From assembly GCF_019931275.1 (NCBI RefSeq), contig NZ_JAIOTY010000002.1:1012131-1076130 (forward strand): a DNA stretch of 64,000 bases, read 5' to 3'. Position numbers and translations under genes: made by a program. A model generated the notes under the pieces. It did no database searches, had not been told where the DNA came from, and saw only the letters and a list, made by a program, of their open reading frames with translations. Source of the stretch: Nitratidesulfovibrio sp. SRB-5 (GTDB lineage Bacteria; Desulfobacterota; Desulfovibrionia; Desulfovibrionales; Desulfovibrionaceae). Positions 1 through 64,000 of the stretch are shown one piece after another; within the stretch, counting starts at the first letter, position 1, and every line of letters begins with the position of its first letter.

Positions 1-2
1 TG

Positions 3-149
3 GGCAGCACCATGCGCGCCATCGACGAAGTGCGCTACGACACCCTGTGTGCCGACGACTTCGCGTGGGGCAACCCCGGCGGCTTCACCCTCATCGACCC
101 GGTGGTGCTGGATCTTGACCAGCTTCGCCGCGTGGCCCGCGCCGCCTAG
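3..149 (+). CDS. C-terminal end of an unrecognised protein (partial)
   Basis: The window opens inside a reading frame that ends at a TAG at 147-149. The visible tail is about 48 residues, with a possible internal Met codon at 12. It contains the stretch DDFAWGNPGGFTLIDPVVLD and ends in a short Arg/Ala-rich helix. I do not recognise the family. A strong hairpin with a T-run follows 45 bp downstream, which supports this being the real end of a transcription unit. The start lies outside the window. Confidence 0.6.
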   Translation, partial: GSTMRAIDEVRYDTLCADDFAWGNPGGFTLIDPVVLDLDQLRRVARAA

Positions 150-641
150 CCGACACGTTCGCCACCGCCGCCTTCGGGCGCACTGTGATCATCGGGGGGA
201 GCCGCAGGCTCCCCCCTTTTTCATGTTGTGTCGCGGCGGCTGGTTGTGCGGCAGGCGTGCACATGCGCCTTCCTGCCTGAAGGGCCGGGCAGCTCGAACG
301 GCAACGCGAACGGCGGCGGGAACAGCGGCGCATCGCGCGGCAGAATCTCCCGCATCCGGGCCGCTTCCGGGCATTATCCGGGCCGCATCCGGCAAGCATC
401 CGGCAGGCATCCGCCCACGCACAGGCACCGGGCCGGGCATGTCCCGCCACTGTCACTACGGAAAAACCGTCCCGCCGGACATGTTTCGAACTGGCAGGGC
501 GAAAGGACGGGGTTGCAAGGCGCATCCCGGACATGCCACTATACGCACCCGGCTGAACGCGCCCTTGTCATGCACGGGCCGTCGGTGCGGCATGCATCAG
601 CCGCCCGGAAGCGAACTATCCAGCACTGCACGGAAGGTACG
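150..641. other. Gene-free stretch before the antiporter gene
   Basis: Beyond the terminator this stretch holds GC-rich sequence with imperfect repeats of the type gcatccggc around 350-420. Open frames cross it, but none has a ribosome binding site or a protein-like composition. The antiporter promoter is presumably here, but no convincing -35/-10 pair was seen. Confidence 0.5.
194..221 (+). terminator. Rho-independent terminator
   Basis: A GGGGGGAGCC stem pairs perfectly with GGCTCCCCCC around a GCA loop and is followed by five T. It terminates the partial gene upstream. Confidence 0.85.
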
Positions 642-2789
642 ATGGAACTGCCTCTGCTCAAGGAATTCGTGGTCATCTTCAGCCTTTCGGTGGTCGTCAT
701 CTATTTGTGCCACTACGTGAAGGTGCCCGCCATCGTCGGCTTTCTGCTGACCGGTGTTGTGGCCGGGCCGCACGGCCTGGGGCTGGTAAAGGCCGCGCAC
801 GAGGTCGAAATCATGGCCGAGGTGGGCGTGGTGCTGCTGCTGTTCACCATCGGGCTGGAGCTTTCGCTGGGCGAATTGATGCGCCTGCGCAAGCCGGTGT
901 TCCTGGGGGGGCTGGCGCAGGTGGCGCTGACCATCCTGGCCTTCGCGGGCGGGGCGGAACTGCTGGGCCAGCCGCACGGCACGGCGGCATTCATCGGCTT
1001 TCTGGCCGCGCTGTCGTCCACGGCCATCGTGCTCAAGCTGTTGCAGGAACGTGCCCAGATGGACAGCCCGCACGGGCGCATCTCGTTGTCCATCCTGATC
1101 TTCCAGGACCTGGTCATCGTGCCCATGATGCTGTTGGTGCCGTTTCTGGCGGGCAAGGGCGGCGAGGCCGGACCTTCGCTGTTGTTCACCATGGCCAAGG
1201 GGGCGGGCATCATCCTGCTGGTGTTCCTGCTGTCGCGCAAGCTGGTGCCCGCGCTGCTGCACCGCATAGTGCGCACCCGCAACCGCGAGGTGTTTCTGGT
1301 TTCCACCCTGGCCTTCTGCCTGGCCATCGCGCTGCTTACCTCGTCCATGGGCCTTTCGCTGTCGCTGGGCGCGTTCCTGGCCGGGTTGATCATGGCGGAA
1401 TCGGAGTACAGCCACAGCGCGCTGGAGGGCATCATGCCCTTCCGCGACGTGTTCACCAGCCTGTTCTTCATCTCGGTCGGCATGCTGCTGGACCTTGGGT
1501 TCGTCATCGACCATCTGCCGCTGGTCATCGGGGTGACCCTTTCCGTGCTGGCGGTAAAGTGCCTGCTGGGCGGCGGCGCCACCCTGATGCTGGGGTATCC
1601 GCTGCGCCCGGCACTGATGGTGGGCCTGGCCCTGTGCCAGGTGGGGGAATTCTCGTTCGTGCTGGCCAAGGCCGGGGTTTCATACGGGCTGTTCGACCGC
1701 AACGAGTACCAGTTGTTTCTGGCCGCCAGCATCATGACCATGGCGCTGACGCCGTTCCTCATCGCCGGTGCCCCGCGCATGGCCGACGTGGCCGTGCGGC
1801 TGCTGCCCGCAGGAACCCGGCTGGCCCGGCGCGGCGAGGATGCGGCGGCGGAAGAGGCGGGCGGCGCGCACTGCGGGATGGACCTGACCAACCACCTGAT
1901 CATCGTGGGCTTCGGCATTGGCGGGCGGCACTTGGCCCGCGCGGCCAAGGCAGCGGGCATCGACTACACCATCCTGGAGATGAACCCCGACACGGTGCGC
2001 ACCTTTGCCGCCAAGGGCGAACCCATCGCCTACGGCGACGCCTCGCACCCGGCGGTCATGGAACACGCCGGGGCGTGTGCGGCGCGGGTGCTGGCCATCG
2101 TCATATCCGACCCCGCAGCCGTGCGCAGCATTACCGATACGGCCCGCAAGCTGAACCCTTCGCTGCACATCGTGGTGCGCACCCGGTTTATCAGCGAGAT
2201 AGCGGCGCTGCGCGAACTTGGCGCAAACGACGTGATCCCCGAGGAGTTCGAGACCTCGGTGGAAATCTTCACCCGGGTCATGAGCCGCTATCTTGTGCCG
2301 CGCGCCGAGATAGAACGCTTTGTGGAGGAAGTGCGCACCGAAAGCTACGACATGCTGCGCCAGGTGGACATCCGCACCGAGCCGCTGGCCGCCCTGTCCA
2401 CCTACTTCACCGACTTCGACCTGAGCGCCATGACCGTGGAACCCGGCTGCATGCTGGACGGCATGACCCTGCAACAGGCCGACCTGCGCCGCCTGCACGG
2501 GCTGACCCTGGTGGCGGTGAAGCGCGGCGAGGACGTGCTGCCCAACCCCGACGGAACCCTGCGCCTGATGGCGGGCGACGTGACCTACGTGTTCGGCCCG
2601 CACGCGGACATCGCGGCCAAGGCCGGGCTGTTCGCGGCGCGGCGGCGGGCCTGGGATACGAACGACAAAGAAAAGGGCCCCGGCCTGGAGGCCACGCTGG
2701 CCGATGGGTCCGGATTGGCGGTAGACGCGGACGGCACGCCGGGCGGCCCTGCCGCGCCGGAAGGGACAACGCCCGACGACAAGGCCTGA
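642..2789 (+). CDS. KefB/YbaL-type cation:proton antiporter with RCK domains
   Basis: Inner-membrane monovalent cation/H+ antiporter of the CPA2 type (715 aa), expected to exchange K+ or Na+ for protons under cytoplasmic ligand control. Residues 1-390 are about a dozen hydrophobic helices typical of the Na_H_Exchanger family. A TrkA-N/RCK nucleotide-binding domain follows at about 416-535 with the glycine motif GFGIGG and the acidic residue of LEMNPD, then a TrkA-C domain at about 586-665. The ATG at 642 was chosen because GGAAGG lies 5 bases upstream and the protein starts directly with a membrane helix; the open frame runs further upstream but that part is low-complexity. Substrate ion and activating ligand cannot be told from sequence. 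Confidence 0.93.
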   Translation: MELPLLKEFVVIFSLSVVVIYLCHYVKVPAIVGFLLTGVVAGPHGLGLVKAAHEVEIMAEVGVVLLLFTIGLELSLGELMRLRKPVFLGGLAQVALTILAFAGGAELLGQPHGTAAFIGFLAALSSTAIVLKLLQERAQMDSPHGRISLSILIFQDLVIVPMMLLVPFLAGKGGEAGPSLLFTMAKGAGIILLVFLLSRKLVPALLHRIVRTRNREVFLVSTLAFCLAIALLTSSMGLSLSLGAFLAGLIMAESEYSHSALEGIMPFRDVFTSLFFISVGMLLDLGFVIDHLPLVIGVTLSVLAVKCLLGGGATLMLGYPLRPALMVGLALCQVGEFSFVLAKAGVSYGLFDRNEYQLFLAASIMTMALTPFLIAGAPRMADVAVRLLPAGTRLARRGEDAAAEEAGGAHCGMDLTNHLIIVGFGIGGRHLARAAKAAGIDYTILEMNPDTVRTFAAKGEPIAYGDASHPAVMEHAGACAARVLAIVISDPAAVRSITDTARKLNPSLHIVVRTRFISEIAALRELGANDVIPEEFETSVEIFTRVMSRYLVPRAEIERFVEEVRTESYDMLRQVDIRTEPLAALSTYFTDFDLSAMTVEPGCMLDGMTLQQADLRRLHGLTLVAVKRGEDVLPNPDGTLRLMAGDVTYVFGPHADIAAKAGLFAARRRAWDTNDKEKGPGLEATLADGSGLAVDADGTPGGPAAPEGTTPDDKA

Positions 2790-2807
2790 TTCTGGTTTTG
2801 CAGAAAA

Positions 2808-2844
2808 GACAGCCCCCGCGAAGGATCCCTTCGCGGGGGCTGTC
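2808..2844. terminator. Terminator between convergent genes
   Basis: A perfect 17-bp stem (GACAGCCCCCGCGAAGG with its complement) surrounds an ATC loop. Read on the minus strand it is followed by TTTT, so it best serves the chemoreceptor gene. It also sits just after the antiporter stop codon and may act for both. Confidence 0.85.
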
Positions 2845-2915
2845 GTGTGCAGAATATTATCGAAAGGCCAAGACGCAGGAAGGTCCGCCAAAGTAGGAAT
2901 TTTGCCCGTTGGCGG

Positions 2916-5657
2916 CTACCCCTCGCGCAGGGCGGAGATGAGCCGCTGCAATTCCTCTGCCTGCGCGGCAAGGCCGGAAATGGCGGCTTCGGCCCGTTCC
3001 ATGCCCTCGGCGGTGCGCGCGGCCACCTGGTTCACCTCGCCCACGGCGCGGCCCACCTGTTCGCTGGCGGCGGACTGCTGTTCTGCGGCGGTGGCGATGG
3101 AGCCCACCTGGTCGGCGGTGCCGGTGACGATGGTCACGATGCGGGCCAGGGTATCGCCCGATTCGCGGGCCAGCCCCACCGATTCGCGCACCGCCTCGCC
3201 CGCCTGCCGGGCGCCGTCGATGGAGCGTGCCGCCCCGTCCTGAATGGCCCGGATGGCGTTGCCCACCTCGTGGGTGGCCTGCATGGTCTTTTCGGCCAGC
3301 TTGCGCACCTCGTCGGCCACCACGGCGAATCCTCGCCCGGCATCCCCGGCGCGGGCCGCCTCGATGGCCGCGTTAAGGGCCAGCAGGTTGGTCTGGTCGG
3401 CAATGTCGCTGATGACGCCCAGCACGTTGCCCACCGCGTCGGTGCGCTGACCAAGGTCGCCCATGAAGGATTCCAGTTCCTCGGTGCGGCCCCGGATGGC
3501 GCCAATGGCGTCCACCAGCCGCGTCACCGACCCGGCCCCCTCGGCGGCGCGGGTGCGTGCCTCCGCCGCGCTGCCGGCGGCTTCCGCCGCGTTGCGGGCC
3601 ACATCGGCGGAGGCGGCGTTCATCTCGTCCATGGCGGCGGCGGTTTCTGTGGCGCGGGCCGACTGCATGCGCGCCCCGCCTGCCGCGTCCTCCACCTGGG
3701 TGGCCAGCACCCCGGCGGATGCCGCCACCTCGCGGGCTATGCCCACGGCCTGTGCGGCCACGGCGGCGATCTTCTCGTTCTTGGCGCGGATGTCCGCCTC
3801 CTGCCGCCGGATGGTGGTCAGGTCGAAGTACAGGGTGAAGGCCCCGGTCTGGTTGTTGTCCAGATCGAACACCGGGTTGGCGTTCACTTGCAGGATGTGC
3901 TCGCCGCCGTCGCCGGCCACGGTCATCTCGCCCTCCACGCGGGCGCGGGTTTCCAGCGCCTCGTCCGAGCGGGTGCGGCGGCTGGCGTCGCCAAAGAAGA
4001 ATTCGCCCACCCGCTGGCCGTGGTAGTCGGCGGGCTTGCCCGGTTTGCCCGCAAGGTCCAGCAGTATCTGCCCCACGAAGGTGATGCGGCCCGCGTTGTC
4101 CAGGGTCATGCACGGAAAGGTGCGCGAAATGGCGTCCAGTATGCCTTGGGCAAAGCCCAGCCGGTCCTTGAGCCGGGCCACCATGTTGCGGATGGAGCCG
4201 CGCAGGGCGTCCAGTTCCGCCGGAAAGCTGCCGTCGATGGCCGCGTTGAAGTCGCCCCCGGCCACGGATTCGGCATAGGCCCCAAGGCGGTCGATGGGGG
4301 TCATGATGCGCGCCACGATGCGGAAGGCCACGGCGCAGGCGGCGGCCAGGAACACACCCAGCGCGATGACGGCGGCCCCGGCCATGCGGGTGCCGATGGC
4401 GGAGGTCATGCCTTCCACCTCCGCGCTGGCGGCCAGGGCCTCGGCAGATTCCATCTGGGCCACCAGCGCCCAGCGGGTGCCCAGCACCTGCACCGGTTGC
4501 CACGCGGCCAACACGGCGCGTCCGCGCGGGTCGGTGGTCAGGGCCTGGCCGGTGTTGCCTTCCAGCGCGGCGCGCACGGCATCGGTGCTCACCTTGTCGC
4601 GCAGCACGTCCAGTTCGTCGGTGGAGGTGCGCAACGAGGTGCGCAGCAGCCCGTCCGGGCCAACCAGATAGGTTTCGCCGGTCTTGCCAAGGCCGAACGC
4701 CTCGAACCGCCCGCCGGACAGCATCAGGCTGTTCAGTTTGGCCACGGGCAGGCTGAAGGCCAGCACGGCGGCGTACTTGCCGCCCTTGCCGCCATCGAAC
4801 ACCGGGGTGGCCAGGAAGGCGCGCGGGGCGTTGCCTGCGGGCTCGTACGGGGCAAAGTCGCTGTGGGCCACCTCGCCCGCGCGGCCCGCCTTGCCCGATG
4901 CGTCCGCCGCCCGGAACACGGCGGCAAGGCCGGTCCTGGAGAACGGGCCATCGGTGACGCGCTGGGCGAAATCGAGGTTCTTGCGCACCGAATAAAGCAC
5001 CCGCCCGGTATCCGGGGCCAGCAGCAGCACGTCGGCATACCCGAACCGCTCGGCAAAGTCGCGGAAGGCGGGGTGGAACTTCAGGTGGTTGTCCACGTAG
5101 CCGCAGACGAGGTCCGCGGGTTCGTCCAGCTTCTGGCGCTCGCCCGGGGCTGCCGGATTGCGGCGGATGTAGTGTTCCCACAGCAGTTGCGCGTTGGCGT
5201 CCGAAGGCACGTAGTCGGCGGCGGCGCGGCGGGCGTAGCCGGGCGCGGCGGCTGCGTGGCGGGCAAAGGCGTTCCAGCCCAGAAAGGCGGGGCCGGACAC
5301 GGTTTCGGCCAGTGCCGGGCGCAGGGCGGCCAGCGCATCCGGCGGGGTTTCCGATTCGTGGCGTACCAGATCCACGTCGTAGGCAAAGGCCAGGCTGGCG
5401 TCGATGGCCGTGCGGTCACCGGCGTACACGGCAAGCTGGTCGGCCACCAGTTCCATCAGGTCGGCCACCTGGGCCGACTTCACGCCACGCAGGGTGGCCA
5501 ATTGTCCCTGCGCCCGTTCCTGCAAGGCGGCGGCGCTGGTGCGCCCCACCTCGTGCATGCCGCCCGCGCCCACCCACCACAGGGTGGCCGCGATGCCGAA
5601 GCCGCTTGCCGCCAATACCGAAAGAAACCCCAGAAGCAACTGCCGTTTGAGGGTCAT
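2916..5657 (-). CDS. Methyl-accepting chemotaxis protein with PAS domain
   Basis: Transmembrane chemoreceptor (913 aa). An N-terminal helix (about 5-30) and a second at about 420-448 flank a roughly 390-residue periplasmic region, probably a Cache-type sensor. HAMP (about 448-500), a PAS domain (about 502-620) and the coiled-coil signalling domain follow. The kinase-contact hairpin carries [20 protein letters not shown] and [18 protein letters not shown], which are diagnostic for the family and bind CheA/CheW. The start at 5657 follows AAGG and begins with a TM helix; the open frame extends to 6107, but the extra 150 residues include translated 38-bp repeats and are not credible. No C-terminal methyltransferase-docking pentapeptide is seen. 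Confidence 0.93.
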
Positions 5658-6283
5658 GCCCGCACCTTGATCCCTTGGCGCCATGCCGATGGCGCAGAGT
5701 GAAACAGATTCCGGACGCGGGCATGGTGGCCCTGTCCGGCGACCGCGCGCGGCTCCCCATCGATCCGGCGCGGCGGCTGGCGCGGGGGTGCCGGGTTGCG
5801 GCCCCATGCGCCACATACGCCCGGCGGTGCCGGGCGTACGGAGCGGGCGGCGCGGTGTCTTCGTCCTGAAGTCCGGGGTGCCGCCCACGGGAGCACCGTT
5901 CACATTTTTGAGGGTGATGTCAAAGCGGGAAAGGGGCGGTGTTATGCGAATATTGTCAAACTTTGCAACCTGGGGTGGTGGAAAGTTGTAAAACTGCCGG
6001 ATGTGGCGGGCGGTTGGATGCGAGACGCAGCGTACGCGCAACGCAATGGGCGGGCAGGCTTTCGCCCACCTGTCCTTAACGCAACGGGCGGGCAGGCTTT
6101 CGCCCACCTGTCCTTAACGCAACGGGCGGGCAGGCTTTCGCCCACCCGTCCTTAATGCAACGGGCGGGCAGGCTTTCGCCCACCCGTCCTTAATGCAACG
6201 GGCGGGCAGGCTTTCGCCCACCCGCCCGGAACGTGTGCATGCAGGAATCCGGCGTCGCAACGCGACGCGGCGCGGCGTTCCGC
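5658..6283. other. Intergenic region with the 38-bp array
   Basis: Contains the upstream region of the chemoreceptor gene, including the AT-richer stretch 5895-5990 where its promoter is likely, and the 38-bp array. No gene was recognised. Confidence 0.6.
6042..6231. repeat. Five tandem 38-bp hairpin repeats
   Basis: Five head-to-tail copies of a 38-bp unit begin at 6042, 6080, 6118, 6156 and 6194. Each has a GC-rich inverted repeat (GGGCGGGC ... GCCCACCC, one G-T pair) around AGGCTTTC, then GTCCTTAA. Copies 1-2 carry CACCTGTCC, 3-4 CACCCGTCC, and the fifth ends CACCCGCCCGGAA. The array lies between the chemoreceptor start and the htpG stop. Confidence 0.95.
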
Positions 6284-8290
6284 CTACAGCTTCTTGACCT
6301 CGGTGTACCAGCCGCCCGCCTGTTCCAGCAGGCCGTACAGGCGGCCCACCAGCGCGTGCGGGTCGGCCAGGTAGCCTTCCAGCAGCAGGCTGGCCTCGAA
6401 CAGTTGCAGGGTGGCGCTTTCCACCATGGGGTCTGCGGGGTCCGCCTTGTGGATGCGCAGCAGGTTGCGCAGGATGGGGTGGTCGCGGTTCACTTCCAGC
6501 ACCTTCTTGGGGATGGACTCGTCGCGCTGCATGACCTTGAGCAGCTTTTCCATGGACGAGGTCACCGAGCCGTCGGGGCTGACCAGGCAGGCCGGGCTGT
6601 CGGACAGGCGGTGCGACACGCGCACCTCGGTCACCTTGTCGCCCAGCAGGTCCTTCATGCGGGCCAGCAGCGCATCGAAGGCCGCGGCGTCGGATTCCGC
6701 CAGCGGTTCGGCCTCCTTGCGTTCCTCCACGGTGGGGAAGGCGTCGAGGGTGGCGGCGTCGGCGTGTTCCACGGCCTTCAGGGCGAAGTCCTTGTAGTTG
6801 CCCAGCGCGTCCATGACGAACTCGTCGATGGGTTCGTACAGGAACAGCACCTCCAGCCCCTTCTTGCGGAAGATTTCTAGGTGCGGGTTCAGCCGGGCGG
6901 CTTCGCGGTTGGGCGCGGAGATGTACCAGATGTCCTTCTGGCCTTCACGCGCGCGGCCTATGTAGTCGTCCAGCGAGGACAGGCCCTTGGCGTCGTCGTG
7001 GTGCGAGGTGTTGCAGCGCAGCAGGCCGGCGAACTTTTCGCGGTTGGCCCAGTCGGTGTGGCCCAGCTTGAACACCTTGCCGTGCCCGCGCCAGAATTCC
7101 GCGTACTTGTCCGCGTCGGACGCGGCCAGCTTTTCCAGATGGCCCAGCACCTGCCTGGTCACCGTCTGGCCGATCTTGCGGATGACCACGTTCTCTTGCA
7201 GCGTCTCGCGCGAGATGTTCAGGGGCAGGTCTTCCGTGTCCACCACGCCCTTCACGAAGCTGAGGTATTCCGGCAGCAGGTCCTTGTTCTCCCGCTGGAT
7301 GAGCACCCGGCGCACGTACAGGTCGAGGCCCCAGCGGTCGCGGCCCATGCCGAACAGTTCCTGACCGTGCGGCGGCACGAACATCAGCGCGGTGAACTGC
7401 ACCGGCGCGTCCACGGAAACGTGGATGGTTTCCAGCGGGGCGGCGCTGTCGAAGGTGAGGTACTTGTAGAAGTCTTCGTACTGCTGCGGGGTGACCGAGA
7501 ACTTCGGTTCGCGCCACAGGGCCGGGGTGGTGTTCACCCGTTCGCCTTCGACCATGATGGGGAAGGGCAGGAAGTTGGAATGGGTGCGTACGATGGCTTC
7601 CAGACGGTGGCGTTCCAGGAATTCCGCAGCGTCTTCCTTGATGTGCGCCTCGATGACCGTGCCGCGCGCCGGGGCGTCGGCATCGCTGGCGGCATCCACC
7701 TCGGCCACGCTGAACGAGCCGGAACCGTCCGATTCCCAGACGTGGGCGGTAGCGCCGGGCTGGCACGAGCGCGAGGTGACCTTCACCGTGTCCGCAACCA
7801 TGAACACCGAGTAGAAGCCCACGCCGAAGCGCCCGATGATGGACGCGGCGTCGGTGGGGGCTGCTGAGGTCGAGGACGCGGATTCGCCGTCGGCACCGTC
7901 GGTGCCGTCCGCAGCCGCACCGGCCTTGGCCCCGCCGTTCAGGCCCTGCCCCATCCCATGTTCGGCCATGAACCGTTCCGAGCCGGACCGGGCGATGGTG
8001 CCCAGGTTGTCGATGAGTTCCTGGCGGGTCATGCCCACGCCCGTGTCGGCGATGCGCAGGATGCGCGCGTCCTTGTCCACGGTGATGGTGATGTCCAGCG
8101 GCAGGTCGGGCGCGTTCACGGCGTCGCCCCGGCTCTGGAAGAAGCGCAGCTTGTCCAGGGCGTCGGATGCGTTGGAGACCAGTTCGCGCAGGAAAATCTC
8201 GCGGTTGGTGTACAGCGAGTGGGTGATGATGTGCAGCAGTTTCTGCACTTCTGTGCGGAATTCATGGGTTTCGTGCGCGGCGGCGGTCAT
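6284..8290 (-). CDS. htpG: Molecular chaperone HtpG (Hsp90)
   Basis: Cytosolic ATP-dependent Hsp90 chaperone (668 aa; Escherichia coli HtpG is 624). The N-terminal GHKL ATPase shows [18 protein letters not shown], the ATP-binding DTGVGM motif and [11 protein letters not shown]; middle and C-terminal dimerisation domains follow. The start at 8290 is preceded by AGGAGGAAACG, an ideal ribosome binding site. About 35 extra residues rich in Gly, Ala, Ser and Asp (about 113-147) sit in the ATP-lid segment just before GRFGVGFYS. This explains most of the extra length. The AlaX-type gene lies upstream on the same strand, 370 bp away. No CIRCE element was found. Confidence 0.97.
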
Positions 8291-8660
8291 CGTTTCCTCC
8301 TGTGAAAGGCGTGGTCTGGTGATCGGAAAGGGTTTGCCCGGCCAGCGTGGCGGGCCCGGCATGCCCGAATGTTGTACAATCGTTCCGTGCCGTTGCGGTC
8401 GGAAAATTCCCTGTGCAGATAGTGCCGGAGCGGCGCGTGTCAAGACGGCACCGGCAGGGAAGGGAAGACGCGACGCGCCTGTGCCGGGCGCAAACGGTAC
8501 ACGGGCCGCCCGACATGGTGCGGACGGCCCGTGGAATTGGTCAGGTGGCTGGGCCATCGCCCCGGTCGGGAAAGATGGGTGGGGAGGGCGCGGTGGGGAT
8601 GCGGGGCGAGGGCGCCCCGGCCCGCCTCGCCTTGTCGGGACCCCGTGCGGTGTTGTCGGG
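8291..8660. other. Intergenic region upstream of htpG
   Basis: Between the AlaX-type stop and the htpG start. A weak inverted repeat (ACGGGCCG / CGGCCCGT, 8501-8532) could end the upstream transcript. No heat-shock operator or sigma-32 promoter was recognised, so htpG control cannot be read here. Confidence 0.5.
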
Positions 8661-9107
8661 CTAGGCCGCGGGGGCGTCCAGTTTGAAGCGCACGCGCAGC
8701 ACGCCGTTTTCGAAATCGTGCGAGATGATCCGGAAGGTGCCCACTTCCGCCGTGTTGGCCACATGGGTGCCGCTGCACGGGCAGGCGTCGAAATCGCCCA
8801 CCCGCACGATGCGCAGGGTGTCGCCCGCGTCGTCCGGCAGGCGGCCCAGGTCGAAGCGGCTGGCGGCTTCCGTGCGGTCCATGTCCACGGCGATGACCGG
8901 AAGGTTGCCGGACAGCACGCGGTTCACTTCGGCTTCTATGGCGCGGGCTTCCGCATCGTCGAGCTGATGGTCGAAGTGGTAGTCGCACTTGGATTTCTTG
9001 GGGTTGACGTGGGCGCTGAAGCAGCGCCCGCAGCCGTGGCGGGCCACCATCACGCCGTTCAGGACGTGTTCGGCGGTATGCATGCGGGGGGCTTCGTCCT
9101 TGCTCAT
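8661..9107 (-). CDS. AlaX-type alanyl-tRNA editing hydrolase
   Basis: Stand-alone editing protein (148 aa) related to the second additional domain of AlaRS, expected to hydrolyse mischarged Ser- or Gly-tRNA(Ala). Zinc ligands are visible: HTAEH near the N terminus and CPCSGTH near residue 120. The compact length with no N-terminal glycine-rich domain suggests the short AlaX class. The start MSKDE at 9107 follows GGAG by 8 bases; an in-frame ATG at 9119 is the alternative. The open frame reaches 9431 but that part overlaps the divergent thioesterase gene and is rejected. Confidence 0.88.
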   Translation of the reverse strand: MSKDEAPRMHTAEHVLNGVMVARHGCGRCFSAHVNPKKSKCDYHFDHQLDDAEARAIEAEVNRVLSGNLPVIAVDMDRTEAASRFDLGRLPDDAGDTLRIVRVGDFDACPCSGTHVANTAEVGTFRIISHDFENGVLRVRFKLDAPAA

Positions 9108-9275
9108 GATGGGCTCCATATAGGTTGTGGGTGCCGGGCGCTCGCGCGGGTGGCGCTTGCGCCGGGCATGGGATATCTGTGTGGTATGCTGGCGAGAATG
9201 GCGGTGTGCGCTCTCGTTGTCGCGTGTACGCCACGGGCCGGCCACTGCGCCGGGAGAAGATACAGGAGATGCTGC

Positions 9276-9692
9276 ATGGATTTCAAGGCGCTGGCCGATC
9301 TGGTGGAAAACGGACTGCCGTTCCAGAAGCTGTTGGGCATTCGGGTGGCCGAGATGGAAGCGGGCCGGGTGAAGCTGTTCATTCCGTACCGCGAGGAACT
9401 GGTGGGCGATACCCGGCGGCCCGCCCTGCATGGCGGGGTGATATCATCGCTGGCCGACGTGTGCGCGGGGTTTGCGGTGTGGACCAGGTGCCGCATCGAC
9501 GACCGTATCGCCACCATCGACCTGGTCATCGACTACCTGCGGCCCGCGTCCGCCAGCGACCTGTACGCCGAGGCCACGGTGAAGCTGCTGGGCAACCGGG
9601 TGGGCAACGCGCAGGTGGTCATCTGGTCCGCCGACAGGCCGGACCGGCATGTGGCCGAGGGGCGGGGGGTGTATAACATCAGAAGAGGATGA
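9276..9692 (+). CDS. PaaI-type hotdog-fold thioesterase
   Basis: Predicted cytosolic acyl-CoA thioesterase (138 aa, usual for the family). The hotdog-fold signature LHGGVISSLADVCAGFAVW is followed by the strand TIDLVIDYLRPA, matching 4-hydroxybenzoyl-CoA/PaaI thioesterases; the HGG segment and the central-helix Asp are the expected active-site region. AGGAG lies 7 bases upstream of the ATG at 9276. It is divergent from the AlaX-type gene, the two starts being 168 bp apart. The acyl substrate is unknown. Confidence 0.9.
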   Translation: MDFKALADLVENGLPFQKLLGIRVAEMEAGRVKLFIPYREELVGDTRRPALHGGVISSLADVCAGFAVWTRCRIDDRIATIDLVIDYLRPASASDLYAEATVKLLGNRVGNAQVVIWSADRPDRHVAEGRGVYNIRRG

Positions 9693-10133
9693 CTCTGCAT
9701 CGGCCTGTCGGTACCGCATGCTGTGAAACGGCTGGACACGTGGCTGTTTTTTTAATAAAAATAGGCTATTGAAGTGTGTAATAATGAATTATTCGTGACG
9801 GTTTCCGGTATTTCGCAGTCTGTTTTTCCGTTCCGGGGGGAACGGCAAGCACCGTGCTGGCTGCCAATGCACGCCTGCCCCTGGCCGACCAGAACATTCG
9901 CCTGACGCCGTGTCGGGCGGGTCGGGCAGACGGCTGTTCCGGTTCACGGGATGGCCAATGACTCCGAGCATGCATCGCGCCAGCGAGGGGGCGCGCCGCG
10001 GGTTGTTCCGTCCCATGGGCGGAATGTGCCTGCGTATGCGCATGTCGATGGAATCCTGTGCAGTCGGGGTCCGTCACGGAACATGCCGGAGAGTGGGGCT
10101 TTCTGAACGTTTGTGTTATGTCAGGGGGATGTG
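9693..10133. other. Gene-free stretch before the NIT chemoreceptor
   Basis: AT-rich near 9745-9800 (a run of T followed by ataaaaata, then ttgaagtgtgtaataat). This contrasts with the surroundings and probably holds the thioesterase terminator or the chemoreceptor promoter. No protein-like frame was seen. Confidence 0.5.
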
Positions 10134-12269
10134 ATGATATCATTTTTTGCGTCATTGCCGATGCGTATGAAGGTGCTTGCCATCATGCTGCTTCCGCTGG
10201 TGGCGTTGCTGGCGTTTTCCGGATCGCTCGTCATGGGCAAGCGCGCCATAGTGGTCGAAATGCAGGAGGTGGAGCGCCTTGCCGCCCTTTCCGTGACCAT
10301 TGGCGACGTCGTCCACGAACTGCAGAAGGAGCGGGGTCTTTCATCCGGGTTTCTCGCCAGTCGCGGAGAACGGTTCGGCCCGGAGATGGTCGCCCAACGG
10401 CGCGGTTCGGACAGTGCGCTGGACAGGCTGCATGCGCGACTGCGCGTGTTTCGGGAGGAGAACCTTCCTCTGGAAACAAAAGCCGCCCTCGCCAAGGTGG
10501 AGAGCGGACTTGGCGGCATCGGCGGCAAGCGTCGCGAAGTGGACGCCCTGGAGCTCAAGCCGGCCGGAATCATCGCGGCGTACTCCGCAACCATAGCCGC
10601 GCTGCTGGATGTGAACGCCGTCATTTCGCGCGCCAGTTCCGAGCCGCGCGTACTCGGGCGCATCGTGGCCTATGATTCGCTGTTGTGGGCCAAGGAATAC
10701 GCGGGGCGCGAACGGGCCACGCTCAATGGCGTGTTCGCCCAGGGAACGCTTTCGGGTGATCTGTTCCGCTCATGGCTGACCGTGCTTGCTGCGCAGGACG
10801 AACGGCTTGCCGCATTCAAGGCGCTTGCCGCGCCCGAAGCCGCGGCCCTGCTGGAAGAGCGGCTGACAGGCCCCGCCGTGGCGGATGTCGCCCGGATGCG
10901 AGCCCTGGTGATGACCGGGACCCAGGGCGAGGCGCTTGAAGGCGACGCTGCCGAGTGGTTCAAGGCGTCCACGGCGCGCATAGAGCTTTTGCGCCAGGTC
11001 GAGGTCGGCCTGGGCGATGCCCTGATGCAACTCGCGAACCGCCTCGGCCAGGACGCCAGGTGGGACATGCTCGTCTACGTGTCGCTGGCCGGTGCGGCGC
11101 TGGCCGTCACGTTGGCTGTGGGGCTGCTGGTCTTCGTCTCGATCAATGCGCCCTTGCGCCGCGCGGTGGCCTTTGCCGAAGCCGTGGGCAAGGGCAACCT
11201 GGATCATCCCCTGGATGTGCGGCAGGCCGATGAAATAGGCACGTTGTGCAACGCCATGACAAGCATGGTCGGTAACCTGAAGCTCAAGATCGCGGAAGCG
11301 CAGACGCAGACCCAGCTGGCGGCCCAGGAGACGGAGCACGCCCGCACGGCGCAAGCTGAAGCGGACGAGGCCCGGGCCGAGGCGGAACGGGCGCGTCGGA
11401 ACGGCATGTTGCAGGCGTCGGTGCGCATGGAAGGCATGGTGCGCAAGCTCTCCGGCGCGTCCGAGGGCATCGCGGCCCAGGTTGTGCAGTCCAGCAGGGG
11501 GGCCCAGGCGCAAAAAGACCGTGTTGCCGGTACGGCGCTGGCCATGGAGCAGACCAACGATGCGGTCATGGATGTGGCCCGGAGCGCCGGACGAGCTTCG
11601 GAAATATCGCACGAGGCCCGGCAACTGGCCAGCGACGGGGCCGGTGTTGTCCGCAGGATGGTGGGCATGGTGGGCGACGTGCGCGTGCAGGCGTTGCAGC
11701 TCAAGGGTGATATGGAAATCCTCGGCACGAACGCCGCCAACATCGGGCAGGTGCTCGGCGTCATCAACGATATCGCGGATCAGACGAACCTGCTGGCGCT
11801 GAACGCAGCCATCGAGGCCGCCCGTGCAGGCGATGCGGGGCGCGGCTTTGCCGTGGTTGCGGACGAGGTGCGCAAGCTGGCGGAAAAGACCATGACCGCC
11901 ACGAAGGAAGTGGCCGAGGCAGTGGTCGGCATACAGAGCGCCACGCGGTCCAATGCGGAAAGCGTTTCACAGACCGTGGGCAGCATAGAAAACGCCACGG
12001 GCATGGCCGAGGAGTCGGCGCGGTCGCTTGAGCGGATCGTGGACATGGTGACCCACGCCAGCGACCAGGTGCGGTCCATTGCCGCCGCGGCGGAACAGCA
12101 ATCCGCCGCAAGCAAGGAGATCAGCGATTCCCTGGCCGACATCAACTCCATAGCCAACGACACCGCCAAGGGAATGGAGCATTCGACGTTGGCCGTGGAG
12201 GAGCTTGCTTCGCTCGCCAGGGCCTTGCAACAGATGGTGACCGAGATGGCGGCGGAGGGGCGGGCCTAA
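10134..12269 (+). CDS. NIT-domain methyl-accepting chemotaxis protein
   Basis: Chemoreceptor (711 aa). TM helix 1 at about 8-28 is followed by an all-helical NIT sensor domain (about 35-300) with the hallmark [16 protein letters not shown], then TM2 (about 312-337), HAMP (about 338-390), a charged coiled coil and the signalling domain. The tip [20 protein letters not shown] is at about 543-587 and binds CheA/CheW. NIT domains were first described in nitrate/nitrite sensors; the ligand here is not known. The start MISFFASL was chosen over an upstream in-frame GTG because AGGGGG precedes it and it opens the TM helix. Confidence 0.93.
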
Positions 12270-12306
12270 AAACGACCTTGCGCCGTGCGCGGAACAAGGA
12301 AAGGGA

Positions 12307-12356
12307 ACAGAACAGGAACGGGCCACCGCCATGGCGGTGGCCCGTTCCTGTTCTGT
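12307..12356. terminator. 50-bp perfect palindrome between convergent genes
   Basis: Two 25-base arms starting ACAGAACAGGAACGGG are perfectly complementary with no spacer, centred at 12331/12332. It lies between the chemoreceptor stop and the stop of the convergent lipoprotein gene. A bidirectional terminator is likely, although there is no T-run on either side. Confidence 0.7.
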
Positions 12357-12414
12357 TGCTGTCGGGCTGTGCGCGGTGTCTCGCGCACGGTGGTGTGCCG
12401 CGTGTTGCGGCGGG

Positions 12415-13236
12415 CTACTTGGACAACGACTGCTCCTGCACGCGGGGGCCGCCCGCGCCGGGCGCGCCCGTCGGGGCCGGGGTGTGCGGCGGCACCACGA
12501 TCTGCTGGCCCGGCTGCGATTCCACGAAGTTGGAGGGGGCCTTGTCGGTGCTGCGGTCGGGGTCGAAGCCCAGCACCTTGCTGCGGGCCTTGCCCACCAG
12601 CACGGTGCATTCGTTGTTGGCGCAATCGCGGATGGCCAGCAGGGTGGGCTTCAGCACGCCCGTGGGGGCCACGTTTTCCACCACCAGGTAATATTCGCGC
12701 GGGCCGGTGCCGAACAGCGGGGTGACCGTGCAGGTCACCAGCCAGTCGTTCACGCCGTCGCCGTTCCAGTCGGTGATGGCCGTGAGCGACACGGAAATCA
12801 CGTCCATGCCTTGGCCCAGGGCAAAGCCCACCTTGCCGATGCGCACGTTGTCGTCCGGCATCGCGGAATCCGCAAAGGTTTCGCCCGCAAGGCCGTTGCG
12901 CGCCTCTGCCGAACGGAAGCGCGTGGACAGGCGGCGGTACAGTTCCTCGCCGTACGAGGAGGGGCGGTAGTCGCGGTTGTCGCGGATGGCCGCCTCCATG
13001 TAGTTGCCCTCGGCGTCAAGGATGTTGCGGCGCACCATCTCGTCGCGCAGGTAGACGGCATAGTTGCGGAACATGTCGGGGCGCACCACCTCCACCGGTT
13101 GCAGGGCGCAGCCGGAGGCCAGGGCCAGCAACAGCAGCAGCGGGACAAGAGTGACAAGACCGACTGGGCCGACTGGACCGACTGGGCCGCGCGGGGCGGC
13201 GGAACGCTGGGCGGTATGGGAACTGGTGCTGTGCAT
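12415..13236 (-). CDS. Lipoprotein with EF-hand-like calcium loop
   Basis: Exported lipoprotein (273 aa). The N terminus carries a Gly-Pro-Val repeat (9-bp DNA repeat, 13159-13188), a hydrophobic stretch and the lipobox ASGC. The mature part contains TDWNGDGVNDWLVTCTV, whose DWNGDGVND matches the DxNxDGxxD calcium loop of EF-hand/dockerin/FG-GAP-like motifs, and ends in a Pro/Gly-rich tail. It is a distant paralog of the next gene upstream, which shares the loop, order of segments and direction. The start at 13236 has no clear Shine-Dalgarno and is chosen because it precedes the signal peptide. Function unknown. Confidence 0.82.
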   Translation of the reverse strand: MHSTSSHTAQRSAAPRGPVGPVGPVGLVTLVPLLLLLALASGCALQPVEVVRPDMFRNYAVYLRDEMVRRNILDAEGNYMEAAIRDNRDYRPSSYGEELYRRLSTRFRSAEARNGLAGETFADSAMPDDNVRIGKVGFALGQGMDVISVSLTAITDWNGDGVNDWLVTCTVTPLFGTGPREYYLVVENVAPTGVLKPTLLAIRDCANNECTVLVGKARSKVLGFDPDRSTDKAPSNFVESQPGQQIVVPPHTPAPTGAPGAGGPRVQEQSLSK

Positions 13237-13313
13237 GGCGGATGATGCCCGGCGGGCGTTTAGGGGTGCGGGCGCGGCCCGTGCAGTGCTTTCCGGCTGC
13301 TGCGCCGGGCCGG

Positions 13314-14237
13314 TTACTGCTTCAGGATGGCCTTGATGGTGGCCTCGTCGGCGGCCTTGCGCGCCGCCTCCTGCGAGGCGGGCAGGATCTGCTCGCGCAG
13401 CAGCTTGTCGAGGAAGACGCGCGCCTCTTCGCCGGTGCGGACCACCGGCTGGCCGATGCCCCGGTATTCGTCCAGCGACAGCAGCCGGGCCTGCAACAGC
13501 CCCTTGGGCGCGGGGTCTTCCACCACCAGCCAGTAGCCGAGGTAGAAGCCCTCGTCGTGCGGGGTCTTCTGGGTGAGCAGCACCAGCCAGTCGCGCACGC
13601 CGTTGCCGTTCCAGTCCAGCGTGGCGAAGACCACCAGCGTGTTCACGAGGTCGGGCGAATGGACGTTGAGCGAGGAGCGGTCCAGCGCGCTGACGGTCCA
13701 CTGCCTGGGCGAGGCGAAGGTGCGCCGCGTATCGTCGGTGAAGCCCAGCAGCAGCGAGGGGAACGAGCGCAGGTTCATGCGCAGGGCCAGCTCAAGCCCG
13801 TACGATTCCGGCTGGTAGTCCTGCGGCAGGATGTCGCCGGAAGGTTCGGCCCGGCCATCGGGCAGCACCACCAGCCCCGCGCGCTGGGCGGCGTCGGGGT
13901 GGCGCTGGGCGAAGGACGTCAGCAGAAAGCGGTCCAGCACCTGCACCGGCACGGGGCCGGGGTAGATGCGTTCCGGCTGGGGGCTGGCGTAGGGCTGGGC
14001 GCCGTCGTCGGTGATGCGCGGCGCGCAGGCGGCCAGCGACATGGCCAGCAGCAGGGCGGCCAGCAGGCCCGTCAGGCCGGTCAGGCCGGTCAGGTCGGTC
14101 AGGTCGGTCAGGTCGGTCAGGCCCGTCTGGCCCGGCAGGCCCGATGACGGGTGCAGGGCGCGAAAACGGCGCGCTGTGGCGGTGCCTGCGCGCCTGTCGG
14201 TATGGTTGTCGGGCCGGGCCGTGGTGCGGACGGGCAT
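13314..14237 (-). CDS. Lipoprotein with EF-hand-like calcium loop, paralog of the next gene
   Basis: Exported lipoprotein (307 aa) with lipobox LAAC after a hydrophobic helix. Just before the helix, about seven 9-bp repeats encode alternating LTD/LTG triplets (14064-14126). The mature part has LDWNGNGVRDWLVLLTQ, with the same calcium-loop pattern as its neighbour, and YWLVVEDPAPKG, matching YYLVVENVAPTG in the neighbour. GGAGG lies 8 bases before the ATG. The two genes are 77 bp apart on one strand and probably form an operon after duplication. An envelope role is inferred; activity is unknown. Confidence 0.87.
   Translation of the reverse strand: MPVRTTARPDNHTDRRAGTATARRFRALHPSSGLPGQTGLTDLTDLTDLTGLTGLTGLLAALLLAMSLAACAPRITDDGAQPYASPQPERIYPGPVPVQVLDRFLLTSFAQRHPDAAQRAGLVVLPDGRAEPSGDILPQDYQPESYGLELALRMNLRSFPSLLLGFTDDTRRTFASPRQWTVSALDRSSLNVHSPDLVNTLVVFATLDWNGNGVRDWLVLLTQKTPHDEGFYLGYWLVVEDPAPKGLLQARLLSLDEYRGIGQPVVRTGEEARVFLDKLLREQILPASQEAARKAADEATIKAILKQ
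14064..14126. repeat. 9-bp in-frame tandem repeat
   Basis: Seven copies of caggccggt and variants, coding on the minus strand for Leu-Thr-Asp/Gly units next to the signal peptide. A unit change keeps the frame. Confidence 0.9.
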
Positions 14238-14380
14238 GGAATCCTCCGGATATGACCGCGTGGGGCGGTCGCACCCGCGTCTTATGACCGCCCCGTGCGA
14301 CTGTCAACGGGCATTTGCGGGGCCGGGCCGGGGAACTCGTGGGCCGGGCGCGGTCCTGCCGGGCGGCGCATTGCCCGTTC

Positions 14381-14428
14381 AAAACGACGTCGCCCCGCTC
14401 CCGCCCGTGAAGGGCGGCAGGCGGGGCG
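14381..14428 (-). terminator. Probable terminator of the selenoprotein gene
   Basis: On the minus strand a long imperfect GC hairpin (CGCCCCGC ... CCGCCC, TTCAC loop, GGGCGG ... GCGGGGCG) is followed by ACGTCGTTTT. It lies 47 bases after the stop codon used if the in-frame UGA is read through. Confidence 0.6.
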
Positions 14429-14474
14429 GTGCAGAAAGGCCTTCCGACCGGGCTGCCCCGGTCCGTTGCCGACA

Positions 14475-14795
14475 TCAGAAGTTCAGCACCCTGTCTGCCT
14501 TCAGCATCTCGTCGTACAGAAACTGCTGGTTGCCTCGGGCCACCGTATCGTCAGCATCCACGCCGTGGATGTCCTGGCACTTGCCTCAGGCGGCCAGCAC
14601 ACCCTCGCTGAGTGAGAACAGCCGGGCCAGGTCGCGGATGGGGAACGAGGGGCCATCGCCCGCCGCGTAATCCGCTGCCGGACCGTTGAGGAAGATGGTC
14701 ACTTCCTCGCCCTTTTCGAGCAGGAAGTTGCCGAAGCGGAAGGTGTTCCAGCGGATTTCCGGGTCTGCGCTGGAAAGGACGATCAGTATTTGCAT
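14475..14795 (-). CDS. DsrE-family selenoprotein (in-frame UGA read as Sec)
   Basis: Small DsrE/F-like protein (106 aa with read-through), a family linked to persulfide and sulfur relay in the cytoplasm. The N terminus MQILIVLSSADPEIRWNTFR and the later FLLEKGEEVTIFLNGPA are typical. After 69 residues (…EGVLAA) the frame meets a UGA at 14586-14588 and then continues for 36 good residues (GKCQDIHGVDADDTVARG…) to a second UGA. In relatives this place holds the conserved Cys of an ACGxC motif, so the UGA gives U-G-K-C with the partner Cys intact. A SECIS-like hairpin follows at the right distance. GGAG precedes the ATG. Stop-at-UGA annotation would give a 69-residue truncated product. Confidence 0.85.
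14552..14576 (-). promoter_or_regulatory. Bacterial SECIS-like element
   Basis: On the coding strand, 10-34 bases after the UGA, CAG, a GA bulge, CATCCAC, a GGC loop, GTGGATG and CTG form a 7+3-bp bulged stem. A small apical loop beginning with G, centred 22-24 bases after the UGA, fits the bacterial SECIS rule. No SelB-binding test can be made from sequence alone. Confidence 0.75.
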
Positions 14796-14818
14796 TTCAA
14801 ATGCTCCGCTGTCTGTTT

Positions 14819-14835
14819 GATAGATAAAATCTATC
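14819..14835. promoter_or_regulatory. 17-bp palindrome upstream of the selenoprotein gene
   Basis: GATAGATAAAATCTATC is a perfect inverted repeat (7-bp arms, AAA spacer), 23 bases before the ATG at 14795, in an AT-rich island. It is positioned like an operator or promoter-overlapping site. The regulator is unknown. Confidence 0.55.
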
Positions 14836-14998
14836 GTAAGCGGTGCATGGCCGGGATGCAAGCCGTGCGGCGACAGCCGTGCTGCGCAAACGGCAACGGC
14901 GCGGTGGGGTCGCGCCGTGAACGGGATGCCAGAGGGGATGCATGGATGTGGCCGGGCTGCGGCGGGATGAGGAGCCCCCCATGTGCCGCCAGCGGCGG

Positions 14999-15307
14999 CT
15001 AGCCGAAGGGATTCAACGGCTTCAGCCCAAAACCCACGGCATGCGACGGAGCGGCCAGGGGGCGTCCTTCGCGCAGATCGGACAGGGCCTTGGCCAGTTG
15101 GTCGGGACAGGAGGTGGGCTTGTTGCCGCAGGTGATGCCGACCAGTTTGTCGATGGCGTCCTGCACCGGCATGCCATCAAGCAGGCGGCCAAGGGCTTCG
15201 AGGTTGCCGGGACAGCCCCCGGCAAAACGCACGTCGCGCAGCATGCCGTCGCGCACATCGAACTGGATCTGCTTGCTGCAAACACCGTTGGGAACATGAA
15301 CATGCAT
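14999..15307 (-). CDS. TSCPD-domain protein (TIGR03905-like)
   Basis: Small cytosolic protein (102 aa) carrying the literal TSCPD motif (NKPTSCPDQLAKAL) after VGITCGN, and an N-terminal half with GGCPGNLEALGRLLDGM. These match the stand-alone TSCPD family, related to the C-terminal zinc-binding region of some vitamin B12-dependent ribonucleotide reductases. Three conserved cysteines could bind a metal. GGAG lies 8 bases before the ATG. It lies upstream of the DsrE-like gene on the same strand, with a 203-bp gap. Biochemical role unknown. Confidence 0.88.
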   Translation of the reverse strand: MHVHVPNGVCSKQIQFDVRDGMLRDVRFAGGCPGNLEALGRLLDGMPVQDAIDKLVGITCGNKPTSCPDQLAKALSDLREGRPLAAPSHAVGFGLKPLNPFG

Positions 15308-15444
15308 GGCGAAACTCCGTGGCGCGGCGGTGGCCCGGCGCGCCGGATTGCTGGTGTGGCGTAACGTATGGAACGGGTTCGGCGCCAGACATAGGCCCGC
15401 CGCGCCGTGCTGTAAAGGGGGAGGCGGACGTGCCGACCACCCGC

Positions 15445-15473
15445 TTGACGCGCCGGGCGGTGTGGACTATCAT
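15445..15473 (+). promoter_or_regulatory. Sigma-70-type promoter of the riboswitch transcript
   Basis: TTGACG (15445-15450), a 17-bp spacer and TATCAT (15468-15473) make a near-consensus promoter. Transcription would start near 15480, exactly where the riboswitch aptamer begins. Confidence 0.8.
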
Positions 15474-15480
15474 TTCATCT

Positions 15481-15615
15481 AGTAAGGGGAGTAGCCAGCA
15501 AGGGCAACGTCAACAGCATGGCGCAAACGCCTGGCGTTGCCGTTGGGACGGACCCATAAACCGGACCAATTGGCGAGACCTTCACGGCAGTGATGCCGGG
15601 GGTCTCGCCTTTTTT
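15481..15615 (+). promoter_or_regulatory. yybP-ykoY (manganese) riboswitch with terminator
   Basis: The leader begins AGTAAGGGGAGTAGCC and later has GGCGAGACCTTCACGG, the two conserved strands of the yybP-ykoY Mn2+ aptamer. GGCAACG and CGTTGCC form an internal helix between them. The GGCGAGACC strand (15572-15580) also pairs perfectly with GGTCTCGCC (15601-15609), which is followed by six T, giving a terminator that competes with the aptamer. In this class Mn2+ binding stabilises the aptamer and turns expression on. That fits the exporter-like gene downstream. Confidence 0.87.
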
Positions 15616-15667
15616 GTATTTGACCTCCGGAATATCAGAAAAGTTCAACTTATCCGAGAGGTTATGT

Positions 15668-16894
15668 GTGAAAAGTGTTTTTCGTGACTGGTATCCCTTC
15701 CTGCTGGCCATACTGGCCACGCTGCCGGGCCTTGCCATGCGGGCCCTGCACCCCGATATCAGCCCTCTGGTCATGGTCGGCCTGACCGGCGGGGCTATTC
15801 TGGCGTCGTCGTTCATGCTGATGTGGGCGTGCGAAGTTGCCCAGCTGGACATCCCCCAGACGCTGGCGCTGGCCGTGGTGGCGCTCATTGCCGTGCTGCC
15901 CGAATATGCCGTGGACATGTACTTTACCTGGATGGCCGGGCAGCACCCCGAAAGTGACTATGCCCATTACGCCATCGCCAACATGACCGGGGCCAACCGC
16001 CTGCTCATCGGCGTGGGCTGGAGCGCCATCGTGCTGGTGTGCTGGATGCGCTTTCGCAGCGCGGTGGTGGTGGAAAACGAACGCCGCACCGACCTGGTGT
16101 TCCTGGCCATGGCCACGGCCTATGCGTTCTTCATTCCCATCAAGGGTTCGCTGGCGTGGTACGATGGCGTGATTCTGGTTTCCATCTACGCCTGGTACAT
16201 CTGGATCGTTTCGCGCAGGCCCTGCACCGAATTCGAGGCCGAAGGCCCGGCAGAAACGCTGGCCAAACTGTCCAGGGGGCGTCGCCGTCTGGCCACCCTG
16301 TCGCTGTTCCTGTACGCCGCCGTGGTGATCCTGGCCGACGCGGAACTGTTCAGCGAAAGCCTGGTGGCTTCCGGCAAGGTGCTGGGCATCAACGAATTCC
16401 TGCTGGTGCAGTGGCTTGCGCCCATCGCCTCCGAGGCGCCCGAATTCATCGTGTCGCTGATGTTCGCCTTGCGCGGGCATGCCAGCATCGCGCTGGGCAG
16501 CCTGATTTCGTCCAAGCTGAACCAGTGGACCCTGCTGGTGGGCATGATTCCCGGCGTGTACGCGGCCTCGTCCGGCTCCGTGAACCCGCCCATTCCCATG
16601 GATTCGCACCAGATGAACGAAATACTGCTGACGGCGGCGCAGTCGCTGTTCGCCATCTGCCTGCTGCTGCGCATGCGCATCGGCATACGCGGGGCGCTGC
16701 TGCTGTTCGGCCTGTTCCTGGCGCAGTTCATCTCGCCGTTCATCCAGGCGCCGATAGAGGCGGCCATGGGCCTGCCGCACATTCCCGACCGGCTGCACAT
16801 CTGGTTCAGCCTTGTGTACGTGGTGCTGGCGGGCGGCATGCTGCTGCTGCGACCGCGCAGCCTGCTGGACCTGCGTTACGGTTTTCGCGTGTAG
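15668..16894 (+). CDS. CaCA-superfamily cation exchanger, probably Mn2+/Ca2+ efflux
   Basis: Polytopic inner-membrane protein (408 aa) with about ten helices and two inverted half-repeats of the sodium/calcium exchanger fold. The first alpha repeat reads LALAVVALIAVLPEYAVDM and the second APIASEAPEFIVSLMFALRG, each with the acidic PE pair that binds the cation. A GTG at 15668 is chosen as start because GAGAGG lies just upstream and the frame upstream is the riboswitch. The Mn2+ riboswitch in the leader suggests manganese export as a main job; Ca2+ transport is the alternative. A GC hairpin follows at 16940-16972. Confidence 0.88.
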   Translation: MKSVFRDWYPFLLAILATLPGLAMRALHPDISPLVMVGLTGGAILASSFMLMWACEVAQLDIPQTLALAVVALIAVLPEYAVDMYFTWMAGQHPESDYAHYAIANMTGANRLLIGVGWSAIVLVCWMRFRSAVVVENERRTDLVFLAMATAYAFFIPIKGSLAWYDGVILVSIYAWYIWIVSRRPCTEFEAEGPAETLAKLSRGRRRLATLSLFLYAAVVILADAELFSESLVASGKVLGINEFLLVQWLAPIASEAPEFIVSLMFALRGHASIALGSLISSKLNQWTLLVGMIPGVYAASSGSVNPPIPMDSHQMNEILLTAAQSLFAICLLLRMRIGIRGALLLFGLFLAQFISPFIQAPIEAAMGLPHIPDRLHIWFSLVYVVLAGGMLLLRPRSLLDLRYGFRV

Positions 16895-16939
16895 CATGCG
16901 CGCCGCTGGCGGCGCGTCCATCGACATGACCTGACCTTC

Positions 16940-16972
16940 GCGGCCCGTCGCGCCCTTGGCGCGGCGGGCCGC
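16940..16972. terminator. GC-rich hairpin after the exchanger gene
   Basis: GCGGCCCGTCGCGCC pairs with GGCGCGGCGGGCCGC (one G-T pair) around a short loop. No T-run follows, so it may be a weak or Rho-assisted terminator. Confidence 0.5.
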
Positions 16973-16990
16973 TCGTGTTAGAGACGAGCC

Positions 16991-17860
16991 ATGAGTGACG
17001 GCAAACCATGTGCTGCGGCAAGGGGAGGGCGCACCGTTCCGGCGAGTGCGTTCATGTCAGGCCCGTTCGGGCCAGCCAGGCTCGGATCGGCAAGGCTCGG
17101 GCTGACAAGGTTCGGGGCGGGGATGCTCCTGACGGCCATGCTCGCGGCGGTACTGTTCGCGGCGGCGCTGTGGGCAGTTCCTGTGCGGGCCGCCGAACCC
17201 GGTGCGGGGCGCGACGACGAAGCCTCCATCACCCTGCGCGAGGATGATTTCGACATCGACGTGCGCTATCCCCGCCTGGGGCAGCCTGCCGTGGACGACG
17301 ACCTGGCCCGCTGGGCCGCGCACATCGTGGCCGCGTTCCGGCAAGGGCTGGCCGAGCCCGAAATCGGGGGCGAGCCGGTGAACGGCACGCGCGACCCCAA
17401 CGGTCGCCACTTCGTCAACGAACTGAAGGTGACGCATGACGTCACCCGCGCCTCGGCCCGGGCGGCCACGGTCACCTTCAGCATCTGGACCTACACCGGG
17501 GGCGCGCACGGCAATCTGGACATCATCACCCAGAGCTACGACATGGCTTCCGGCGCGCGCCTTGCCCCGGAGGACATCTTTGCGGATACCGAGGGCGCGC
17601 TGGCCCTGCTGGCCCCGTACTGTTACGAGGCGCTGGCCGAAACCCTGGGTGAAGACCGGGCCGAGGACATGCTGCGCGGCGGCACCAGCCCGGATGCGGA
17701 CAACTACGCCAGCCTTGCGCTGACACCGGACGGGGTGCGGGTGCATTTTTCGCCGTACCAGGTGGCGCCGTGGTCTGCCGGGCCGCAGCGGGTGGACGTG
17801 CCGCTGGGGGTATTGATAGACGCCGGGCCGCGACTGGAGTTGTGGGGCGTCACCCGCTAG
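16991..17860 (+). CDS. Exported DUF3298/DUF4163-like protein
   Basis: Exported or membrane-anchored protein (289 aa). A hydrophobic segment at about 45-65 ends in VRAAEP, resembling a signal cleavage site, after an N-terminal extension with Gly-Ser-Ala-Arg-Leu repeats. The mature part has FSIWTYTGGAHGN, the THGGAH-type signature of DUF3298, and ends VDVPLGVLIDAGPRLELWG. The family (PdaC/RsiV-like extracellular domains) is associated with the envelope and calcium or lysozyme interactions. The gene at 60895-61866 is a divergent paralog. The Shine-Dalgarno is poor (GAGACGAG), so the start may lie at a later ATG. Confidence 0.8.
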   Translation: MSDGKPCAAARGGRTVPASAFMSGPFGPARLGSARLGLTRFGAGMLLTAMLAAVLFAAALWAVPVRAAEPGAGRDDEASITLREDDFDIDVRYPRLGQPAVDDDLARWAAHIVAAFRQGLAEPEIGGEPVNGTRDPNGRHFVNELKVTHDVTRASARAATVTFSIWTYTGGAHGNLDIITQSYDMASGARLAPEDIFADTEGALALLAPYCYEALAETLGEDRAEDMLRGGTSPDADNYASLALTPDGVRVHFSPYQVAPWSAGPQRVDVPLGVLIDAGPRLELWGVTR

Positions 17861-17882
17861 CCGGAATGAAGAAACGATGCCG

Positions 17883-17915
17883 AAGGGCCGGAACGCAGTG
17901 CGCGTTCCGGCCCTT
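17883..17915 (+). terminator. Rho-independent terminator
   Basis: GGGCCGGAACGC and GCGTTCCGGCCC form a perfect 12-bp stem, followed by TTTT. It lies 22 bases after the DUF3298-like gene. Confidence 0.85.
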
Positions 17916-17960
17916 TTCACAGGTGGTTTGCCGTCGGGTTTGCCGGGAGAATTCCGGAGG

Positions 17961-18000
17961 CAGCCGGTTGCAGCCGGTTGCTGCCGGTTGCGCCCGGTTG
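17961..18000. repeat. Four 10-bp tandem repeats
   Basis: Four units of cagccggttg with small changes lie between the terminator and the GNAT-like gene stop. Confidence 0.85.
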
Positions 18001-18070
18001 GGTAGTCGGCCATGTCGGCGGCGGCGACCAGTTCAGCGGCGGGCTGCCAGATCAGCGACGAGCTGCCAGT

Positions 18071-18823
18071 TCAGCGGCAGTCGGGCAGATCGGCGCGGGT
18101 GCACAGGGTGAGCACAGCGTCGCATATGCGGGTGCCCGCGGGGCGCGCCAGCACCGCCCCGCCGGGGATTACCGCCGCGCGGCGGAAGCCCAGCCGGGTG
18201 ACGAACCCGAGGGCGTGGCGGTAGGGCGCAGGGGTAAGACCCACCAGGGTGTCCAGCAGATGCGGCCCCGGGCGTCCGTTCGTGGCGGGGGCCTGCACGG
18301 GGGCCTGCGCATGGAGCAGAAAGCGCACTACCAGACGTCCGATTTCTTCGGCGCGGGGCAACCCGGCCCGCAGCACGCAAAAATGGATGCGGGCCGCGCG
18401 ACCGCAAAATCCGTCCAGCCAGCACAGGGCCAGCGGGGTGTCCGCCGCCTGTGCCAAATAGCACCACGCCCGATGCGGGGCCAGCAGGGCGCGCAGATCT
18501 GCGGCGCAACGCACTCCGCCGTCGTGGAACACCACCGGGGCCAGCCCTTCTTCGTGCAGGGTGGCCCACAGCCGGTCCAGTTCCGCATCGGTGACCGGCA
18601 CAGGGTGGGACGGGTGGCGCGAACGCAGCACCAGCGGTGGCAGCGGCGGGCGGGGGGCGGGATGCTCAGTCGGGCCAGTCCGACCCGCAGGGCCAGTTCG
18701 CACAGCCGGGCCAATTTGCACAGCCGGCCCAGTTCGCGCAGTCCGGCCAGTTCGGTCAACTCGGGCGGTCCGGGCACTCCGGGCGCCCGGCAACGCGGCA
18801 AGGGATGATGCGGGCCTAGCCAT
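18071..18823 (-). CDS. Phage-associated GNAT-like protein downstream of terminase
   Basis: Protein of 250 aa. The first 80 residues are a low-complexity Arg-Thr-Gly-Pro linker made by 9/18-bp repeats (roughly 18670-18780). The rest resembles the GNAT-fold proteins that often sit between terminase and portal genes in tailed phages, for example LVGLTPAPYRHALGFVTRL. The ATG at 18821-18823 overlaps the terminase stop (ATGGCTAG), indicating translational coupling. An acetyltransferase fold is inferred from context and weak similarity; catalytic residues cannot be assigned. It has neither a phage gene nor a transcription partner downstream in this window. Confidence 0.65.
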   Translation of the reverse strand: MARPASSLAALPGARSARTARVDRTGRTARTGPAVQIGPAVRTGPAGRTGPTEHPAPRPPLPPLVLRSRHPSHPVPVTDAELDRLWATLHEEGLAPVVFHDGGVRCAADLRALLAPHRAWCYLAQAADTPLALCWLDGFCGRAARIHFCVLRAGLPRAEEIGRLVVRFLLHAQAPVQAPATNGRPGPHLLDTLVGLTPAPYRHALGFVTRLGFRRAAVIPGGAVLARPAGTRICDAVLTLCTRADLPDCR

Positions 18824-20630
18824 ACAGGGGATACTCCATATGCGCGGTGTGTTCCGTGCCGTCGTGACCGCCATGGCCCGCGCCGTACCCCGCCGGACCG
18901 AACCCTCCGGAGTCCGGGTCGGGGAATTCCGCGCCCAGGTCCGGGTCCAGAATGCGCGCCAGGCAGTCCAGCATGTCGTCATGCCGGGACACGGGAAAGG
19001 CCAGATACTCCTCGTCCACGAATTCCCGCGCCAGGTCGCGCCGTTTGCCCTCGGCATCCACGAAGGGCAGGCGGTGGGGCAGCAGCATGCGGCCCTGCTC
19101 GAACTCCGGCACCAGCCTGCGGATGCGGTCCTTCTTGGGCATGGGGCCGCCCAGCGGGGTGATGTCGAAGCGGTAGTTGCGGCGTTCCTGTTCGGTGCGC
19201 ACGTGCTCGATATCGGCCTGCATGCCGTATTTTTCGTAGCCCGTGGCCAATGGCCGCCATGTCCGGTGCAGGCGGAACAGCGCGGCGGCCCGGCCCGTTA
19301 GGTTCAGCCGGTCACGCACCCCGTCCAGCAGGTAGCGGTTGCCGTCCGGGGCCAGTCCAACCACCAGCATGACCGTGTAGTCGCTGCCCTTCTTGCGTTC
19401 GCCCGCCGGGTCCACCAGCAGGTACCGGTTGCAGTGGCCCCAGCGGGCCAGGGGGGATGAGCGCCAGTGGTCGGCTCCGTTGCCCGCCGCATCGGACGCA
19501 TAGCGGCGCAGCCATTGGGCGCGGAAGCCCTGTGCCGTGTCGGCGGCGGGGTTCAGCAGCATCTGGCAGCCGAACACGTACGGTCCCATCTGGCGGCGTT
19601 TTTCGGCCAGCGCCGCCGGTGAAAGCAGCACTGGCGGGCCATCTGGGGCACCGGTGGCCGTGGCGGGATGGATGCGCGGCGTTGCCGCCCTTCGTTCGAG
19701 GATGGTGCGCCAGGTGTCGTTGAAGTGGTAGCGGGTGCCGATGTAACGACGGCGTCCCGCCCCGCTTGTGGGCGGCGCACTGCCTGTGCCTGCGTCGGCG
19801 GGGGCAGGGACAGGCGTGCCCGCGGCCAGCCCCGTATCGTTCGCGCGGGCGGCGACACCGTTCCTTTCGTCCGTTATCGTGCGGACTTCTTCGCCACTGT
19901 TACCGCCACTGTTACCGCCATGGTCTGCGCCGGTCACCTCGCTGGCCCCCAGATTGAGCGACAGGGCCCAGCATTCCGTGACCTTGGCGATCATTTCCGG
20001 GGTGGTCACCGAGTCGCGGGTCACCACGTCGTCGTAGACCAGCAGGCGAAAGTGCTTGCCCGTGGGCTGGCCGTCCACCAGTCCCCACGCCTCCACGGTG
20101 GCCTCCTTGGGGTTGCCCCGGCGGCGCACCACGATGCCCTTGTCCAGCGACCACACCGGGGCCTGCCGCCGGGGCGCGGCCCACAGCACGTCGGGGTACA
20201 GGCGCTTCAGCAGGTCGTTGTGCTCGAACTCGTGCTTGATCTGACCCAGGAAGTCCTTGGCCACCGGGCGCGAGTGGGAAAAGATGCCCACCGTGATTTC
20301 CGGGTCGTTCAGGATGTCGCGCACGGTCTGGCCGAAGGTGATGATGGTGGATTTGTAGTGTTCGCGCGCCCACAGGTCCAGGTGGCCGTCGGGCGCGGCC
20401 TGAACCTCGCGGCAGCGTTCGAACAGCCAGTCGCGGTCCATGTCGGCCCGGTTCATGAGCCGGGTGAGCAGGTAGAACAGGTCGCGGCGGCCCAGTTCCG
20501 CCTGCACGGCGGTAAGGGCGGCGGGGCCGCTTCGGGCGGCGTCCGCGGCAAGGTCGGCGTACAGGGCGGCGGCATCGCGCCGGGTGGTGGGCATGGCGGC
20601 TGCGGGCGGAACCATGGGAGCGGCTGGCAT
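18816..20630 (-). CDS. Phage terminase large subunit (TerL)
   Basis: DNA-packaging motor (604 aa): ATPase plus headful/cos nuclease. The Walker A-like motif AREHYKSTIITFGQ is at about 84-95, Walker B LLVYDDVVT near 197, and the RNase H-fold nuclease begins near 402 with LLVDPAGERKKGSDYTVML, followed by the C-terminal acidic motif RHDDMLDCLARI. Residues about 225-290 are a Gly/Ala/Pro-rich insert between the domains. The start MPAAP at 20630 has GGAGG 10 bases upstream; MPTTR 13 codons later is possible. All key motifs are intact. The expected partners TerS and portal lie 35 and 42 kb away, so this gene is isolated from its module. Confidence 0.93.
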   Translation of the reverse strand: MPAAPMVPPAAAMPTTRRDAAALYADLAADAARSGPAALTAVQAELGRRDLFYLLTRLMNRADMDRDWLFERCREVQAAPDGHLDLWAREHYKSTIITFGQTVRDILNDPEITVGIFSHSRPVAKDFLGQIKHEFEHNDLLKRLYPDVLWAAPRRQAPVWSLDKGIVVRRRGNPKEATVEAWGLVDGQPTGKHFRLLVYDDVVTRDSVTTPEMIAKVTECWALSLNLGASEVTGADHGGNSGGNSGEEVRTITDERNGVAARANDTGLAAGTPVPAPADAGTGSAPPTSGAGRRRYIGTRYHFNDTWRTILERRAATPRIHPATATGAPDGPPVLLSPAALAEKRRQMGPYVFGCQMLLNPAADTAQGFRAQWLRRYASDAAGNGADHWRSSPLARWGHCNRYLLVDPAGERKKGSDYTVMLVVGLAPDGNRYLLDGVRDRLNLTGRAAALFRLHRTWRPLATGYEKYGMQADIEHVRTEQERRNYRFDITPLGGPMPKKDRIRRLVPEFEQGRMLLPHRLPFVDAEGKRRDLAREFVDEEYLAFPVSRHDDMLDCLARILDPDLGAEFPDPDSGGFGPAGYGAGHGGHDGTEHTAHMEYPLYG

Positions 20631-21248
20631 GGCGGAAAATCCTCCGGTGCGGGGCTGGTGTGAAGGGTGGCCGATGGCGCACACCCTACACGGGACGAAA
20701 CGGGGCGCGGCGGCCACGAGGGGGGCGCAACGGGGTGGCGCGGGCATCCGGAGGGGGTGCGGCCATGACAGTCACGCATGATGAGCGTGCACGGCGGGCG
20801 CGCATGACAGTCGCGCGTGTTGGGCGTTGTGTCGGCGCTGGGGCAGGGGCGCGACGCCGTGCCGCTGTGGCGGGAGGGGGCGGCAGCGCTCATGTGGTGC
20901 GGGCGGCACGGCAACCGCAATGCCGCCCGATGCCACCCCAATATGGCCGGACACCGTGCGCATGCGCACGTGCGGGATGTTCGGGCTGAACGTCCGCCAT
21001 GCGCCGGGCATGCGTGCGCATGCTTCGGCCAAAGGCAGGGCAAGGGCGGTGCAGCCCCGTGTCCGTTTCGCATTCGGGAACGGCTGGTGCCGCATCCACG
21101 CTGCGGAGTGTCTTGTAATCGCCATGCAAGTCTGCTAGGCAAGTCTAGAAAATTTCACGAATGCCGTGTGCGCGCCGCGCAAGCCGGACCCGGAACGGTG
21201 CGGTTCCGGGGTGTCGGCGACGGCGACCCCCCAAAGAAGGAGGAACAC
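20631..21248. other. Divergent intergenic region of terminase and PA2779-type genes
   Basis: No gene was recognised. The region holds a perfect 14-bp palindrome GTGCGCATGCGCAC (20956-20969) and a direct repeat of CATGACAGTC (near 20763 and 20802). Promoters for both directions should lie here, but no clear -35/-10 pair was identified. Confidence 0.5.
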
Positions 21249-21647
21249 ATGTACATGCTTCTGAACTGGCGCGCCCTGCGTCACATCGCCATGGTCATGG
21301 TGGCCGTCATGGGCCTGCTCAGCTTCGTGCCCCGCGTGGAAGCCGCCTTCGTTCCCAACGCCGGCATCGTGGCCGGGGAACAGCGCTCCAGCGACATCGG
21401 CACCGTGCAGAAGGCCCTGGAAAACAAGATGGTTTCCGAGCGCCTGCAAGCTCTTGGCTACTCTTCCGCCGAAGTGGAACAGCGCCTGTCCATGCTGTCC
21501 GACGCCGAACTGCACGACCTGGCCAAGAAGATCGACAACCTGACCCACGGCGGCGACGGCTTCGGCTTCGTCATTGCCATCCTTGTCGTCATCCTGCTGG
21601 TGGTGCTGATCCTGCACTTCGCCGACCGCCGCGTGGTCGTCCAGTAG
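21249..21647 (+). CDS. PA2779-family membrane protein
   Basis: Small inner-membrane or exported protein (132 aa). It has an N-terminal signal-like helix ending VPRVEAAFV, a helical middle with KALENKMVSERLQALGYSSAEVEQRL, and a C-terminal TM helix (GFVIAILVVILLVVLILHF). This layout matches the PA2779 family, usually encoded beside a PA2778-type C39-like cysteine peptidase, as here. GGAGGA stands 6 bases before the ATG, the strongest ribosome site of the cluster. Function is unknown; an envelope role is inferred from topology. Confidence 0.88.
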   Translation: MYMLLNWRALRHIAMVMVAVMGLLSFVPRVEAAFVPNAGIVAGEQRSSDIGTVQKALENKMVSERLQALGYSSAEVEQRLSMLSDAELHDLAKKIDNLTHGGDGFGFVIAILVVILLVVLILHFADRRVVVQ

Positions 21648-21721
21648 CCGCGCGCTCCATTTTGCTCCCGCTGCCCGCGCAGGCCACGGCTTGTGCGGGT
21701 AGCGGGGGTGCCATTTCCGCC

Positions 21722-22393
21722 ATGCCCATGAAGTTTTCGCCAGCATGCCGGGCCGTACGCCCGGCCCCCGCGTACCCAGGTGCCATCCGGTCACGGGTCC
21801 GCCGTCTGCTCTCGCGGTCTTTGCCGGGCCTGCTGCTGTTGTGTGCAGCGCTGGCCTGCGCGGGCTGCGTGCGCGGCCCCGGCAGCCTTGCGCCGGACCC
21901 CGCCCGACCCGCCGCCGAGCGGATCATCCCCGACGTGCCGTTCTTTGCGCAGGAACAATACCAGTGCGGCCCCGCTTCGCTGGCCGGGGTGCTGCGCCAC
22001 ATGGGGCTGACGGGCGCCCAGGCCACCCCGGACGGCATTGCCGAGGCCATCTTTCGCCCCGGCATGCACGGCACGCTTTCGCTGGACCTTGCCCTGTACC
22101 CGCGCACCCTCGGGCTTTCCAGCCGCTGGTACGACGGTTCCGTGGCCGACCTGATGGCCGCCGTGGATTCCGGCCAGCCGCGCATCGTCATGGTGGACCA
22201 TGGCTATGGGCTGGTGAGCACCTATCATTTCATGGTGGTGGTGGGCTACGCGCCCGACGCGGTCATCGTGAATTCCGACCGCACCCCCCTGCAACGGCTG
22301 CCGTGGGCTTCGTTTTTGCGCACCTGGGACCGCACCGACCGCTGGACTTTGGAGGTCCGGCGGCAGGAGCCGGGCCCCGCGCCCGCCCCGTAG
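21722..22393 (+). CDS. PA2778-type C39-like cysteine peptidase lipoprotein
   Basis: Lipoprotein (223 aa; lipobox ACAGC after a hydrophobic stretch) with a papain-like peptidase C39 domain. The catalytic cysteine is in QYQCGPASLAGVLRHMG (near 81), the histidine in TYHFMVVVGY (near 167), and the Asp/Asn position follows in VIVNSD. It is expected to act in the periplasm or on a membrane face as a peptidase or amidase. It forms a tight cluster with the preceding PA2779-type gene and a TPR lipoprotein; the set recurs across proteobacteria. No Shine-Dalgarno is clear at 21722, chosen for the signal peptide. Confidence 0.87.
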   Translation: MPMKFSPACRAVRPAPAYPGAIRSRVRRLLSRSLPGLLLLCAALACAGCVRGPGSLAPDPARPAAERIIPDVPFFAQEQYQCGPASLAGVLRHMGLTGAQATPDGIAEAIFRPGMHGTLSLDLALYPRTLGLSSRWYDGSVADLMAAVDSGQPRIVMVDHGYGLVSTYHFMVVVGYAPDAVIVNSDRTPLQRLPWASFLRTWDRTDRWTLEVRRQEPGPAPAP

Positions 22394-22416
22394 CCCGAAC
22401 CGTCACGGGAGGCTCC

Positions 22417-22986
22417 ATGCCGGACACCACGCCCCTTGCCGTCACCCCTGTTTCCGCTTCAGCCAGCCTGCGGCCCGCCCGATCTGTCGGCATGCCGCGC
22501 CCCATGTTCCGCTGCATGTCACGCCCCGTATCGGGCGCCGTCCTGCCGTGCCTGCTGCTGACCCTGCTGCTGACCGGATGCGCCCTGCCGCGCATCGGCA
22601 TCTATCAGGATCCGTTGTCCGGTCCGGAACACCTGGAACTGGGCCGCGCCTACGAGCAGAAGGGCGAGCTGGATCTGGCCCGGCGCGAATACGCCGAAGC
22701 CGTGCGCGACGACGTGCCCCAGGCCCACCTGTTCCTGGCCAACCTGCTGTTCCAGAAGGGCGAGTTGGAAGAGGCGGAAAGCCACTACCGCAAGGCCATC
22801 CGCACCCTGCCCGAGGCGGAATCCGCCCCGGCGCGCAACAATCTGGCCTGGCTGCTGCTCACGCGCGGTGAGCGGCTGGAGGAAGCGCAACGCCTGGCCG
22901 AAGAGGCCGTGCGCCTTGCCGACGACGCCCACCGCCAGAGCTTCGAGGACACCCTGAACCAGGTGAAGGCCGCGCGAAACAAGTAG
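22417..22986 (+). CDS. TPR-repeat lipoprotein
   Basis: Lipoprotein (189 aa) with lipobox LLTGC and at least three tetratricopeptide repeats: HLELGRAYEQKGELDLARRE, AHLFLANLLFQKGELEEAES and ARNNLAWLLLTRGERLEEAQ. TPRs mediate protein-protein contacts, here probably with the C39-like peptidase encoded 23 bp upstream. GGAGG precedes the ATG. It completes the PA2779/PA2778/TPR triad. Confidence 0.88.
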   Translation: MPDTTPLAVTPVSASASLRPARSVGMPRPMFRCMSRPVSGAVLPCLLLTLLLTGCALPRIGIYQDPLSGPEHLELGRAYEQKGELDLARREYAEAVRDDVPQAHLFLANLLFQKGELEEAESHYRKAIRTLPEAESAPARNNLAWLLLTRGERLEEAQRLAEEAVRLADDAHRQSFEDTLNQVKAARNK

Positions 22987-23368
22987 CGCCTTTTGCGCTT
23001 TCGGGCTCCTGTCCTCCTTGCCCCTCCACGGCACGGTCGACGCCAGCGACGGCCCGCCGCATCCACCGTCACGCGGATGCGGCGGGCCGCGTCGTTGACC
23101 GTTGCGGTTCCTCGGTCTGCATTTCCCGGGGCCTCACTTCCTTTCGGCAGCCTGCCCGCAGCCTGTCCGCCTTTCTTCCGCCATCCGTCCCGTCACCCCG
23201 TCATCCCGGCGTCACGTCGCCCCGCCCCCGTCACCCCGTCGCCGGGGGGCGGTTCCGCAGCTCCGCATCGCACACTGTCGCCGGTTTTTTCGCAAGGTTG
23301 CCGGGGCGGGCTTTCCCGCGCGCGTTTCATCTGGCAAGATAGGCCATCGGATACTCTGTGGAGGCGGC
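22987..23368. other. Intergenic stretch before the Cache sensor
   Basis: Apart from the 23051-23088 hairpin it holds GC-rich sequence with C-rich repeats such as cccgtcaccccgtc. No gene was recognised. Confidence 0.5.
23051..23088. terminator. Hairpin after the TPR lipoprotein operon
   Basis: GGCCCGCCGCATCC and GGATGCGGCGGGCC form a perfect 14-bp stem with a 10-base loop. There is no strong T-run. Confidence 0.6.
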
Positions 23369-25432
23369 ATGACGGGTCTGGGCATTCGCGGCAAACTGCT
23401 TGCCAGCTACATGTTGGTATTCCTCGTGCTGCTGCTGTGCGGCGGCGCCGGTGCGTACATATATGCCCGCAATGCCGTGGAACAGGCCGTCGAAGAGCGG
23501 CTGCACGCGGCCACCCAGTCCATTCTGGGCACCGTGCGCGTGGGGGCGGACCTTGCGGTGCGCAACTACCTGCGTGCCGCTTCGGAAAAGGCCCGCGACG
23601 TGGTGGCGCTGGAATACGAACGCTACCGTTCAGGCGCCATCACCGAGGCGCAGGCCAAGGCCAATGCCGCCGCCATCCTGCTGCGCATGAGCATAGCCCG
23701 GTCAGGCTACATCTATTGCCTTACCTCCAACGCCACCCTGGCGGTGCACCCGGTGCCGTCACTGCTGGGGCGCGATCTTTCGGAGTTCGAGTTCGTGCGG
23801 GACCAGTCGCGCCTGCACGAAGGCTTCATGCAGTACGAATGGCGCAACCCCGGCGAAACGCACGCCCGCCCCAAGGCGCTGCACATGACCTGGTTCCAGC
23901 CGTGGGACTGGATCATTTCCGCCTCTGCCTACCGCGAGGAATTCCGCAACCTGCTGGACGTCACCATGCTGCGCGATGCCGTGCTCTCGCACCGGGTGGG
24001 CGATACCGGCTATGCCTACATCATGACCGGTGCGGGCGAACTGCTGGTGCACCCGGTGATGGAGCCGGGCGACATCGCCGACGCGCGCGACGACACGGGC
24101 CGCCGCTTCGTGCGCGAGATGCTGCAAAAGCGGTCGGGCCGCATCGTCTACTCCTGGCGCAACCCCGGCGAAGGCCACTACCGCGAGAAGATCGTGGTCT
24201 ACGCCTATCTTGCGGACTACGACTGGATCGTGGCCGCATCCGGGTATACCGACGAGATTTACGCCCCCCTCGACCGCATGCGCCGCCTTGCCCTCGTGTG
24301 GCTGCTGGCGGCCACCGGGGTGGTGGCGCTGGCCAGCCTGTACGCCAGCGCGGGCATCACCGGGCCGTTGCGGCGGCTGACCGAGCGGGTGCGCGTGGGC
24401 GCCGGGGGCGACCTTTCGGTGCGCATAGTGCCGGAAACGCATGATGAAATTGGTGATCTTGCCAACTATTTCAACAGGCTGATGGGCAACCTGGAAGGGC
24501 ACAGCCTGCGCATGGGCCAACTGGTGGAGGCGCGCACGGCGGAACTGACCCGCCTCAACGCCGACTACCTGGGCGAACTGGAACGCCGCGCCGCCTCGGA
24601 AGAAGAGGCCCGCAGCCGCCTGGCCTTTTTGCAGGCGCTGATGAATGCCATTCCCAACCCCATCTACTACCGCGATTTCACGGGCCGCTTCGTGGACTGC
24701 AACGACAGCTTCGCGCGGATGGTGCTGGGCTGCGCGCGAGAAGACGTGCGCGGTCGTCCGCCGGGCGACTTTCCCGACGTGTACCCGGCGGACGTGGCCG
24801 GTGCCGTGCTGCGCGACGACGACGAACTGCGCCATGTGGGCGGCACCCGCTTTGGCGAGCAGACCCTGCGCTGCGCCGACGGGGCCACGCACCATTTCAG
24901 CGTGGCCAAGACCGTGTTTGCCGGAGGCACGGCGGGCGAGGGCGGCATCATCGGTGTGCTCACCGACCTTACGGCGCGTCGCCGGGCCGAAGACGCGCGG
25001 CGCCTGCTGGAGCAGGCGGTGGAGAATTTTTCCGGTGCCTTGCTGATTCTGGATGGCGAGGGTTCCATCCGGTATGCCAACCCGGCCTTTGCGGCCATTA
25101 CCGGCTGGCCCCGCACCGACGCGGTGGACCGTCGCCTTGCGGACCTTGGTGCCGCAGGTGGGGGGGGCGGTGTAGCCGCCGGGAGTGATGCCGGGACGGC
25201 TGGCGACGGCAGTGGGGACGCCGGGTTTGCCGCATTGCTGGCGGCCCGTGCCCAGGGCAGGGCGTGGAGCGGGCAAACCCGGCTGCGGCGCGGCGACGGC
25301 AAGCCATTTGACGCGGAATGCCGCCTGGCTCCTTTGCGCGACGCCGCTGGCGCGGTGACCCACTTCGTGTGCACCATCGAGGACGTCAGCGAGCGGCTGC
25401 TGTTGCAGGCCCGGCTGTCGCAGGTCCAGTAG
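23369..25432 (+). CDS. Cache-HAMP-PAS-PAS sensor lacking an output domain
   Basis: Membrane sensor (687 aa). A TM helix at about 10-32 and another at about 312-332 enclose a double Cache domain with two similar halves (MQYEWRNPGE and IVYSWRNPGE). HAMP (about 330-385), a coiled coil and two PAS domains follow (LMNAIPNPIYYRDFTGRFVD; GALLILDGEGSIRYANPAF). The protein stops at SERLLLQARLSQVQ, exactly where such sensors normally continue into a HisKA domain (…QKMEA…). No kinase, GGDEF or receiver sequence follows in any frame. It could be a truncated gene or a receptor that works through a partner. GGAGG precedes the ATG. Confidence 0.88.
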   Translation: MTGLGIRGKLLASYMLVFLVLLLCGGAGAYIYARNAVEQAVEERLHAATQSILGTVRVGADLAVRNYLRAASEKARDVVALEYERYRSGAITEAQAKANAAAILLRMSIARSGYIYCLTSNATLAVHPVPSLLGRDLSEFEFVRDQSRLHEGFMQYEWRNPGETHARPKALHMTWFQPWDWIISASAYREEFRNLLDVTMLRDAVLSHRVGDTGYAYIMTGAGELLVHPVMEPGDIADARDDTGRRFVREMLQKRSGRIVYSWRNPGEGHYREKIVVYAYLADYDWIVAASGYTDEIYAPLDRMRRLALVWLLAATGVVALASLYASAGITGPLRRLTERVRVGAGGDLSVRIVPETHDEIGDLANYFNRLMGNLEGHSLRMGQLVEARTAELTRLNADYLGELERRAASEEEARSRLAFLQALMNAIPNPIYYRDFTGRFVDCNDSFARMVLGCAREDVRGRPPGDFPDVYPADVAGAVLRDDDELRHVGGTRFGEQTLRCADGATHHFSVAKTVFAGGTAGEGGIIGVLTDLTARRRAEDARRLLEQAVENFSGALLILDGEGSIRYANPAFAAITGWPRTDAVDRRLADLGAAGGGGGVAAGSDAGTAGDGSGDAGFAALLAARAQGRAWSGQTRLRRGDGKPFDAECRLAPLRDAAGAVTHFVCTIEDVSERLLLQARLSQVQ

Positions 25433-25760
25433 CCGTCTGCCTGAGGCTGGAATCCTCGGCGTGGTCGACCCGGGCACCGCGTTGGCGGGGTGGCCGCATC
25501 CGCGCCCCGTTTGCTTTTGCAGCGCCGGGGGCCAAGGCGGAGGCCCTGCCCGGACTGGTTCGGACTGGTTCGGGCAGGCTGGAGTAGGCTGGAGTAGGCC
25601 GGAACAGGCCGGAACAGGCCCTGAGCACATCAGGATTGGCCGGACAGGCAACAAACGGGCAGCAATCGGGGCCGCAACAGGGTCAGCAACCGGGGCAACA
25701 ACCGGGGCAACAACCGGGGGCAGGGAAAGGAGCAGGGGTGTGCAGTGTGATGGGTTCCGC
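25433..25760. repeat. Gene-free stretch of short tandem repeats
   Basis: Between the sensor and the solute-binding protein lie two repeat blocks: 10-bp units of the type aggctggagt/aggccggaac (about 25575-25620) and 12-bp units caaccggggcaa (about 25684-25722). A promoter is not obvious. Confidence 0.7.
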
Positions 25761-26714
25761 ATGGCATGGCCGTGGCCCGTGCCTGACTGCCAAGACTGCC
25801 GAGTCCGGCGTGCCGGGCGCGGTCTGGTGCGCCTGACGGCATGCCTTGTCGCCTGCCTGCTCCTGTCGTTGCCGCTGGCGGCGGTGGCCGCACAGGCGAG
25901 CGAGCTTCCGGCAGACTCGCTTCCGGCGGGCCAGTTTGCGGCGCCCCAGGCACGACAGGCCCCCGTGGGGGCGGGGCCGGGCGGACCGCCTGATGCCTCC
26001 GGGCTGGTCTTCGTCACCCAGCAGTTTCCGCCGTTCAATTACCTGGAGCGCGACGGCGACACGGAGCGCGTGGCCGGACCCGTGGCCGAGATCATCAGCA
26101 TGGCCTGCGAGCGCATGGGCGTGGGCTGCACCTTCCGTTTGCTGCCCTGGGCGCGCGCGCAGCAGGAGGTGCGCAACGGCAACGCGGACGGCATCTTCAC
26201 CATCGGGTTTGTGTCGGATCGCCAGCAGTGGCTGCATTTTTGCCCGCCGTTGTTGCGCGCCGAATACGGCTTTTTCGTGCGCACGGAAAATCCCCTGCGC
26301 TACGTCACCCCCCGCGACGTGTCTGGTTACCGGGTGGGGGTGTACGGCCCTTCGCTGACGGCGAACATCCTGGACCAGTTGGCGCGACAGGTGCCCATGA
26401 CGGTGGACGTGGCGACCGATAATGATGCCGGGTTCCTCAAACTGGCACAGGGCCGCATCGACGCGGTGTTCTCCAACCGCGAGAACGGCCTTGCCACCAT
26501 CGCGCTGCTGCGCATCGCCAACCTGCGCTACGCGGGCTGGCACAACCGGGTGGACTATACGGTGGCCTTTTCGCGCCGCACCGCGCCGGAAGTGGTGGAA
26601 GCCTTCGAGACCGCGTTGCGCATGCTGCACCGGGAGGGGGAGCTGCAACGGTGCCTTGCCCGGTACGGATTGCAATCCGCCTATCCCGATGTGCAGGGCG
26701 GCAAGGGCCGGTAG
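25761..26714 (+). CDS. Family 3 extracellular solute-binding protein
   Basis: Exported periplasmic binding protein (317 aa) of the amino-acid-type SBP_bac_3 family. A hydrophobic signal (LTACLVACLLLSLPLAAVAA) precedes a low-complexity stretch and the mature domain, whose first strand reads FVTQQFPPFNYLERDG, typical of the family. IISMACERMGV, the segment GNADGIFTIGF and LKLAQGRIDAVFSNRENG follow. No permease or ATPase gene is adjacent. It may therefore deliver ligand to a sensor, for example the Cache-PAS protein upstream, or be a stand-alone receptor. The ATG at 25761 has a weak ribosome site. Ligand unknown. Confidence 0.87.
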   Translation: MAWPWPVPDCQDCRVRRAGRGLVRLTACLVACLLLSLPLAAVAAQASELPADSLPAGQFAAPQARQAPVGAGPGGPPDASGLVFVTQQFPPFNYLERDGDTERVAGPVAEIISMACERMGVGCTFRLLPWARAQQEVRNGNADGIFTIGFVSDRQQWLHFCPPLLRAEYGFFVRTENPLRYVTPRDVSGYRVGVYGPSLTANILDQLARQVPMTVDVATDNDAGFLKLAQGRIDAVFSNRENGLATIALLRIANLRYAGWHNRVDYTVAFSRRTAPEVVEAFETALRMLHREGELQRCLARYGLQSAYPDVQGGKGR

Positions 26715-27303
26715 CAGGGCAGGACGCGTCGCACGGTGAAGCCACCCCGTGCATCTCGGATACTTTCAGATATCCCGGATATCTCCTGATGCCTTCTGAT
26801 GCCCCTGATGCGCGTCAGACTGCCGTTTCTGGTTGAAATGTCCGTCAGAAATGTTCGGCGGAAATATCCGTTGCTGTCACCGCGCGACATTCCTCGGCGA
26901 GAGTGTGACGGCTGGCGAGAGTGCGACAATCCGCGCGACTGCGACAGTCCGTGAGAGTGCGACAATCCGTTGCCGCCGGGTTGCGCCATGCATCCCTCCG
27001 CTATGCCGCTCCACGCCGGTTCGCGCGCAGGCGATCACCCTCATCAGAGTGGGTGAATGCCACCGTGACCGGCATTGTCCGGTTGCGCCCCCGGTACGGC
27101 ATGCGCTATGCATTGCCGGTCCCGAAAGCGGCAATTCCGACGCCACCTCCGGGGGCTCCTTTCCTTGAAGGAACAGGGCCCCGGCGGCCCGGCATGTTTT
27201 GTTCCGGCTCCACGACAGAAGCCCGGCTGTTCCGCGCGTGCGCCATGGCCGGTTTTCCCACACGCACACCACGCGCCCGCGCGTGCCCACACGGCGATAC
27301 GGC
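26715..27303. other. Gene-free stretch upstream of the EmrAB-type operon
   Basis: Holds two copies of the 17-mer gagagtgcgacaatccg (26914-26931 and 26951-26967 approximately) and several ccggatat/cctgatgc repeats near 26770-26810. The operon promoter is probably here. No TetR/MarR-type operator was recognised. Confidence 0.5.
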
Positions 27304-28614
27304 ATGAACAGCAAAAAGCGCATCCTCGGCATACTGCTTGGCGTCATGGTTCTGGCGGCGGGCATCTGGTACTGGCATGGCCTCGGCAAGGTGGAAACCG
27401 ACGACGCGCAGGTAGACGGGCGCATCTTCATGGTTTCGCCGCGCGTGGCGGGCTACGTGGTGGACGTGCCCGTGCAGGACAACCAGTTCGTCAAGGAAGG
27501 CGAGGTGCTGGCCCGGCTGGACCCCACCGAATACGAGGTGGCCGTGGCCGAGGCGCGCGCCCAGCTTGCCGCGTTGCAGCGGGGCGTGCCGCTGGAGCTT
27601 TCGCAGACCGTGCACCGGGTGACCGGCGCCCAGGCCGTGGAAGAGGCCACCAAGCGCCGCGCCGCCCAGGCCCGCGACGAAGAGGACGCCGCCCGCTACG
27701 AAATGGAGCGCATGTCCACGGAGCAGGCACAGGCCGCCCTGGACCGGCGCCGCCTGGAGGCGCTGGTGGGGCAGGGTGCCGTTTCGAGAGAGGCGGCGGA
27801 CCGCGCCCGTTCCACCGACGATGCCGCCAAGGCCCGGCTGGAATCGTCCCGCGCCAAACTGGAGGCCGCCAGCAAGGCCCGCGCGGCGGCAGAGGCCGAA
27901 ATGCGCCGCGTGCGCGCCGAGGTGGATCTGGCCGGAACCGGGCAGGTGGTGGCGGAAATCCGCGCCCGCCAGGTGGAGGCCCAGCAGGCCAAGGTGCGCC
28001 AGGCCGAGTTGAATCTGGAATGGACCACCGTGCGCGCCCCCGTGGACGGCTACGTGACCAAGAAGAACGTGGAGCCGGGCCGCATGGTCACGCGCGGCCA
28101 GCCGATCATGGCCGTGGTGCCCATGTCGCCCGACCACCTGTGGGTGACGGCCAACTTCAAGGAAACCGAACTTACCGACGTGAAGCCCGGCCAGCCCTGC
28201 GAAATCCGCGTGGACACCTATCCCAACCTGGTGCTGAAGGGCCAGGTGGAATCGATCATGGCGGGCACCGGCGCGGCCTTTTCGCTGTTTCCGCCCCAGA
28301 ATGCCTCGGGCAACTTCGTGAAGGTGGTGCAGCGCATACCCGTGCGGCTGCGCCTGACCGACTACGACCCCGCCACCATGCCGCCCCTGCGCGTGGGCAT
28401 GAGCGTGGTGCCGGTGATTTTTACCGGCAGGGGCGTTTCCGAGGTGCCCCCGCGCGCCGTGGGACCGGATGGTGCCGCCGTGCGCGGTGAAGGGGCTGGC
28501 GCCAGTGCCGGGCAGGCGGCGAAGCCCGCCGCCAACGGTACGGGTTCCGCTGCGGGCGTGGCGACGGGCATGGCCAACGCCACCGCACCCGCCCCGTCGG
28601 CCCCCAGGCAGTAG
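27304..28614 (+). CDS. EmrA/HlyD-type membrane fusion protein
   Basis: Periplasmic adaptor of a drug-efflux pump (436 aa). A short cytoplasmic start (MNSKKR), one TM helix (ILGILLGVMVLAAGIWYW), the barrel-sandwich half VETDDAQVDGRIFMVSPRVA, a long coiled coil (about 85-240) and the second half TTVRAPVDGYVTKKNVEPGR match EmrA. The C terminus is a Gly/Ala-rich tail of about 50 residues not seen in E. coli EmrA. The EmrB-like transporter starts 18 bp downstream. Substrate unknown; multidrug or toxic compound export is the family role. Confidence 0.92.
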   Translation: MNSKKRILGILLGVMVLAAGIWYWHGLGKVETDDAQVDGRIFMVSPRVAGYVVDVPVQDNQFVKEGEVLARLDPTEYEVAVAEARAQLAALQRGVPLELSQTVHRVTGAQAVEEATKRRAAQARDEEDAARYEMERMSTEQAQAALDRRRLEALVGQGAVSREAADRARSTDDAAKARLESSRAKLEAASKARAAAEAEMRRVRAEVDLAGTGQVVAEIRARQVEAQQAKVRQAELNLEWTTVRAPVDGYVTKKNVEPGRMVTRGQPIMAVVPMSPDHLWVTANFKETELTDVKPGQPCEIRVDTYPNLVLKGQVESIMAGTGAAFSLFPPQNASGNFVKVVQRIPVRLRLTDYDPATMPPLRVGMSVVPVIFTGRGVSEVPPRAVGPDGAAVRGEGAGASAGQAAKPAANGTGSAAGVATGMANATAPAPSAPRQ

Positions 28615-28632
28615 CCGGTACGGCAGCCCCGC

Positions 28633-30192
28633 ATGTCGAAAGATCCCGAATCGGTCAACCGCTGGCTCATCACCCTGGCGGTGATGGTGCCCACGCTCAT
28701 CGAAATCCTGGATACCAGCGTGGCCAACGTCGCGCTCAAGCACATCCAGGGCAGCCTGGCCGCTGGCGAGGAAGAGGTGACCTGGGTGCTCACCTCGTAC
28801 CTGGTGGCCAACGCCATCGTCATCCCCATGAGCGGGTGGCTGGCGCGGCTCATGGGGCGCAAGCGCTTCCTCATGTTGTCCATCGCCGTGTTCACCGCCA
28901 GTTCGCTACTGTGCGGGGCGGCCACCAGCCTGGCCCAGATCATCCTGTTCCGCATTTTTCAGGGGCTTGGCGGGGGCGGGCTGCAACCCATGTCGCAGGC
29001 CATCCTGATGGAAACCTTTCCGCCCCAGCAGCGCGGCATGGCCATGGGCATCTTCGGCGTGGGGGTGGTGCTGGGGCCCATCCTGGGGCCGCTGCTGGGC
29101 GGCTACCTGACGGACAATTTCACCTGGCGGTGGATTTTCTACATCAACCTGCCGGTGGGGCTGCTGGCCCTGTATCTGGCCGGGGCCTTCCTGTTCGACC
29201 CGCCGTACATGGAACGCCGCCAGCGCGGCGAGGTGGTGGACTACCTGGGGCTGGCCCTGCTGACCACGGGCATCGGCGCGTTGCAGATCGTGCTGGACAA
29301 GGGCCAGCAGGACGACTGGTTCAGTTCGCCCTTCATCACCACCCTGGCCGTGGTTTCGGCGGTGTCACTGGTGGGGCTGGTGTTCTGGGAATTGCGCCAC
29401 CCAAGGCCGGTGCTGGATTTCCGCATCCTGAAAAACCGCAGCTTCGCCATCGGCAACGCCGTGATGTTCTTCGGCTTCTTCGCCTTTTTCGGGTCCATCG
29501 TGCTGCTGCCGCTGTTCCTGCAAGGGCTGATGGGCTACACCGCCTATCTCGCGGGTCTCGTGCTGGGGCCGGGGGGCATGCTGGCGCTGGTGTTCATGCC
29601 CGTGGCGGGCAAGCTGACCGAACGCATCGACGCCCGCTGGATGCTGGCCTTCGGCATGCTGGTGTGTGCGTATTCGCTGCACATCATGGCCGGGTTCAAC
29701 CTGTACATCGACTTCGGCACGGCGGCCTTTGCCCGCGTGCTGCAAGGCATAGCCATGCCGTTCTTCTTCGTTTCGCTGTCGGTGGTCACCTTCGCCTACG
29801 TCCCGCGCGAGGCCATGAACACCGCATCGCCGCTGTACAACCTGCTGCGCAACCTGGGCGGCTCGTTCGGCGTGGCCTTCGTTACCACGCTGCTGGCCCG
29901 GCGCACCCAGTACCACCACAGCGTGCTGGCGGAAGGCATGACGCCCCTCTCGCCCGCCTACGAGCTGAGCTTCGAGCAGATTCGCAACGGGCTGGCCATG
30001 CAGCTTGGCGAGGTGGCGGACCTGGCCGAACGCACCCGCGTGGTGATCTACCAGATGCTCCAGCGAGAGGCATCCGCCCTGGCCTTCAACGACGCCTTCT
30101 TTTCGCAGGGGGCCATCTTCCTGCTGCTGTTCTTCTGCGTGTGGTTCATGCGCAGGCCGCCGAGGGGCAAGCATGAGGGGTTTGTGGAATAA
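28633..30192 (+). CDS. EmrB-type DHA2 MFS multidrug transporter
   Basis: Inner-membrane proton-driven exporter (519 aa) with about 14 TM helices, the DHA2 family pattern. Visible hallmarks are motif A-like GWLARLMGRKRFL, the antiporter motif C region GVVLGPILGPLLGGYLTDNF and LDTSVANVALKHIQG in helix 1. It follows the EmrA-type gene closely and forms an inner-membrane/periplasm pump with it; an outer-membrane channel gene is not in the window. A hairpin terminator lies 50 bp after the stop. Confidence 0.93.
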   Translation: MSKDPESVNRWLITLAVMVPTLIEILDTSVANVALKHIQGSLAAGEEEVTWVLTSYLVANAIVIPMSGWLARLMGRKRFLMLSIAVFTASSLLCGAATSLAQIILFRIFQGLGGGGLQPMSQAILMETFPPQQRGMAMGIFGVGVVLGPILGPLLGGYLTDNFTWRWIFYINLPVGLLALYLAGAFLFDPPYMERRQRGEVVDYLGLALLTTGIGALQIVLDKGQQDDWFSSPFITTLAVVSAVSLVGLVFWELRHPRPVLDFRILKNRSFAIGNAVMFFGFFAFFGSIVLLPLFLQGLMGYTAYLAGLVLGPGGMLALVFMPVAGKLTERIDARWMLAFGMLVCAYSLHIMAGFNLYIDFGTAAFARVLQGIAMPFFFVSLSVVTFAYVPREAMNTASPLYNLLRNLGGSFGVAFVTTLLARRTQYHHSVLAEGMTPLSPAYELSFEQIRNGLAMQLGEVADLAERTRVVIYQMLQREASALAFNDAFFSQGAIFLLLFFCVWFMRRPPRGKHEGFVE

Positions 30193-30240
30193 GTGCCGGA
30201 CGTTGCTTTCTGGCTGCCGGTGATGCCGGGTATTGATGAG

Positions 30241-30278
30241 AAAATGGCCGCCGCTCCCCGAGAGCGACGGCCATTTCT
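30241..30278. terminator. Bidirectional terminator
   Basis: AAATGGCCG-C-CGCTC pairs with GAGCG-A-CGGCCATTT (one mismatch) with A-rich and T-rich flanks on the two sides. It lies between the convergent EmrB-type and glycosyltransferase genes. Confidence 0.8.
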
Positions 30279-30315
30279 TGCGTGTGCCGTGCGAAAGGTG
30301 GAGCTGCGTCCGGTA

Positions 30316-31722
30316 TCAGCCCCTTGTGTCGGAGGCCAGTTCCGCGCGCACGGCTTCGATCACTTCAAGGTATCGGGCAAAGACCTGCTCGTCGTCTTCC
30401 ACGCAGCCGAAGTCGGTACCGGCCTTCACGTCGCGCAGGTCGAAGATGGCGTTGGCCAGCGCCCACGGTTCCGGCTGGTCCAGCACCCGGCCCGTGCGGC
30501 CATCGTCGATGAGGTCGCAGGCTCCCGTGGCGCGTGTGGTCACCGTGGGCACGCCCATGGCCTGCGCCTCGGCCACCACGTTGCCGAAGGTGTCGTAGAA
30601 CGAGGGGTGGCAGAGCACGTCGAGCCCGGCGTAGAAGCGCGGCATGTCGGCGGCCGCGACCTTGCCGAGGAACACCACCCGTTTTTCCACCCCCAGCGAT
30701 TTGGCGTAGTCGGCGTACTTGCGGCTGCGGCGCCCCCCGGCCACCACCAGCACGTATTCCTCGGGCAGGTGGGCCAGCGCGGCGATGAGCCGGTCCAGCC
30801 CCTTGAGTTCGAAGTTGCTGGAACAGAATCCGATGGCCCGGTGCTGCTCGCGCAGGCCCACGATCCGCCGTGATTCGCCGCGCAGGTCGGTGAAACGCCG
30901 GATGTTGAAGCGCCGGGTGTCCACCCCGTTGGGTATGACCACCACCGTGGCCGGAGAATGGGGAAACTGGCGCGCCACGGCGGCCCGCACGTTCTGCGAG
31001 ATGGCGATGACGCGCCGGGTGGCCGGGTGGTTGTATATCTTGCGGTCCAGCACGGCCATCAGCAGGTTGTTGGGGTTCAGCAGGCGCGAGAGCGCCTTGG
31101 TGAACCGTCGCAGGGGCGAGCGCTGCGCCGCCAGGCTGTTGTGCATGAAGTCGCGGTGCGGCCCGCCCGACCTGTGGATGTGGCAGCCCGCCATGTTCCC
31201 GAAGCTGACGCTGATGGTGGTCGGCGGCAACTCGCGCAGGGCGCGGGTGGCGGCAAGGTGCAGACCCAGGTTTTTCATGAACCGGCCCGGCCTCCACAGG
31301 CCCAGCACCCGGATGTCCACGGCCAGCGGCGCGGCATCCGGATCGGCCTGCGGGCCGTCGCTGTGCTGGCGCAGGGCAGGGGCCTTGGCGCCGGGCACGT
31401 CGGGGGCCATTTCGCCGCACAGCACGCGCACGGGCACGCCGTGGGCGCGCAGGTATTCATGGAAGCGGTAACAGAAATGTTCCACGCCGCCGTAGCGCGA
31501 GTAGGTGCGGATGAACAGCGCGACATCTGGCGGGGCGACATCTGGCGGGGCGACATCTGGCGGGGCGACATCTGGCGGGGCGACATCTGGCGGGGCGACC
31601 GCTGGCGTGACGGTCTCGGGATGGGGAGCCGCGGGGTGGTGTACCCCGTGCTGGTGGACATCCTGTTGGTGGGCCTCGGGTTGGGGGCCGTCGGGCGTGG
31701 GGGCGGTGGGGGTGTCTGGCAT
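30316..31722 (-). CDS. GT4-family glycosyltransferase
   Basis: Cytosolic GT-B glycosyltransferase (468 aa). The N domain starts at VALFIRTYSRYGGVEHFCYR after a 70-residue Pro-rich linker whose five VAPPD units come from a 15-bp DNA repeat. The C domain has VVVIPNGVDTRRF, VLVVAGGRRS, VFLGKVAAADMPRFYAGLD and the donor-binding region HPSFYDTFGNVVAEAQAMG, where an Asp replaces the first Glu of the usual E-x7-E pair. Role in lipopolysaccharide or polysaccharide assembly is inferred. The start is uncertain: MPDTP at 31722 is the last Met before the repeats, without a clear ribosome site. Confidence 0.85.
   Translation of the reverse strand: MPDTPTAPTPDGPQPEAHQQDVHQHGVHHPAAPHPETVTPAVAPPDVAPPDVAPPDVAPPDVAPPDVALFIRTYSRYGGVEHFCYRFHEYLRAHGVPVRVLCGEMAPDVPGAKAPALRQHSDGPQADPDAAPLAVDIRVLGLWRPGRFMKNLGLHLAATRALRELPPTTISVSFGNMAGCHIHRSGGPHRDFMHNSLAAQRSPLRRFTKALSRLLNPNNLLMAVLDRKIYNHPATRRVIAISQNVRAAVARQFPHSPATVVVIPNGVDTRRFNIRRFTDLRGESRRIVGLREQHRAIGFCSSNFELKGLDRLIAALAHLPEEYVLVVAGGRRSRKYADYAKSLGVEKRVVFLGKVAAADMPRFYAGLDVLCHPSFYDTFGNVVAEAQAMGVPTVTTRATGACDLIDDGRTGRVLDQPEPWALANAIFDLRDVKAGTDFGCVEDDEQVFARYLEVIEAVRAELASDTRG
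31520..31594. repeat. 15-bp in-frame tandem repeat
   Basis: Five exact copies of gcgacatctggcggg plus a partial one, encoding VAPPD units in the glycosyltransferase linker. Confidence 0.95.
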
Positions 31723-32194
31723 GGCTGGGTGGGTGGGGGTGTGCGCCGGGGCGCGGAAAAGGGGCGGAACGCCCGAACGCCCGCTTGGTCTAGCAAACGG
31801 CCACGGAGGGTGCAAGGCCGCCATCAGGCGGGCGGTCGCCCGCCTGGGCATGGCGCGGCTGCTCCCTGTGATGGATTCCGCCCGCCTGCCCTGTCCTGTT
31901 CCCCTTGCTTTGCACCCCCGTCCTGGGGGCCCGGCCTCTTGCCGACTGCCTTCTCCGCCGCGTGGGTCCGCCGCGGGGATCTTGCCGGGCAGGCCCGCAT
32001 GTCGCCCCCTACGGTTCGTGCCTGTCTGTGCCAGTCTGTGCCAGTCCGGGCCAGCCCGGCCCAGTTCAGGCCAGTCCGGGCCAGTTCGAGCCAGTCCCTA
32101 TTGATCCGTGCCGATCCCTATCGATCCGTGCCGGACCGGACGATTCCCGTCGGGCGCGGTCGCCGCATGCCGGCCGGGCCGACGATGCGCCGTC
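31723..32194. other. Gene-free stretch with 9-10-bp repeats
   Basis: Between the glycosyltransferase and HD-GYP genes. The region 32034-32125 is built of variants of gtgccagtc / ggccagtccg, then tatcgatccgtgccg repeats. The glycosyltransferase frame stays open to 31851, but the extension looks artefactual. Confidence 0.6.
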
Positions 32195-33370
32195 TTACCC
32201 TCGCGCGCCCGAGGGCGGGTAATCCTTTTCGGTGCGCGAGCGGGTTTCTTCCAGCGTTTCCTCCGAGTCGGTGTAGCGGTCGGCGATGTCCCGGAATGTT
32301 TGCAGGTTGACCAGAAAGGCGTCCACAACGTCCGGGTCGAAGTGCAAGCCGCGCCCCTGGCGGATGATCTCCACGGATTTCTCCATGTCGAACGGGGGCT
32401 TGTATACCCGGCGGCTGATCAGCGCATCGAACACGTCGGCCAGGGCCATGAGCCGGGCCGAAACGGGAATCCCGTCGCCGGAAAGGCCTTGCGGGTAGCC
32501 GCTGCCGTCCCACTTTTCGTGGTGGCAGTATGCGATCTCGCGCGCGTGGCGCAGGAATGATACCGGCGTATCCAGCTGTTTTTCCGCTGCGATGATGGCG
32601 TCGCGCCCCAGCGCGGGGTGGCGCTTCATGTCCTCGAATTCCTCCGGCGTGAGCTTGCCGGGTTTCAGCAGGATGCGGTCGGCAATGCCCACCTTGCCGA
32701 TGTCGTGCAGCGGGGCGGACTTGAACAGCAGGGGGATGTCCTCTGGCGTGAGCGCGGCGGAAAAGCGCGGATGCTCCGACAGGTGCTGGGCCAGCACCTT
32801 CACATAGTGCTGGGTGCGGCGGATGTGGTTGCCGGTCTCGTTGTCGCGCGTTTCGGCCAGCGAGGCCATGGCCATGATGGTCACGTCCTGCACGGCGGCC
32901 AGTTCGCGCATGCGGCGGGCCACCTCGTCCTCGAGGAATTCGTTCTTGTCCTTCAGAAAGTCGCGGGCGGCCTTGACCTGCAGGTGGGTGCGCACACGGG
33001 CCAGCATGATGGACGGGCTGATCGGCTTGGTGATGTAATCCACGGCCCCCAGTTCCAGGCCGATGCGCTCGTCGTCCTCTTCCGACAGGGCGGTGAGGAA
33101 GATCACCGGCACGTCCGCCGTGCCGGGCAGTTCCTTCAGCCTGCGCAGCACCGTGTAGCCATCCATGCCGGGCATCATGATGTCCAGCAGCACGAGGTCC
33201 GGCGGGTTGCCGGATGACAGGATGCGCAGGGCCTTTTCTCCGCTGTTGGCCACCTTGACCCGGTAGGTGTCCTTCAGCAGGTCGCTGAGCAGGGTCAGGT
33301 TGTCGGCGGTGTCGTCCACCACCAGCACGGTGCGCCGCGTGTCGTCTGCGTGAAGGGGCGTGTCGGTCAT
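32195..33370 (-). CDS. Response regulator with HD-GYP phosphodiesterase domain (RpfG-like)
   Basis: Two-domain regulator (391 aa). The receiver domain (about 14-130) has VLVVDDTADN, the phospho-acceptor in LVLLDIMMPGMDGY and the switch lysine in DYITKPIS. The HD-GYP domain shows HDIGKVGIAD (near 222) and HHEKWDGSGYP (near 283), the full metal-binding and GYP signature, so c-di-GMP hydrolysis is expected. AGAGGC precedes the ATG. It lies 108 bp downstream of the hybrid kinase on the same strand and is its likely phosphorylation target. Confidence 0.94.
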   Translation of the reverse strand: MTDTPLHADDTRRTVLVVDDTADNLTLLSDLLKDTYRVKVANSGEKALRILSSGNPPDLVLLDIMMPGMDGYTVLRRLKELPGTADVPVIFLTALSEEDDERIGLELGAVDYITKPISPSIMLARVRTHLQVKAARDFLKDKNEFLEDEVARRMRELAAVQDVTIMAMASLAETRDNETGNHIRRTQHYVKVLAQHLSEHPRFSAALTPEDIPLLFKSAPLHDIGKVGIADRILLKPGKLTPEEFEDMKRHPALGRDAIIAAEKQLDTPVSFLRHAREIAYCHHEKWDGSGYPQGLSGDGIPVSARLMALADVFDALISRRVYKPPFDMEKSVEIIRQGRGLHFDPDVVDAFLVNLQTFRDIADRYTDSEETLEETRSRTEKDYPPSGARG

Positions 33371-33478
33371 GGCTGCCTCTCGTGGCTGTGTGGACCTGGA
33401 GCGGGGCATGGGGCGCGGTACGGAAAGAGGCTGGGGCGTTGCTGCGGTGTGGTTCCCGGCGCGGTTGTCCGGCACCGG

Positions 33479-36400
33479 TCAGCCGTCGCAGGGTGGACGG
33501 GCCGAGCGCAGCATCTCCAGGGCGGTTTCGAATTCGAAGGCGCGCAACGCCTCGCCCATGCCGGTTACCAGAGGCTGCCCCAGAGCGGCGCGCAGGGCAT
33601 CCGAGTGGGTGTTGAAGAGGTCGACGGCCTCGCTGTCGTCTTCCTCGATGAGCGTTTCCAACTGGTCGAGAAGGCCTTCGGGCAGCGCACGGGACAGCTC
33701 GCTGTCTGCCAGGTTCCTTTCCGGTCCGGTGTCTTGTCCGGCTTCGTGCCCGTCGCCTGCTGCGTCACCTGATCTGTCGCTCTGCCGGACGGGCGCATCC
33801 GGCGTGGCGCCCGGTGCGGCGCCAGCCGGGTCGGGCCGGGTGGCGTCCAGCAGGCGGTGCATGGCCCGCACCGCCTCGTCCAGCGATATGCGCAGCAGGG
33901 CCAGCACCTCTGCCGTGTGCTCTTGCGAGGCCTCGTGGCGCAGTGCCGCTTCCAGGTCGGCGGCCTGGGACTGCACCGCGCGGGCGCCCAGGGTTCCCGC
34001 CACGCCTTTCAGGGTGTGCGCCTCGCGCGTGGCCGCCGCCCCGTCGCCGGACTGGATGAGTTCGGCGATGCGCGTGGCCGCGTCGGCGTGCTGGGAAACG
34101 AAGCGCCGTAATAATGTGTGGTAGGTGGCCTGCTTGCCCAGCACCCGGCGCAGTCCCGCTTCCGGGTCGAGAACGTGCCTGGCGTCGTTTTGCCCGTTTC
34201 CTCTGCCAGGGCCGGAGGCAGGCGACGTGCCGGGGGATGCGCCGGGCAACGTGTCCGCCTGCGTGGCGGGCGACGTGCCGGGGGCTGTGGTGTCCGCGGC
34301 ATCCTTCCGCTCCGCCTCGCCCCGCCGGGGCAGCCAGCGGATCAGGGCCGCGAACAGTTCGTCCGGGTCGATGGGCTTGGCCACGTGGTCGTTCATGCCC
34401 GCCGCCAGGCACGCCTCGCGGTCACCCCGCATGGCGTTGGCGGTCATGGCCACTATGGGCAGGCTGTCTGCCCCCCGGCTGAGGCGGATGGTGCGGGTGG
34501 CCTCGTACCCGTCCATGACGGGCATCTGCACGTCCATCAGCACGAGGTCGTAGTCGCCCTCCATGACCATGCGCACCGCCTGCGCCCCGTCTTCCGCCGC
34601 GTCGGGCGCAAGCCCGGCCTCGGCCAACAGCCCCAGGGCCACCTCGCGGTTCAGTTCGTTGTCCTCCACCAGCAGCACGCGCGAACCGCGCACGCCGTCG
34701 AGCATGGCGGGGCGGGTATCCGGCGGGGGTACGGCGGCGCGCGGGGCCGGGTGCACCGCGCCCAGAAGGCGCATGGCCGTGTCGAACAGCAGGGATGGCT
34801 GCACCGGCTTCACCAGTACGGCGGACACCCCCACTCCCTCGGCCGCGGCGAAAATCTCTTCGCGCCCGTGGGCGGTAACGATGGCCACGGGCAGGTCCGG
34901 TGCCAGCAAGCGGATGTTGCGGGCCGTCTCCAGCCCGTCCATGCCGGGCATCTGCCAGTCCAGGAAGATCATGCCGAAGGGGGTGTCCGCGTCCTGGGCT
35001 TCGCGCAGCAGTTCCAGCGCGGTCTCGCCGCCGTCCGCCATGACCGGGCGGAAGGTCATGCCTTCCAGCATGTGGGCCAACACCATGCGGGCCTGGGGGT
35101 TGTCGTCCACCACCAGCACCCGCAGGCCGCGCAGGTCGATGCGCGGCAGCAGGGCCCGCCGTCCGGAACCCAGGCCCAGCCGGGCCGTGAACCAGAAGGT
35201 GCTGCCCCCGCCGGGGGCGCTGTCCACGCCCACGCCGCCGCCCATCAGGTCCGCCAGCTTCTTGGCGATGGCAAGGCCAAGGCCGGTGCCGCCGTACTTG
35301 CGGGTGGTGGACGTGTCCGCCTGCTGGAACGAGACGAACAGCCGGGCCTTCTGTTCGTCGGTGAGTCCGATGCCCGTGTCGCGCACGGCAAAGCGTAGCA
35401 GCACGTCGGTATCGCCCGTTTCCAGCGTTTCCACACGGATTACGATTTCGCCGTGTTCGGTGAACTTCACCGCGTTGTTGGCGTAGTTGATGAGAATCTG
35501 CCCCAGGCGCAACGGGTCGCCCCGCAGTACGGGGGGCACGTTGGCGGCCACGTCGAGCACGAATTCCAGCCCCTTGGTGGCGGCCTTTTCCGAGACCAGG
35601 TTGGCCACGGTGTCGAGCACGGTTTCCAGTTCGAACTCGGTGTTCTCCACCGTCAACTTGCCCGCCTCGATCTTGGAGAAGTCGAGGATGTCGTTGAGGA
35701 TGCCCAGCAGGTGCTGGCCCGAGGCGCGTATCTTGCGCACGTAGTCTGTCTGGCGCGGGTCCAGCTCTGTCTTCAGGGCCAGGTGGGTCATGCCGATGAT
35801 GGCGTTCATGGGGGTGCGGATTTCGTGGCTCATGTTGGCCAGGAAGTCGCTTTTGAGCCGGGTAGCTTCTTCGGCCATTTCCTTGGCCCGGCGCAGTTCC
35901 GCCTCCGTGCGCTTGCGGATGGAGATGTCGCGCAGGGCGGCGCAGGCGCTCATGGGGTGACGGTCGGAGGGAGGCAGCTTGCTGAGGCTGATTTCCAGCG
36001 GCAGGCGGGTGCCGTCCTTGCGCACGCCCATCACCTCGCGCTCATGCCCGATGACCTGGAGCGGCGAGGCCAGGAAGTCGTTGCGCAGCTTCACGTGGCG
36101 TTGGCGCACTTCCTCTGGCAGGAATTCCTCCACCAGATGTCCGGTAAGCTCGCCCGTCTCGTAGCCCAGCAGCCGTTCCAACTGCGGGTTGCACAGCACG
36201 ATGCGTCCCTCTCCGTCCACCACCACCATGGCGTCCGGGGCCGAATGCACAATGCCCCGGTACCAGGCCTCGGTATCCTTCAGTTCTGTCTGCTGCTCCT
36301 TGAGTTCGGTAATGTCGTTGATCAGGGTGACCCGGCGGGGGGTGATGTCCCTGTCTCCGATGAGCGCACAACGCACGTCGGCCCAGCGCACCTCGCCGTC

Positions 36401-38095
36401 GGGACGCAGGTAGCGGTGCTCTGCGCGCACCGTGAAGGTGGAGCGGGCCGGGTCCGGCTCGCCGGTGTCCAGCCCGTCATGTTCCGGGCTTCCGTGCCGC
36501 GGGGCGGCGTATTCCAGCTTGTCGGGGTCCAGGCGGCCCAGCAGGGCTTCCAGCGCCTCGCGGTCGTCGGGGTGAAAGAAATCCTCAAGGTCGCGCCCGC
36601 GCAGTTCCGGTTCGCTGATGCCGATGAAGTCGATGAAGGCGGGATTGGCCCGGTCGATGCCAAGCCCCCTGCGCTCGCTGACGATGCCGATGCCCGCCGT
36701 TTCGAACACGGCGCGGAAGAAGGCCTCGCTGCGGCGCAGCAATTCGCGGCTTTCCTGCAGTTCCGTTGCCTGGCTGCGGGTCTGGTCCAGCAGGCTGCGG
36801 GTGTGCAGGTTGCGCTCCAGCACTTCCTGCGACAGGGCGGCCATGGGCAGCATGTCCTCGAACAGGGTGGCGGCGCGCGGGGGCAGCGGCCCCAGGGTGG
36901 CCAGTTCAAGCACGCCCAGCAGCCGTTCGCCCAGCAGCAGCGGATAGGCCCGCAACGAAGCGGGGTGCACGTCGCCCAGCCCGGTGGCGAAGCGCAGGGT
37001 TTCTCCTTCCGGCGGCGTGAGCTCCACCGGTGCGCGCGTGGCGGCGCAACGGCCCACCAGCCCGCCGTCCCTGGGCATTCTGGCGGGCGGGCCGCCGACG
37101 ATGCCGCCCAGCGAGGCCACCAGATCGAGATGCACGCCGTCGTCGTTGGGCACGTACAGCGCCGCGTAGGGGGCGCCGGATACCTGCGCGGCCACGGCGG
37201 ACAGTCGCTGGCCGAAGGAATCCAGGTCGCCCGCCTGTTGCAGGGTGGTGGCCGTCTCGGACATCTGGGCCTTGATCCAGCGCTGCTGCTCCATCTGGCG
37301 CGAAACGCCCAGCAGCACTTGCAGCGAGCGGGCCATGGCCCCCATTTCGTTGCGTTCCTCGCCGTAGGGGATCCGCACGTCGAGGTCGCCGTCGGCCAGT
37401 GCCTTGACGCAGCCGGTCAGGGCCAGCAGGCGCCGCCGGATGCTCCAGCTGACAAGATAGGTGATGGCCACGACCATGGCGCAGAACAGTCCGTACGCCG
37501 CAATGGCCTTGAGCAACGTGGTCCTGTTTTCCGTCACCGAGGACTGGAAGAAATGTTCCGCCGTGGAGCGGGCCGCGTGCATCAGGTCGTCGATGGCGTG
37601 CAGCAGCCGGTCGGCCGGATTCTGGGGCGAGGATTCGGTAAGCCGCCAGGCTTCCTGTATCTCGCGGTTTTCGGCCATGGTCATGGCCCGGTCGCGCATG
37701 GACAGGAAGTCGTCGTAGTGGCTTGCCAGGGCGTCGATGAGGGCTGGCTCGCCCTGGAAATTGGCGCGCACGGCTTCCATGCAGTCGTGGAACAGGCGTT
37801 CCTCGCGCCGCAGGGTGGCCACTTGCTCGGCCTTGATGGCCTCGTCCACCTCGATGATCTGCTCGCGCATGGCCACGCGCATGCGCTCCACGCTTTCCTT
37901 GGCCTGCTGCAGACTGCTGGTGGCGATGAAGGTGTGCCGGTAGACGGTGTTGGCGTCTTCGGCCATGTCGCTCATCAGGCTCAGGGTGCTGTACCCGAGG
38001 ACGATGCTGAAGGCGACGATGAGCAGCGTGCAGATGAGCAGCCGCTGGAAGACGGAAAGATGGCGGAACAGCATGGGGCCCGGGGGGGTGGGCAT
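33479..38095 (-). CDS. Hybrid histidine kinase (4HB-HAMP-GAF-PAS-PAS-HK-REC-REC-Hpt)
   Basis: Very large membrane phosphorelay kinase (1538 aa). TM helices at about 17-38 and 193-218 flank a helical-bundle sensor. HAMP, GAF (about 290-440), PAS domains (from about 457 and 610), HisKA ([17 protein letters not shown], His near 752) and HATPase (DTGIGL near 905, [11 protein letters not shown] near 933) follow. Two receivers come next (LDWQMPG near 1043, [11 protein letters not shown] near 1185), then an Hpt domain ([13 protein letters not shown] near 1361). The last 150 residues are low-complexity plus a helical domain. AAGGAG stands 8 bases before the ATG at 38095; the open frame runs to 38578 but is not credible. 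It probably feeds the HD-GYP regulator. Confidence 0.94.
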
Positions 38096-38453
38096 GGTGG
38101 GGCTCCTTCCTGCCGTAGGAGTGCCCGTGGGGACCGGGCGGGAATGCATGTCGCAGTATAGGCGAGCGCGGGGAATATTGTCCAGAAGGCGGGGAATAAC
38201 GAAAGGGGGCGGCAGGGGGAACCGGGAGAAGAAGAGCCGGGCCAACGGGCCAAAGCGTGCCATGGGGCGAAGCCGCAGGCGATGGGCCAGACGGGAATGA
38301 TGGCCCAGGCAGGAATGATGAACCGGATGGAGGGACGGGTGAAAACGGGAGAGGACGGATGCAGTGACCCGACGGGCACGGCCCAACGGGGCTCGGGCTG
38401 ATGGAGCCCGGCCAGTGCGCCCGACCAGTCCGGCTCGGTCAGTATGGCCCCGG
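38096..38453. other. Intergenic stretch upstream of the hybrid kinase
   Basis: GC-rich with purine-rich tracts (gaaagggggcggcagggggaaccgggagaagaag on the plus strand is broken by no gene). Nothing further recognised; a promoter for the kinase is expected here. Confidence 0.4.
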
Positions 38454-38840
38454 TCAGTCTGCCAAGACGCTCCACAGGCGATACACCGCGACGTCCGCCG
38501 ACGTGGCGTCGCGGGCATCGCGGGCAAGGGCCTGGGCTTCGGCACGGGTTGCGGCCTCATCGTGGCGTGCAACGCCATCCCCGGGGTGCCAGCGGATCAG
38601 GAACGGCGGCGCGGGATAGGGACCACGCCCTTCGGACCACGCGGGGCGTTCCACGACGGCGGAGCCGCGGTGGCGTTGTGGCGGCGCGGGCTGCCTGTCG
38701 CTGGCGTGCGCGGGAAATTTCGTGCCGATGCCCGGGGGGACGAAGGTGGCGGCGTGGTGCGCCTGGCCCGGGGAGGCAGGGTCGGAAAGAACCGGGGGGA
38801 TGGGCGAGTGGGGTGCGCAAGGGGCGGGTGTGGCGTGCAT
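38454..38840 (-). CDS. Small unknown protein under the repressor-type operator
   Basis: Protein of 128 aa that I do not recognise. The N-terminal half is Pro/Ala-rich and low-complexity; the C-terminal half ([20 protein letters not shown]… to [12 protein letters not shown]) looks like a compact alpha/beta domain with normal codon use. GGAGG sits 6 bases before the ATG, so it is probably real. A GCACAAAATGTGC site lies 34-46 bases upstream of the start and matches the site in front of the CI-like repressor gene 1 kb away. This suggests shared control and a prophage-related origin. Confidence 0.65.
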
Positions 38841-39151
38841 GGTACCTCCGTGTTCCGATGTGGAAACAGGATTGCACAAAATGTGCGAAGGATCCAGCAG
38901 GGTGCGTGAGAGGGGATGGGGGATGGGGGAAATGGGGCGAAGCCAATGGGCGGCGAGGGACAAGGGAATGGCCGTGCCGGGCCGGGCGGTGCCGGGCCTG
39001 ACGGGGCCAAGACCGGAGCCGGATGAAGTCCGGCGCGGCTGGCGGCGAGGGGCACAAGGGACGCGCGGATCGCGCATGATCGGAACGGCGCGCGGATTGC
39101 GTGCGGTCGGGGCGGCAGCGCCGCAGCGGCCTGGCGAGACGCGGCGTCGGG
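38841..39151. other. Stretch between the small gene and the repressor gene
   Basis: Apart from operator 1 it is GC-rich with gccgtgccgggcc-type repeats. No other gene was recognised. Confidence 0.5.
38874..38886. promoter_or_regulatory. Candidate repressor operator 1
   Basis: GCACAAAATGTGC, a perfect 5-bp-arm palindrome with a 3-base spacer, is followed by GAA. The same GCACA-N3-TGTGCGAA pattern occurs at 39915-39930. It is in the promoter position of the small minus-strand gene. Confidence 0.65.
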
Positions 39152-39901
39152 CTACAGTTCCTTGCCCGCCCAGATGACCCGACCGATGACTTCCCATTGC
39201 AGGGCTTCGTCGCGGGGGTCGATCTCGATGTCCTGATAGGCGAACTCCGGGTTGTCCCCCCGAAAATGGTAGCGTCCCGGCGTGCGCGAAAACCGCTTGA
39301 TGTAGATTTCGTCCTGCACCCGCACCACGTAGATGCGGTCTTCCGCCAGCGCATGGTCGTGCTGGTTCACCAGCACCAGGTCGCCGTCATGCAGGGTGCG
39401 TTCCATGGAGCGGCCCATGACCTCCATGAGGCACAGGCCCGTGGTGGATCTTGCCCGGCCCAGGACCCAGTCCAGGCGGAAGGCGTGCTGTTCCTGCGGA
39501 TGGCCGCCGGTCTGCAACGAGCCGCCGCCCGCGCTGGGGCGTGCTTCCGCCCTGTCCACCAGTACGAATTCCTCGGCCAGACGCCGGACTTCTTCCGGCA
39601 CTTCCGGTTGCCCGGCGGACGCGCGGGGCGCCTCTCCGTAAGGGCGCAGCATGCGTTCGTGCAGGCCGCGCCGGTGCGGCTGAAGCCCGCCGACAGCTGG
39701 GATGTGGTCCAGGTGTTCGGTGAGCCGCGCGAGATTGGTGCGGCTGGGAAAGCGTTCGCCGTTCTTCCAGGCGTAGACGGTACGCTCGCTGACCCCCGCG
39801 ATTTCCGCAAGGCGCTTCACGCCGCCCACGCTGTGCAGCGCGTCGATGACGTATTCCCGAAGCTCGTCCCAGTCGGTACCCGTGGAATCATATTCGTTCA
39901 T
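39152..39901 (-). CDS. LexA/CI-type phage repressor (XRE HTH plus S24 peptidase)
   Basis: DNA-binding repressor (249 aa). An XRE helix-turn-helix (about 25-60: GGVKRLAEIAGVSERTVYAW) is joined by a 70-residue linker to a LexA-like serine self-protease. Ser165 in MEVMGRSMERTLHDGD and Lys202 in DEIYIKRFSR are 37 residues apart, as Ser119/Lys156 are in LexA. Activated RecA would thus be expected to trigger self-cleavage after DNA damage. The start MNEYD at 39901 has no Shine-Dalgarno; an in-frame GTG at 39937 would place the operator inside the gene. A GCACATTCTGTGC site lies 14-26 bases upstream of the start, implying autoregulation. Confidence 0.9.
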   Translation of the reverse strand: MNEYDSTGTDWDELREYVIDALHSVGGVKRLAEIAGVSERTVYAWKNGERFPSRTNLARLTEHLDHIPAVGGLQPHRRGLHERMLRPYGEAPRASAGQPEVPEEVRRLAEEFVLVDRAEARPSAGGGSLQTGGHPQEQHAFRLDWVLGRARSTTGLCLMEVMGRSMERTLHDGDLVLVNQHDHALAEDRIYVVRVQDEIYIKRFSRTPGRYHFRGDNPEFAYQDIEIDPRDEALQWEVIGRVIWAGKEL

Positions 39902-39914
39902 GCATGTGATGTTA

Positions 39915-39927
39915 GCACATTCTGTGC
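39915..39927. promoter_or_regulatory. Candidate repressor operator 2 (autoregulatory)
   Basis: GCACATTCTGTGC followed by GAA is the same palindrome type as at 38874-38886. It lies between the repressor start and the divergent promoter, where an autoregulated phage-type repressor would bind. Confidence 0.7.
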
Positions 39928-39966
39928 GAATGTCCACGAAAAATTGCCATCGGTGTACCGATACTC

Positions 39967-39995
39967 TTGACGTTTGTGTGCGAAGTGTGAAATAT
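39967..39995 (+). promoter_or_regulatory. Divergent promoter with operator half-sites
   Basis: TTGACG (39967-39972), 17 bp and AAATAT (39990-39995) could drive the rightward operon. The spacer contains TGTGCGAA (39977-39984), one half of the operator, and TGTGCGCAC follows at 39997-40005. Repressor binding would cover this promoter. Confidence 0.5.
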
Positions 39996-40194
39996 CTGTG
40001 CGCACGGAACGTCTCCTGTCTTGATGTTCTTGTGCGGCGGGCCGCATGGCCTGCCGGTCGGAGCGGGTGGTGATCGGGCCGGTTTGCGACGGAAACGACG
40101 AGACGGCGTTTTTATAGGATTGTCGATATGAAAGCGGTCCGAGCCGAAGGCTCCTTGTGGAGCGTCCGGCTTAGGCGCAGCGAGAGGGAAGGAA

Positions 40195-40503
40195 ATGCGC
40201 GCAATGTCACGCGGTACCAGATGTGCCGTATGCGGAAGCTCGTTCGGCTTGCAAGAGCTCGAGGGCGGGGCCGAGGTGGTGGCCGGCGTGGTGCTGTGCC
40301 CGTCCTGTGCCGAGGGGTGCAGCCTGCATGACCGGCGGCTGCCCATGATGTTCATAGAGGTTGACGAGCACCGCCGCCTGCTTGGCCTGTACCACGCAAG
40401 CCACGACGAGGCCCGCCACCCCACGCCTGAAACGGCGCGCATCCGGCTGCGCGCGCTGGAGGCGTGCAACCGCTTCTTTGAAGGAGGTGCGTCATGCCGA
40501 TAG
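40195..40503 (+). CDS. Small zinc-finger protein of the phage-like operon
   Basis: Protein of 102 aa with two CxxC pairs (CAVCGSSFG and CPSCAEGCS) that should bind one zinc ion, followed by a helical segment with TARIRLRALEACNRFFEGG. No named family recognised. GAGGGAAGGA stands just before the ATG. It is the first gene of the operon facing away from the repressor and overlaps the next gene by 10 bases, which indicates coupling. Early regulatory functions are typical for this position in temperate phages, but none can be assigned. Confidence 0.75.
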   Translation: MRAMSRGTRCAVCGSSFGLQELEGGAEVVAGVVLCPSCAEGCSLHDRRLPMMFIEVDEHRRLLGLYHASHDEARHPTPETARIRLRALEACNRFFEGGASCR

Positions 40504-40925
40504 TGACTTGCCTGCATTGCGGCACGCCGTTTTCCGTCAATCCCGCCCGGCTGCTGCACGGCAGGGGGCGGTATTGCAGCCGGTCCTGCCATGCGGCAGC
40601 GCGAACCCTGGAACGCCCCGAGCGTTGCCAGTTGTGCGGCGGCCCCATGCCGCCGGGGCGCGCCCATCGCCGCTACTGCTCGCGGGAATGCGTGGCGCTG
40701 GCCGCCGCCGGGCAGGCCAGGCCGCAGCCGCGCGACTGCGCGGTGTGCGGATGCAGGTTCACCCCTGCCACGCTGCGGGACAGGTTCTGCGGTCCCGGTT
40801 GCGAGGCGGCGGCACATGGCCTGGACCACGGGCTGTTCGAGGATCCGTGGGCCTCGGGTGACATCCCGCCGGATTGTTATGGCCGCGATCTGTTCCGCAT
40901 GCCGGACATGGTGCTTGGATTCTGA
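40494..40925 (+). CDS. Triple cysteine-cluster zinc-binding protein
   Basis: Protein of 143 aa with three successive zinc-finger-like units: CLHCGTPF…YCSRSCH, CQLCGGPMP…YCSRECV and CAVCGCRF…FCGPGC. Each has a CxxC and a CxxxC pair, suggesting three zinc sites in tandem. The regularity indicates internal triplication. A C-terminal acidic tail follows. It overlaps the upstream gene (…GGTGCGTCATGCCG). Nucleic-acid or protein binding is inferred; no enzyme motif is visible. Confidence 0.78.
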   Translation: MPIVTCLHCGTPFSVNPARLLHGRGRYCSRSCHAAARTLERPERCQLCGGPMPPGRAHRRYCSRECVALAAAGQARPQPRDCAVCGCRFTPATLRDRFCGPGCEAAAHGLDHGLFEDPWASGDIPPDCYGRDLFRMPDMVLGF

Positions 40926-41093
40926 GGCCCGCCGAAGGGCGAGCGGTCGTTACCGGCGAGGGGATCGTGCCGGTTGGCCGCCACACGGCGAGGACGCCGT
41001 CCGGCGCGCCCCGCGCCGGTACGGGATATGCCGATCCGCGTGCGCAACGCGATGCGGCTGGTGCGACGTGACCGTCGCAGAGGAGGATGCCGC

Positions 41094-41624
41094 ATGGCGG
41101 CTGTGAACAGAGTGATGCTGCTCGGGCGCGTGATGGCCGCGCCCCGGCCCGGAACCGGCACCCCCGGTGGTTGCGTGCTGTTTTCCGTCAGCACCGAAGG
41201 TGCCGGACAAGATGACGCGGGCCAGCGGCACCGGGTGCGCGTCACCGGTGACCAGGCAGCATGGTGCCTTGTGCGATTGCGGCGCGGCATGCTGGTGCAC
41301 GTGGAAGGTGAATTGCTGGCCTGCGCGCAGGAGGGGAAAGCCAGCGCCGTGGTGGCGGCGTGGCTGGTCCAGGCCGTGGAGGATGACCGGCGCTCCGGGC
41401 CACCCATGCATGCACCGATAAACCCCGTTGCGCTATCCGGCGCGATGCACGCCGCTCGCGCCGAAGTGCCCCGTTCGGGAGTGCGGTGCGCCAGGGCGGA
41501 GTTGTTCGGTCGGTGGGGAGATGAGCATGCCCGGGATGATGTCGGGGCGTGGCCGATGGCGTGGCGGCAGGCTCCGGAAACGGGCGAGGGCGTGCCGGGC
41601 AGCCCGCCGGGGCGCATGCACTGA
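41094..41624 (+). CDS. SSB-like OB-fold protein
   Basis: Protein of 176 aa. The first 100 residues match single-stranded DNA-binding protein: MAAVNRVMLLGRVMAAPR, CVLFSVST, HRVRVTG, LRRGMLVHVEGELLA. Most aromatic residues that stack on ssDNA in E. coli SSB are absent, and the C-terminal tail lacks the acidic DDDIPF tip, ending instead GSPPGRMH. It may therefore be a diverged phage SSB or another OB-fold protein. AGGAGG sits 7 bases before the ATG. It belongs to the operon divergent from the repressor. Confidence 0.72.
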   Translation: MAAVNRVMLLGRVMAAPRPGTGTPGGCVLFSVSTEGAGQDDAGQRHRVRVTGDQAAWCLVRLRRGMLVHVEGELLACAQEGKASAVVAAWLVQAVEDDRRSGPPMHAPINPVALSGAMHAARAEVPRSGVRCARAELFGRWGDEHARDDVGAWPMAWRQAPETGEGVPGSPPGRMH

Positions 41625-41721
41625 GGCCGCAGCGCATATGCGTGGAAGGTGCCCGCTGTCGGTCACCCGTGATGCAACGTCAGCCGTGGCGCACACGCCG
41701 CGAAACAGGGAGGAAGAACAC

Positions 41722-42204
41722 ATGCAGGGGGCGCAGCAGCCGCAGCAAGGGCTTGTGCACGGGCATGTTCCGGAGATGGCGCGGACGCCCCGCGGCGTCT
41801 GCGGGGGCGGTGAACCTCGGCCCATGGACATGCGCCAGGAGGATGCCCGGCCTTGGGGATGGCAGGCCGGTGCGCATCATGCGGCCATGGGGCGGGGCTT
41901 GGCCTGGGGGCGGGGGGACGGCCCGTGGTCCGTGCCTTTTGTACTGGTGGGGCTGGACGCCATTGGCCGTGCCGTGGGGGCAGGGCAGGGGGCGGTGAAG
42001 CGCTGGATTCGCGAGGACGGATTTCCCGCCCGCAGATGTTCGGACGGTACGTATCGGGCCGATCCCGAGGCGGTGCGGCGGTGGTTTTGGGGGGAAGGCG
42101 AAGCGGTCCCGCACGGAGTTCTGCCGTCCGGATATCCCGCCGGGTCGGCACCGGGCTGCGTTGCCCGTTGTGAAAGGGGAGGCGGGGTGGAGCGCGGACA
42201 CTAG
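41722..42204 (+). CDS. Small helix-turn-helix DNA-binding protein
   Basis: Protein of 160 aa. A Gly-rich N-terminal half is followed by an HTH/winged-helix-like module: FVLVGLDAIGRAVGAGQGAV, KRWIREDGFPARRCSDGTYR and ADPEAVRRWFWG. This resembles excisionase/MerR-type or Nu1-like DNA-binding modules of phages. The C-terminal tail is Gly-rich. GGAGG precedes the ATG by 9 bases. It is the last gene of the repressor-divergent group. Excisionase, antirepressor or terminase-small-subunit roles are all possible. Confidence 0.68.
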   Translation: MQGAQQPQQGLVHGHVPEMARTPRGVCGGGEPRPMDMRQEDARPWGWQAGAHHAAMGRGLAWGRGDGPWSVPFVLVGLDAIGRAVGAGQGAVKRWIREDGFPARRCSDGTYRADPEAVRRWFWGEGEAVPHGVLPSGYPAGSAPGCVARCERGGGVERGH

Positions 42205-42387
42205 GGGGTATTTCCAGATGGCCCCGCGTGCGTTGGCTGTGCCAGGCTTCAGCCGACATTTCAGCGGACTGCAAGAAGGGCGCATCCCCTTATGCCGGGC
42301 GTGGCTTGCTGGTCATCGAACAAAAAGCTGATCCGGAACTCCCCCTTGCCGGAAGCGGGGGCGTCCGCGCGCGAAATTCCGGAACAT

Positions 42388-42421
42388 GCGTGGCCGGGCG
42401 GCGGATGCCGTCCGGCCACGC
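42388..42421. terminator. Hairpin between convergent genes
   Basis: GCGTGGCCGG-G-CGGC pairs with GCCG-T-CCGGCCACGC around GGAT. It is convergent between the HTH gene and the DUF4136-like lipoprotein gene. Confidence 0.75.
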
Positions 42422-42447
42422 GGCATTGGGCGTGTACTTCAGGGGGG

Positions 42448-43542
42448 CTACTGGCCCTGGATGGTCACGTTGAATTCGTCGTCCACGGCCACCCTGACGT
42501 TGGCGGTGATGCCGATCCAGCGGGAGGCCGCCACGGTGAGCGCGGGCAGGGCCCCCTGGATGTCGCGTGAACTGCCGGTGCTGGTCACCACCACCTTCCA
42601 CAGTACGGGGCCAGTCAGTTCGGCGGGTGAGGGCAGGCCCTCCACCGTGCCGATGGGGGTGCCGTAGGGCGGTCTTGCATATTCGGGCACGTCCGGGCCA
42701 GCCATGTTCGGGCCAGACATGTTCGGGCCAGCCATGTTCGGGCCAGCCATGTTCGGGCCAGACATGTTCGGGCCGGGCCCGGCAGGGGCCGGGCCTGCGG
42801 ACTTTGCCGCGCGCTCGGCATCACTTGCGGGTTCCGCAGTGTTCCCCGGCGTCTTCCGGCCTGCGACGCCCTTCGTCGCCATCCCCTGTTCCGGCATTCC
42901 CGTCATCCCCGTCATCCCCTGATCTGGTTCCTCCTGCCCTGCCTGGGCCGAAGAGGGCGTTTCCGGGGCGGTGGCGCGACCGGCTCGCAGGTCACGCGCC
43001 TCTATGGACAGAGTGCGGGTATGCACCACCGTCATGGGCGGCGGGTAGCCGTAGCCGGTGCCGAACCCGCGATAGCCGCCGTAGCCCCAGCCGCCGTAGC
43101 GGCTGCCGTAGGCCCCGCCGTACCACGGCCACGAGCCGTAGCCGATGCCGATGCCCACGGACGGGCGCGAGGAGTACGACGTGTCCGGCACCTCGTGCGG
43201 GCCGTCCACCTTCCATTCCACCACCACGGCCATGTCCGCAGTCTCGGGGCTGGGGGCCTCGCGGTAGCCGTGCCCGGTGAGCACGGCACGCAGCCGCTGG
43301 GTGGACTGGCGGAACATGTCGGCGTTGATGGCGTTCAGCGTGGACAGCGCGGTGCCGGGTACCAGCACGTAGCTCTGACCGGCCTTGCGGAAGCCGGGAG
43401 CCGACACGGCCTGCACGTCGGCCTTCATGCGCGGAGCGCACCCCGTGAGCAGCAGAACGCCCAGAAAGAGCAGGCAGGCCAGCAGGCTGGTCAGCAGGCG
43501 CGGGATGCCGGGGGGGGGTGAACAGGCGATGCGGGCAGTCAT
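42448..43542 (-). CDS. DUF4136-like lipoprotein
   Basis: Exported lipoprotein (364 aa; lipobox LLTGC). The first mature part (SAPGFRKAGQSYVLVPG, DMFRQSTQRLRAVLTGHGY, ADMAVVVEWKVDGP) and the last (VLWKVVVTSTGSSRDIQGAL, IGITANVRVAVDDEF) fit the DUF4136 fold. Between them lie a Gly/Tyr-rich segment and a low-complexity linker with five GPNMA/S units from a 15-bp DNA repeat. The DUF4136 halves are thus split by about 190 disordered residues. AAAGGA precedes the ATG. Function unknown; an outer-membrane or envelope-stress role is common for the family. Confidence 0.82.
   Translation of the reverse strand: MTARIACSPPPGIPRLLTSLLACLLFLGVLLLTGCAPRMKADVQAVSAPGFRKAGQSYVLVPGTALSTLNAINADMFRQSTQRLRAVLTGHGYREAPSPETADMAVVVEWKVDGPHEVPDTSYSSRPSVGIGIGYGSWPWYGGAYGSRYGGWGYGGYRGFGTGYGYPPPMTVVHTRTLSIEARDLRAGRATAPETPSSAQAGQEEPDQGMTGMTGMPEQGMATKGVAGRKTPGNTAEPASDAERAAKSAGPAPAGPGPNMSGPNMAGPNMAGPNMSGPNMAGPDVPEYARPPYGTPIGTVEGLPSPAELTGPVLWKVVVTSTGSSRDIQGALPALTVAASRWIGITANVRVAVDDEFNVTIQGQ
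42697..42771. repeat. 15-bp in-frame tandem repeat
   Basis: Five copies of gccagccatgttcgg (two with a c-to-a change) code for GPNMA/GPNMS units in the DUF4136-like lipoprotein. Confidence 0.95.
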
Positions 43543-44158
43543 GGGATGTCCTTTGCCACGCGGCAGGTGGTGTCCGTTGCGTGCGGGCGGCAGGCCGCCG
43601 TCATGGGTTTTCGGCCCGGATGGTTCTGCGTGGTCCCGCGCAGCCCTCATGCCCCTCATGCGCCGTGTGGGCTGGATGAGCCGACTGAGCCGGGGGGCTC
43701 CGGGATGGTTCGGGCGAATCCGGGCCGGGGATTCAATGAGCCACGAACTGGGCGGCGGTCAAGCGGACCGTGTCTTTCAGAATATGTGCATGCGAAGGGT
43801 GGCTGTCCATGGCGTGCCGCTGGCAGGTGTGGGAAGGGACGGGTACTGGCACGGAGCGGCATGGCGGGGCGCCTCGCTCTTGCCTCGGGCCGCAGGCTGA
43901 GGGAGGGATGGAGGAACTGCGGACCGGCGCGCGCTCGGACACGGGATCGAAGCGGATGTGCGCGGCATGCGGCCTGCCACGCATTGCCCGTCGTGTTCCG
44001 GCCCTGTCATATCCATGCCGTCCCTGTCATATCCATGTCCGGCCATACCTGGGCCATGTCCGGCCATACCTGGGCCATGTCCGGCCTGGGCCATGCCTGG
44101 GCCATCCCCTGACCGCGTCAGGCCCGGACCCGTATCGGCAGTGCCCGTGCAACCGGTA
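43543..44158. other. Gene-free stretch with 21-bp tandem repeats
   Basis: Contains two and a half copies of atgtccggccatacctgggcc (44035-44105), preceded by two copies of ctgtcatatccatg (about 44004 and 44024). No credible gene was found despite open frames, because they encode translated repeats. It lies between the stop of the kinase pair and the lipoprotein start. Confidence 0.7.
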
Positions 44159-46777
44159 CTAGCGCTGCCGCAGGGGCAGGGTGAACGTGAAATGCGCCCC
44201 CTTGCCCGGTTCGGAATGCAGGGCAAAGCTGCCGCCGTGATTGTGGGTGATCAGGAAGTACGACACCGACAGGCCCAGGCCGGTGCCTTCGCCGGGGGGC
44301 TTGGTGGTGTAGAAGGGATCGAAGACCCGGGCGCGCACCTCGGGTGTCATGCCCGGCCCGTTGTCGCTGACGGTCACCGCCACGAGGTCGTGGTGGCGCT
44401 CGGTACGGATGGTCAGGGTAGGCGGCGCGCCATCGGGTGGCGGCCCGGCGGCCAGGGCCTGCGCGGCGTTCTTGAACAGGTTGAGAAGCACCTGTTCCAC
44501 CTCTGTGGCCAGGCAGGGCACCTGCGGCAGCATGGGGGAATAGTGGCGCACGACGCGCAGTGTGCGGAAGTCGTAGAGCTTCTTCAGGTCGTAATCGTTG
44601 GCGGCCAGTTCGAGGGTGTTTTCGATGAGCCGGTGCAGGTCCTGCGGCATGAACTCGCCGTCGGTACGGCGGCTGAAGTCGAGCATGTTGGCCACGATGT
44701 GCGCAGCCCGTGCGCCCGAAGCGGCGATGTCGTCGAGCATGCGCAGTATCTCGCGCCGTTCCAGATACCCGCGCACCTGTTCCATGGTCAGCCCGGCTTC
44801 GCGGGCGGCGGTGTCGTTGACGGGCCGCCCCGTCTCCACCCGGCGGCGCATGTTCTGCACCGCCTGCAGGATGCCGCCGAGGGGGTTGTTGATCTCGTGC
44901 GCCATGCCCGCCGCAAGGCCGCCCACGGTCAGCATCTTTTCCGTCTGGATCATCATTTCGCGGATGCGCTCGCGCTCTGTCACGTCGTCCACGCGGATGA
45001 CGGCACCCTGCGTGCCGTTGGCCACCAGGGGAAAGACCGTCACGTCCTCGTAGCGCACCATGTCGCCATCGGGGCGCAGCAGGCGCTGCCCGTCACGCAC
45101 CTGGCCGTCCTTCAGCGCCTCGAACACCAGCGGCGTCAGCTTTTCCAGTTGGGGGAACACCTCGCCCAGGGGGCGGCCCACGGCTTCGTGGGGTTCCTGG
45201 CCGGTGGCGTCCGCCGCGCGGCGGTTCCAGTGGGTGACCAGCCCTTCGGGTGACACTCCGACGATGGCCGAGGGCATGGAATCAAGGGTATTGGCCAGCA
45301 GGTTGCGCAACTGCCGCAGTTGCCGTTCGGAGGCGGCCCTGCGGCGCATCATGTAGGCAAGTACGGCAATGGTGGATGCCAGGGAGACCACGAACAGGAT
45401 CAGCACGTTGATCTGGGGACGGTACGTTCGGTAGAGCGAGAACGGATGGTCGATCACGGCGCTGCCCGACGGCAGGCGGCCTTCGGCGATACCCCACCGT
45501 TCCAGCGCGGGGGCGCGGTACACGTAGCGGTTCACCCCTTCATTCTGGACGGGAATGTCTTCGGCGCGCGTGCCGGAAATGACCCGCAGGGCCATGCGGC
45601 TCAATGCTTCGGCCTGCAAGGCCGCCCCGGATACCTTGCCGCCCACCACGGCGCCGTTCAGGTTGAGGTCCACAAGGCAGTGCACGGGTACCCGTGCGGC
45701 GGCGGAGATGCGCGCCCCCAGATCCTCGAAAGTGGTGGCGTAGCCAACGCTGTCGACAAAATACACGCCCAGCAGCACTGCGGCGTCCGGTGGCAGGGTG
45801 GCCAGCCGGGACAGCAGGTCGTCGAAGGGCAGGGGCGGAAATTCGTGCACCTGCACGCCGCCGGGCAGATGCGCGAGTTGCCCCCGTACGTCGCGGGCCA
45901 CGGCCTGTCCGGTTTCGGTGTGATCGTTGACGAGATATATCTGCCGGGTGCCGGGGTGCATATCCAGCATGGTCAGTGCTGTATCGCGGGCGGAAAAGGT
46001 GCTCAGCACGCCCGAAAGCCGGGGAATGCTGGCCGCCAGGCCGTCCTGGAAATGGTTCACCCCGCAGAACAGCACGGGCACCCCGGGGAACAGCGCGGCG
46101 TGGTGCGCCTCCAGAAAGTCGAGGGCGTCGTCGTCGCTGGTCAGGATCAGGGTTGGGGGCCGCCTGGCGTATTTCAGGGCCAGCAGGGCGGCAAAGGCGT
46201 CGAGGTATTCCGGGGTGTGCACGCGCTTGGAATCAAGGTTTTCCACGCGCAGGGCGATATGGTTGTCCACGGGGGCCAGCATGCGCTCCACCGTGTCGGT
46301 GAGTTCGCGCACCCGGCCCATGCCCTGTTCGTAGGAATGCAGCAGCAGCACCAGGTGGCGTCCGTCCTGCACCCCGCGTGCGGCGATGGCGTTGGCCAGG
46401 GTCTGGACCTTGGAATCGGCCACCGATTGGGCCACGGCCTCTGGCGTGGCGTTGGCGGTACCCGGTGCTTCTGTCGGCCCTCCCGCGGGTGCGCCTGGCC
46501 GGGGTATGGTTTGGGGGACGATTTGGGATACGATTTGGGGCACGGCCGGGGGCTGATGCGTTGCAGGTTCCGGGCCGGTGGCGTGGGAGGCGTGTGCCGT
46601 CATGAGCACGGTCAGGCAGGCGGTCAGGCAGACGGTCAGGCAGACGAACAGGAACACGGACAGGCAGCCGGACAGGTGGCCAGGCTGACGGCCAAGCTGG
46701 CGAGTTGACGAATGGACGGGGCGGCAGGTGGACATCGTCCGCAGCCATTCCCGGACACGGCGGGCGGTAGCGCTCAT
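44159..46777 (-). CDS. Histidine kinase with solute-binding-type sensor domain (copy 2)
   Basis: Membrane histidine kinase (872 aa). The N-terminal region resembles ABC-type substrate-binding proteins of the PF04392 type: VLLLHSYEQGMGRVRELTD, ILTSDDDALDFLEAHHAALF and PGVPVLFCGVNHFQ. It is followed by a TM helix (about 456-477), a PAS domain (about 492), HisKA (GGLAAGMAHEINNPLGG, His near 626) and HATPase (SDNGPGMTPEV, GTGLGLSVSYF). No receiver domain is attached and no response regulator is adjacent. Its ATG overlaps the stop of the upstream paralog (ATGA). Much of the N terminus is repeat-derived, so a start at 46735 is also possible. Confidence 0.9.
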   Translation of the reverse strand: MSATARRVREWLRTMSTCRPVHSSTRQLGRQPGHLSGCLSVFLFVCLTVCLTACLTVLMTAHASHATGPEPATHQPPAVPQIVSQIVPQTIPRPGAPAGGPTEAPGTANATPEAVAQSVADSKVQTLANAIAARGVQDGRHLVLLLHSYEQGMGRVRELTDTVERMLAPVDNHIALRVENLDSKRVHTPEYLDAFAALLALKYARRPPTLILTSDDDALDFLEAHHAALFPGVPVLFCGVNHFQDGLAASIPRLSGVLSTFSARDTALTMLDMHPGTRQIYLVNDHTETGQAVARDVRGQLAHLPGGVQVHEFPPLPFDDLLSRLATLPPDAAVLLGVYFVDSVGYATTFEDLGARISAAARVPVHCLVDLNLNGAVVGGKVSGAALQAEALSRMALRVISGTRAEDIPVQNEGVNRYVYRAPALERWGIAEGRLPSGSAVIDHPFSLYRTYRPQINVLILFVVSLASTIAVLAYMMRRRAASERQLRQLRNLLANTLDSMPSAIVGVSPEGLVTHWNRRAADATGQEPHEAVGRPLGEVFPQLEKLTPLVFEALKDGQVRDGQRLLRPDGDMVRYEDVTVFPLVANGTQGAVIRVDDVTERERIREMMIQTEKMLTVGGLAAGMAHEINNPLGGILQAVQNMRRRVETGRPVNDTAAREAGLTMEQVRGYLERREILRMLDDIAASGARAAHIVANMLDFSRRTDGEFMPQDLHRLIENTLELAANDYDLKKLYDFRTLRVVRHYSPMLPQVPCLATEVEQVLLNLFKNAAQALAAGPPPDGAPPTLTIRTERHHDLVAVTVSDNGPGMTPEVRARVFDPFYTTKPPGEGTGLGLSVSYFLITHNHGGSFALHSEPGKGAHFTFTLPLRQR

Positions 46778-49284
46778 GACGCGCTCCCCAAAGGCAGGGT
46801 GAAGGTGAAGGTGGCGCCCTGGCCGGGTTCGGAAACCACGGTGAACGTGCCCTTGTGGTTCTGGGTGATGATGAAGAACGCCACGGAGAGCCCGAGTCCC
46901 GTGCCTTCTCCGGGCGGGCGGGTGGTGTAGAACGGGTCGAAGACCCTGGCGCGCACCTCTGGCGGCATGCCGGGGCCGTTGTCCGCGACGGACACGACCA
47001 CCCCTTCCGGGCGGTGTTCGGCCACTATGGTGATGGTGGGCGGGGCGCCGTCCGGCGGAATGAATCCGGCCAGGGCCTGCGCGGCGTTGCGCAGCAGGTT
47101 CAGCAGCACCTGTTCCACCTCTGTGGCCAGGCAGGCGGGGCGGGGCAGGTCGGGCGGGATGTGTATGTCCACCCGCAGCCTGCGGAAGTCGTGGTTGTTG
47201 CGAAAGCTGTAGTCGTTGGCGGCAAGGTCCACGGCGGTGGCCACCAGCGTCGCGATGTCGCATTCCATGTGCGACGAGGTGCTGCGGCGGCTGAAGTTGA
47301 GCATGTTGGCCACGATGCGGGCGGCCCGCAGTCCCGCCTCGCGCACCCCGGCGGCCATGCGCAGCACGCCGCGCCGTTCCAGGTAGTCGCGCACCTGCTC
47401 CACGGTGCAGCCCATGGCGCGGGCGGCCTCGTCGTTGGCGGCGCGCCCCGGTTCTATGCGGCGCAGCACGTTCTGCACCGCCTGCAAGATGCCCCCGAGG
47501 GGGTTGTTGATCTCGTGGGCCATGCCCGCCGCCAGCCCGCCCACCGACAGCATGCGTTCGGTCTGGATCATCGTTTCGCGCACCCGCTCGCGCTCGGTCA
47601 CGTCGTCGAGGCGGATCACCGCCCCTTCCACGCCGTTGGCGGCCAGGGGGAACACGGTGACGTCCTCGTAGCGGGGCACGCCGTTGTCGGTGCGGGTCAG
47701 CCGTTCGCCGTGCACGGGGGCCTGTCTGTCCAGGGCCTCGCGTACGCGCGGCAGTTGCGGGGCAAGGCGCGGAAAGACCTTTTCCAGGCTGCGCCCCAGC
47801 GCTGCCGGGGGTTCCACCCCGGTCATCAGGGCAGCCTGACGGTTCCACTGGATGATGCGTCCTTCGGGCGAGACGCCCACCATCACCGAGGGCATGGAAT
47901 CCAGGATGTTGGCGAGCAGGTTGCGCAGCTTGCGCAGTTCCGCCTCGGTTCGCGCCTTGTGCCGCATGACCACCATCAGGGCGGCGATGGTGACGAGCAT
48001 GGCGGCAACGAAGGTTGCCACCACGTGGATTTCCCTCGTGTAGGCGCGGTAGACGGAGAAGGGGCGTTCCACCACCTCGCTGCCGGGGGGCAGCGAGGCT
48101 TCGTCGACGCGCCAGCGCCGCAACTGCGCGTAGTCGAAAAGGAAATCTCCCGGCCCGCGCCGGACGGGGATGGACGCGGGATCTTCACCCGCCATGATGC
48201 GCCGCCCCAGTTCGGCCATGATGCGCCCCTGCGACTGGCCGGTGACCAGCTTGCCGCCCACCATGTTGCCGCCAAGGTTGAAGCCCATGATGCAGTATAC
48301 GGGCACCCTGGCAGCCGCGGCGATGCGCAGCCCCGCTTCTTCGTAGGTGACGCTGCGTTCGGATGCGTCGGAATAGTACACGCCGAGCAGCACGACGGTT
48401 TCCGGCCCCAGCGCGGCCACCTGGCGCAGCAGGTCTTCCTCCGGCACGTCGGAATTCCAGCGCAGGCGGACGCGCCCTTCCAGCGGGCGCAGCGCTTCTG
48501 CCAGTTCCGCTGCCGTGGACCGCCCGCTTTCGGTGTAGTCGTTGATGACGAAAATTTCTTCCACGCCGGTGTGGGCGCGCAGCAGGAACTGCACCGTCTC
48601 GTAGGGGTAGTGTTCCTCGGTGACGCCGGTGACCCCGGACATGCCCTGCACGCGCGCCTGCGTGAAGTTGTTGGCGCCGCCAAATACCACGGGCACGCCG
48701 GGAAAGAGCGTGTCGCGGTAGCGGCGCAGGAAGTTCAGCGCATGGTCGTCGGAGCACAGCAGCAGCACCGGGCGCACCGTGGCGTACTTTGCGCGCAGCA
48801 TGGCGGCGTAGGCGGCGAAATAGGCATCGTCGTGCACCGCCTTGGAGTCCATGTTCTCCACTCGCAACAGCACGTTGCCGCCCGGTGGGGCCAGTTCGGC
48901 TTCCACCTCTGTGGTAAGTTCGCGCACCCAGCGCATGCGCTGGTCGTAGGAGTTGATGAGCAGGGCCTGCACCGGCGGGGTGGCGGGCAACGCGTAGGGA
49001 TCGGCGAAGGTGAGGGCGGCCAGCAGGGCGCAGCCGCCCAAAAGCAGGGTGGGGAGCAGCCAGCGCAGCGCGGTGGGGCCAGATTTTCGGGGTGCGGGGC
49101 GGGCCGTTTCCGATGCCGTTACGGTCGCCGCGCCTGCCGATGCCGGATCGTGGTCGCCCTCGCAACCCGGCGGTGCATCGGTGCCGGTGGTGGAAGCGGG
49201 GGCTTGGAAACGCCCGGGCTGAGCGTGGCGCGAAGCGGGCATGGAGTGCACTCGTGCTGCATGGGGGTGAACGTGGAACTTCAT
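46774..49284 (-). CDS. Histidine kinase with solute-binding-type sensor domain (copy 1)
   Basis: Paralog of the next gene with the same plan (836 aa from this start). A TM helix at about 67-90 is followed by the periplasmic solute-binding-type domain (LINSYDQRMRWVRELTTEVE, LLLCSDDHALNFLRRYRDTL, VPVVFGGANNF). A second TM (about 418-440), PAS, HisKA (GGLAAGMAHEINNPLGGILQ) and HATPase (ADNGPGMPPEV, GTGLGLSVAFF) complete it. The kinase halves are nearly colinear with copy 2. The start is uncertain: MKFHV (49284), MPASR (49242) and an earlier Met at 49401 all lack a clear ribosome site. Confidence 0.9.
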   Translation of the reverse strand: MKFHVHPHAARVHSMPASRHAQPGRFQAPASTTGTDAPPGCEGDHDPASAGAATVTASETARPAPRKSGPTALRWLLPTLLLGGCALLAALTFADPYALPATPPVQALLINSYDQRMRWVRELTTEVEAELAPPGGNVLLRVENMDSKAVHDDAYFAAYAAMLRAKYATVRPVLLLCSDDHALNFLRRYRDTLFPGVPVVFGGANNFTQARVQGMSGVTGVTEEHYPYETVQFLLRAHTGVEEIFVINDYTESGRSTAAELAEALRPLEGRVRLRWNSDVPEEDLLRQVAALGPETVVLLGVYYSDASERSVTYEEAGLRIAAAARVPVYCIMGFNLGGNMVGGKLVTGQSQGRIMAELGRRIMAGEDPASIPVRRGPGDFLFDYAQLRRWRVDEASLPPGSEVVERPFSVYRAYTREIHVVATFVAAMLVTIAALMVVMRHKARTEAELRKLRNLLANILDSMPSVMVGVSPEGRIIQWNRQAALMTGVEPPAALGRSLEKVFPRLAPQLPRVREALDRQAPVHGERLTRTDNGVPRYEDVTVFPLAANGVEGAVIRLDDVTERERVRETMIQTERMLSVGGLAAGMAHEINNPLGGILQAVQNVLRRIEPGRAANDEAARAMGCTVEQVRDYLERRGVLRMAAGVREAGLRAARIVANMLNFSRRSTSSHMECDIATLVATAVDLAANDYSFRNNHDFRRLRVDIHIPPDLPRPACLATEVEQVLLNLLRNAAQALAGFIPPDGAPPTITIVAEHRPEGVVVSVADNGPGMPPEVRARVFDPFYTTRPPGEGTGLGLSVAFFIITQNHKGTFTVVSEPGQGATFTFTLPLGSAS

Positions 49285-49434
49285 CCAGTATTGGCAGAAC
49301 GCGAGCGCGAACGCAACGGGTAACGCCCAAAGGGCTGGCCTGCGGGGCTGGCGGCGGCGTGGGAGGGGGGAGGCCCCGGCGGGAAGGGGCGCCAGCGGCA
49401 AGGGGGCAGAGGCGGGAAAGGAGGGCGGCGGCGT

Positions 49435-50106
49435 CTAGTTGCCGGGATGGCGGGCGGCACGGCTTGCGGCCTCTGCCCGGCGCAGCAACTGTGCGAGTAC
49501 CAGGGCCGGAAGGCGGACGTAGTACCAGTCGGTGACGGTGGTGCCATCTGCGGGCAGCCATTCGCCGCAACGTTCGAAGTGGTCCAGCAGGGCCTGCTCG
49601 TCCTCGTGCGGTGCGTCTTCCGGCGCGCGCAGGCTGCGTTCGCGGAACAGGGCCGCCATGTCCTCCACCAGCATGAAGGCGGCGTCGTCAAGCTGGCCGT
49701 CCGCAGGCGTGCCCGACGGGTTCGCAAGGGCTGCCGTGGGTGCCAGCATGGCCACCGTTGCGGCGAAGTGCGCGGCAAAGGCGTTGGGCCGGACGATGAG
49801 CCGGTCGTACTGTTTGGCGTTGGCGGCAAGGCAGCGCAACCCGGCGGCGCATAGTAATCGCAGGCCGTGGGGCCCCGTTGGTCCGGCTGGACCCGTTGGC
49901 ACGGCTGACCCGGTTGGCACGGTTGGCCCGGTTGGCACGGTTGGCCCGGTTGCCGCGAATGTCCTTGATGCCCCGGCTGGCCGACTTGCCCGGTCCGGCT
50001 CGAAGGCGTGGGGGGCCGTTGGCTCGGGCAGGCTGTCCAGCCACGCCGCCAGGGCCAGCATGGCGTCGCGAAGCCGCACGAAGGAATGGGCGGGGGGCGT
50101 GTTCAT
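49435..50106 (-). CDS. Unknown protein with a probably leaderless transcript
   Basis: Protein of 223 aa that I do not recognise. The N-terminal helix (VRLRDAMLALAAWLDSL) and a C-terminal helical domain (LDDAAFMLVEDMAALF, TDWYYVRLPALVLAQLLRRA) flank a linker of Pro-Thr-Gly triplets made by 9/18-bp repeats (about 49876-49952). No signal peptide. It is transcribed toward the kinase pair, 150 bp before it, and may belong to that operon. The ATG follows a strong -10 by 7 bases, leaving no room for a ribosome binding site. Confidence 0.75.
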   Translation of the reverse strand: MNTPPAHSFVRLRDAMLALAAWLDSLPEPTAPHAFEPDRASRPAGASRTFAATGPTVPTGPTVPTGSAVPTGPAGPTGPHGLRLLCAAGLRCLAANAKQYDRLIVRPNAFAAHFAATVAMLAPTAALANPSGTPADGQLDDAAFMLVEDMAALFRERSLRAPEDAPHEDEQALLDHFERCGEWLPADGTTVTDWYYVRLPALVLAQLLRRAEAASRAARHPGN

Positions 50107-50600
50107 GTGATGCGTTATAGCTTTTTATATATATTGATGCAACAGTAAATGTTGCGTCGTGGCATGGCTGGCGTGTCCGGATATTTCCGGGGATGTCCTG
50201 GCATGTGGGGGCGTGGCCGGGCGCATTCGGGGCGCGACAGGCGTTTGGGCAGGCCGAGCGGTGTGCGGTGCCTCGGTGGAGAGTATGGGAGCATTGGGGC
50301 CTCCCCCACTTTCCATGTGGCGCGTTCTCGGCTATACTTGCGTAAATGCACAGGGTGCGGCTTGGTGCCTGTTCCCTCGTATCGGGTTCAGTGTCGTGGC
50401 ATGGAGAGCGCCGGGAGCGAACCCGGGCGGGTCGCGTCCAGACGCATCCGGGCGAAGCATACCCAAGAATGTGCAAAGTCGGTGCAATGTAGGTGCCATG
50501 TCGGTGCATGACCTCGGCCAGATCGGAAACCGAGCGATATCGGTTGGACCCGGTCGGCAATGACCCCGCCAGCTAAGACGTGCCCGCCGGGATATACGAA
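50107..50600. other. Divergent intergenic region of the unknown gene and the PilZ-motAB operon
   Basis: Holds the leaderless promoter on the minus strand. The rest has short related segments (gtgcaatgtaggtgccatgtcggtgcatgac near 50480) and no credible gene. A flagellar sigma-28-type promoter for the motility operon was not recognised. Confidence 0.5.
50114..50142 (-). promoter_or_regulatory. Sigma-70-type promoter, probably leaderless
   Basis: On the minus strand TTGCAT, a 17-bp AT-rich spacer and TATAAC form a near-consensus promoter. The -10 ends 7 bases before the ATG at 50104-50106, so transcription should start at or next to the A of the start codon. Confidence 0.75.
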
Positions 50601-51251
50601 ATGGACGAGGCAGAGCGCAGGAACAACTACAGGGTGCAGGCTCCGCCCGGCTATCTGCGCGAAGTGGCCCTGTGGTCCGGGCGCGAGGTTGCCGATGGAC
50701 GCCTGACCCTGGAGCAGCTGGGCGCGCCCGACGCGCTGGGGCTTGCGGGAACGGGGGGCATTGCCCTGACGGACGTGAGCACGCGGGGCTTGCGCATGCG
50801 CCTTTCGATGGAGACCGCGCACTGCCTGGGCCTGGCGTCGGAAGATGCGCTGCCCGGTGGCCTGCCCACCGATGGCCTGTCCACCGATGGCCTGCCCACC
50901 GGGGGGCTGCACGTGTATCTCAAGCTGCTGTCTCCCGTCGTTGGGGCGGCAGTCCGAAATTATACGCTTTTTTTGGGAACGCGCGTGACGCATGTTGACC
51001 ATGCGCCCGGCGCGGTTCTGCTGGGGCTGCACATCACGTCGCGCGGGGTGCCGGAAAAGGCCGAAAAGGCCTTTCGCATGTTCGACGCGGGGCGTTACGG
51101 CGTAAAGGAACTGACCCGCTGGTGCGACGAGGTGGCCCGCATGGGCCGGGGGCTACAGCCCGCCCCCTCGCCCGGCCTTGACCTTGAGCATCTGCTTGCG
51201 GAAATCGACGCCGCGCGTGCGTGCGGCGCCATGCAGGCCAACAGGAACTGA
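50601..51251 (+). CDS. PilZ-domain c-di-GMP-binding protein
   Basis: Protein of 216 aa with both PilZ signatures: RxxxR as RNNYR near residue 8, and DxSxxG as DVSTRG (LTDVSTRGLRMRL) near 60. PilZ domains bind c-di-GMP and in this setting act as YcgR-like brakes on flagellar rotation. A 15-bp repeat (50859-50903) codes for three GLPTD-like units in a loop. The stop lies 9 bp before motA, so it is the first gene of a PilZ-motA-motB operon. The start is uncertain (ATG 50601 or in-frame GTG 50580), as neither has a good ribosome site. Confidence 0.8.
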   Translation: MDEAERRNNYRVQAPPGYLREVALWSGREVADGRLTLEQLGAPDALGLAGTGGIALTDVSTRGLRMRLSMETAHCLGLASEDALPGGLPTDGLSTDGLPTGGLHVYLKLLSPVVGAAVRNYTLFLGTRVTHVDHAPGAVLLGLHITSRGVPEKAEKAFRMFDAGRYGVKELTRWCDEVARMGRGLQPAPSPGLDLEHLLAEIDAARACGAMQANRN

Positions 51252-51260
51252 CACCACGCC

Positions 51261-52106
51261 ATGTTCGCCATAATCGGTCTCGTTGTCGTTTTCGGTTCGA
51301 TCCTCACCGGCTACATGATGTCGCACGGCGTCTTGCACGTGCTGTGGCAGCCCGCGGAACTCATCATCATTCTCGGCGCGGCCATCGGTGCGTTCATCGT
51401 TTCCAGCACCAAGTATTCGCTGGGGCTCGTGCTGAAGAACCTCAAGCTGGTGCTGGGCGACCCCGGCATGAGCAAGGCCAAGTATCTTGATGTACTGGGC
51501 CTGCTCAACTCGCTGTTCGTCAAGATGCACCGCGAAGGCGTGATCAGCATCGAACAGGACATCGAAAAGCCGGAAGGCAGTTCCATCTTCAACAAGTACC
51601 CCGCCATCGCCAAGGACAAGCACACCGTGCATTTCATCGGCGACACGCTGCGGGTGTACCTGACCACCGGCGACCCCAACGAGATCGACAGCCTGATGGA
51701 AGTGGACATGAAGTCCATGCACGAGGAAGAGTCCATCGCTCCGCACTCCATCGGCCGCATGGCGGAATCGCTGCCCGGCATGGGTATCGTGGCGGCGGTG
51801 CTTGGCGTCGTGCTGACCATGGGCAAGATCAGCGAGCCGCCCGAGGTGCTCGGCCACCACATCGGCGCCGCGCTGATCGGGACGTTCATCGGTATCCTGT
51901 TCTGTTACGGCGTGTTCGGCCCCATGGGCGCCAAGATCGAACAGGCCAACCACGAGCACCACATGTACTTCGCGGTGATCAAGGAAGCGGTGGCCGCCGC
52001 CATCCGGGGGTCCACGCCGATCATCGCGGTGGAGTACGGGCGCCGTGCCATTCCGCATACCTTCCGGCCCACGTTTGCCGAGATGGAAGAAAAGCTGAAG
52101 AGCTGA
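51261..52106 (+). CDS. motA: Flagellar motor stator protein MotA
   Basis: Inner-membrane stator subunit (281 aa) with four TM helices: MFAIIGLVVVFGSILTGYM, ELIIILGAAIGAFIV, and the later pair LPGMGIVAAVLGVVLTM and HHIGAALIGTFIGILFCYG. The cytoplasmic loop between helices 2 and 3 carries the charged residues that meet FliG. With MotB it forms the ion channel that turns the flagellum. The gene lies between PilZ and motB, 67 bp before motB. Confidence 0.96.
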   Translation: MFAIIGLVVVFGSILTGYMMSHGVLHVLWQPAELIIILGAAIGAFIVSSTKYSLGLVLKNLKLVLGDPGMSKAKYLDVLGLLNSLFVKMHREGVISIEQDIEKPEGSSIFNKYPAIAKDKHTVHFIGDTLRVYLTTGDPNEIDSLMEVDMKSMHEEESIAPHSIGRMAESLPGMGIVAAVLGVVLTMGKISEPPEVLGHHIGAALIGTFIGILFCYGVFGPMGAKIEQANHEHHMYFAVIKEAVAAAIRGSTPIIAVEYGRRAIPHTFRPTFAEMEEKLKS

Positions 52107-52173
52107 CGCACCGCGCGCCCGGCGGCGGAAATTCCGCCTGCCGAGCACGGCGCGCCATACGGGGAGGAACGCC

Positions 52174-52899
52174 ATGGCTGGCGGTGGATCATGGAAAGTT
52201 GCCTACGCCGACTTCGTGACGGCGATGATGGCCTTCTTTCTGCTGATGTGGATTCTGAACATGACCCCGCCGGAGACCAAGCAGGCACTGGCGGGCTACT
52301 TCTCTACCGAGCGGTCCTTGTTCGATTCGAGCAACGTGTCGCCGGTGGCCAACAACCCCTTCGTGCAGGGGGTGGACAAGCTGGACACGCGCGACTTCAA
52401 GGTGTCGGAAACCGAAAAGTCGCACTACGCCATTGCCCAGAAGCTGAAGCAGATGATGATGGCCGACGCCATTCCGCAGAATGCCAGCGGCATCAGTGCC
52501 GACGACGTGGGCGTGCTGCTGCGGGTGAACAGCGACGTGATGTTCAAGGCCGGTTCTGCGGAACTGGTGCCGGAAGGCAGCAAGGTGCTGGACGAGGTCA
52601 TCAAGATACTGCGCGAATACAACCTGTACCTGATGGTGCGCGGCCACAGCGACAGCGGCGAGGTGGCCGCGGGCAGCCCGTACCCCTCGAACTGGGAACT
52701 TTCCGGCGCGCGCGCGGCGGCTGCCGTGCGCTACATCATCGAGCACGGCGGCATCAAGCCCACGCGGCTGCGCGGCATTGCCTATGCCGACACGCGCCCC
52801 ATGGAGCCCAACACCACCCCCGAAAGCCGCAGCAAGAACCGGCGCGTGGAATTCCATTTCCACAGGCCGGAAGTCATGTCGTACAACGTGGTGTATTAG
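52174..52899 (+). CDS. motB: Flagellar motor stator protein MotB
   Basis: Stator subunit (241 aa). A single N-terminal TM helix WKVAYADFVTAMMAFFLLMW contains the ion-carrying Asp (residue 13), followed by a plug/linker and a peptidoglycan-binding OmpA-like domain (VMFKAGSAELVPEGSKVLDE, MVRGHSDSGE, NWELSGARAAAAVRYI, SRSKNRRVEFHF). GGAGG precedes the ATG by 6 bases. It anchors the MotA-MotB complex to the cell wall. Confidence 0.96.
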   Translation: MAGGGSWKVAYADFVTAMMAFFLLMWILNMTPPETKQALAGYFSTERSLFDSSNVSPVANNPFVQGVDKLDTRDFKVSETEKSHYAIAQKLKQMMMADAIPQNASGISADDVGVLLRVNSDVMFKAGSAELVPEGSKVLDEVIKILREYNLYLMVRGHSDSGEVAAGSPYPSNWELSGARAAAAVRYIIEHGGIKPTRLRGIAYADTRPMEPNTTPESRSKNRRVEFHFHRPEVMSYNVVY

Positions 52900-53309
52900 G
52901 CGCGCGACGCAGGCGCAGACATTGTCCTTTTGTGCGGGGCGGGCCGGTTGGCCCGCCCCGCTTGCGCTTTGGAGAATGGGCGCGTATCTGCGGCGGTAAC
53001 GGCTGGCGAGGGCAGCCGGGACAGCCGGTTCGGACTGGCCGTACAGGCTGCCGTACAGGGTGGCTGTACAGGCCGGTCGGACAGGCGGACAGGCGGACAG
53101 GCGGACAGGCGGACAGGGGGGCGGTTGCCCGCACCCGACCCCGCCCGGTTCTGTCTGGCCCCGGCCCTGCCCGGCCCTGGCCGGTTCAAGGCACCGATGC
53201 AGGCCATGTGCCCGTGGGCTTTGCGTGGCACGACACTTGTCATTCCAGCCATCCCCATCCCTTCATCCCCCCGGGCCTTGCGGCCCGCGCGCCCATACAG
53301 GAGACGGAC
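52900..53309. other. Gene-free stretch with 9-bp repeats
   Basis: After the terminator, gtacaggctgcc variants (53036-53070) and four to five copies of gcggacagg (53078-53117) dominate, followed by ccggccctg repeats. No gene recognised. Confidence 0.7.
52934..52961 (+). terminator. Terminator of the motAB operon
   Basis: GCGGGGCGGGCC and GGCCCGCCCCGC form a perfect 12-bp stem with a GGTT loop. The T-run is weak (TTGCGCTTT). Confidence 0.75.
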
Positions 53310-53966
53310 ATGCCGTTCACGTTGTTCCGCACCCCCACCACCGCAGGCGCTTGCGACGCGCGTACCGCAACCCCGGCCAGGGCCTTTGGGCTGCACGCGC
53401 TGCTTCTGCTGACGCTGCTGCTCGTGGCGTCCGCCCTGTCGGGCTGCGCCACGCAGGAGCCGCTGAAGCCCTACAACCCCATGGGTGTTTCCGGAAAGGT
53501 CAACCCCGAGGCGGAAAAGTACTTCGCCATGGCCCATGTGCTGTGGAAGGGCGGCGAAACCTGCACCGAACCGGAAAAGGCCGTGGCCTATCTGAACAAG
53601 GCCATCGAAATCCAGCCGGATTACTGGCAGGCCTTTGCCCGGCGCGGGCTTGCCTATAGCGAAATGGGCCTGTGGGACGAGGCGTTCGATGACCTGACCC
53701 GCGCCGTGCGGCAGCATCCTTCGGCAGAAAACTACGCCTGGCGTGGGCTGGTGGCCTTTCGCATGGGCAATCAGCTGGGTGCCCGCAAGGATCTGACGCG
53801 GTCTCTCGAACTGGATTCTTCCCAGCACCGGGCCTGGAACTACCGGGCCGCCGTGGAACTGGCGGAAGACGAGATAGCCGCCGCCTGCGCGGACTTCGCC
53901 AAGGGCTGCTCCAACGGCGACTGCACGGGCATGGAGTCCGCCAGACGGCAGGGCGTCTGCAAGTAG
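53310..53966 (+). CDS. TPR lipoprotein
   Basis: Lipoprotein (218 aa; lipobox LSGC after a hydrophobic helix). It has three to four tetratricopeptide repeats, for example AVAYLNKAIEIQPDYWQAFA, RRGLAYSEMGLWDEAFDDLT and RGLVAFRMGNQLGARKDLT. The C terminus has three cysteines (AAACADFAKGCSNGDC) that could form disulfides or bind metal. AGGAGA precedes the ATG. It is not obviously linked to the motility operon 400 bp upstream. Envelope scaffold role inferred. Confidence 0.87.
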   Translation: MPFTLFRTPTTAGACDARTATPARAFGLHALLLLTLLLVASALSGCATQEPLKPYNPMGVSGKVNPEAEKYFAMAHVLWKGGETCTEPEKAVAYLNKAIEIQPDYWQAFARRGLAYSEMGLWDEAFDDLTRAVRQHPSAENYAWRGLVAFRMGNQLGARKDLTRSLELDSSQHRAWNYRAAVELAEDEIAAACADFAKGCSNGDCTGMESARRQGVCK

Positions 53967-54298
53967 CGGCGTTCGCCAGTCCCGGGGTTCGGGCTGCCCG
54001 GTCCGAAGATACGGGTTGACCGGGGCCCGGCGGCGCCCCATCATCTGGGTGTGGAGCCGTAACAGGCTCAAGCCGTGACAGGCATGGATGCTGCCCCGGC
54101 GGTGTACTGCTTGCCGTCCGGCCTGATGCATGGCCCGATGCATGGCCTGCCGTGTGACATGATGTGTGGCATGATGTGTGGCCTGCCGTTCGGCATCAGG
54201 TCCGGCATTCTCCCGGGGCATCGGTTCCGGTCCGTGGCCAACGGGGGCCCGGCCGGAAGCGCCGGTCGCACGCGCCATCTCCCCGTTGCGAGTCTGCC
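53967..54298. other. Gene-free stretch with short repeats
   Basis: Repeats of gcatggcc/catgatgtgtggc occur at about 54125-54185. No gene recognised; the exported-protein frame is open upstream, but that part is translated repeat. Confidence 0.6.
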
Positions 54299-54775
54299 AT
54301 GCGAGACACCATTGCAACACCATTGGCCGCATCCGCTGCCGCAGAGGGCACGACAGCTTTCCGGAGGCGTATGCGCCGCGCGTTGGGCACGCCGGGAACC
54401 GCCTTGGGCCGCCTGGTGCGCATCCCCGCATTGGCCGTTGCGCGCACCGTCGCGCTGGCCGCCATGCTGGCGGCTGCGATGGTGCCCGCAGCCCGCGCCG
54501 AAGTGTCCGACCAGGACCTGGACGTGTGCATTGCCTACGCCCAGATCGAATTGGCCAGCCAGTACGGCTCGCCTTCCAGCCTGTCCTTCATCAACGACGG
54601 GCGCGCCACCATGGAACGGTACGACGGCGTGGTGGACGGGCATTACGTGTCCACCATCCTGCGTCTGGACGGCGTGCTGACCACGCCGGACGGGGTGGCC
54701 CGGCCCGTACGCATAACCTGCCTGCTGGCCAGCGTGGGCGAACCCGTGGGCTTGCGCCTGGAACCCCGGCGCTGA
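54299..54775 (+). CDS. Small exported protein of unknown function
   Basis: Protein of 158 aa with a signal-like hydrophobic stretch (VARTVALAAMLAAAMVPAARA, cleavage likely after ARA). The mature region of about 90 residues contains two cysteines (DVCIAYAQIELASQYGSP and ITCLLASVGEP) that may pair. A repeated beta-strand pattern (TMERYDGVVDGHYVSTILRL) suggests a small beta fold. No named family recognised. The start at 54299 has only a weak ribosome site; a longer N terminus is possible but unsupported. Confidence 0.7.
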   Translation: MRDTIATPLAASAAAEGTTAFRRRMRRALGTPGTALGRLVRIPALAVARTVALAAMLAAAMVPAARAEVSDQDLDVCIAYAQIELASQYGSPSSLSFINDGRATMERYDGVVDGHYVSTILRLDGVLTTPDGVARPVRITCLLASVGEPVGLRLEPRR

Positions 54776-54802
54776 ATCCGGCCTTGATCCGCTGGCGATC
54801 AC

Positions 54803-54829
54803 GCCGGGCACGCCTGTTGTGCCCGGCAC
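54803..54829. terminator. Hairpin between convergent genes
   Basis: GCCGGGCA and TGCCCGGC form a stem near the end of the exported-protein gene, before the convergent small zinc-protein gene. No T-run. Confidence 0.5.
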
Positions 54830-54917
54830 GCGCATGGCGCGGACGTGCGGCTAGACCCCGCTCGCGTCCGGATGCGCGGGCGGCGGGCCGGTGTCGTCCG
54901 GCTGGCGGGTGTTCCCG

Positions 54918-55121
54918 CTATCCGTACCAGTTTTCGATGAGATCCAGCAGGCGGTCTTCGCCGACCACGGCCAGGATGGCGGGGTCGGCGTGGCAGGCGC
55001 AGTCGAGGCAGAAGTGTTCGTCGTACAGGGGGCGCAGTTCGCGTTGAGGCTGTTCCGGGGACGCATCGAAGCTGCGTCCGCAGAAGGTACAGGTCATCTG
55101 GTCGGGCATGGGTTCCTTCAT
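54918..55121 (-). CDS. Small zinc-binding protein
   Basis: Protein of 67 aa with CTFCGRSFDA, a central acidic/aromatic part and CLDCACHAD: two CxxC pairs that should form one zinc ribbon. It ends in a helix DRLLDLIENWYG. AAGGAG stands 6 bases before the ATG at 55121, giving good start evidence. Family unknown; similar short zinc ribbons are common in phage and accessory regions. Confidence 0.8.
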   Translation of the reverse strand: MKEPMPDQMTCTFCGRSFDASPEQPQRELRPLYDEHFCLDCACHADPAILAVVGEDRLLDLIENWYG

Positions 55122-55626
55122 GGATCGCTCCTTGCGGTTGCGTCCGGCGTTCACCCAGTGGAACGTCGGTGACGCATGGCCGACTATACTTTTGGTACGG
55201 CTGCCGTCGCCAACCCTCCATTATTTTTCCGGGGTACCGGCGCAGCCATGCCGGTCCGCGCCTAAAGGTGTGCATGGTGCCGCCGGGTTGCCCGTGGCGG
55301 AAAAATTCCGCCACGGGCACGGTCCACGTCAGCGGGGTATCACGGGGGTAACAGGGGGGTGCCGCCGGGATGCCGCCGGGATGCCGCCGGGATGAGGCCG
55401 GGGCGGTCCCGTTACGGTCCAGTTCCCGTTTGGTCTCCGATTGGTCCCCGATGGGGCCCGGATCAAGCAAGGACCGGTACGGCGTGTTGCGGACCGGAGA
55501 GGCCTGGTATGGACCGGTGCGCAGGTCAAGCCTGCGTTTTAGGGCAGCGGGGATGGGTGCCCGGCCAGTTGGCGCGCCGTGCCCCCCCATGGCCCTGCCG
55601 TCCGCCGCCCCGATCCTGCGCATTGT
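55122..55626. other. Gene-free stretch with 11-bp repeats
   Basis: Three copies of gccgccgggat (55360-55393) and hairpin-prone gtggcggaaaaattccgccac (about 55291-55315). The latter is a palindrome around the AAAAATT centre that could act as a terminator or operator. No gene recognised. Confidence 0.6.
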
Positions 55627-56643
55627 CTATGCGGGTTCCCAGCCTTCACCGTCGGACCCGTCGACCTCCCTGCTCCCGCAATCCCCGCAATCCTCGTACT
55701 CCTCCCAATCCTCCGCATCCCTGTCATCTCCTTCATCCGCGCCGTCGCCGTTCCGTCCGCAGTCCCCTCCATGGTTGCGGACGGCATCGGCCCCGTGGCG
55801 GGGGTACAGTGCGTCGATGCGGGCACGCAGTTCCGTCGGCAGTTCGGGCGGCGTGACCTGACCGAATTCACCGGGGGCGGCATCGCCATCGGTGGCCGAG
55901 GCGCCCCCGAACATGCCGAGATGACGGCCCAGCATTTCCAGGGCCTTGAGCTTGGAATGCAGTTTCACCTGCACGCCGCCGCGCACGGGCGCTTCGGGCT
56001 TGTCTTCGCCGGTGTCGTGTGTTGCGCCGGGCACCGGACGCGTGGCACGCGTGGCGCGTGCGCCGCGTGCCGTGGAGGTTTCGCGCACCTCGGCCACGGC
56101 GGCGGCCTGCGCGCGGGTCAGTTCCGTGGAGTCGCGCAGCCGCACGCCCTCGTCGGACCAGTGGCACAGATCGGTCATCACCGCGAATCCCACGGCGGCC
56201 AGTTCGCGCACTACCCGGTCCTGGGTCACTCCGGTGCGCAGGGACCGGCGGCCCATGGCCTGTTCCACCGCCTGCTGCACTGCGGGTAAGGACAGCAGCC
56301 GCGAGGCCGTGCGCGCGGCGCGTACCGGCGCATACCCCGCCCGTTCGGCGGCCCGCACGGGCGACATGTCCACCAGGAATTCCTCCACGAAGCGGCGCTG
56401 GCGTACCCCCAGCCGGGAAGGCCGCTCGTCGGCTTTCCGCTGCGTATCTGCCGGGCGTCGTGGCGCTCCCGTGTTTCCGGCACTCTCGACGGGCTGGGCG
56501 GACCGGGCGGACTGGCCGGGCTGGGCGGACTGGCCGGATCGGGTGGACCGGGTGGACCGGGTGGACTGGCCGGATCGGATGGACCGGGTGGATCGGGTGG
56601 ACCGGGGGCCGGAGCCCGCGTTGCCGGTTTCCGTATTGCTCAT
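55627..56643 (-). CDS. Phage terminase small subunit (TerS)
   Basis: DNA-recognition subunit of a phage packaging terminase (338 aa). The core matches the Terminase_2 family: RQRRFVEEFLVDMSPVRAAE, RAGYAPVRAARTASRLLSLP, AVQQAVEQAM, then VVRELAAVGFA. The N terminus is a 70-residue Ser/Thr/Arg repeat tract (9-bp repeats, 56491-56612) and the last 70 residues are acidic and disordered; both are much longer than usual. The ATG overlaps the stop of the upstream gene (ATGA). Its natural partner TerL is 35 kb away in this window. Confidence 0.9.
   Translation of the reverse strand: MSNTETGNAGSGPRSTRSTRSIRSGQSTRSTRSTRSGQSAQPGQSARSAQPVESAGNTGAPRRPADTQRKADERPSRLGVRQRRFVEEFLVDMSPVRAAERAGYAPVRAARTASRLLSLPAVQQAVEQAMGRRSLRTGVTQDRVVRELAAVGFAVMTDLCHWSDEGVRLRDSTELTRAQAAAVAEVRETSTARGARATRATRPVPGATHDTGEDKPEAPVRGGVQVKLHSKLKALEMLGRHLGMFGGASATDGDAAPGEFGQVTPPELPTELRARIDALYPRHGADAVRNHGGDCGRNGDGADEGDDRDAEDWEEYEDCGDCGSREVDGSDGEGWEPA
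56491..56612. repeat. 9-bp in-frame repeats in the terminase small subunit
   Basis: About thirteen imperfect units such as gggtggacc and gggcggact encode the Ser-Thr-Arg/Gln tract at the TerS N terminus. Confidence 0.85.
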
Positions 56644-56996
56644 CGGGCCTCCTTTCCCGTGGCGGAAGGCACGCGGGACTCGGCGCGCAGATGGCGCAGG
56701 TCGGTACGCACCTCTTCCAGCGCGCGCTGCACGGCGGCCAGCCGTTCGTCCATGCGGGCAACGCATACGGCGGTTTCGCGGGCGGACCGCACATCGCCGT
56801 CAAGGGCGGCGGCGCGGGCTTCCATGGCGTCCAGCCGGGCCTGCACCGTGGCCACCAGCATCACCGCACCCGCAAAGGCCGTGGCCGCAGCCGCCAGCGC
56901 CTGCACGCCCACCCGGCGGTCCAGGCGCCACCCTGCGGCCCGGTGTTCGTCGTCACGTGCCACGGCGTCGCTCCCGGATACGTTCGGGCCTGTCAT
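56640..56996 (-). CDS. Small membrane-anchored coiled-coil protein of the phage block
   Basis: Protein of 118 aa with one TM helix (VQALAAAATAFAGAVMLVAT at about 30-50) and a following coiled coil (ARLDAMEARAAALDGDVRSA, VQRALEEVRTDLRHLRAE). Its position between a holin-type gene and TerS, and its one-helix-plus-coil layout, fit inner-membrane spanin-like or DUF2730-like phage proteins. It overlaps both neighbours by ATGA, so the three genes are translationally coupled. Exact function unknown. Confidence 0.75.
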   Translation of the reverse strand: MTGPNVSGSDAVARDDEHRAAGWRLDRRVGVQALAAAATAFAGAVMLVATVQARLDAMEARAAALDGDVRSARETAVCVARMDERLAAVQRALEEVRTDLRHLRAESRVPSATGKEAR

Positions 56997-57529
56997 CGCG
57001 TGCCACCCTGCTCGGGGCGGGTGCGCAACTCGTCCTTGCGGAACGACCCCAGCGACGACCCCAGGTAGTAGTTGACCACCGCGCCGAAGGCCGTGCCCAG
57101 CGAGCCGAGCAGCAGCAGGGCCGGTTCGCTCACCGAAGGTTGCTCCAGCACCGCCCGCAGCATGCCGAAGAACCCGGCCACCACCACCAGGGCCACCAGC
57201 CCGGTCACCCATGCCCCGCCGTGGCCGGCACGGGCCAGGGCCACCTCGCGCGCGCGGGCGTCGCGGGTGTTGTCCAGTTCGGCCCGCAGTTGCTCGGCCT
57301 GCCAATCCAGCAGTCGTGCCCGCTCGCGCACTTCCAGCTCGCGCAGGGTGGTCAGCGTCTGCGGATCGCCCAGGGCCGCCGCCACGCTGGCCGGGTCCGG
57401 GGCGACGCCAAGCGCCGATCCCAGCAGCGCCCCCGCCGCGCCAGCCACCGCACCCACGGGGCCGCCCAGCGCAGCCCCCAGCAGCGGGGCCACACGGGCC
57501 ACAGTGGTGCCGATGCCTTTCCAGTCCAT
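56993..57529 (-). CDS. 3TM holin (GTA_holin_3TM-like)
   Basis: Membrane protein of 178 aa. The first helix is Gly/Ala-rich (VAPLLGAALGGPVGAVAGAA), then an amphipathic coil (LTTLRELEVRERARLLDWQA) and two C-terminal helices (WVTGLVALVVVAGFFGML, LLLLGSLGTAFGAVVNYYL) ending at LGSSLGSFRKDELR. This plan matches the three-TM holin family named from gene-transfer-agent and phage lysis loci. AAGGAG stands 8 bases before the ATG. It is the first gene of a coupled block with the small membrane protein and TerS. No lysozyme gene is adjacent. Confidence 0.85.
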   Translation of the reverse strand: MDWKGIGTTVARVAPLLGAALGGPVGAVAGAAGALLGSALGVAPDPASVAAALGDPQTLTTLRELEVRERARLLDWQAEQLRAELDNTRDARAREVALARAGHGGAWVTGLVALVVVAGFFGMLRAVLEQPSVSEPALLLLGSLGTAFGAVVNYYLGSSLGSFRKDELRTRPEQGGTR

Positions 57530-57982
57530 GTCATGCTCCTTCCGCGCCGGGGCCGCCGGGCGACATGCCCGGCCCGCCATGCGCGAGAGAACGTGCATAC
57601 ACCCCCCTTGCGAGGCGGTGCGGTCCGCAACGGGGTGGCGAAGGGGGCAGATGACCGTACCGAGGGGGCGCGGCCATGACCTCCATATCGGGCATATCGG
57701 GCCTGTCGGTCTGGCCCTATTGGCCGGATTGGCTGGGCTGGCTGGCTTGGCCCGCTTGGCCCGCTTGGCCCGCTTGGCCGGATGAGGGCACGGTGCGTTG
57801 GGCGGCTGGCCTACGGCAACGTGGCGGTCAAGCTGGGGGGGAGCGTGGTGGCGTGCGGACAAGGGGCGCGGGAGTCAGGGGGGGCGCAAACAAAGACGCC
57901 CCCGCTGGGCGGGGGCGTCGGAAGTGCAGTGCAGTGAAGCCGGTGAATTGCGCGAACGGGATGGCTTGCTGAGCCGGGCGAG
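57530..57982. other. Gene-free stretch with 9-bp repeats and a terminator
   Basis: Holds about five units of cttggcccg (57744-57780) and the terminator at 57895-57919. The promoter of the holin block is probably at 57535-57700, but no consensus was seen. Confidence 0.6.
57895..57919 (-). terminator. Rho-independent terminator
   Basis: GACGCCCCCGC and GCGGGGGCGTC form a perfect 11-bp stem with a 3-base loop. On the minus strand it is followed by TTTGTTTG. It ends the exported-protein transcript from 58924. Confidence 0.85.
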
Positions 57983-58924
57983 CTAGGCGGCGATAAAGCT
58001 GCCGGAGGCGTCCTGGATGCTCACCGGGCCCTTTTCGTTGCGGGGCAGGCGCGGAGCCCTGTCGGACTTGCCCGTGTCCGTCCCGTCGGGCTTGCCGGAT
58101 TTGGCCTTGCCGACTTGGGCCTTGTCCGCCTGTTCGGGCTTGGCCGAGCGGGCAACCTGCTTGGCCCTGGCCTTCTTGGCGGCCTTCTTGTCCGCCATGA
58201 TCTTGCCCTTGCCGTCACTGGCCACATGGTCTTCGGTCAGGCCGAAGGGAGTCCAGTCGGCCAGGGCGATGTCCAGCGATTCGAACGAGCGGCCCGAAGC
58301 GTAGATAACCGGCACGCTGCCTTCCGGGGTGGAGGCGAACAGCACCGTGCCGTTGGCGCCGGGTTCGGGCATGGCGGCGGTGTGGGTGCCGGGGATGTTC
58401 GCCGGGCGCGAGGCGTCCAGCGCCACGGTGGATGCGTGGGCGCCATCAGAGGCCCTGGCCGCTGCCAGCAGTTCGGAGGCGGCCTCCGTCTGGTCGTTGC
58501 CGTTGGCGGCGGACTGGTTGCGCCCGCCGCGCAGCACGTACAGGAAGTCGCTGCCGGTTTCGCCCACCATGGCCACCATGGTGCTGCCGCCGCGCGTGGC
58601 CAGCAGGCTGACCGGCACGGTGCCGCCGTGGATGCCGATGTAGGCCGGGCGCGAGCCGCCGGGCATGTCGATCCAGCCGTCGTCGCTCGCCTGGGTCTGC
58701 GGCTCCAAGGAGTGCAGAGCCACGCGACGGGCGTCGCCAGCTCCGTTCACCGCGGCCCGGCCATGGCCTGACAGGGTGTTGGGCATGTCGCCACGCTCCG
58801 CCTCGGTGACGGTGGGCATGGCAAACACAAGCAGTGCCAGCAAGGATGCCAGCAGTCGGGATGCGGTTACATTGCTGAAATATATGAAGAGGCAAGGTAC
58901 ACGCCGAACGTTGTCGCCGCGCAT
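57983..58924 (-). CDS. Exported protein with Lys/Ala-rich tail, unknown function
   Basis: Protein of 313 aa with a signal sequence (LFIYFSNVTASRLLASLLAL … VFAMPTVTEAE). The mature region has a repeated small-domain pattern (GWIDMPGGSRPAYIGIHGGT, TMVAMVGETGSDFLYVLRGG, VPVIYASGRSFESLDIALAD) that could be one beta domain. A basic Lys/Ala tail of about 70 residues follows (DKKAAKKARAKQVARSAKPE), reminiscent of nucleic-acid- or polyanion-binding tails. No named family recognised. The ATG at 58924 is chosen; an in-frame GTG at 58975 lies next to the predicted transcription start. A well-formed promoter lies upstream. Confidence 0.75.
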   Translation of the reverse strand: MRGDNVRRVPCLFIYFSNVTASRLLASLLALLVFAMPTVTEAERGDMPNTLSGHGRAAVNGAGDARRVALHSLEPQTQASDDGWIDMPGGSRPAYIGIHGGTVPVSLLATRGGSTMVAMVGETGSDFLYVLRGGRNQSAANGNDQTEAASELLAAARASDGAHASTVALDASRPANIPGTHTAAMPEPGANGTVLFASTPEGSVPVIYASGRSFESLDIALADWTPFGLTEDHVASDGKGKIMADKKAAKKARAKQVARSAKPEQADKAQVGKAKSGKPDGTDTGKSDRAPRLPRNEKGPVSIQDASGSFIAA

Positions 58925-59293
58925 GGTGGTGTTTACCGTGAGTCCTTCGGATGGTGTTGCATGGCGTATCGCCACGTGTGCAGGCTTTATTGATTCGGAC
59001 GGCCCCTGTCAAGGGTGCGGAATGGTGTACAGAAATGTTTTTTTAATGCTTACATTTCAGTGTGTTGCAAAGTGTGTGCGGGCACATGGCGACCACGTGC
59101 GGCCCGCTGCTGCGCGACCCTTGGCCATGCCTTGCGCGATGGCTGCAAAAAACAAGTTTTTTCAAGGTGTTGATTGGCTATGGGGACTCTAGAGAATAGG
59201 GCCCCGAGGTTGGTCGGGGCTGAGGGCAGGGAGTGGCCGGATTCCGGTGGCGGTATTTTCCGATCGGCTCTCCGGCCATGTCCGGCAGACAGG
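58925..59293. other. Intergenic stretch between two minus-strand exported proteins
   Basis: Carries the promoter above and AT-richer sequence at 59035-59185 (long runs of t and a). A GCCCCGA/TCGGGGC hairpin at 59202-59221 may terminate the hydrolase-like gene. No gene recognised. Confidence 0.5.
58984..59012 (-). promoter_or_regulatory. Sigma-70-type promoter
   Basis: On the minus strand TTGACA (59012-59007), 17 bp and TAAAGC (58989-58984) form a promoter whose start should fall near 58977, about 50 bases before the exported-protein ATG. Confidence 0.7.
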
Positions 59294-60724
59294 TCAGCGC
59301 GGGGTGGATTCGTCCTGCTTGCGAGGCTTGCCGTCTTTTTTCCGCTTCTCGTCCTTGTCGCCCTTGCCCTTGCTTTTGGGCACGGTGGCGTTGACCGCTG
59401 GCGGCGGGGCCTGTCGTATCTGGGGTTCCGGCTCCGGGGGCGGAACGGGCAGGGGCGGTCCGGCCTCGCCCAGGGTGGACAGGAAAAAACGCACCAGGCG
59501 GGCGTTCAGGACGCGGTGAATGGCCTGGCGGGTCTCTTCGTCCACCCCGCCGCACAGTTCCGGCAGATCGCGTTGCAGGGCGGGAGGGCAGGCGGCCATG
59601 AGCGCGTAATGATCCGCACCGGCCAGCACGGTGAATTCGGGCGGACGGGGCAGGGCGGCGCGCAGGGCGTCGGCGTGCAGGGGGGCGCGGTTCACCTCGT
59701 CGTCGTCGGCCTTCAGGATGGCCACGGGCACGGTGACCCTGGCCAGCGACGCACGGGGAAAGAGCATGCCGTAGCCGGGCGCCACCAGCGCCACGGCACG
59801 CACCCGGGCGTCCGCCATGGTGCCCTGGGGGGATTGGGCCGGGGAGCCCTGTCCGGCCTGTGGGGCATGCGCCGCCGGTGATGCGGTGGGCGCGCCGGGA
59901 ACGGGCTCGTTGTCGCCGGGGCCGGGTTGCAGCGGACGCAGGGCCACCGGCAGGCGGGACAGCCGTTCGGCGGCCCACTTGGTGCAATAGGGGTCGCCGG
60001 GGGTGGTGCGCTCGCAGTAGTTCGCATAGCGGGTGCCGTCGGGACGGGCCCCCGCCAGCAGCAGGGCGGTGGCCCCGCCAGTGCCGAAGCCGATGACCCC
60101 GATGCGGGCGGGATCGATCATGGGGGCGGTTTCCGGTGCGCGCAGCAGTTTGCTGATGGTGGTGCTGACGTGCCGGGGCCGGGCCGTGAGCTGTTCCGGC
60201 AGGAACAGCGAAGACGTGTCGTTGCTGTTGTCGCCCGGATGGGTGGGCGCGGCCACCACGAAGCCCGCGCGGGCCAGGGCTTCCGCCGTATCATGGTGCG
60301 CCAGGCGCGAACCGGCGGTGCAGTGCGAGATGACCAGCAGCGGAAAGCGGCCGGGCACTTCCTTGCCGCCGCGCGCCACGTCCAGCGTCCAGTCGCCGAG
60401 GTGGATTTCGGAAGGGGCGCGGACGGAGGGGTACCATACGGCCACGTCGAGCCGTTCGCCGGTTTCGGGAATCCAGATGCCCATGGTGCGAAAGCCGGGC
60501 TGATACGAGGCGGGCTCGTCCGCCCGGGCTTCCTGCATCGTGGGCAGAAAAGGGCCAAGAGCGCCTGCCGGAAGGTTTGCGGGGCCGCTTTGCGGCATGC
60601 CCACGGGCAACAGCAGGACGGCGGCCAGAGACGCGGCCAGCAAGGGGCGCGACAGGCGCCGGGCGGTGCCGGGCGTGTTGGGGCGGGCGTGGATCGGGGT
60701 ACGGGGCGCGTGGCCGCGCGGCAT
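59294..60724 (-). CDS. Exported alpha/beta-hydrolase fold protein with altered nucleophile
   Basis: Secreted protein (476 aa) with a signal sequence (LLAASLAAVLLLPVGMPQS). The core matches the dienelactone-hydrolase/platelet-activating-factor-acetylhydrolase-like fold: IWIPETGERLDVAVWYPSVR, FPLLVISHCTAGSRLAHH, AGFVVAAPTHPGDNSND, DPARIGVIGFGTGGATALLL, LKADDDEVN and AGADHYALM. The acid (DDDEVN region) and histidine (ADHYAL) are present, but the nucleophile elbow reads GFGTGG, with Gly where the catalytic Ser of GxSxG belongs. Hydrolase activity by the usual mechanism is thus doubtful. A Lys/Pro-rich tail ends the protein. GGAGG precedes the ATG at 60724. Confidence 0.85.
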   Translation of the reverse strand: MPRGHAPRTPIHARPNTPGTARRLSRPLLAASLAAVLLLPVGMPQSGPANLPAGALGPFLPTMQEARADEPASYQPGFRTMGIWIPETGERLDVAVWYPSVRAPSEIHLGDWTLDVARGGKEVPGRFPLLVISHCTAGSRLAHHDTAEALARAGFVVAAPTHPGDNSNDTSSLFLPEQLTARPRHVSTTISKLLRAPETAPMIDPARIGVIGFGTGGATALLLAGARPDGTRYANYCERTTPGDPYCTKWAAERLSRLPVALRPLQPGPGDNEPVPGAPTASPAAHAPQAGQGSPAQSPQGTMADARVRAVALVAPGYGMLFPRASLARVTVPVAILKADDDEVNRAPLHADALRAALPRPPEFTVLAGADHYALMAACPPALQRDLPELCGGVDEETRQAIHRVLNARLVRFFLSTLGEAGPPLPVPPPEPEPQIRQAPPPAVNATVPKSKGKGDKDEKRKKDGKPRKQDESTPR

Positions 60725-60810
60725 GGGAAACCTCCGGTATGTCCACGTGCGAGATACCGCATGCGCCCCCACCCGGCAAGGCCCGATGCAGCCCGCGTGG
60801 CCCGTGGCGA

Positions 60811-60880
60811 CCCGCCATGATCCGACATGACCCGCCATGATCCGACATGATCCGACATGATCCGACATGATCCGACATGA
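60811..60880. repeat. 10-bp tandem repeat
   Basis: Seven units of tccgacatga or cccgccatga lie between the DUF3298-like gene stop and the hydrolase-like gene start. Confidence 0.92.
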
Positions 60881-60894
60881 CCGGAGGCGCGTAG

Positions 60895-61866
60895 TCAGCG
60901 CCCCCTGCCCCAGTAGGAGAGGTGCGGTGCGCATTGCAACAGCGGCTCGATGGGCACCTCCACCGCAGAGGAAGGGGCCGCCGGTGTCCTGCGGGCGTCC
61001 ACGGCAAAATTGCCTGGCACGCTGGAGGAACCACCGGCGGAAACGGTCTGCCAGCAGCACGAGCCGGGCAGCACCATGAGGCCCCGTGGCGTGAGCCAGA
61101 AGGTGACCGGGGTTTCGGCGTTGCCCTGGCTTGTTCCGGATCCCCCCTTATCGACCGGGCCCGGCGCGCCCCCCACGGCGGAAGGCGCAGCCGACGGGCC
61201 GCCGCCGTTCCCGTGCCGCAGGTGGGTGACCAGCACGGCACCGGCGCAGTCGTCATCTCCGAACAGGTCGTCAAGTTCGATGCGCCGCCCGGCGGCCAGG
61301 TCGTAGCTCACGGCCAGCAGATCGAGGCTGACGGTGACTCCGTCCCGTCCCCACAGACCGGTCTGTACCTCGAAGACCACCGACACGGCATTGGCCGAAG
61401 GGCGGGAGATGCGGTGGGTGGCGGTCAGCCAGTCCCGGCGGGCCGGGGCGTAGACGTCCGCGTCCGCACGAGGGGTCCCCTGTACCGCGCCATGGGACAT
61501 GACGGCATGGGGCGGGTTGCTTGCGCCTGTGGAACCGGCCCTGCCTGTGGGGCCGGACGTGTCTGTGGAGCCGGGCCTGTCGGCTCCGGCGGTTCCGTCG
61601 TCTTGCCGGGGATTGGGAGCAGCGGCGGACTGCCGGGGCAGTCCGTGGCCAGCCATGCGACGAAAGGCATCGGTAAGTTTCCAGACGATGCGCACGATGT
61701 CGGCGTCCGTGGCGGGGTGATGCAGCACGGGATAGTTTATGGATACGTCGTAGTGCTCGCCCACCTGCTCGTAGCGTTTCCCGCCGCCCGTGGCGAAGGC
61801 GGAAAGCGCAGGCAGGACGATGAGGGTGAACAAAAGCGCGGCCAGAACCGCGTGGCGGATGGGCAT
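60895..61866 (-). CDS. Exported DUF3298-like protein
   Basis: Exported protein (323 aa) with a good signal sequence (AVLAALLFTLIVLPALSAFA, cleavage after SAFA). The mature part begins with YEQVGEHYDVSINYPVLHHP, as in DUF4163/DUF3298 proteins, has VSVVFEVQTGLWGRDGVTVS, and ends PIEPLLQCAPHLSYWG, matching the tail of the paralog at 16991-17860 (GVLIDAGPRLELWG). A Gly/Ser-rich stretch (about 95-130) is inserted. Calcium-binding-type acidic residues FGDDDCAG are present. AGAGGC precedes the ATG. Confidence 0.8.
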   Translation of the reverse strand: MPIRHAVLAALLFTLIVLPALSAFATGGGKRYEQVGEHYDVSINYPVLHHPATDADIVRIVWKLTDAFRRMAGHGLPRQSAAAPNPRQDDGTAGADRPGSTDTSGPTGRAGSTGASNPPHAVMSHGAVQGTPRADADVYAPARRDWLTATHRISRPSANAVSVVFEVQTGLWGRDGVTVSLDLLAVSYDLAAGRRIELDDLFGDDDCAGAVLVTHLRHGNGGGPSAAPSAVGGAPGPVDKGGSGTSQGNAETPVTFWLTPRGLMVLPGSCCWQTVSAGGSSSVPGNFAVDARRTPAAPSSAVEVPIEPLLQCAPHLSYWGRGR

Positions 61867-62613
61867 TCCAGCCTCTGAAGCGTGCGGATGTCTACGAAAA
61901 ATAAATACAGCTAACAGCGTCAGCGCGCGCGGCCAAGGTGGGAAAGCCCCCCACATGGGTACGGCACCCCGCATGATGCGTGTCTGCCGCAGGGTTGGCG
62001 CGCCTGTCGGCGACTTTCGCATGTGTCCCGTGCCGTACAGGCTTCAGCCCCGGCGTACCCTGGTCTGCCGGATTGCCCGCGCCAGCGGGGGCCGGAATGG
62101 TGCGGGACCGGGCCCACGCGTGGCCGGAATCACCCGGGCATGCCCATGTATCGGTAGGGTTGCGGTTCTTCTTAACCCGCAGGAAGCACACCGCCCTGTG
62201 TCCCGCCGTGCCATGCCGCGTGACGTGTCCGCCCGGAGACGCGCCGTCTTGCCAGTCCCGGCCCCCGGGGCCACCCGCCGTCCCTCCCGTGCCCGCGCCT
62301 GTCTCCGCGTGTCCGAGCTCGTCCGCGTGTCCGGGCTTGTCCGTGTGTGCCCGCGCCCGCCCGCGTTCGCCCCAAATTCCCTCCAGCGGTTTCCTCCCCA
62401 TCCGTTCCCGATTTTTCCGGTTTTGCGGGCCGCGCAACTTTTTCGCGTCATGCCCGCGCATGCCCCGTACACCCCCGCGCCCCCCTTCCAACCCCCTTCC
62501 GGTCGCATCCGCCGGAAAAGCGGGGTGTACCACCTGCTCACGCGGCGCGGCCGTGGTGGCCGGGTGGTCCGGCCCCGCGAGACGTCCGCGCACCGAAGCA
62601 AGGAGGCAAAGCC
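61867..62613. other. Long divergent intergenic region before the portal operon
   Basis: About 750 bp without a credible gene. It contains C/G-rich strings such as gtgtccgagctcgtccgcgtgtccgggcttgtcc (near 62308-62345) in which short units repeat. Open frames across it are low-complexity. No tandem operator like those of the repressor was found. A promoter for the portal operon must lie here or further upstream. Confidence 0.55.
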
Positions 62614-62844
62614 ATGGGTGGTGGTGGCGGCAAATCGTACAAGGCCCCTGAACCCCCGGCCCCCCCCGCTCCCCCGGCCGCCGACGAGGTAGCCGAGCAG
62701 GAGGCCAAGGCCGTGGAGGACGCGCGTGAAGACGCCCGGCGCGCCGCGCTGCGTGCGCGGGGCAGGCAGGGCACCATCCTGACCGGGGCGCTGGGCGTGC
62801 CCGGCACCCCCGACATCCAGCGCAAGACGCTGCTGGGACTGTGA
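62614..62844 (+). CDS. Small conserved phage protein upstream of the portal gene
   Basis: Protein of 76 aa starting MGGGGGKSYKAPEPPAPPAP, with a charged helix and the ending TILTGALGVPGTPDIQRKTL-LGL. This pattern (Gly-rich start, TILTG and KTLLG ending) is typical of the small gene just before the head-tail connector of T7-like podophages. AAGGAGG stands 7 bases before the ATG. It is followed 10 bp later by the portal gene. Role unknown; it may be a head-assembly accessory. Confidence 0.82.
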   Translation: MGGGGGKSYKAPEPPAPPAPPAADEVAEQEAKAVEDAREDARRAALRARGRQGTILTGALGVPGTPDIQRKTLLGL

Positions 62845-62854
62845 GGAGCCGGGG

Positions 62855-64000
62855 ATGACCAGCCAACGACTGCGCGACGCCCGAGAGGCGGTGGACTTTC
62901 TGGAACGGCAGCGTTCGCCGTGGGAGGAGGCGTGGCGCGACATCGCCGCCTACGTCCTGCCCCGGCGGGGGCGCATGCACGGGCGCGACCCCCTGGGCGC
63001 CTCCGCGCCCGGTGCGGTGGGCGGATCGTCCGGCGTGTCCGGTGCCCACCGCGCCACTGACATGCGCGGCGGGCGCGTCATCGACGCCACGGCCACCCGC
63101 GCCGTGCGCATCCTGGCGGCGGGCATGCAGGGCGGGCTTACCTCGCCCGCCCGCCCGTGGTTCCGTCTGCGTCTGGCCGACGGGGCCGACGCGGAATCCG
63201 GCCCGGCCCGCCGCTGGCTGGATGCGGTGGAGCAGCGGCTGTACTGGGCCCTGGCCCGCAGCAACTTCTATCAGGCCTCGCACGCGCTCTACACCGAACT
63301 GGCCGCCTTCGGTTCCGCCGACCTGTACCAGGAAGTGGACCCCGAACGGCTGACCCGCTTCGCCGCGCTGACCTGCGGCGAATTCTCCTGGGCCTGCGAT
63401 GCGGCTGGCCGCGTGGACACCGTGGCGCGGCGCATGCTGATGACCGCCCGCCAACTGGCGGAACGCTACGGAGAGGCGCACCTGTCCACCGGCACGCGGC
63501 GCATGCTGCGCAAGGAACCCAACCGCCACGTGGAGGTGGTGCACCTGGTGCGGCCCCGCGCCGTGCGCACCCCCGGCCACGGCGGCAATCTGCACATGCC
63601 CTTCGAGTCGCTGGTGTTCGAGGCGGACGGCGCCGCCGGAGACCTGCTGCACGAAGGTGGCTTCGAGGAATTCCCGCACCTGGCGGCTCGCTGGGACGTT
63701 ACCGGCTGCGACGTGTATGGCCGCTCGCCTGGCATGGACGTGCTGCCCGACGTCAAGATGTTGCAGGAAATGGCCCGCAGTCAGCTGCTGGCCATCCACA
63801 AGGTGGTCAACCCGCCCATGCGCGTGCCCACCGGCTTCAAGCAGCGGCTCAATCTTATTCCCGGCGCGCAGAACTACGTGGCGCCGGGCCAGCCCGAGGC
63901 CGTGGCCCCGCTCTACCAGATCAACCCGGACATCGCGGCGGTGACGCGGAAGATCGACGACGTGCGCAAGGCCGTTCGCGAAGGGTTCTTCAATGATCTC
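62855..64000 (+). CDS. Phage portal / head-tail connector protein (partial)
   Basis: The first 382 residues of a podovirus-type head-to-tail connector (Head-tail_con family), which forms the dodecameric portal through which DNA is packaged. Diagnostic parts are LERQRSPWEEAWRDIAAYVL, RILAAGMQGGLTSPARPWF, TELAAFGSADLYQEVD and the C-terminal RSPGMDVLPDVKMLQEMARS, MRVPTGFKQRLNLIPGAQNY. GGAG precedes the ATG. The gene runs beyond the window. All segments look intact, so this part of the module is not visibly decayed. Confidence 0.92.
   Translation, partial: MTSQRLRDAREAVDFLERQRSPWEEAWRDIAAYVLPRRGRMHGRDPLGASAPGAVGGSSGVSGAHRATDMRGGRVIDATATRAVRILAAGMQGGLTSPARPWFRLRLADGADAESGPARRWLDAVEQRLYWALARSNFYQASHALYTELAAFGSADLYQEVDPERLTRFAALTCGEFSWACDAAGRVDTVARRMLMTARQLAERYGEAHLSTGTRRMLRKEPNRHVEVVHLVRPRAVRTPGHGGNLHMPFESLVFEADGAAGDLLHEGGFEEFPHLAARWDVTGCDVYGRSPGMDVLPDVKMLQEMARSQLLAIHKVVNPPMRVPTGFKQRLNLIPGAQNYVAPGQPEAVAPLYQINPDIAAVTRKIDDVRKAVREGFFNDL

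Follow-up and report, generated by a model that had tools for sequence, protein, structure and literature searches.

A DsrE-like gene of Nitratidesulfovibrio sp. SRB-5 with a probable selenocysteine codon at an in-frame UGA

A DsrE-like reading frame continues through a UGA codon

The analysed window, a 64,000-nucleotide stretch of the Nitratidesulfovibrio sp. SRB-5 genome (4.12 Mb; nearest named relatives Nitratidesulfovibrio liaohensis, N. oxamicus, and Desulfovibrio sp. A2), carries a short DsrE-like gene with the following features:

14475..14795, minus strand: candidate selenocysteine (Sec)-containing DsrE-like gene, 106 aa plus stop, one UGA read through; matches Pfam DsrE (PF02635)
14586..14588, minus strand: in-frame UGA, codon 70, probable Sec codon; TGA kept in 49 of 199 family genomes, Cys codon in ortholog L070 and in CGTC relatives
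14577..14579, minus strand: TGC codon of the second (resolving) Cys, Cys73 of the UGKC motif, read from the sequence
14555..14571, minus strand: SECIS-like hairpin, CAUCCAC, GGC loop (14562-14564), GUGGAUG, supported by comparative pairing
14804..14807, minus strand: GGAG, a likely ribosome-binding site judging from the sequence, 8 bases before the ATG

The frame runs from the ATG at 14795 to a UGA stop at 14477-14475 and comprises 106 residues with a single internal UGA (14588-14586), which lies in the translated context AAUGKCQDIHGVD. A preliminary description of this DNA had read the minus-strand frame through the UGA and on for 36 residues to the stop, with a U-G-K-C motif that keeps its second Cys; the frame, its coordinates, both stops, and the TGC codon were all confirmed. 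It had also anticipated that default annotation would shorten the protein, and indeed the ORFs obtained with translation table 11, either 91 aa (TTG start) or 69 aa (from the ATG), stop at the UGA. This ending would be expected if the UGA were a genuine stop or had arisen by recent nonsense mutation, the tail then being a decaying pseudogene or the product a 69-aa protein, and such a reading also draws on the composition of the strand, where 24 of the 50 UGA sites in 12-17 kb of the window are followed by at least 36 open codons. Because openness of this kind is so common, the 36 open codons past the UGA were rejected as evidence in themselves. What does go beyond chance is the full-length match of the read-through protein to the Pfam DsrE profile (E = 2.3e-05, 25 bits against a cut-off of 22.7, residues 1-106 on profile positions 1-116), together with the conservation of the UGA and the downstream residues across genera, which bears out the earlier view that the residues after the UGA are family-like. 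A search of NCBIfam with the protein returned no named family.

The gene is surrounded by genes for a TSCPD protein, lipoprotein-like ORFs, and a Na/Ca exchanger. The upstream neighbour (14999-15307, minus strand) encodes a TSCPD-domain protein (TIGR03905) with four Cys residues and adjoins the gene only within the genus. No DsrF/DsrH or TusC/TusB genes were recognised among the neighbours, so that nothing adjoining the gene marks it as part of a DsrEFH- or TusBCD-type complex; DsrEFH is absent from sulfate reducers (PMC3397948). When conservation of the neighbours was tested, none was found to be retained outside the genus, and an operon-based assignment of function was therefore dropped.

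The UGA codon is conserved and alternates with Cys codons

Six other genomes of the genus carry the gene (92-97% identity), each with the UGA at the same codon, and the gene is absent from the seventh genome examined (G007), which has selA and selB. In the family sample, a match was detected in 56 of 199 genomes; 49, by the table count, hold orthologs with the UGA at the site, at identities down to ~50%. A sequencing error, one of the doubts attached to the preliminary description, is thus excluded, as the UGA recurs in six genomes of the genus and in dozens more, and homologs continue past codon 70 instead of ending there. Across many genera, dozens of genomes preserve both the UGA and the 36 residues behind it, which speaks strongly against a true stop, as does the pattern of substitution between two near relatives (L028 and L029), which together show 10 synonymous codon differences and only 1 non-synonymous difference in the region after the UGA. 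With the covariation of the downstream hairpin and the presence of Sec machinery in the genome, both described below, termination at codon 70 appears extremely improbable and is, as far as such comparisons can tell, in effect refuted by conservation.

The comparison with homologs suggested at the outset revealed Cys forms at exactly codon 70. One ortholog (L070, 49% identical) has TGC in place of the UGA and the motif CGKC; Cys is likewise found at this position in L101, L042, L047, L071, L120, and L126, and more distant CGTC-type relatives, with Cys in place of Sec, are common. A quick tree with 74 Sec and 16 Cys rows (90 in all) requires six switches between Sec and Cys, and well-supported branches force at least five of them. 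In this tree, L070 adjoins a Sec row with 87% support, which is under the level counted as well supported; since L070 groups with a Sec row, a change from Sec to Cys is suggested there.

Several genomes in the sample depart from the common pattern. One (G015; L038/L082), with an estimated completeness of ~95%, retains the UGA and an intact hairpin, yet has no selA at E <= 1e-60 and selB only below the cut-off; this case, which would reflect either errors or a recent loss of the Sec apparatus, counts against the Sec reading, as does the missing gene in G007. In another (G022), a segment of at least 4 kb is duplicated in inverted orientation with 99.8% identity, giving two copies of the gene (L073 and L074). 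In two further cases, L041 (G058) and L087 (G148), the N-terminal part is broken or frame-shifted and the region of the UGA and hairpin is intact.

A covarying SECIS-like hairpin follows the UGA

Bacterial SECIS elements are expected to have a small apical loop containing a guanosine (PMC1088965). The single-sequence fold energy of the window hairpin is ordinary in comparison with shuffled sequences (z = -0.38), and since this score is uninformative, the hairpin was assessed comparatively, across 29 distinct sequences numbered from base 1 at the U of UGA. These sequences share a 7-bp stem, formed by bases 18-24 with bases 28-34 and closed by a GGN loop, and 97.5% of the cells in the stem are paired. 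Compensatory changes occur at pairs 19-33 (A-U to C-G or G-C), 20-32 (U-A to C-G), and 21-31 (C-G to U-A), although 5 of the 29 sequences do not form pair 19-33. The covariation score of 0.121, against 0.039 in shuffles, was reached in none of 500 shuffles; with the partner strand shifted by 1 to 3 bases, pairing fell to 22-53%. RNAalifold recovered the same stem unaided. The window gene thus has, just 3′ of the UGA, a covariation-backed stem-loop whose small apical loop (GGC) contains G and starts 22 bases after that codon. The preliminary description had proposed a bulged stem whose GGC loop lies 22-24 bases past the UGA: the loop and the stem held, whereas the bulge is seen only in the minimum-energy structure of the window sequence. 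A bulge was accordingly rejected as a conserved feature, the conserved element being, by both covariation and RNAalifold, an unbulged 7-bp stem.

Most Cys forms have only a weak hairpin or none at all. The longest stem averages 6.9 bp in 72 Sec fragments versus 4.5 bp in 17 Cys fragments, with fold energies of -10.75 and -4.56 kcal/mol, respectively (Mann-Whitney p = 4e-8; the rows share ancestry, so that this p value overstates their independence). Together with the compensatory changes, this agrees with the earlier proposal that the hairpin fits the bacterial SECIS rule. An exception among the Cys forms is L101, in which 8 bp can pair, perhaps as the remnant of an earlier SECIS.

The host encodes the selenocysteine apparatus

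All four genes that the preliminary description had proposed to look for were found in the same genome: tRNA-Sec (selC, 83.6 bits), selA (615.7 bits), selB (358.6 bits), and selD (352.5 bits). The last of these contains one in-frame TGA of its own (L019:1501-2433), read as U in VKAAGUAAK, which is the usual Sec site of SelD; SelD would thus itself be a selenoprotein, and its UGA is, at the level of sequence, independent support for UGA being read as Sec in this organism.

These observations bear on the possibility that the UGA is read through with another residue, such as Cys or Trp, by a near-cognate tRNA. The presence of Cys at this position in homologs would be compatible with such decoding; however, the genome possesses the full Sec apparatus and a second UGA-bearing Sec gene, selD, and the hairpin is kept with the UGA and tends to be lost with Cys codons. 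Insertion of a different residue is hence very improbable. Collectively, the comparative evidence and the Sec machinery support the claim of the preliminary description that this DsrE-family gene encodes Sec at an in-frame UGA, and we place the probability that Sec is inserted at codon 70 at roughly 0.94. In the proposed mechanism, SelB and Sec-tRNA-Sec would bind the hairpin that closely follows the UGA and insert Sec at position 70, and the outcome would be a 106-residue stand-alone DsrE/YchN-like selenoprotein instead of a 69-residue fragment.

Such proteins have been described before. A 'DsrE-like protein' with Pfam02635 and a UxxC motif figured among the 15 selenoprotein families newly described in the 2005 Sargasso Sea study (PMC1088965), a bacterial survey in 2006 listed a DsrE-like selenoprotein in Desulfovibrio vulgaris (PMC1794560), and reviews from 2022 and 2026 retain DsrE-like selenoproteins as an established family, with WP_014524487.1 given as its example (PMC9312934, PMC13188914). 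The window gene shares with the published family the Pfam02635 domain, the UxxC motif, and a SECIS-like hairpin whose apical loop includes a G. D. vulgaris is one of the hosts of that family, and nothing essential sets the window gene apart, with the D. vulgaris protein compared by its description. Given the publication of the family in 2005 and the D. vulgaris entry of 2006, the window gene adds one more member to an established family, and its host is closely related to a species already reported to have one. The gene is a clean selenoprotein case with good support, and standard annotation would cut it short.

The protein is predicted to adopt the DsrE fold

An AlphaFold2 model built with 27 homologs has a pLDDT of 96.2. 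Among solved structures, it is closest to YchN (Z = 16.3), followed by a Sulfolobus DsrE-like protein (15.9), TusD (14.4), and DsrE (14.3); ten DsrE-type chains fall at Z 13-16, and the first unrelated match at 6.6. The modelled fold is that of DsrE, not thioredoxin. The single protein sequence gave no match when searched against solved structures, and of the solved chains compared with a sequence profile only YchN was significant (E = 3e-08). Escherichia coli YchN (PDB 1JX7) is therefore the nearest solved structure by both profile and fold, with 27% identity over 106 residues. The profile alignment places Sec70 on the first Cys of the YchN CKTC motif, so that the two proteins differ in having Cys in YchN and Sec in the window protein. 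DsrE of DsrEFH and TusD of TusBCD (PDB 2HY5 and 2D1P) have the same fold but are only 17-20% identical to the window protein. Sec70 falls at the end of predicted strand four, the expected place of the family's active-site Cys, and Cys73 follows three residues later.

Sec70 as a putative sulfur-reactive nucleophile

In DsrE, Cys78 carries sulfur, and the equivalent Cys78 of TusD is essential (PMC3397948). From this role and the alignment with the YchN motif, we infer by analogy that Sec70 would be a sulfur-reactive nucleophile. Most likely, in the cytoplasm of an anaerobic sulfate reducer, it would either take and hand on sulfane sulfur or cycle via a selenenyl-sulfide with Cys73, the chemistry and the partner being deduced; the 2026 review notes that, for almost all such selenoproteins, biological function is still largely unknown (PMC13188914). 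We give sulfur-carrier chemistry about an even chance of being the function of the protein.

Its main competitor, which we consider a serious possibility if somewhat short of even odds, is that Sec is inserted into a thiol/disulfide-type redox protein operating through a Sec70-Cys73 selenenyl-sulfide and not into a sulfur carrier. The UxxC arrangement, which is among the redox motifs of the Sargasso Sea study (PMC1088965), favours a redox role, whereas the fold is of the DsrE/YchN and not the thioredoxin type. Furthermore, in some relatives the Sec codon and hairpin are kept while the second Cys is replaced by Ser, Leu, or Ala, giving the motifs UQKS (L039, L040), UGKS (L122), UGKL (L105, L043), and UKKA (L124, L132), and a Sec-Cys pair is thus not essential to the family. 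As Sec is the sole chalcogen of the motif in these forms, a stricter version of the carrier reading can be put forward tentatively, although we regard it as rather unlikely: Sec alone would serve as a selenium-based sulfane-sulfur carrier (a Se-S relay) instead of half of a Sec-Cys redox pair, and Cys73 would be dispensable in the window protein too.

Variants within the family

Sec/Cys orthologs, compensatory changes in the hairpin, loss of the second Cys, and tandem copies offer material on what Sec adds to a sulfur-relay fold. Judged against the papers cited here, the loss of the second Cys, the UGVC clade, and the tandem Sec/Cys copies are perhaps less noted. This second Sec-containing DsrE clade, with UGVC, UGTC, or UGSC motifs, extends across the phylum (L044, L045, L103, L108-L112, L114-L119, and L134-L138), and its hairpin often has a six-base apical loop of the GGUCUG type. 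Sec and Cys DsrE-like copies stand in tandem within ~500 bases at L119, L124, and L132, and the genomes with Sec and Cys copies side by side are G463, G590, and G520.
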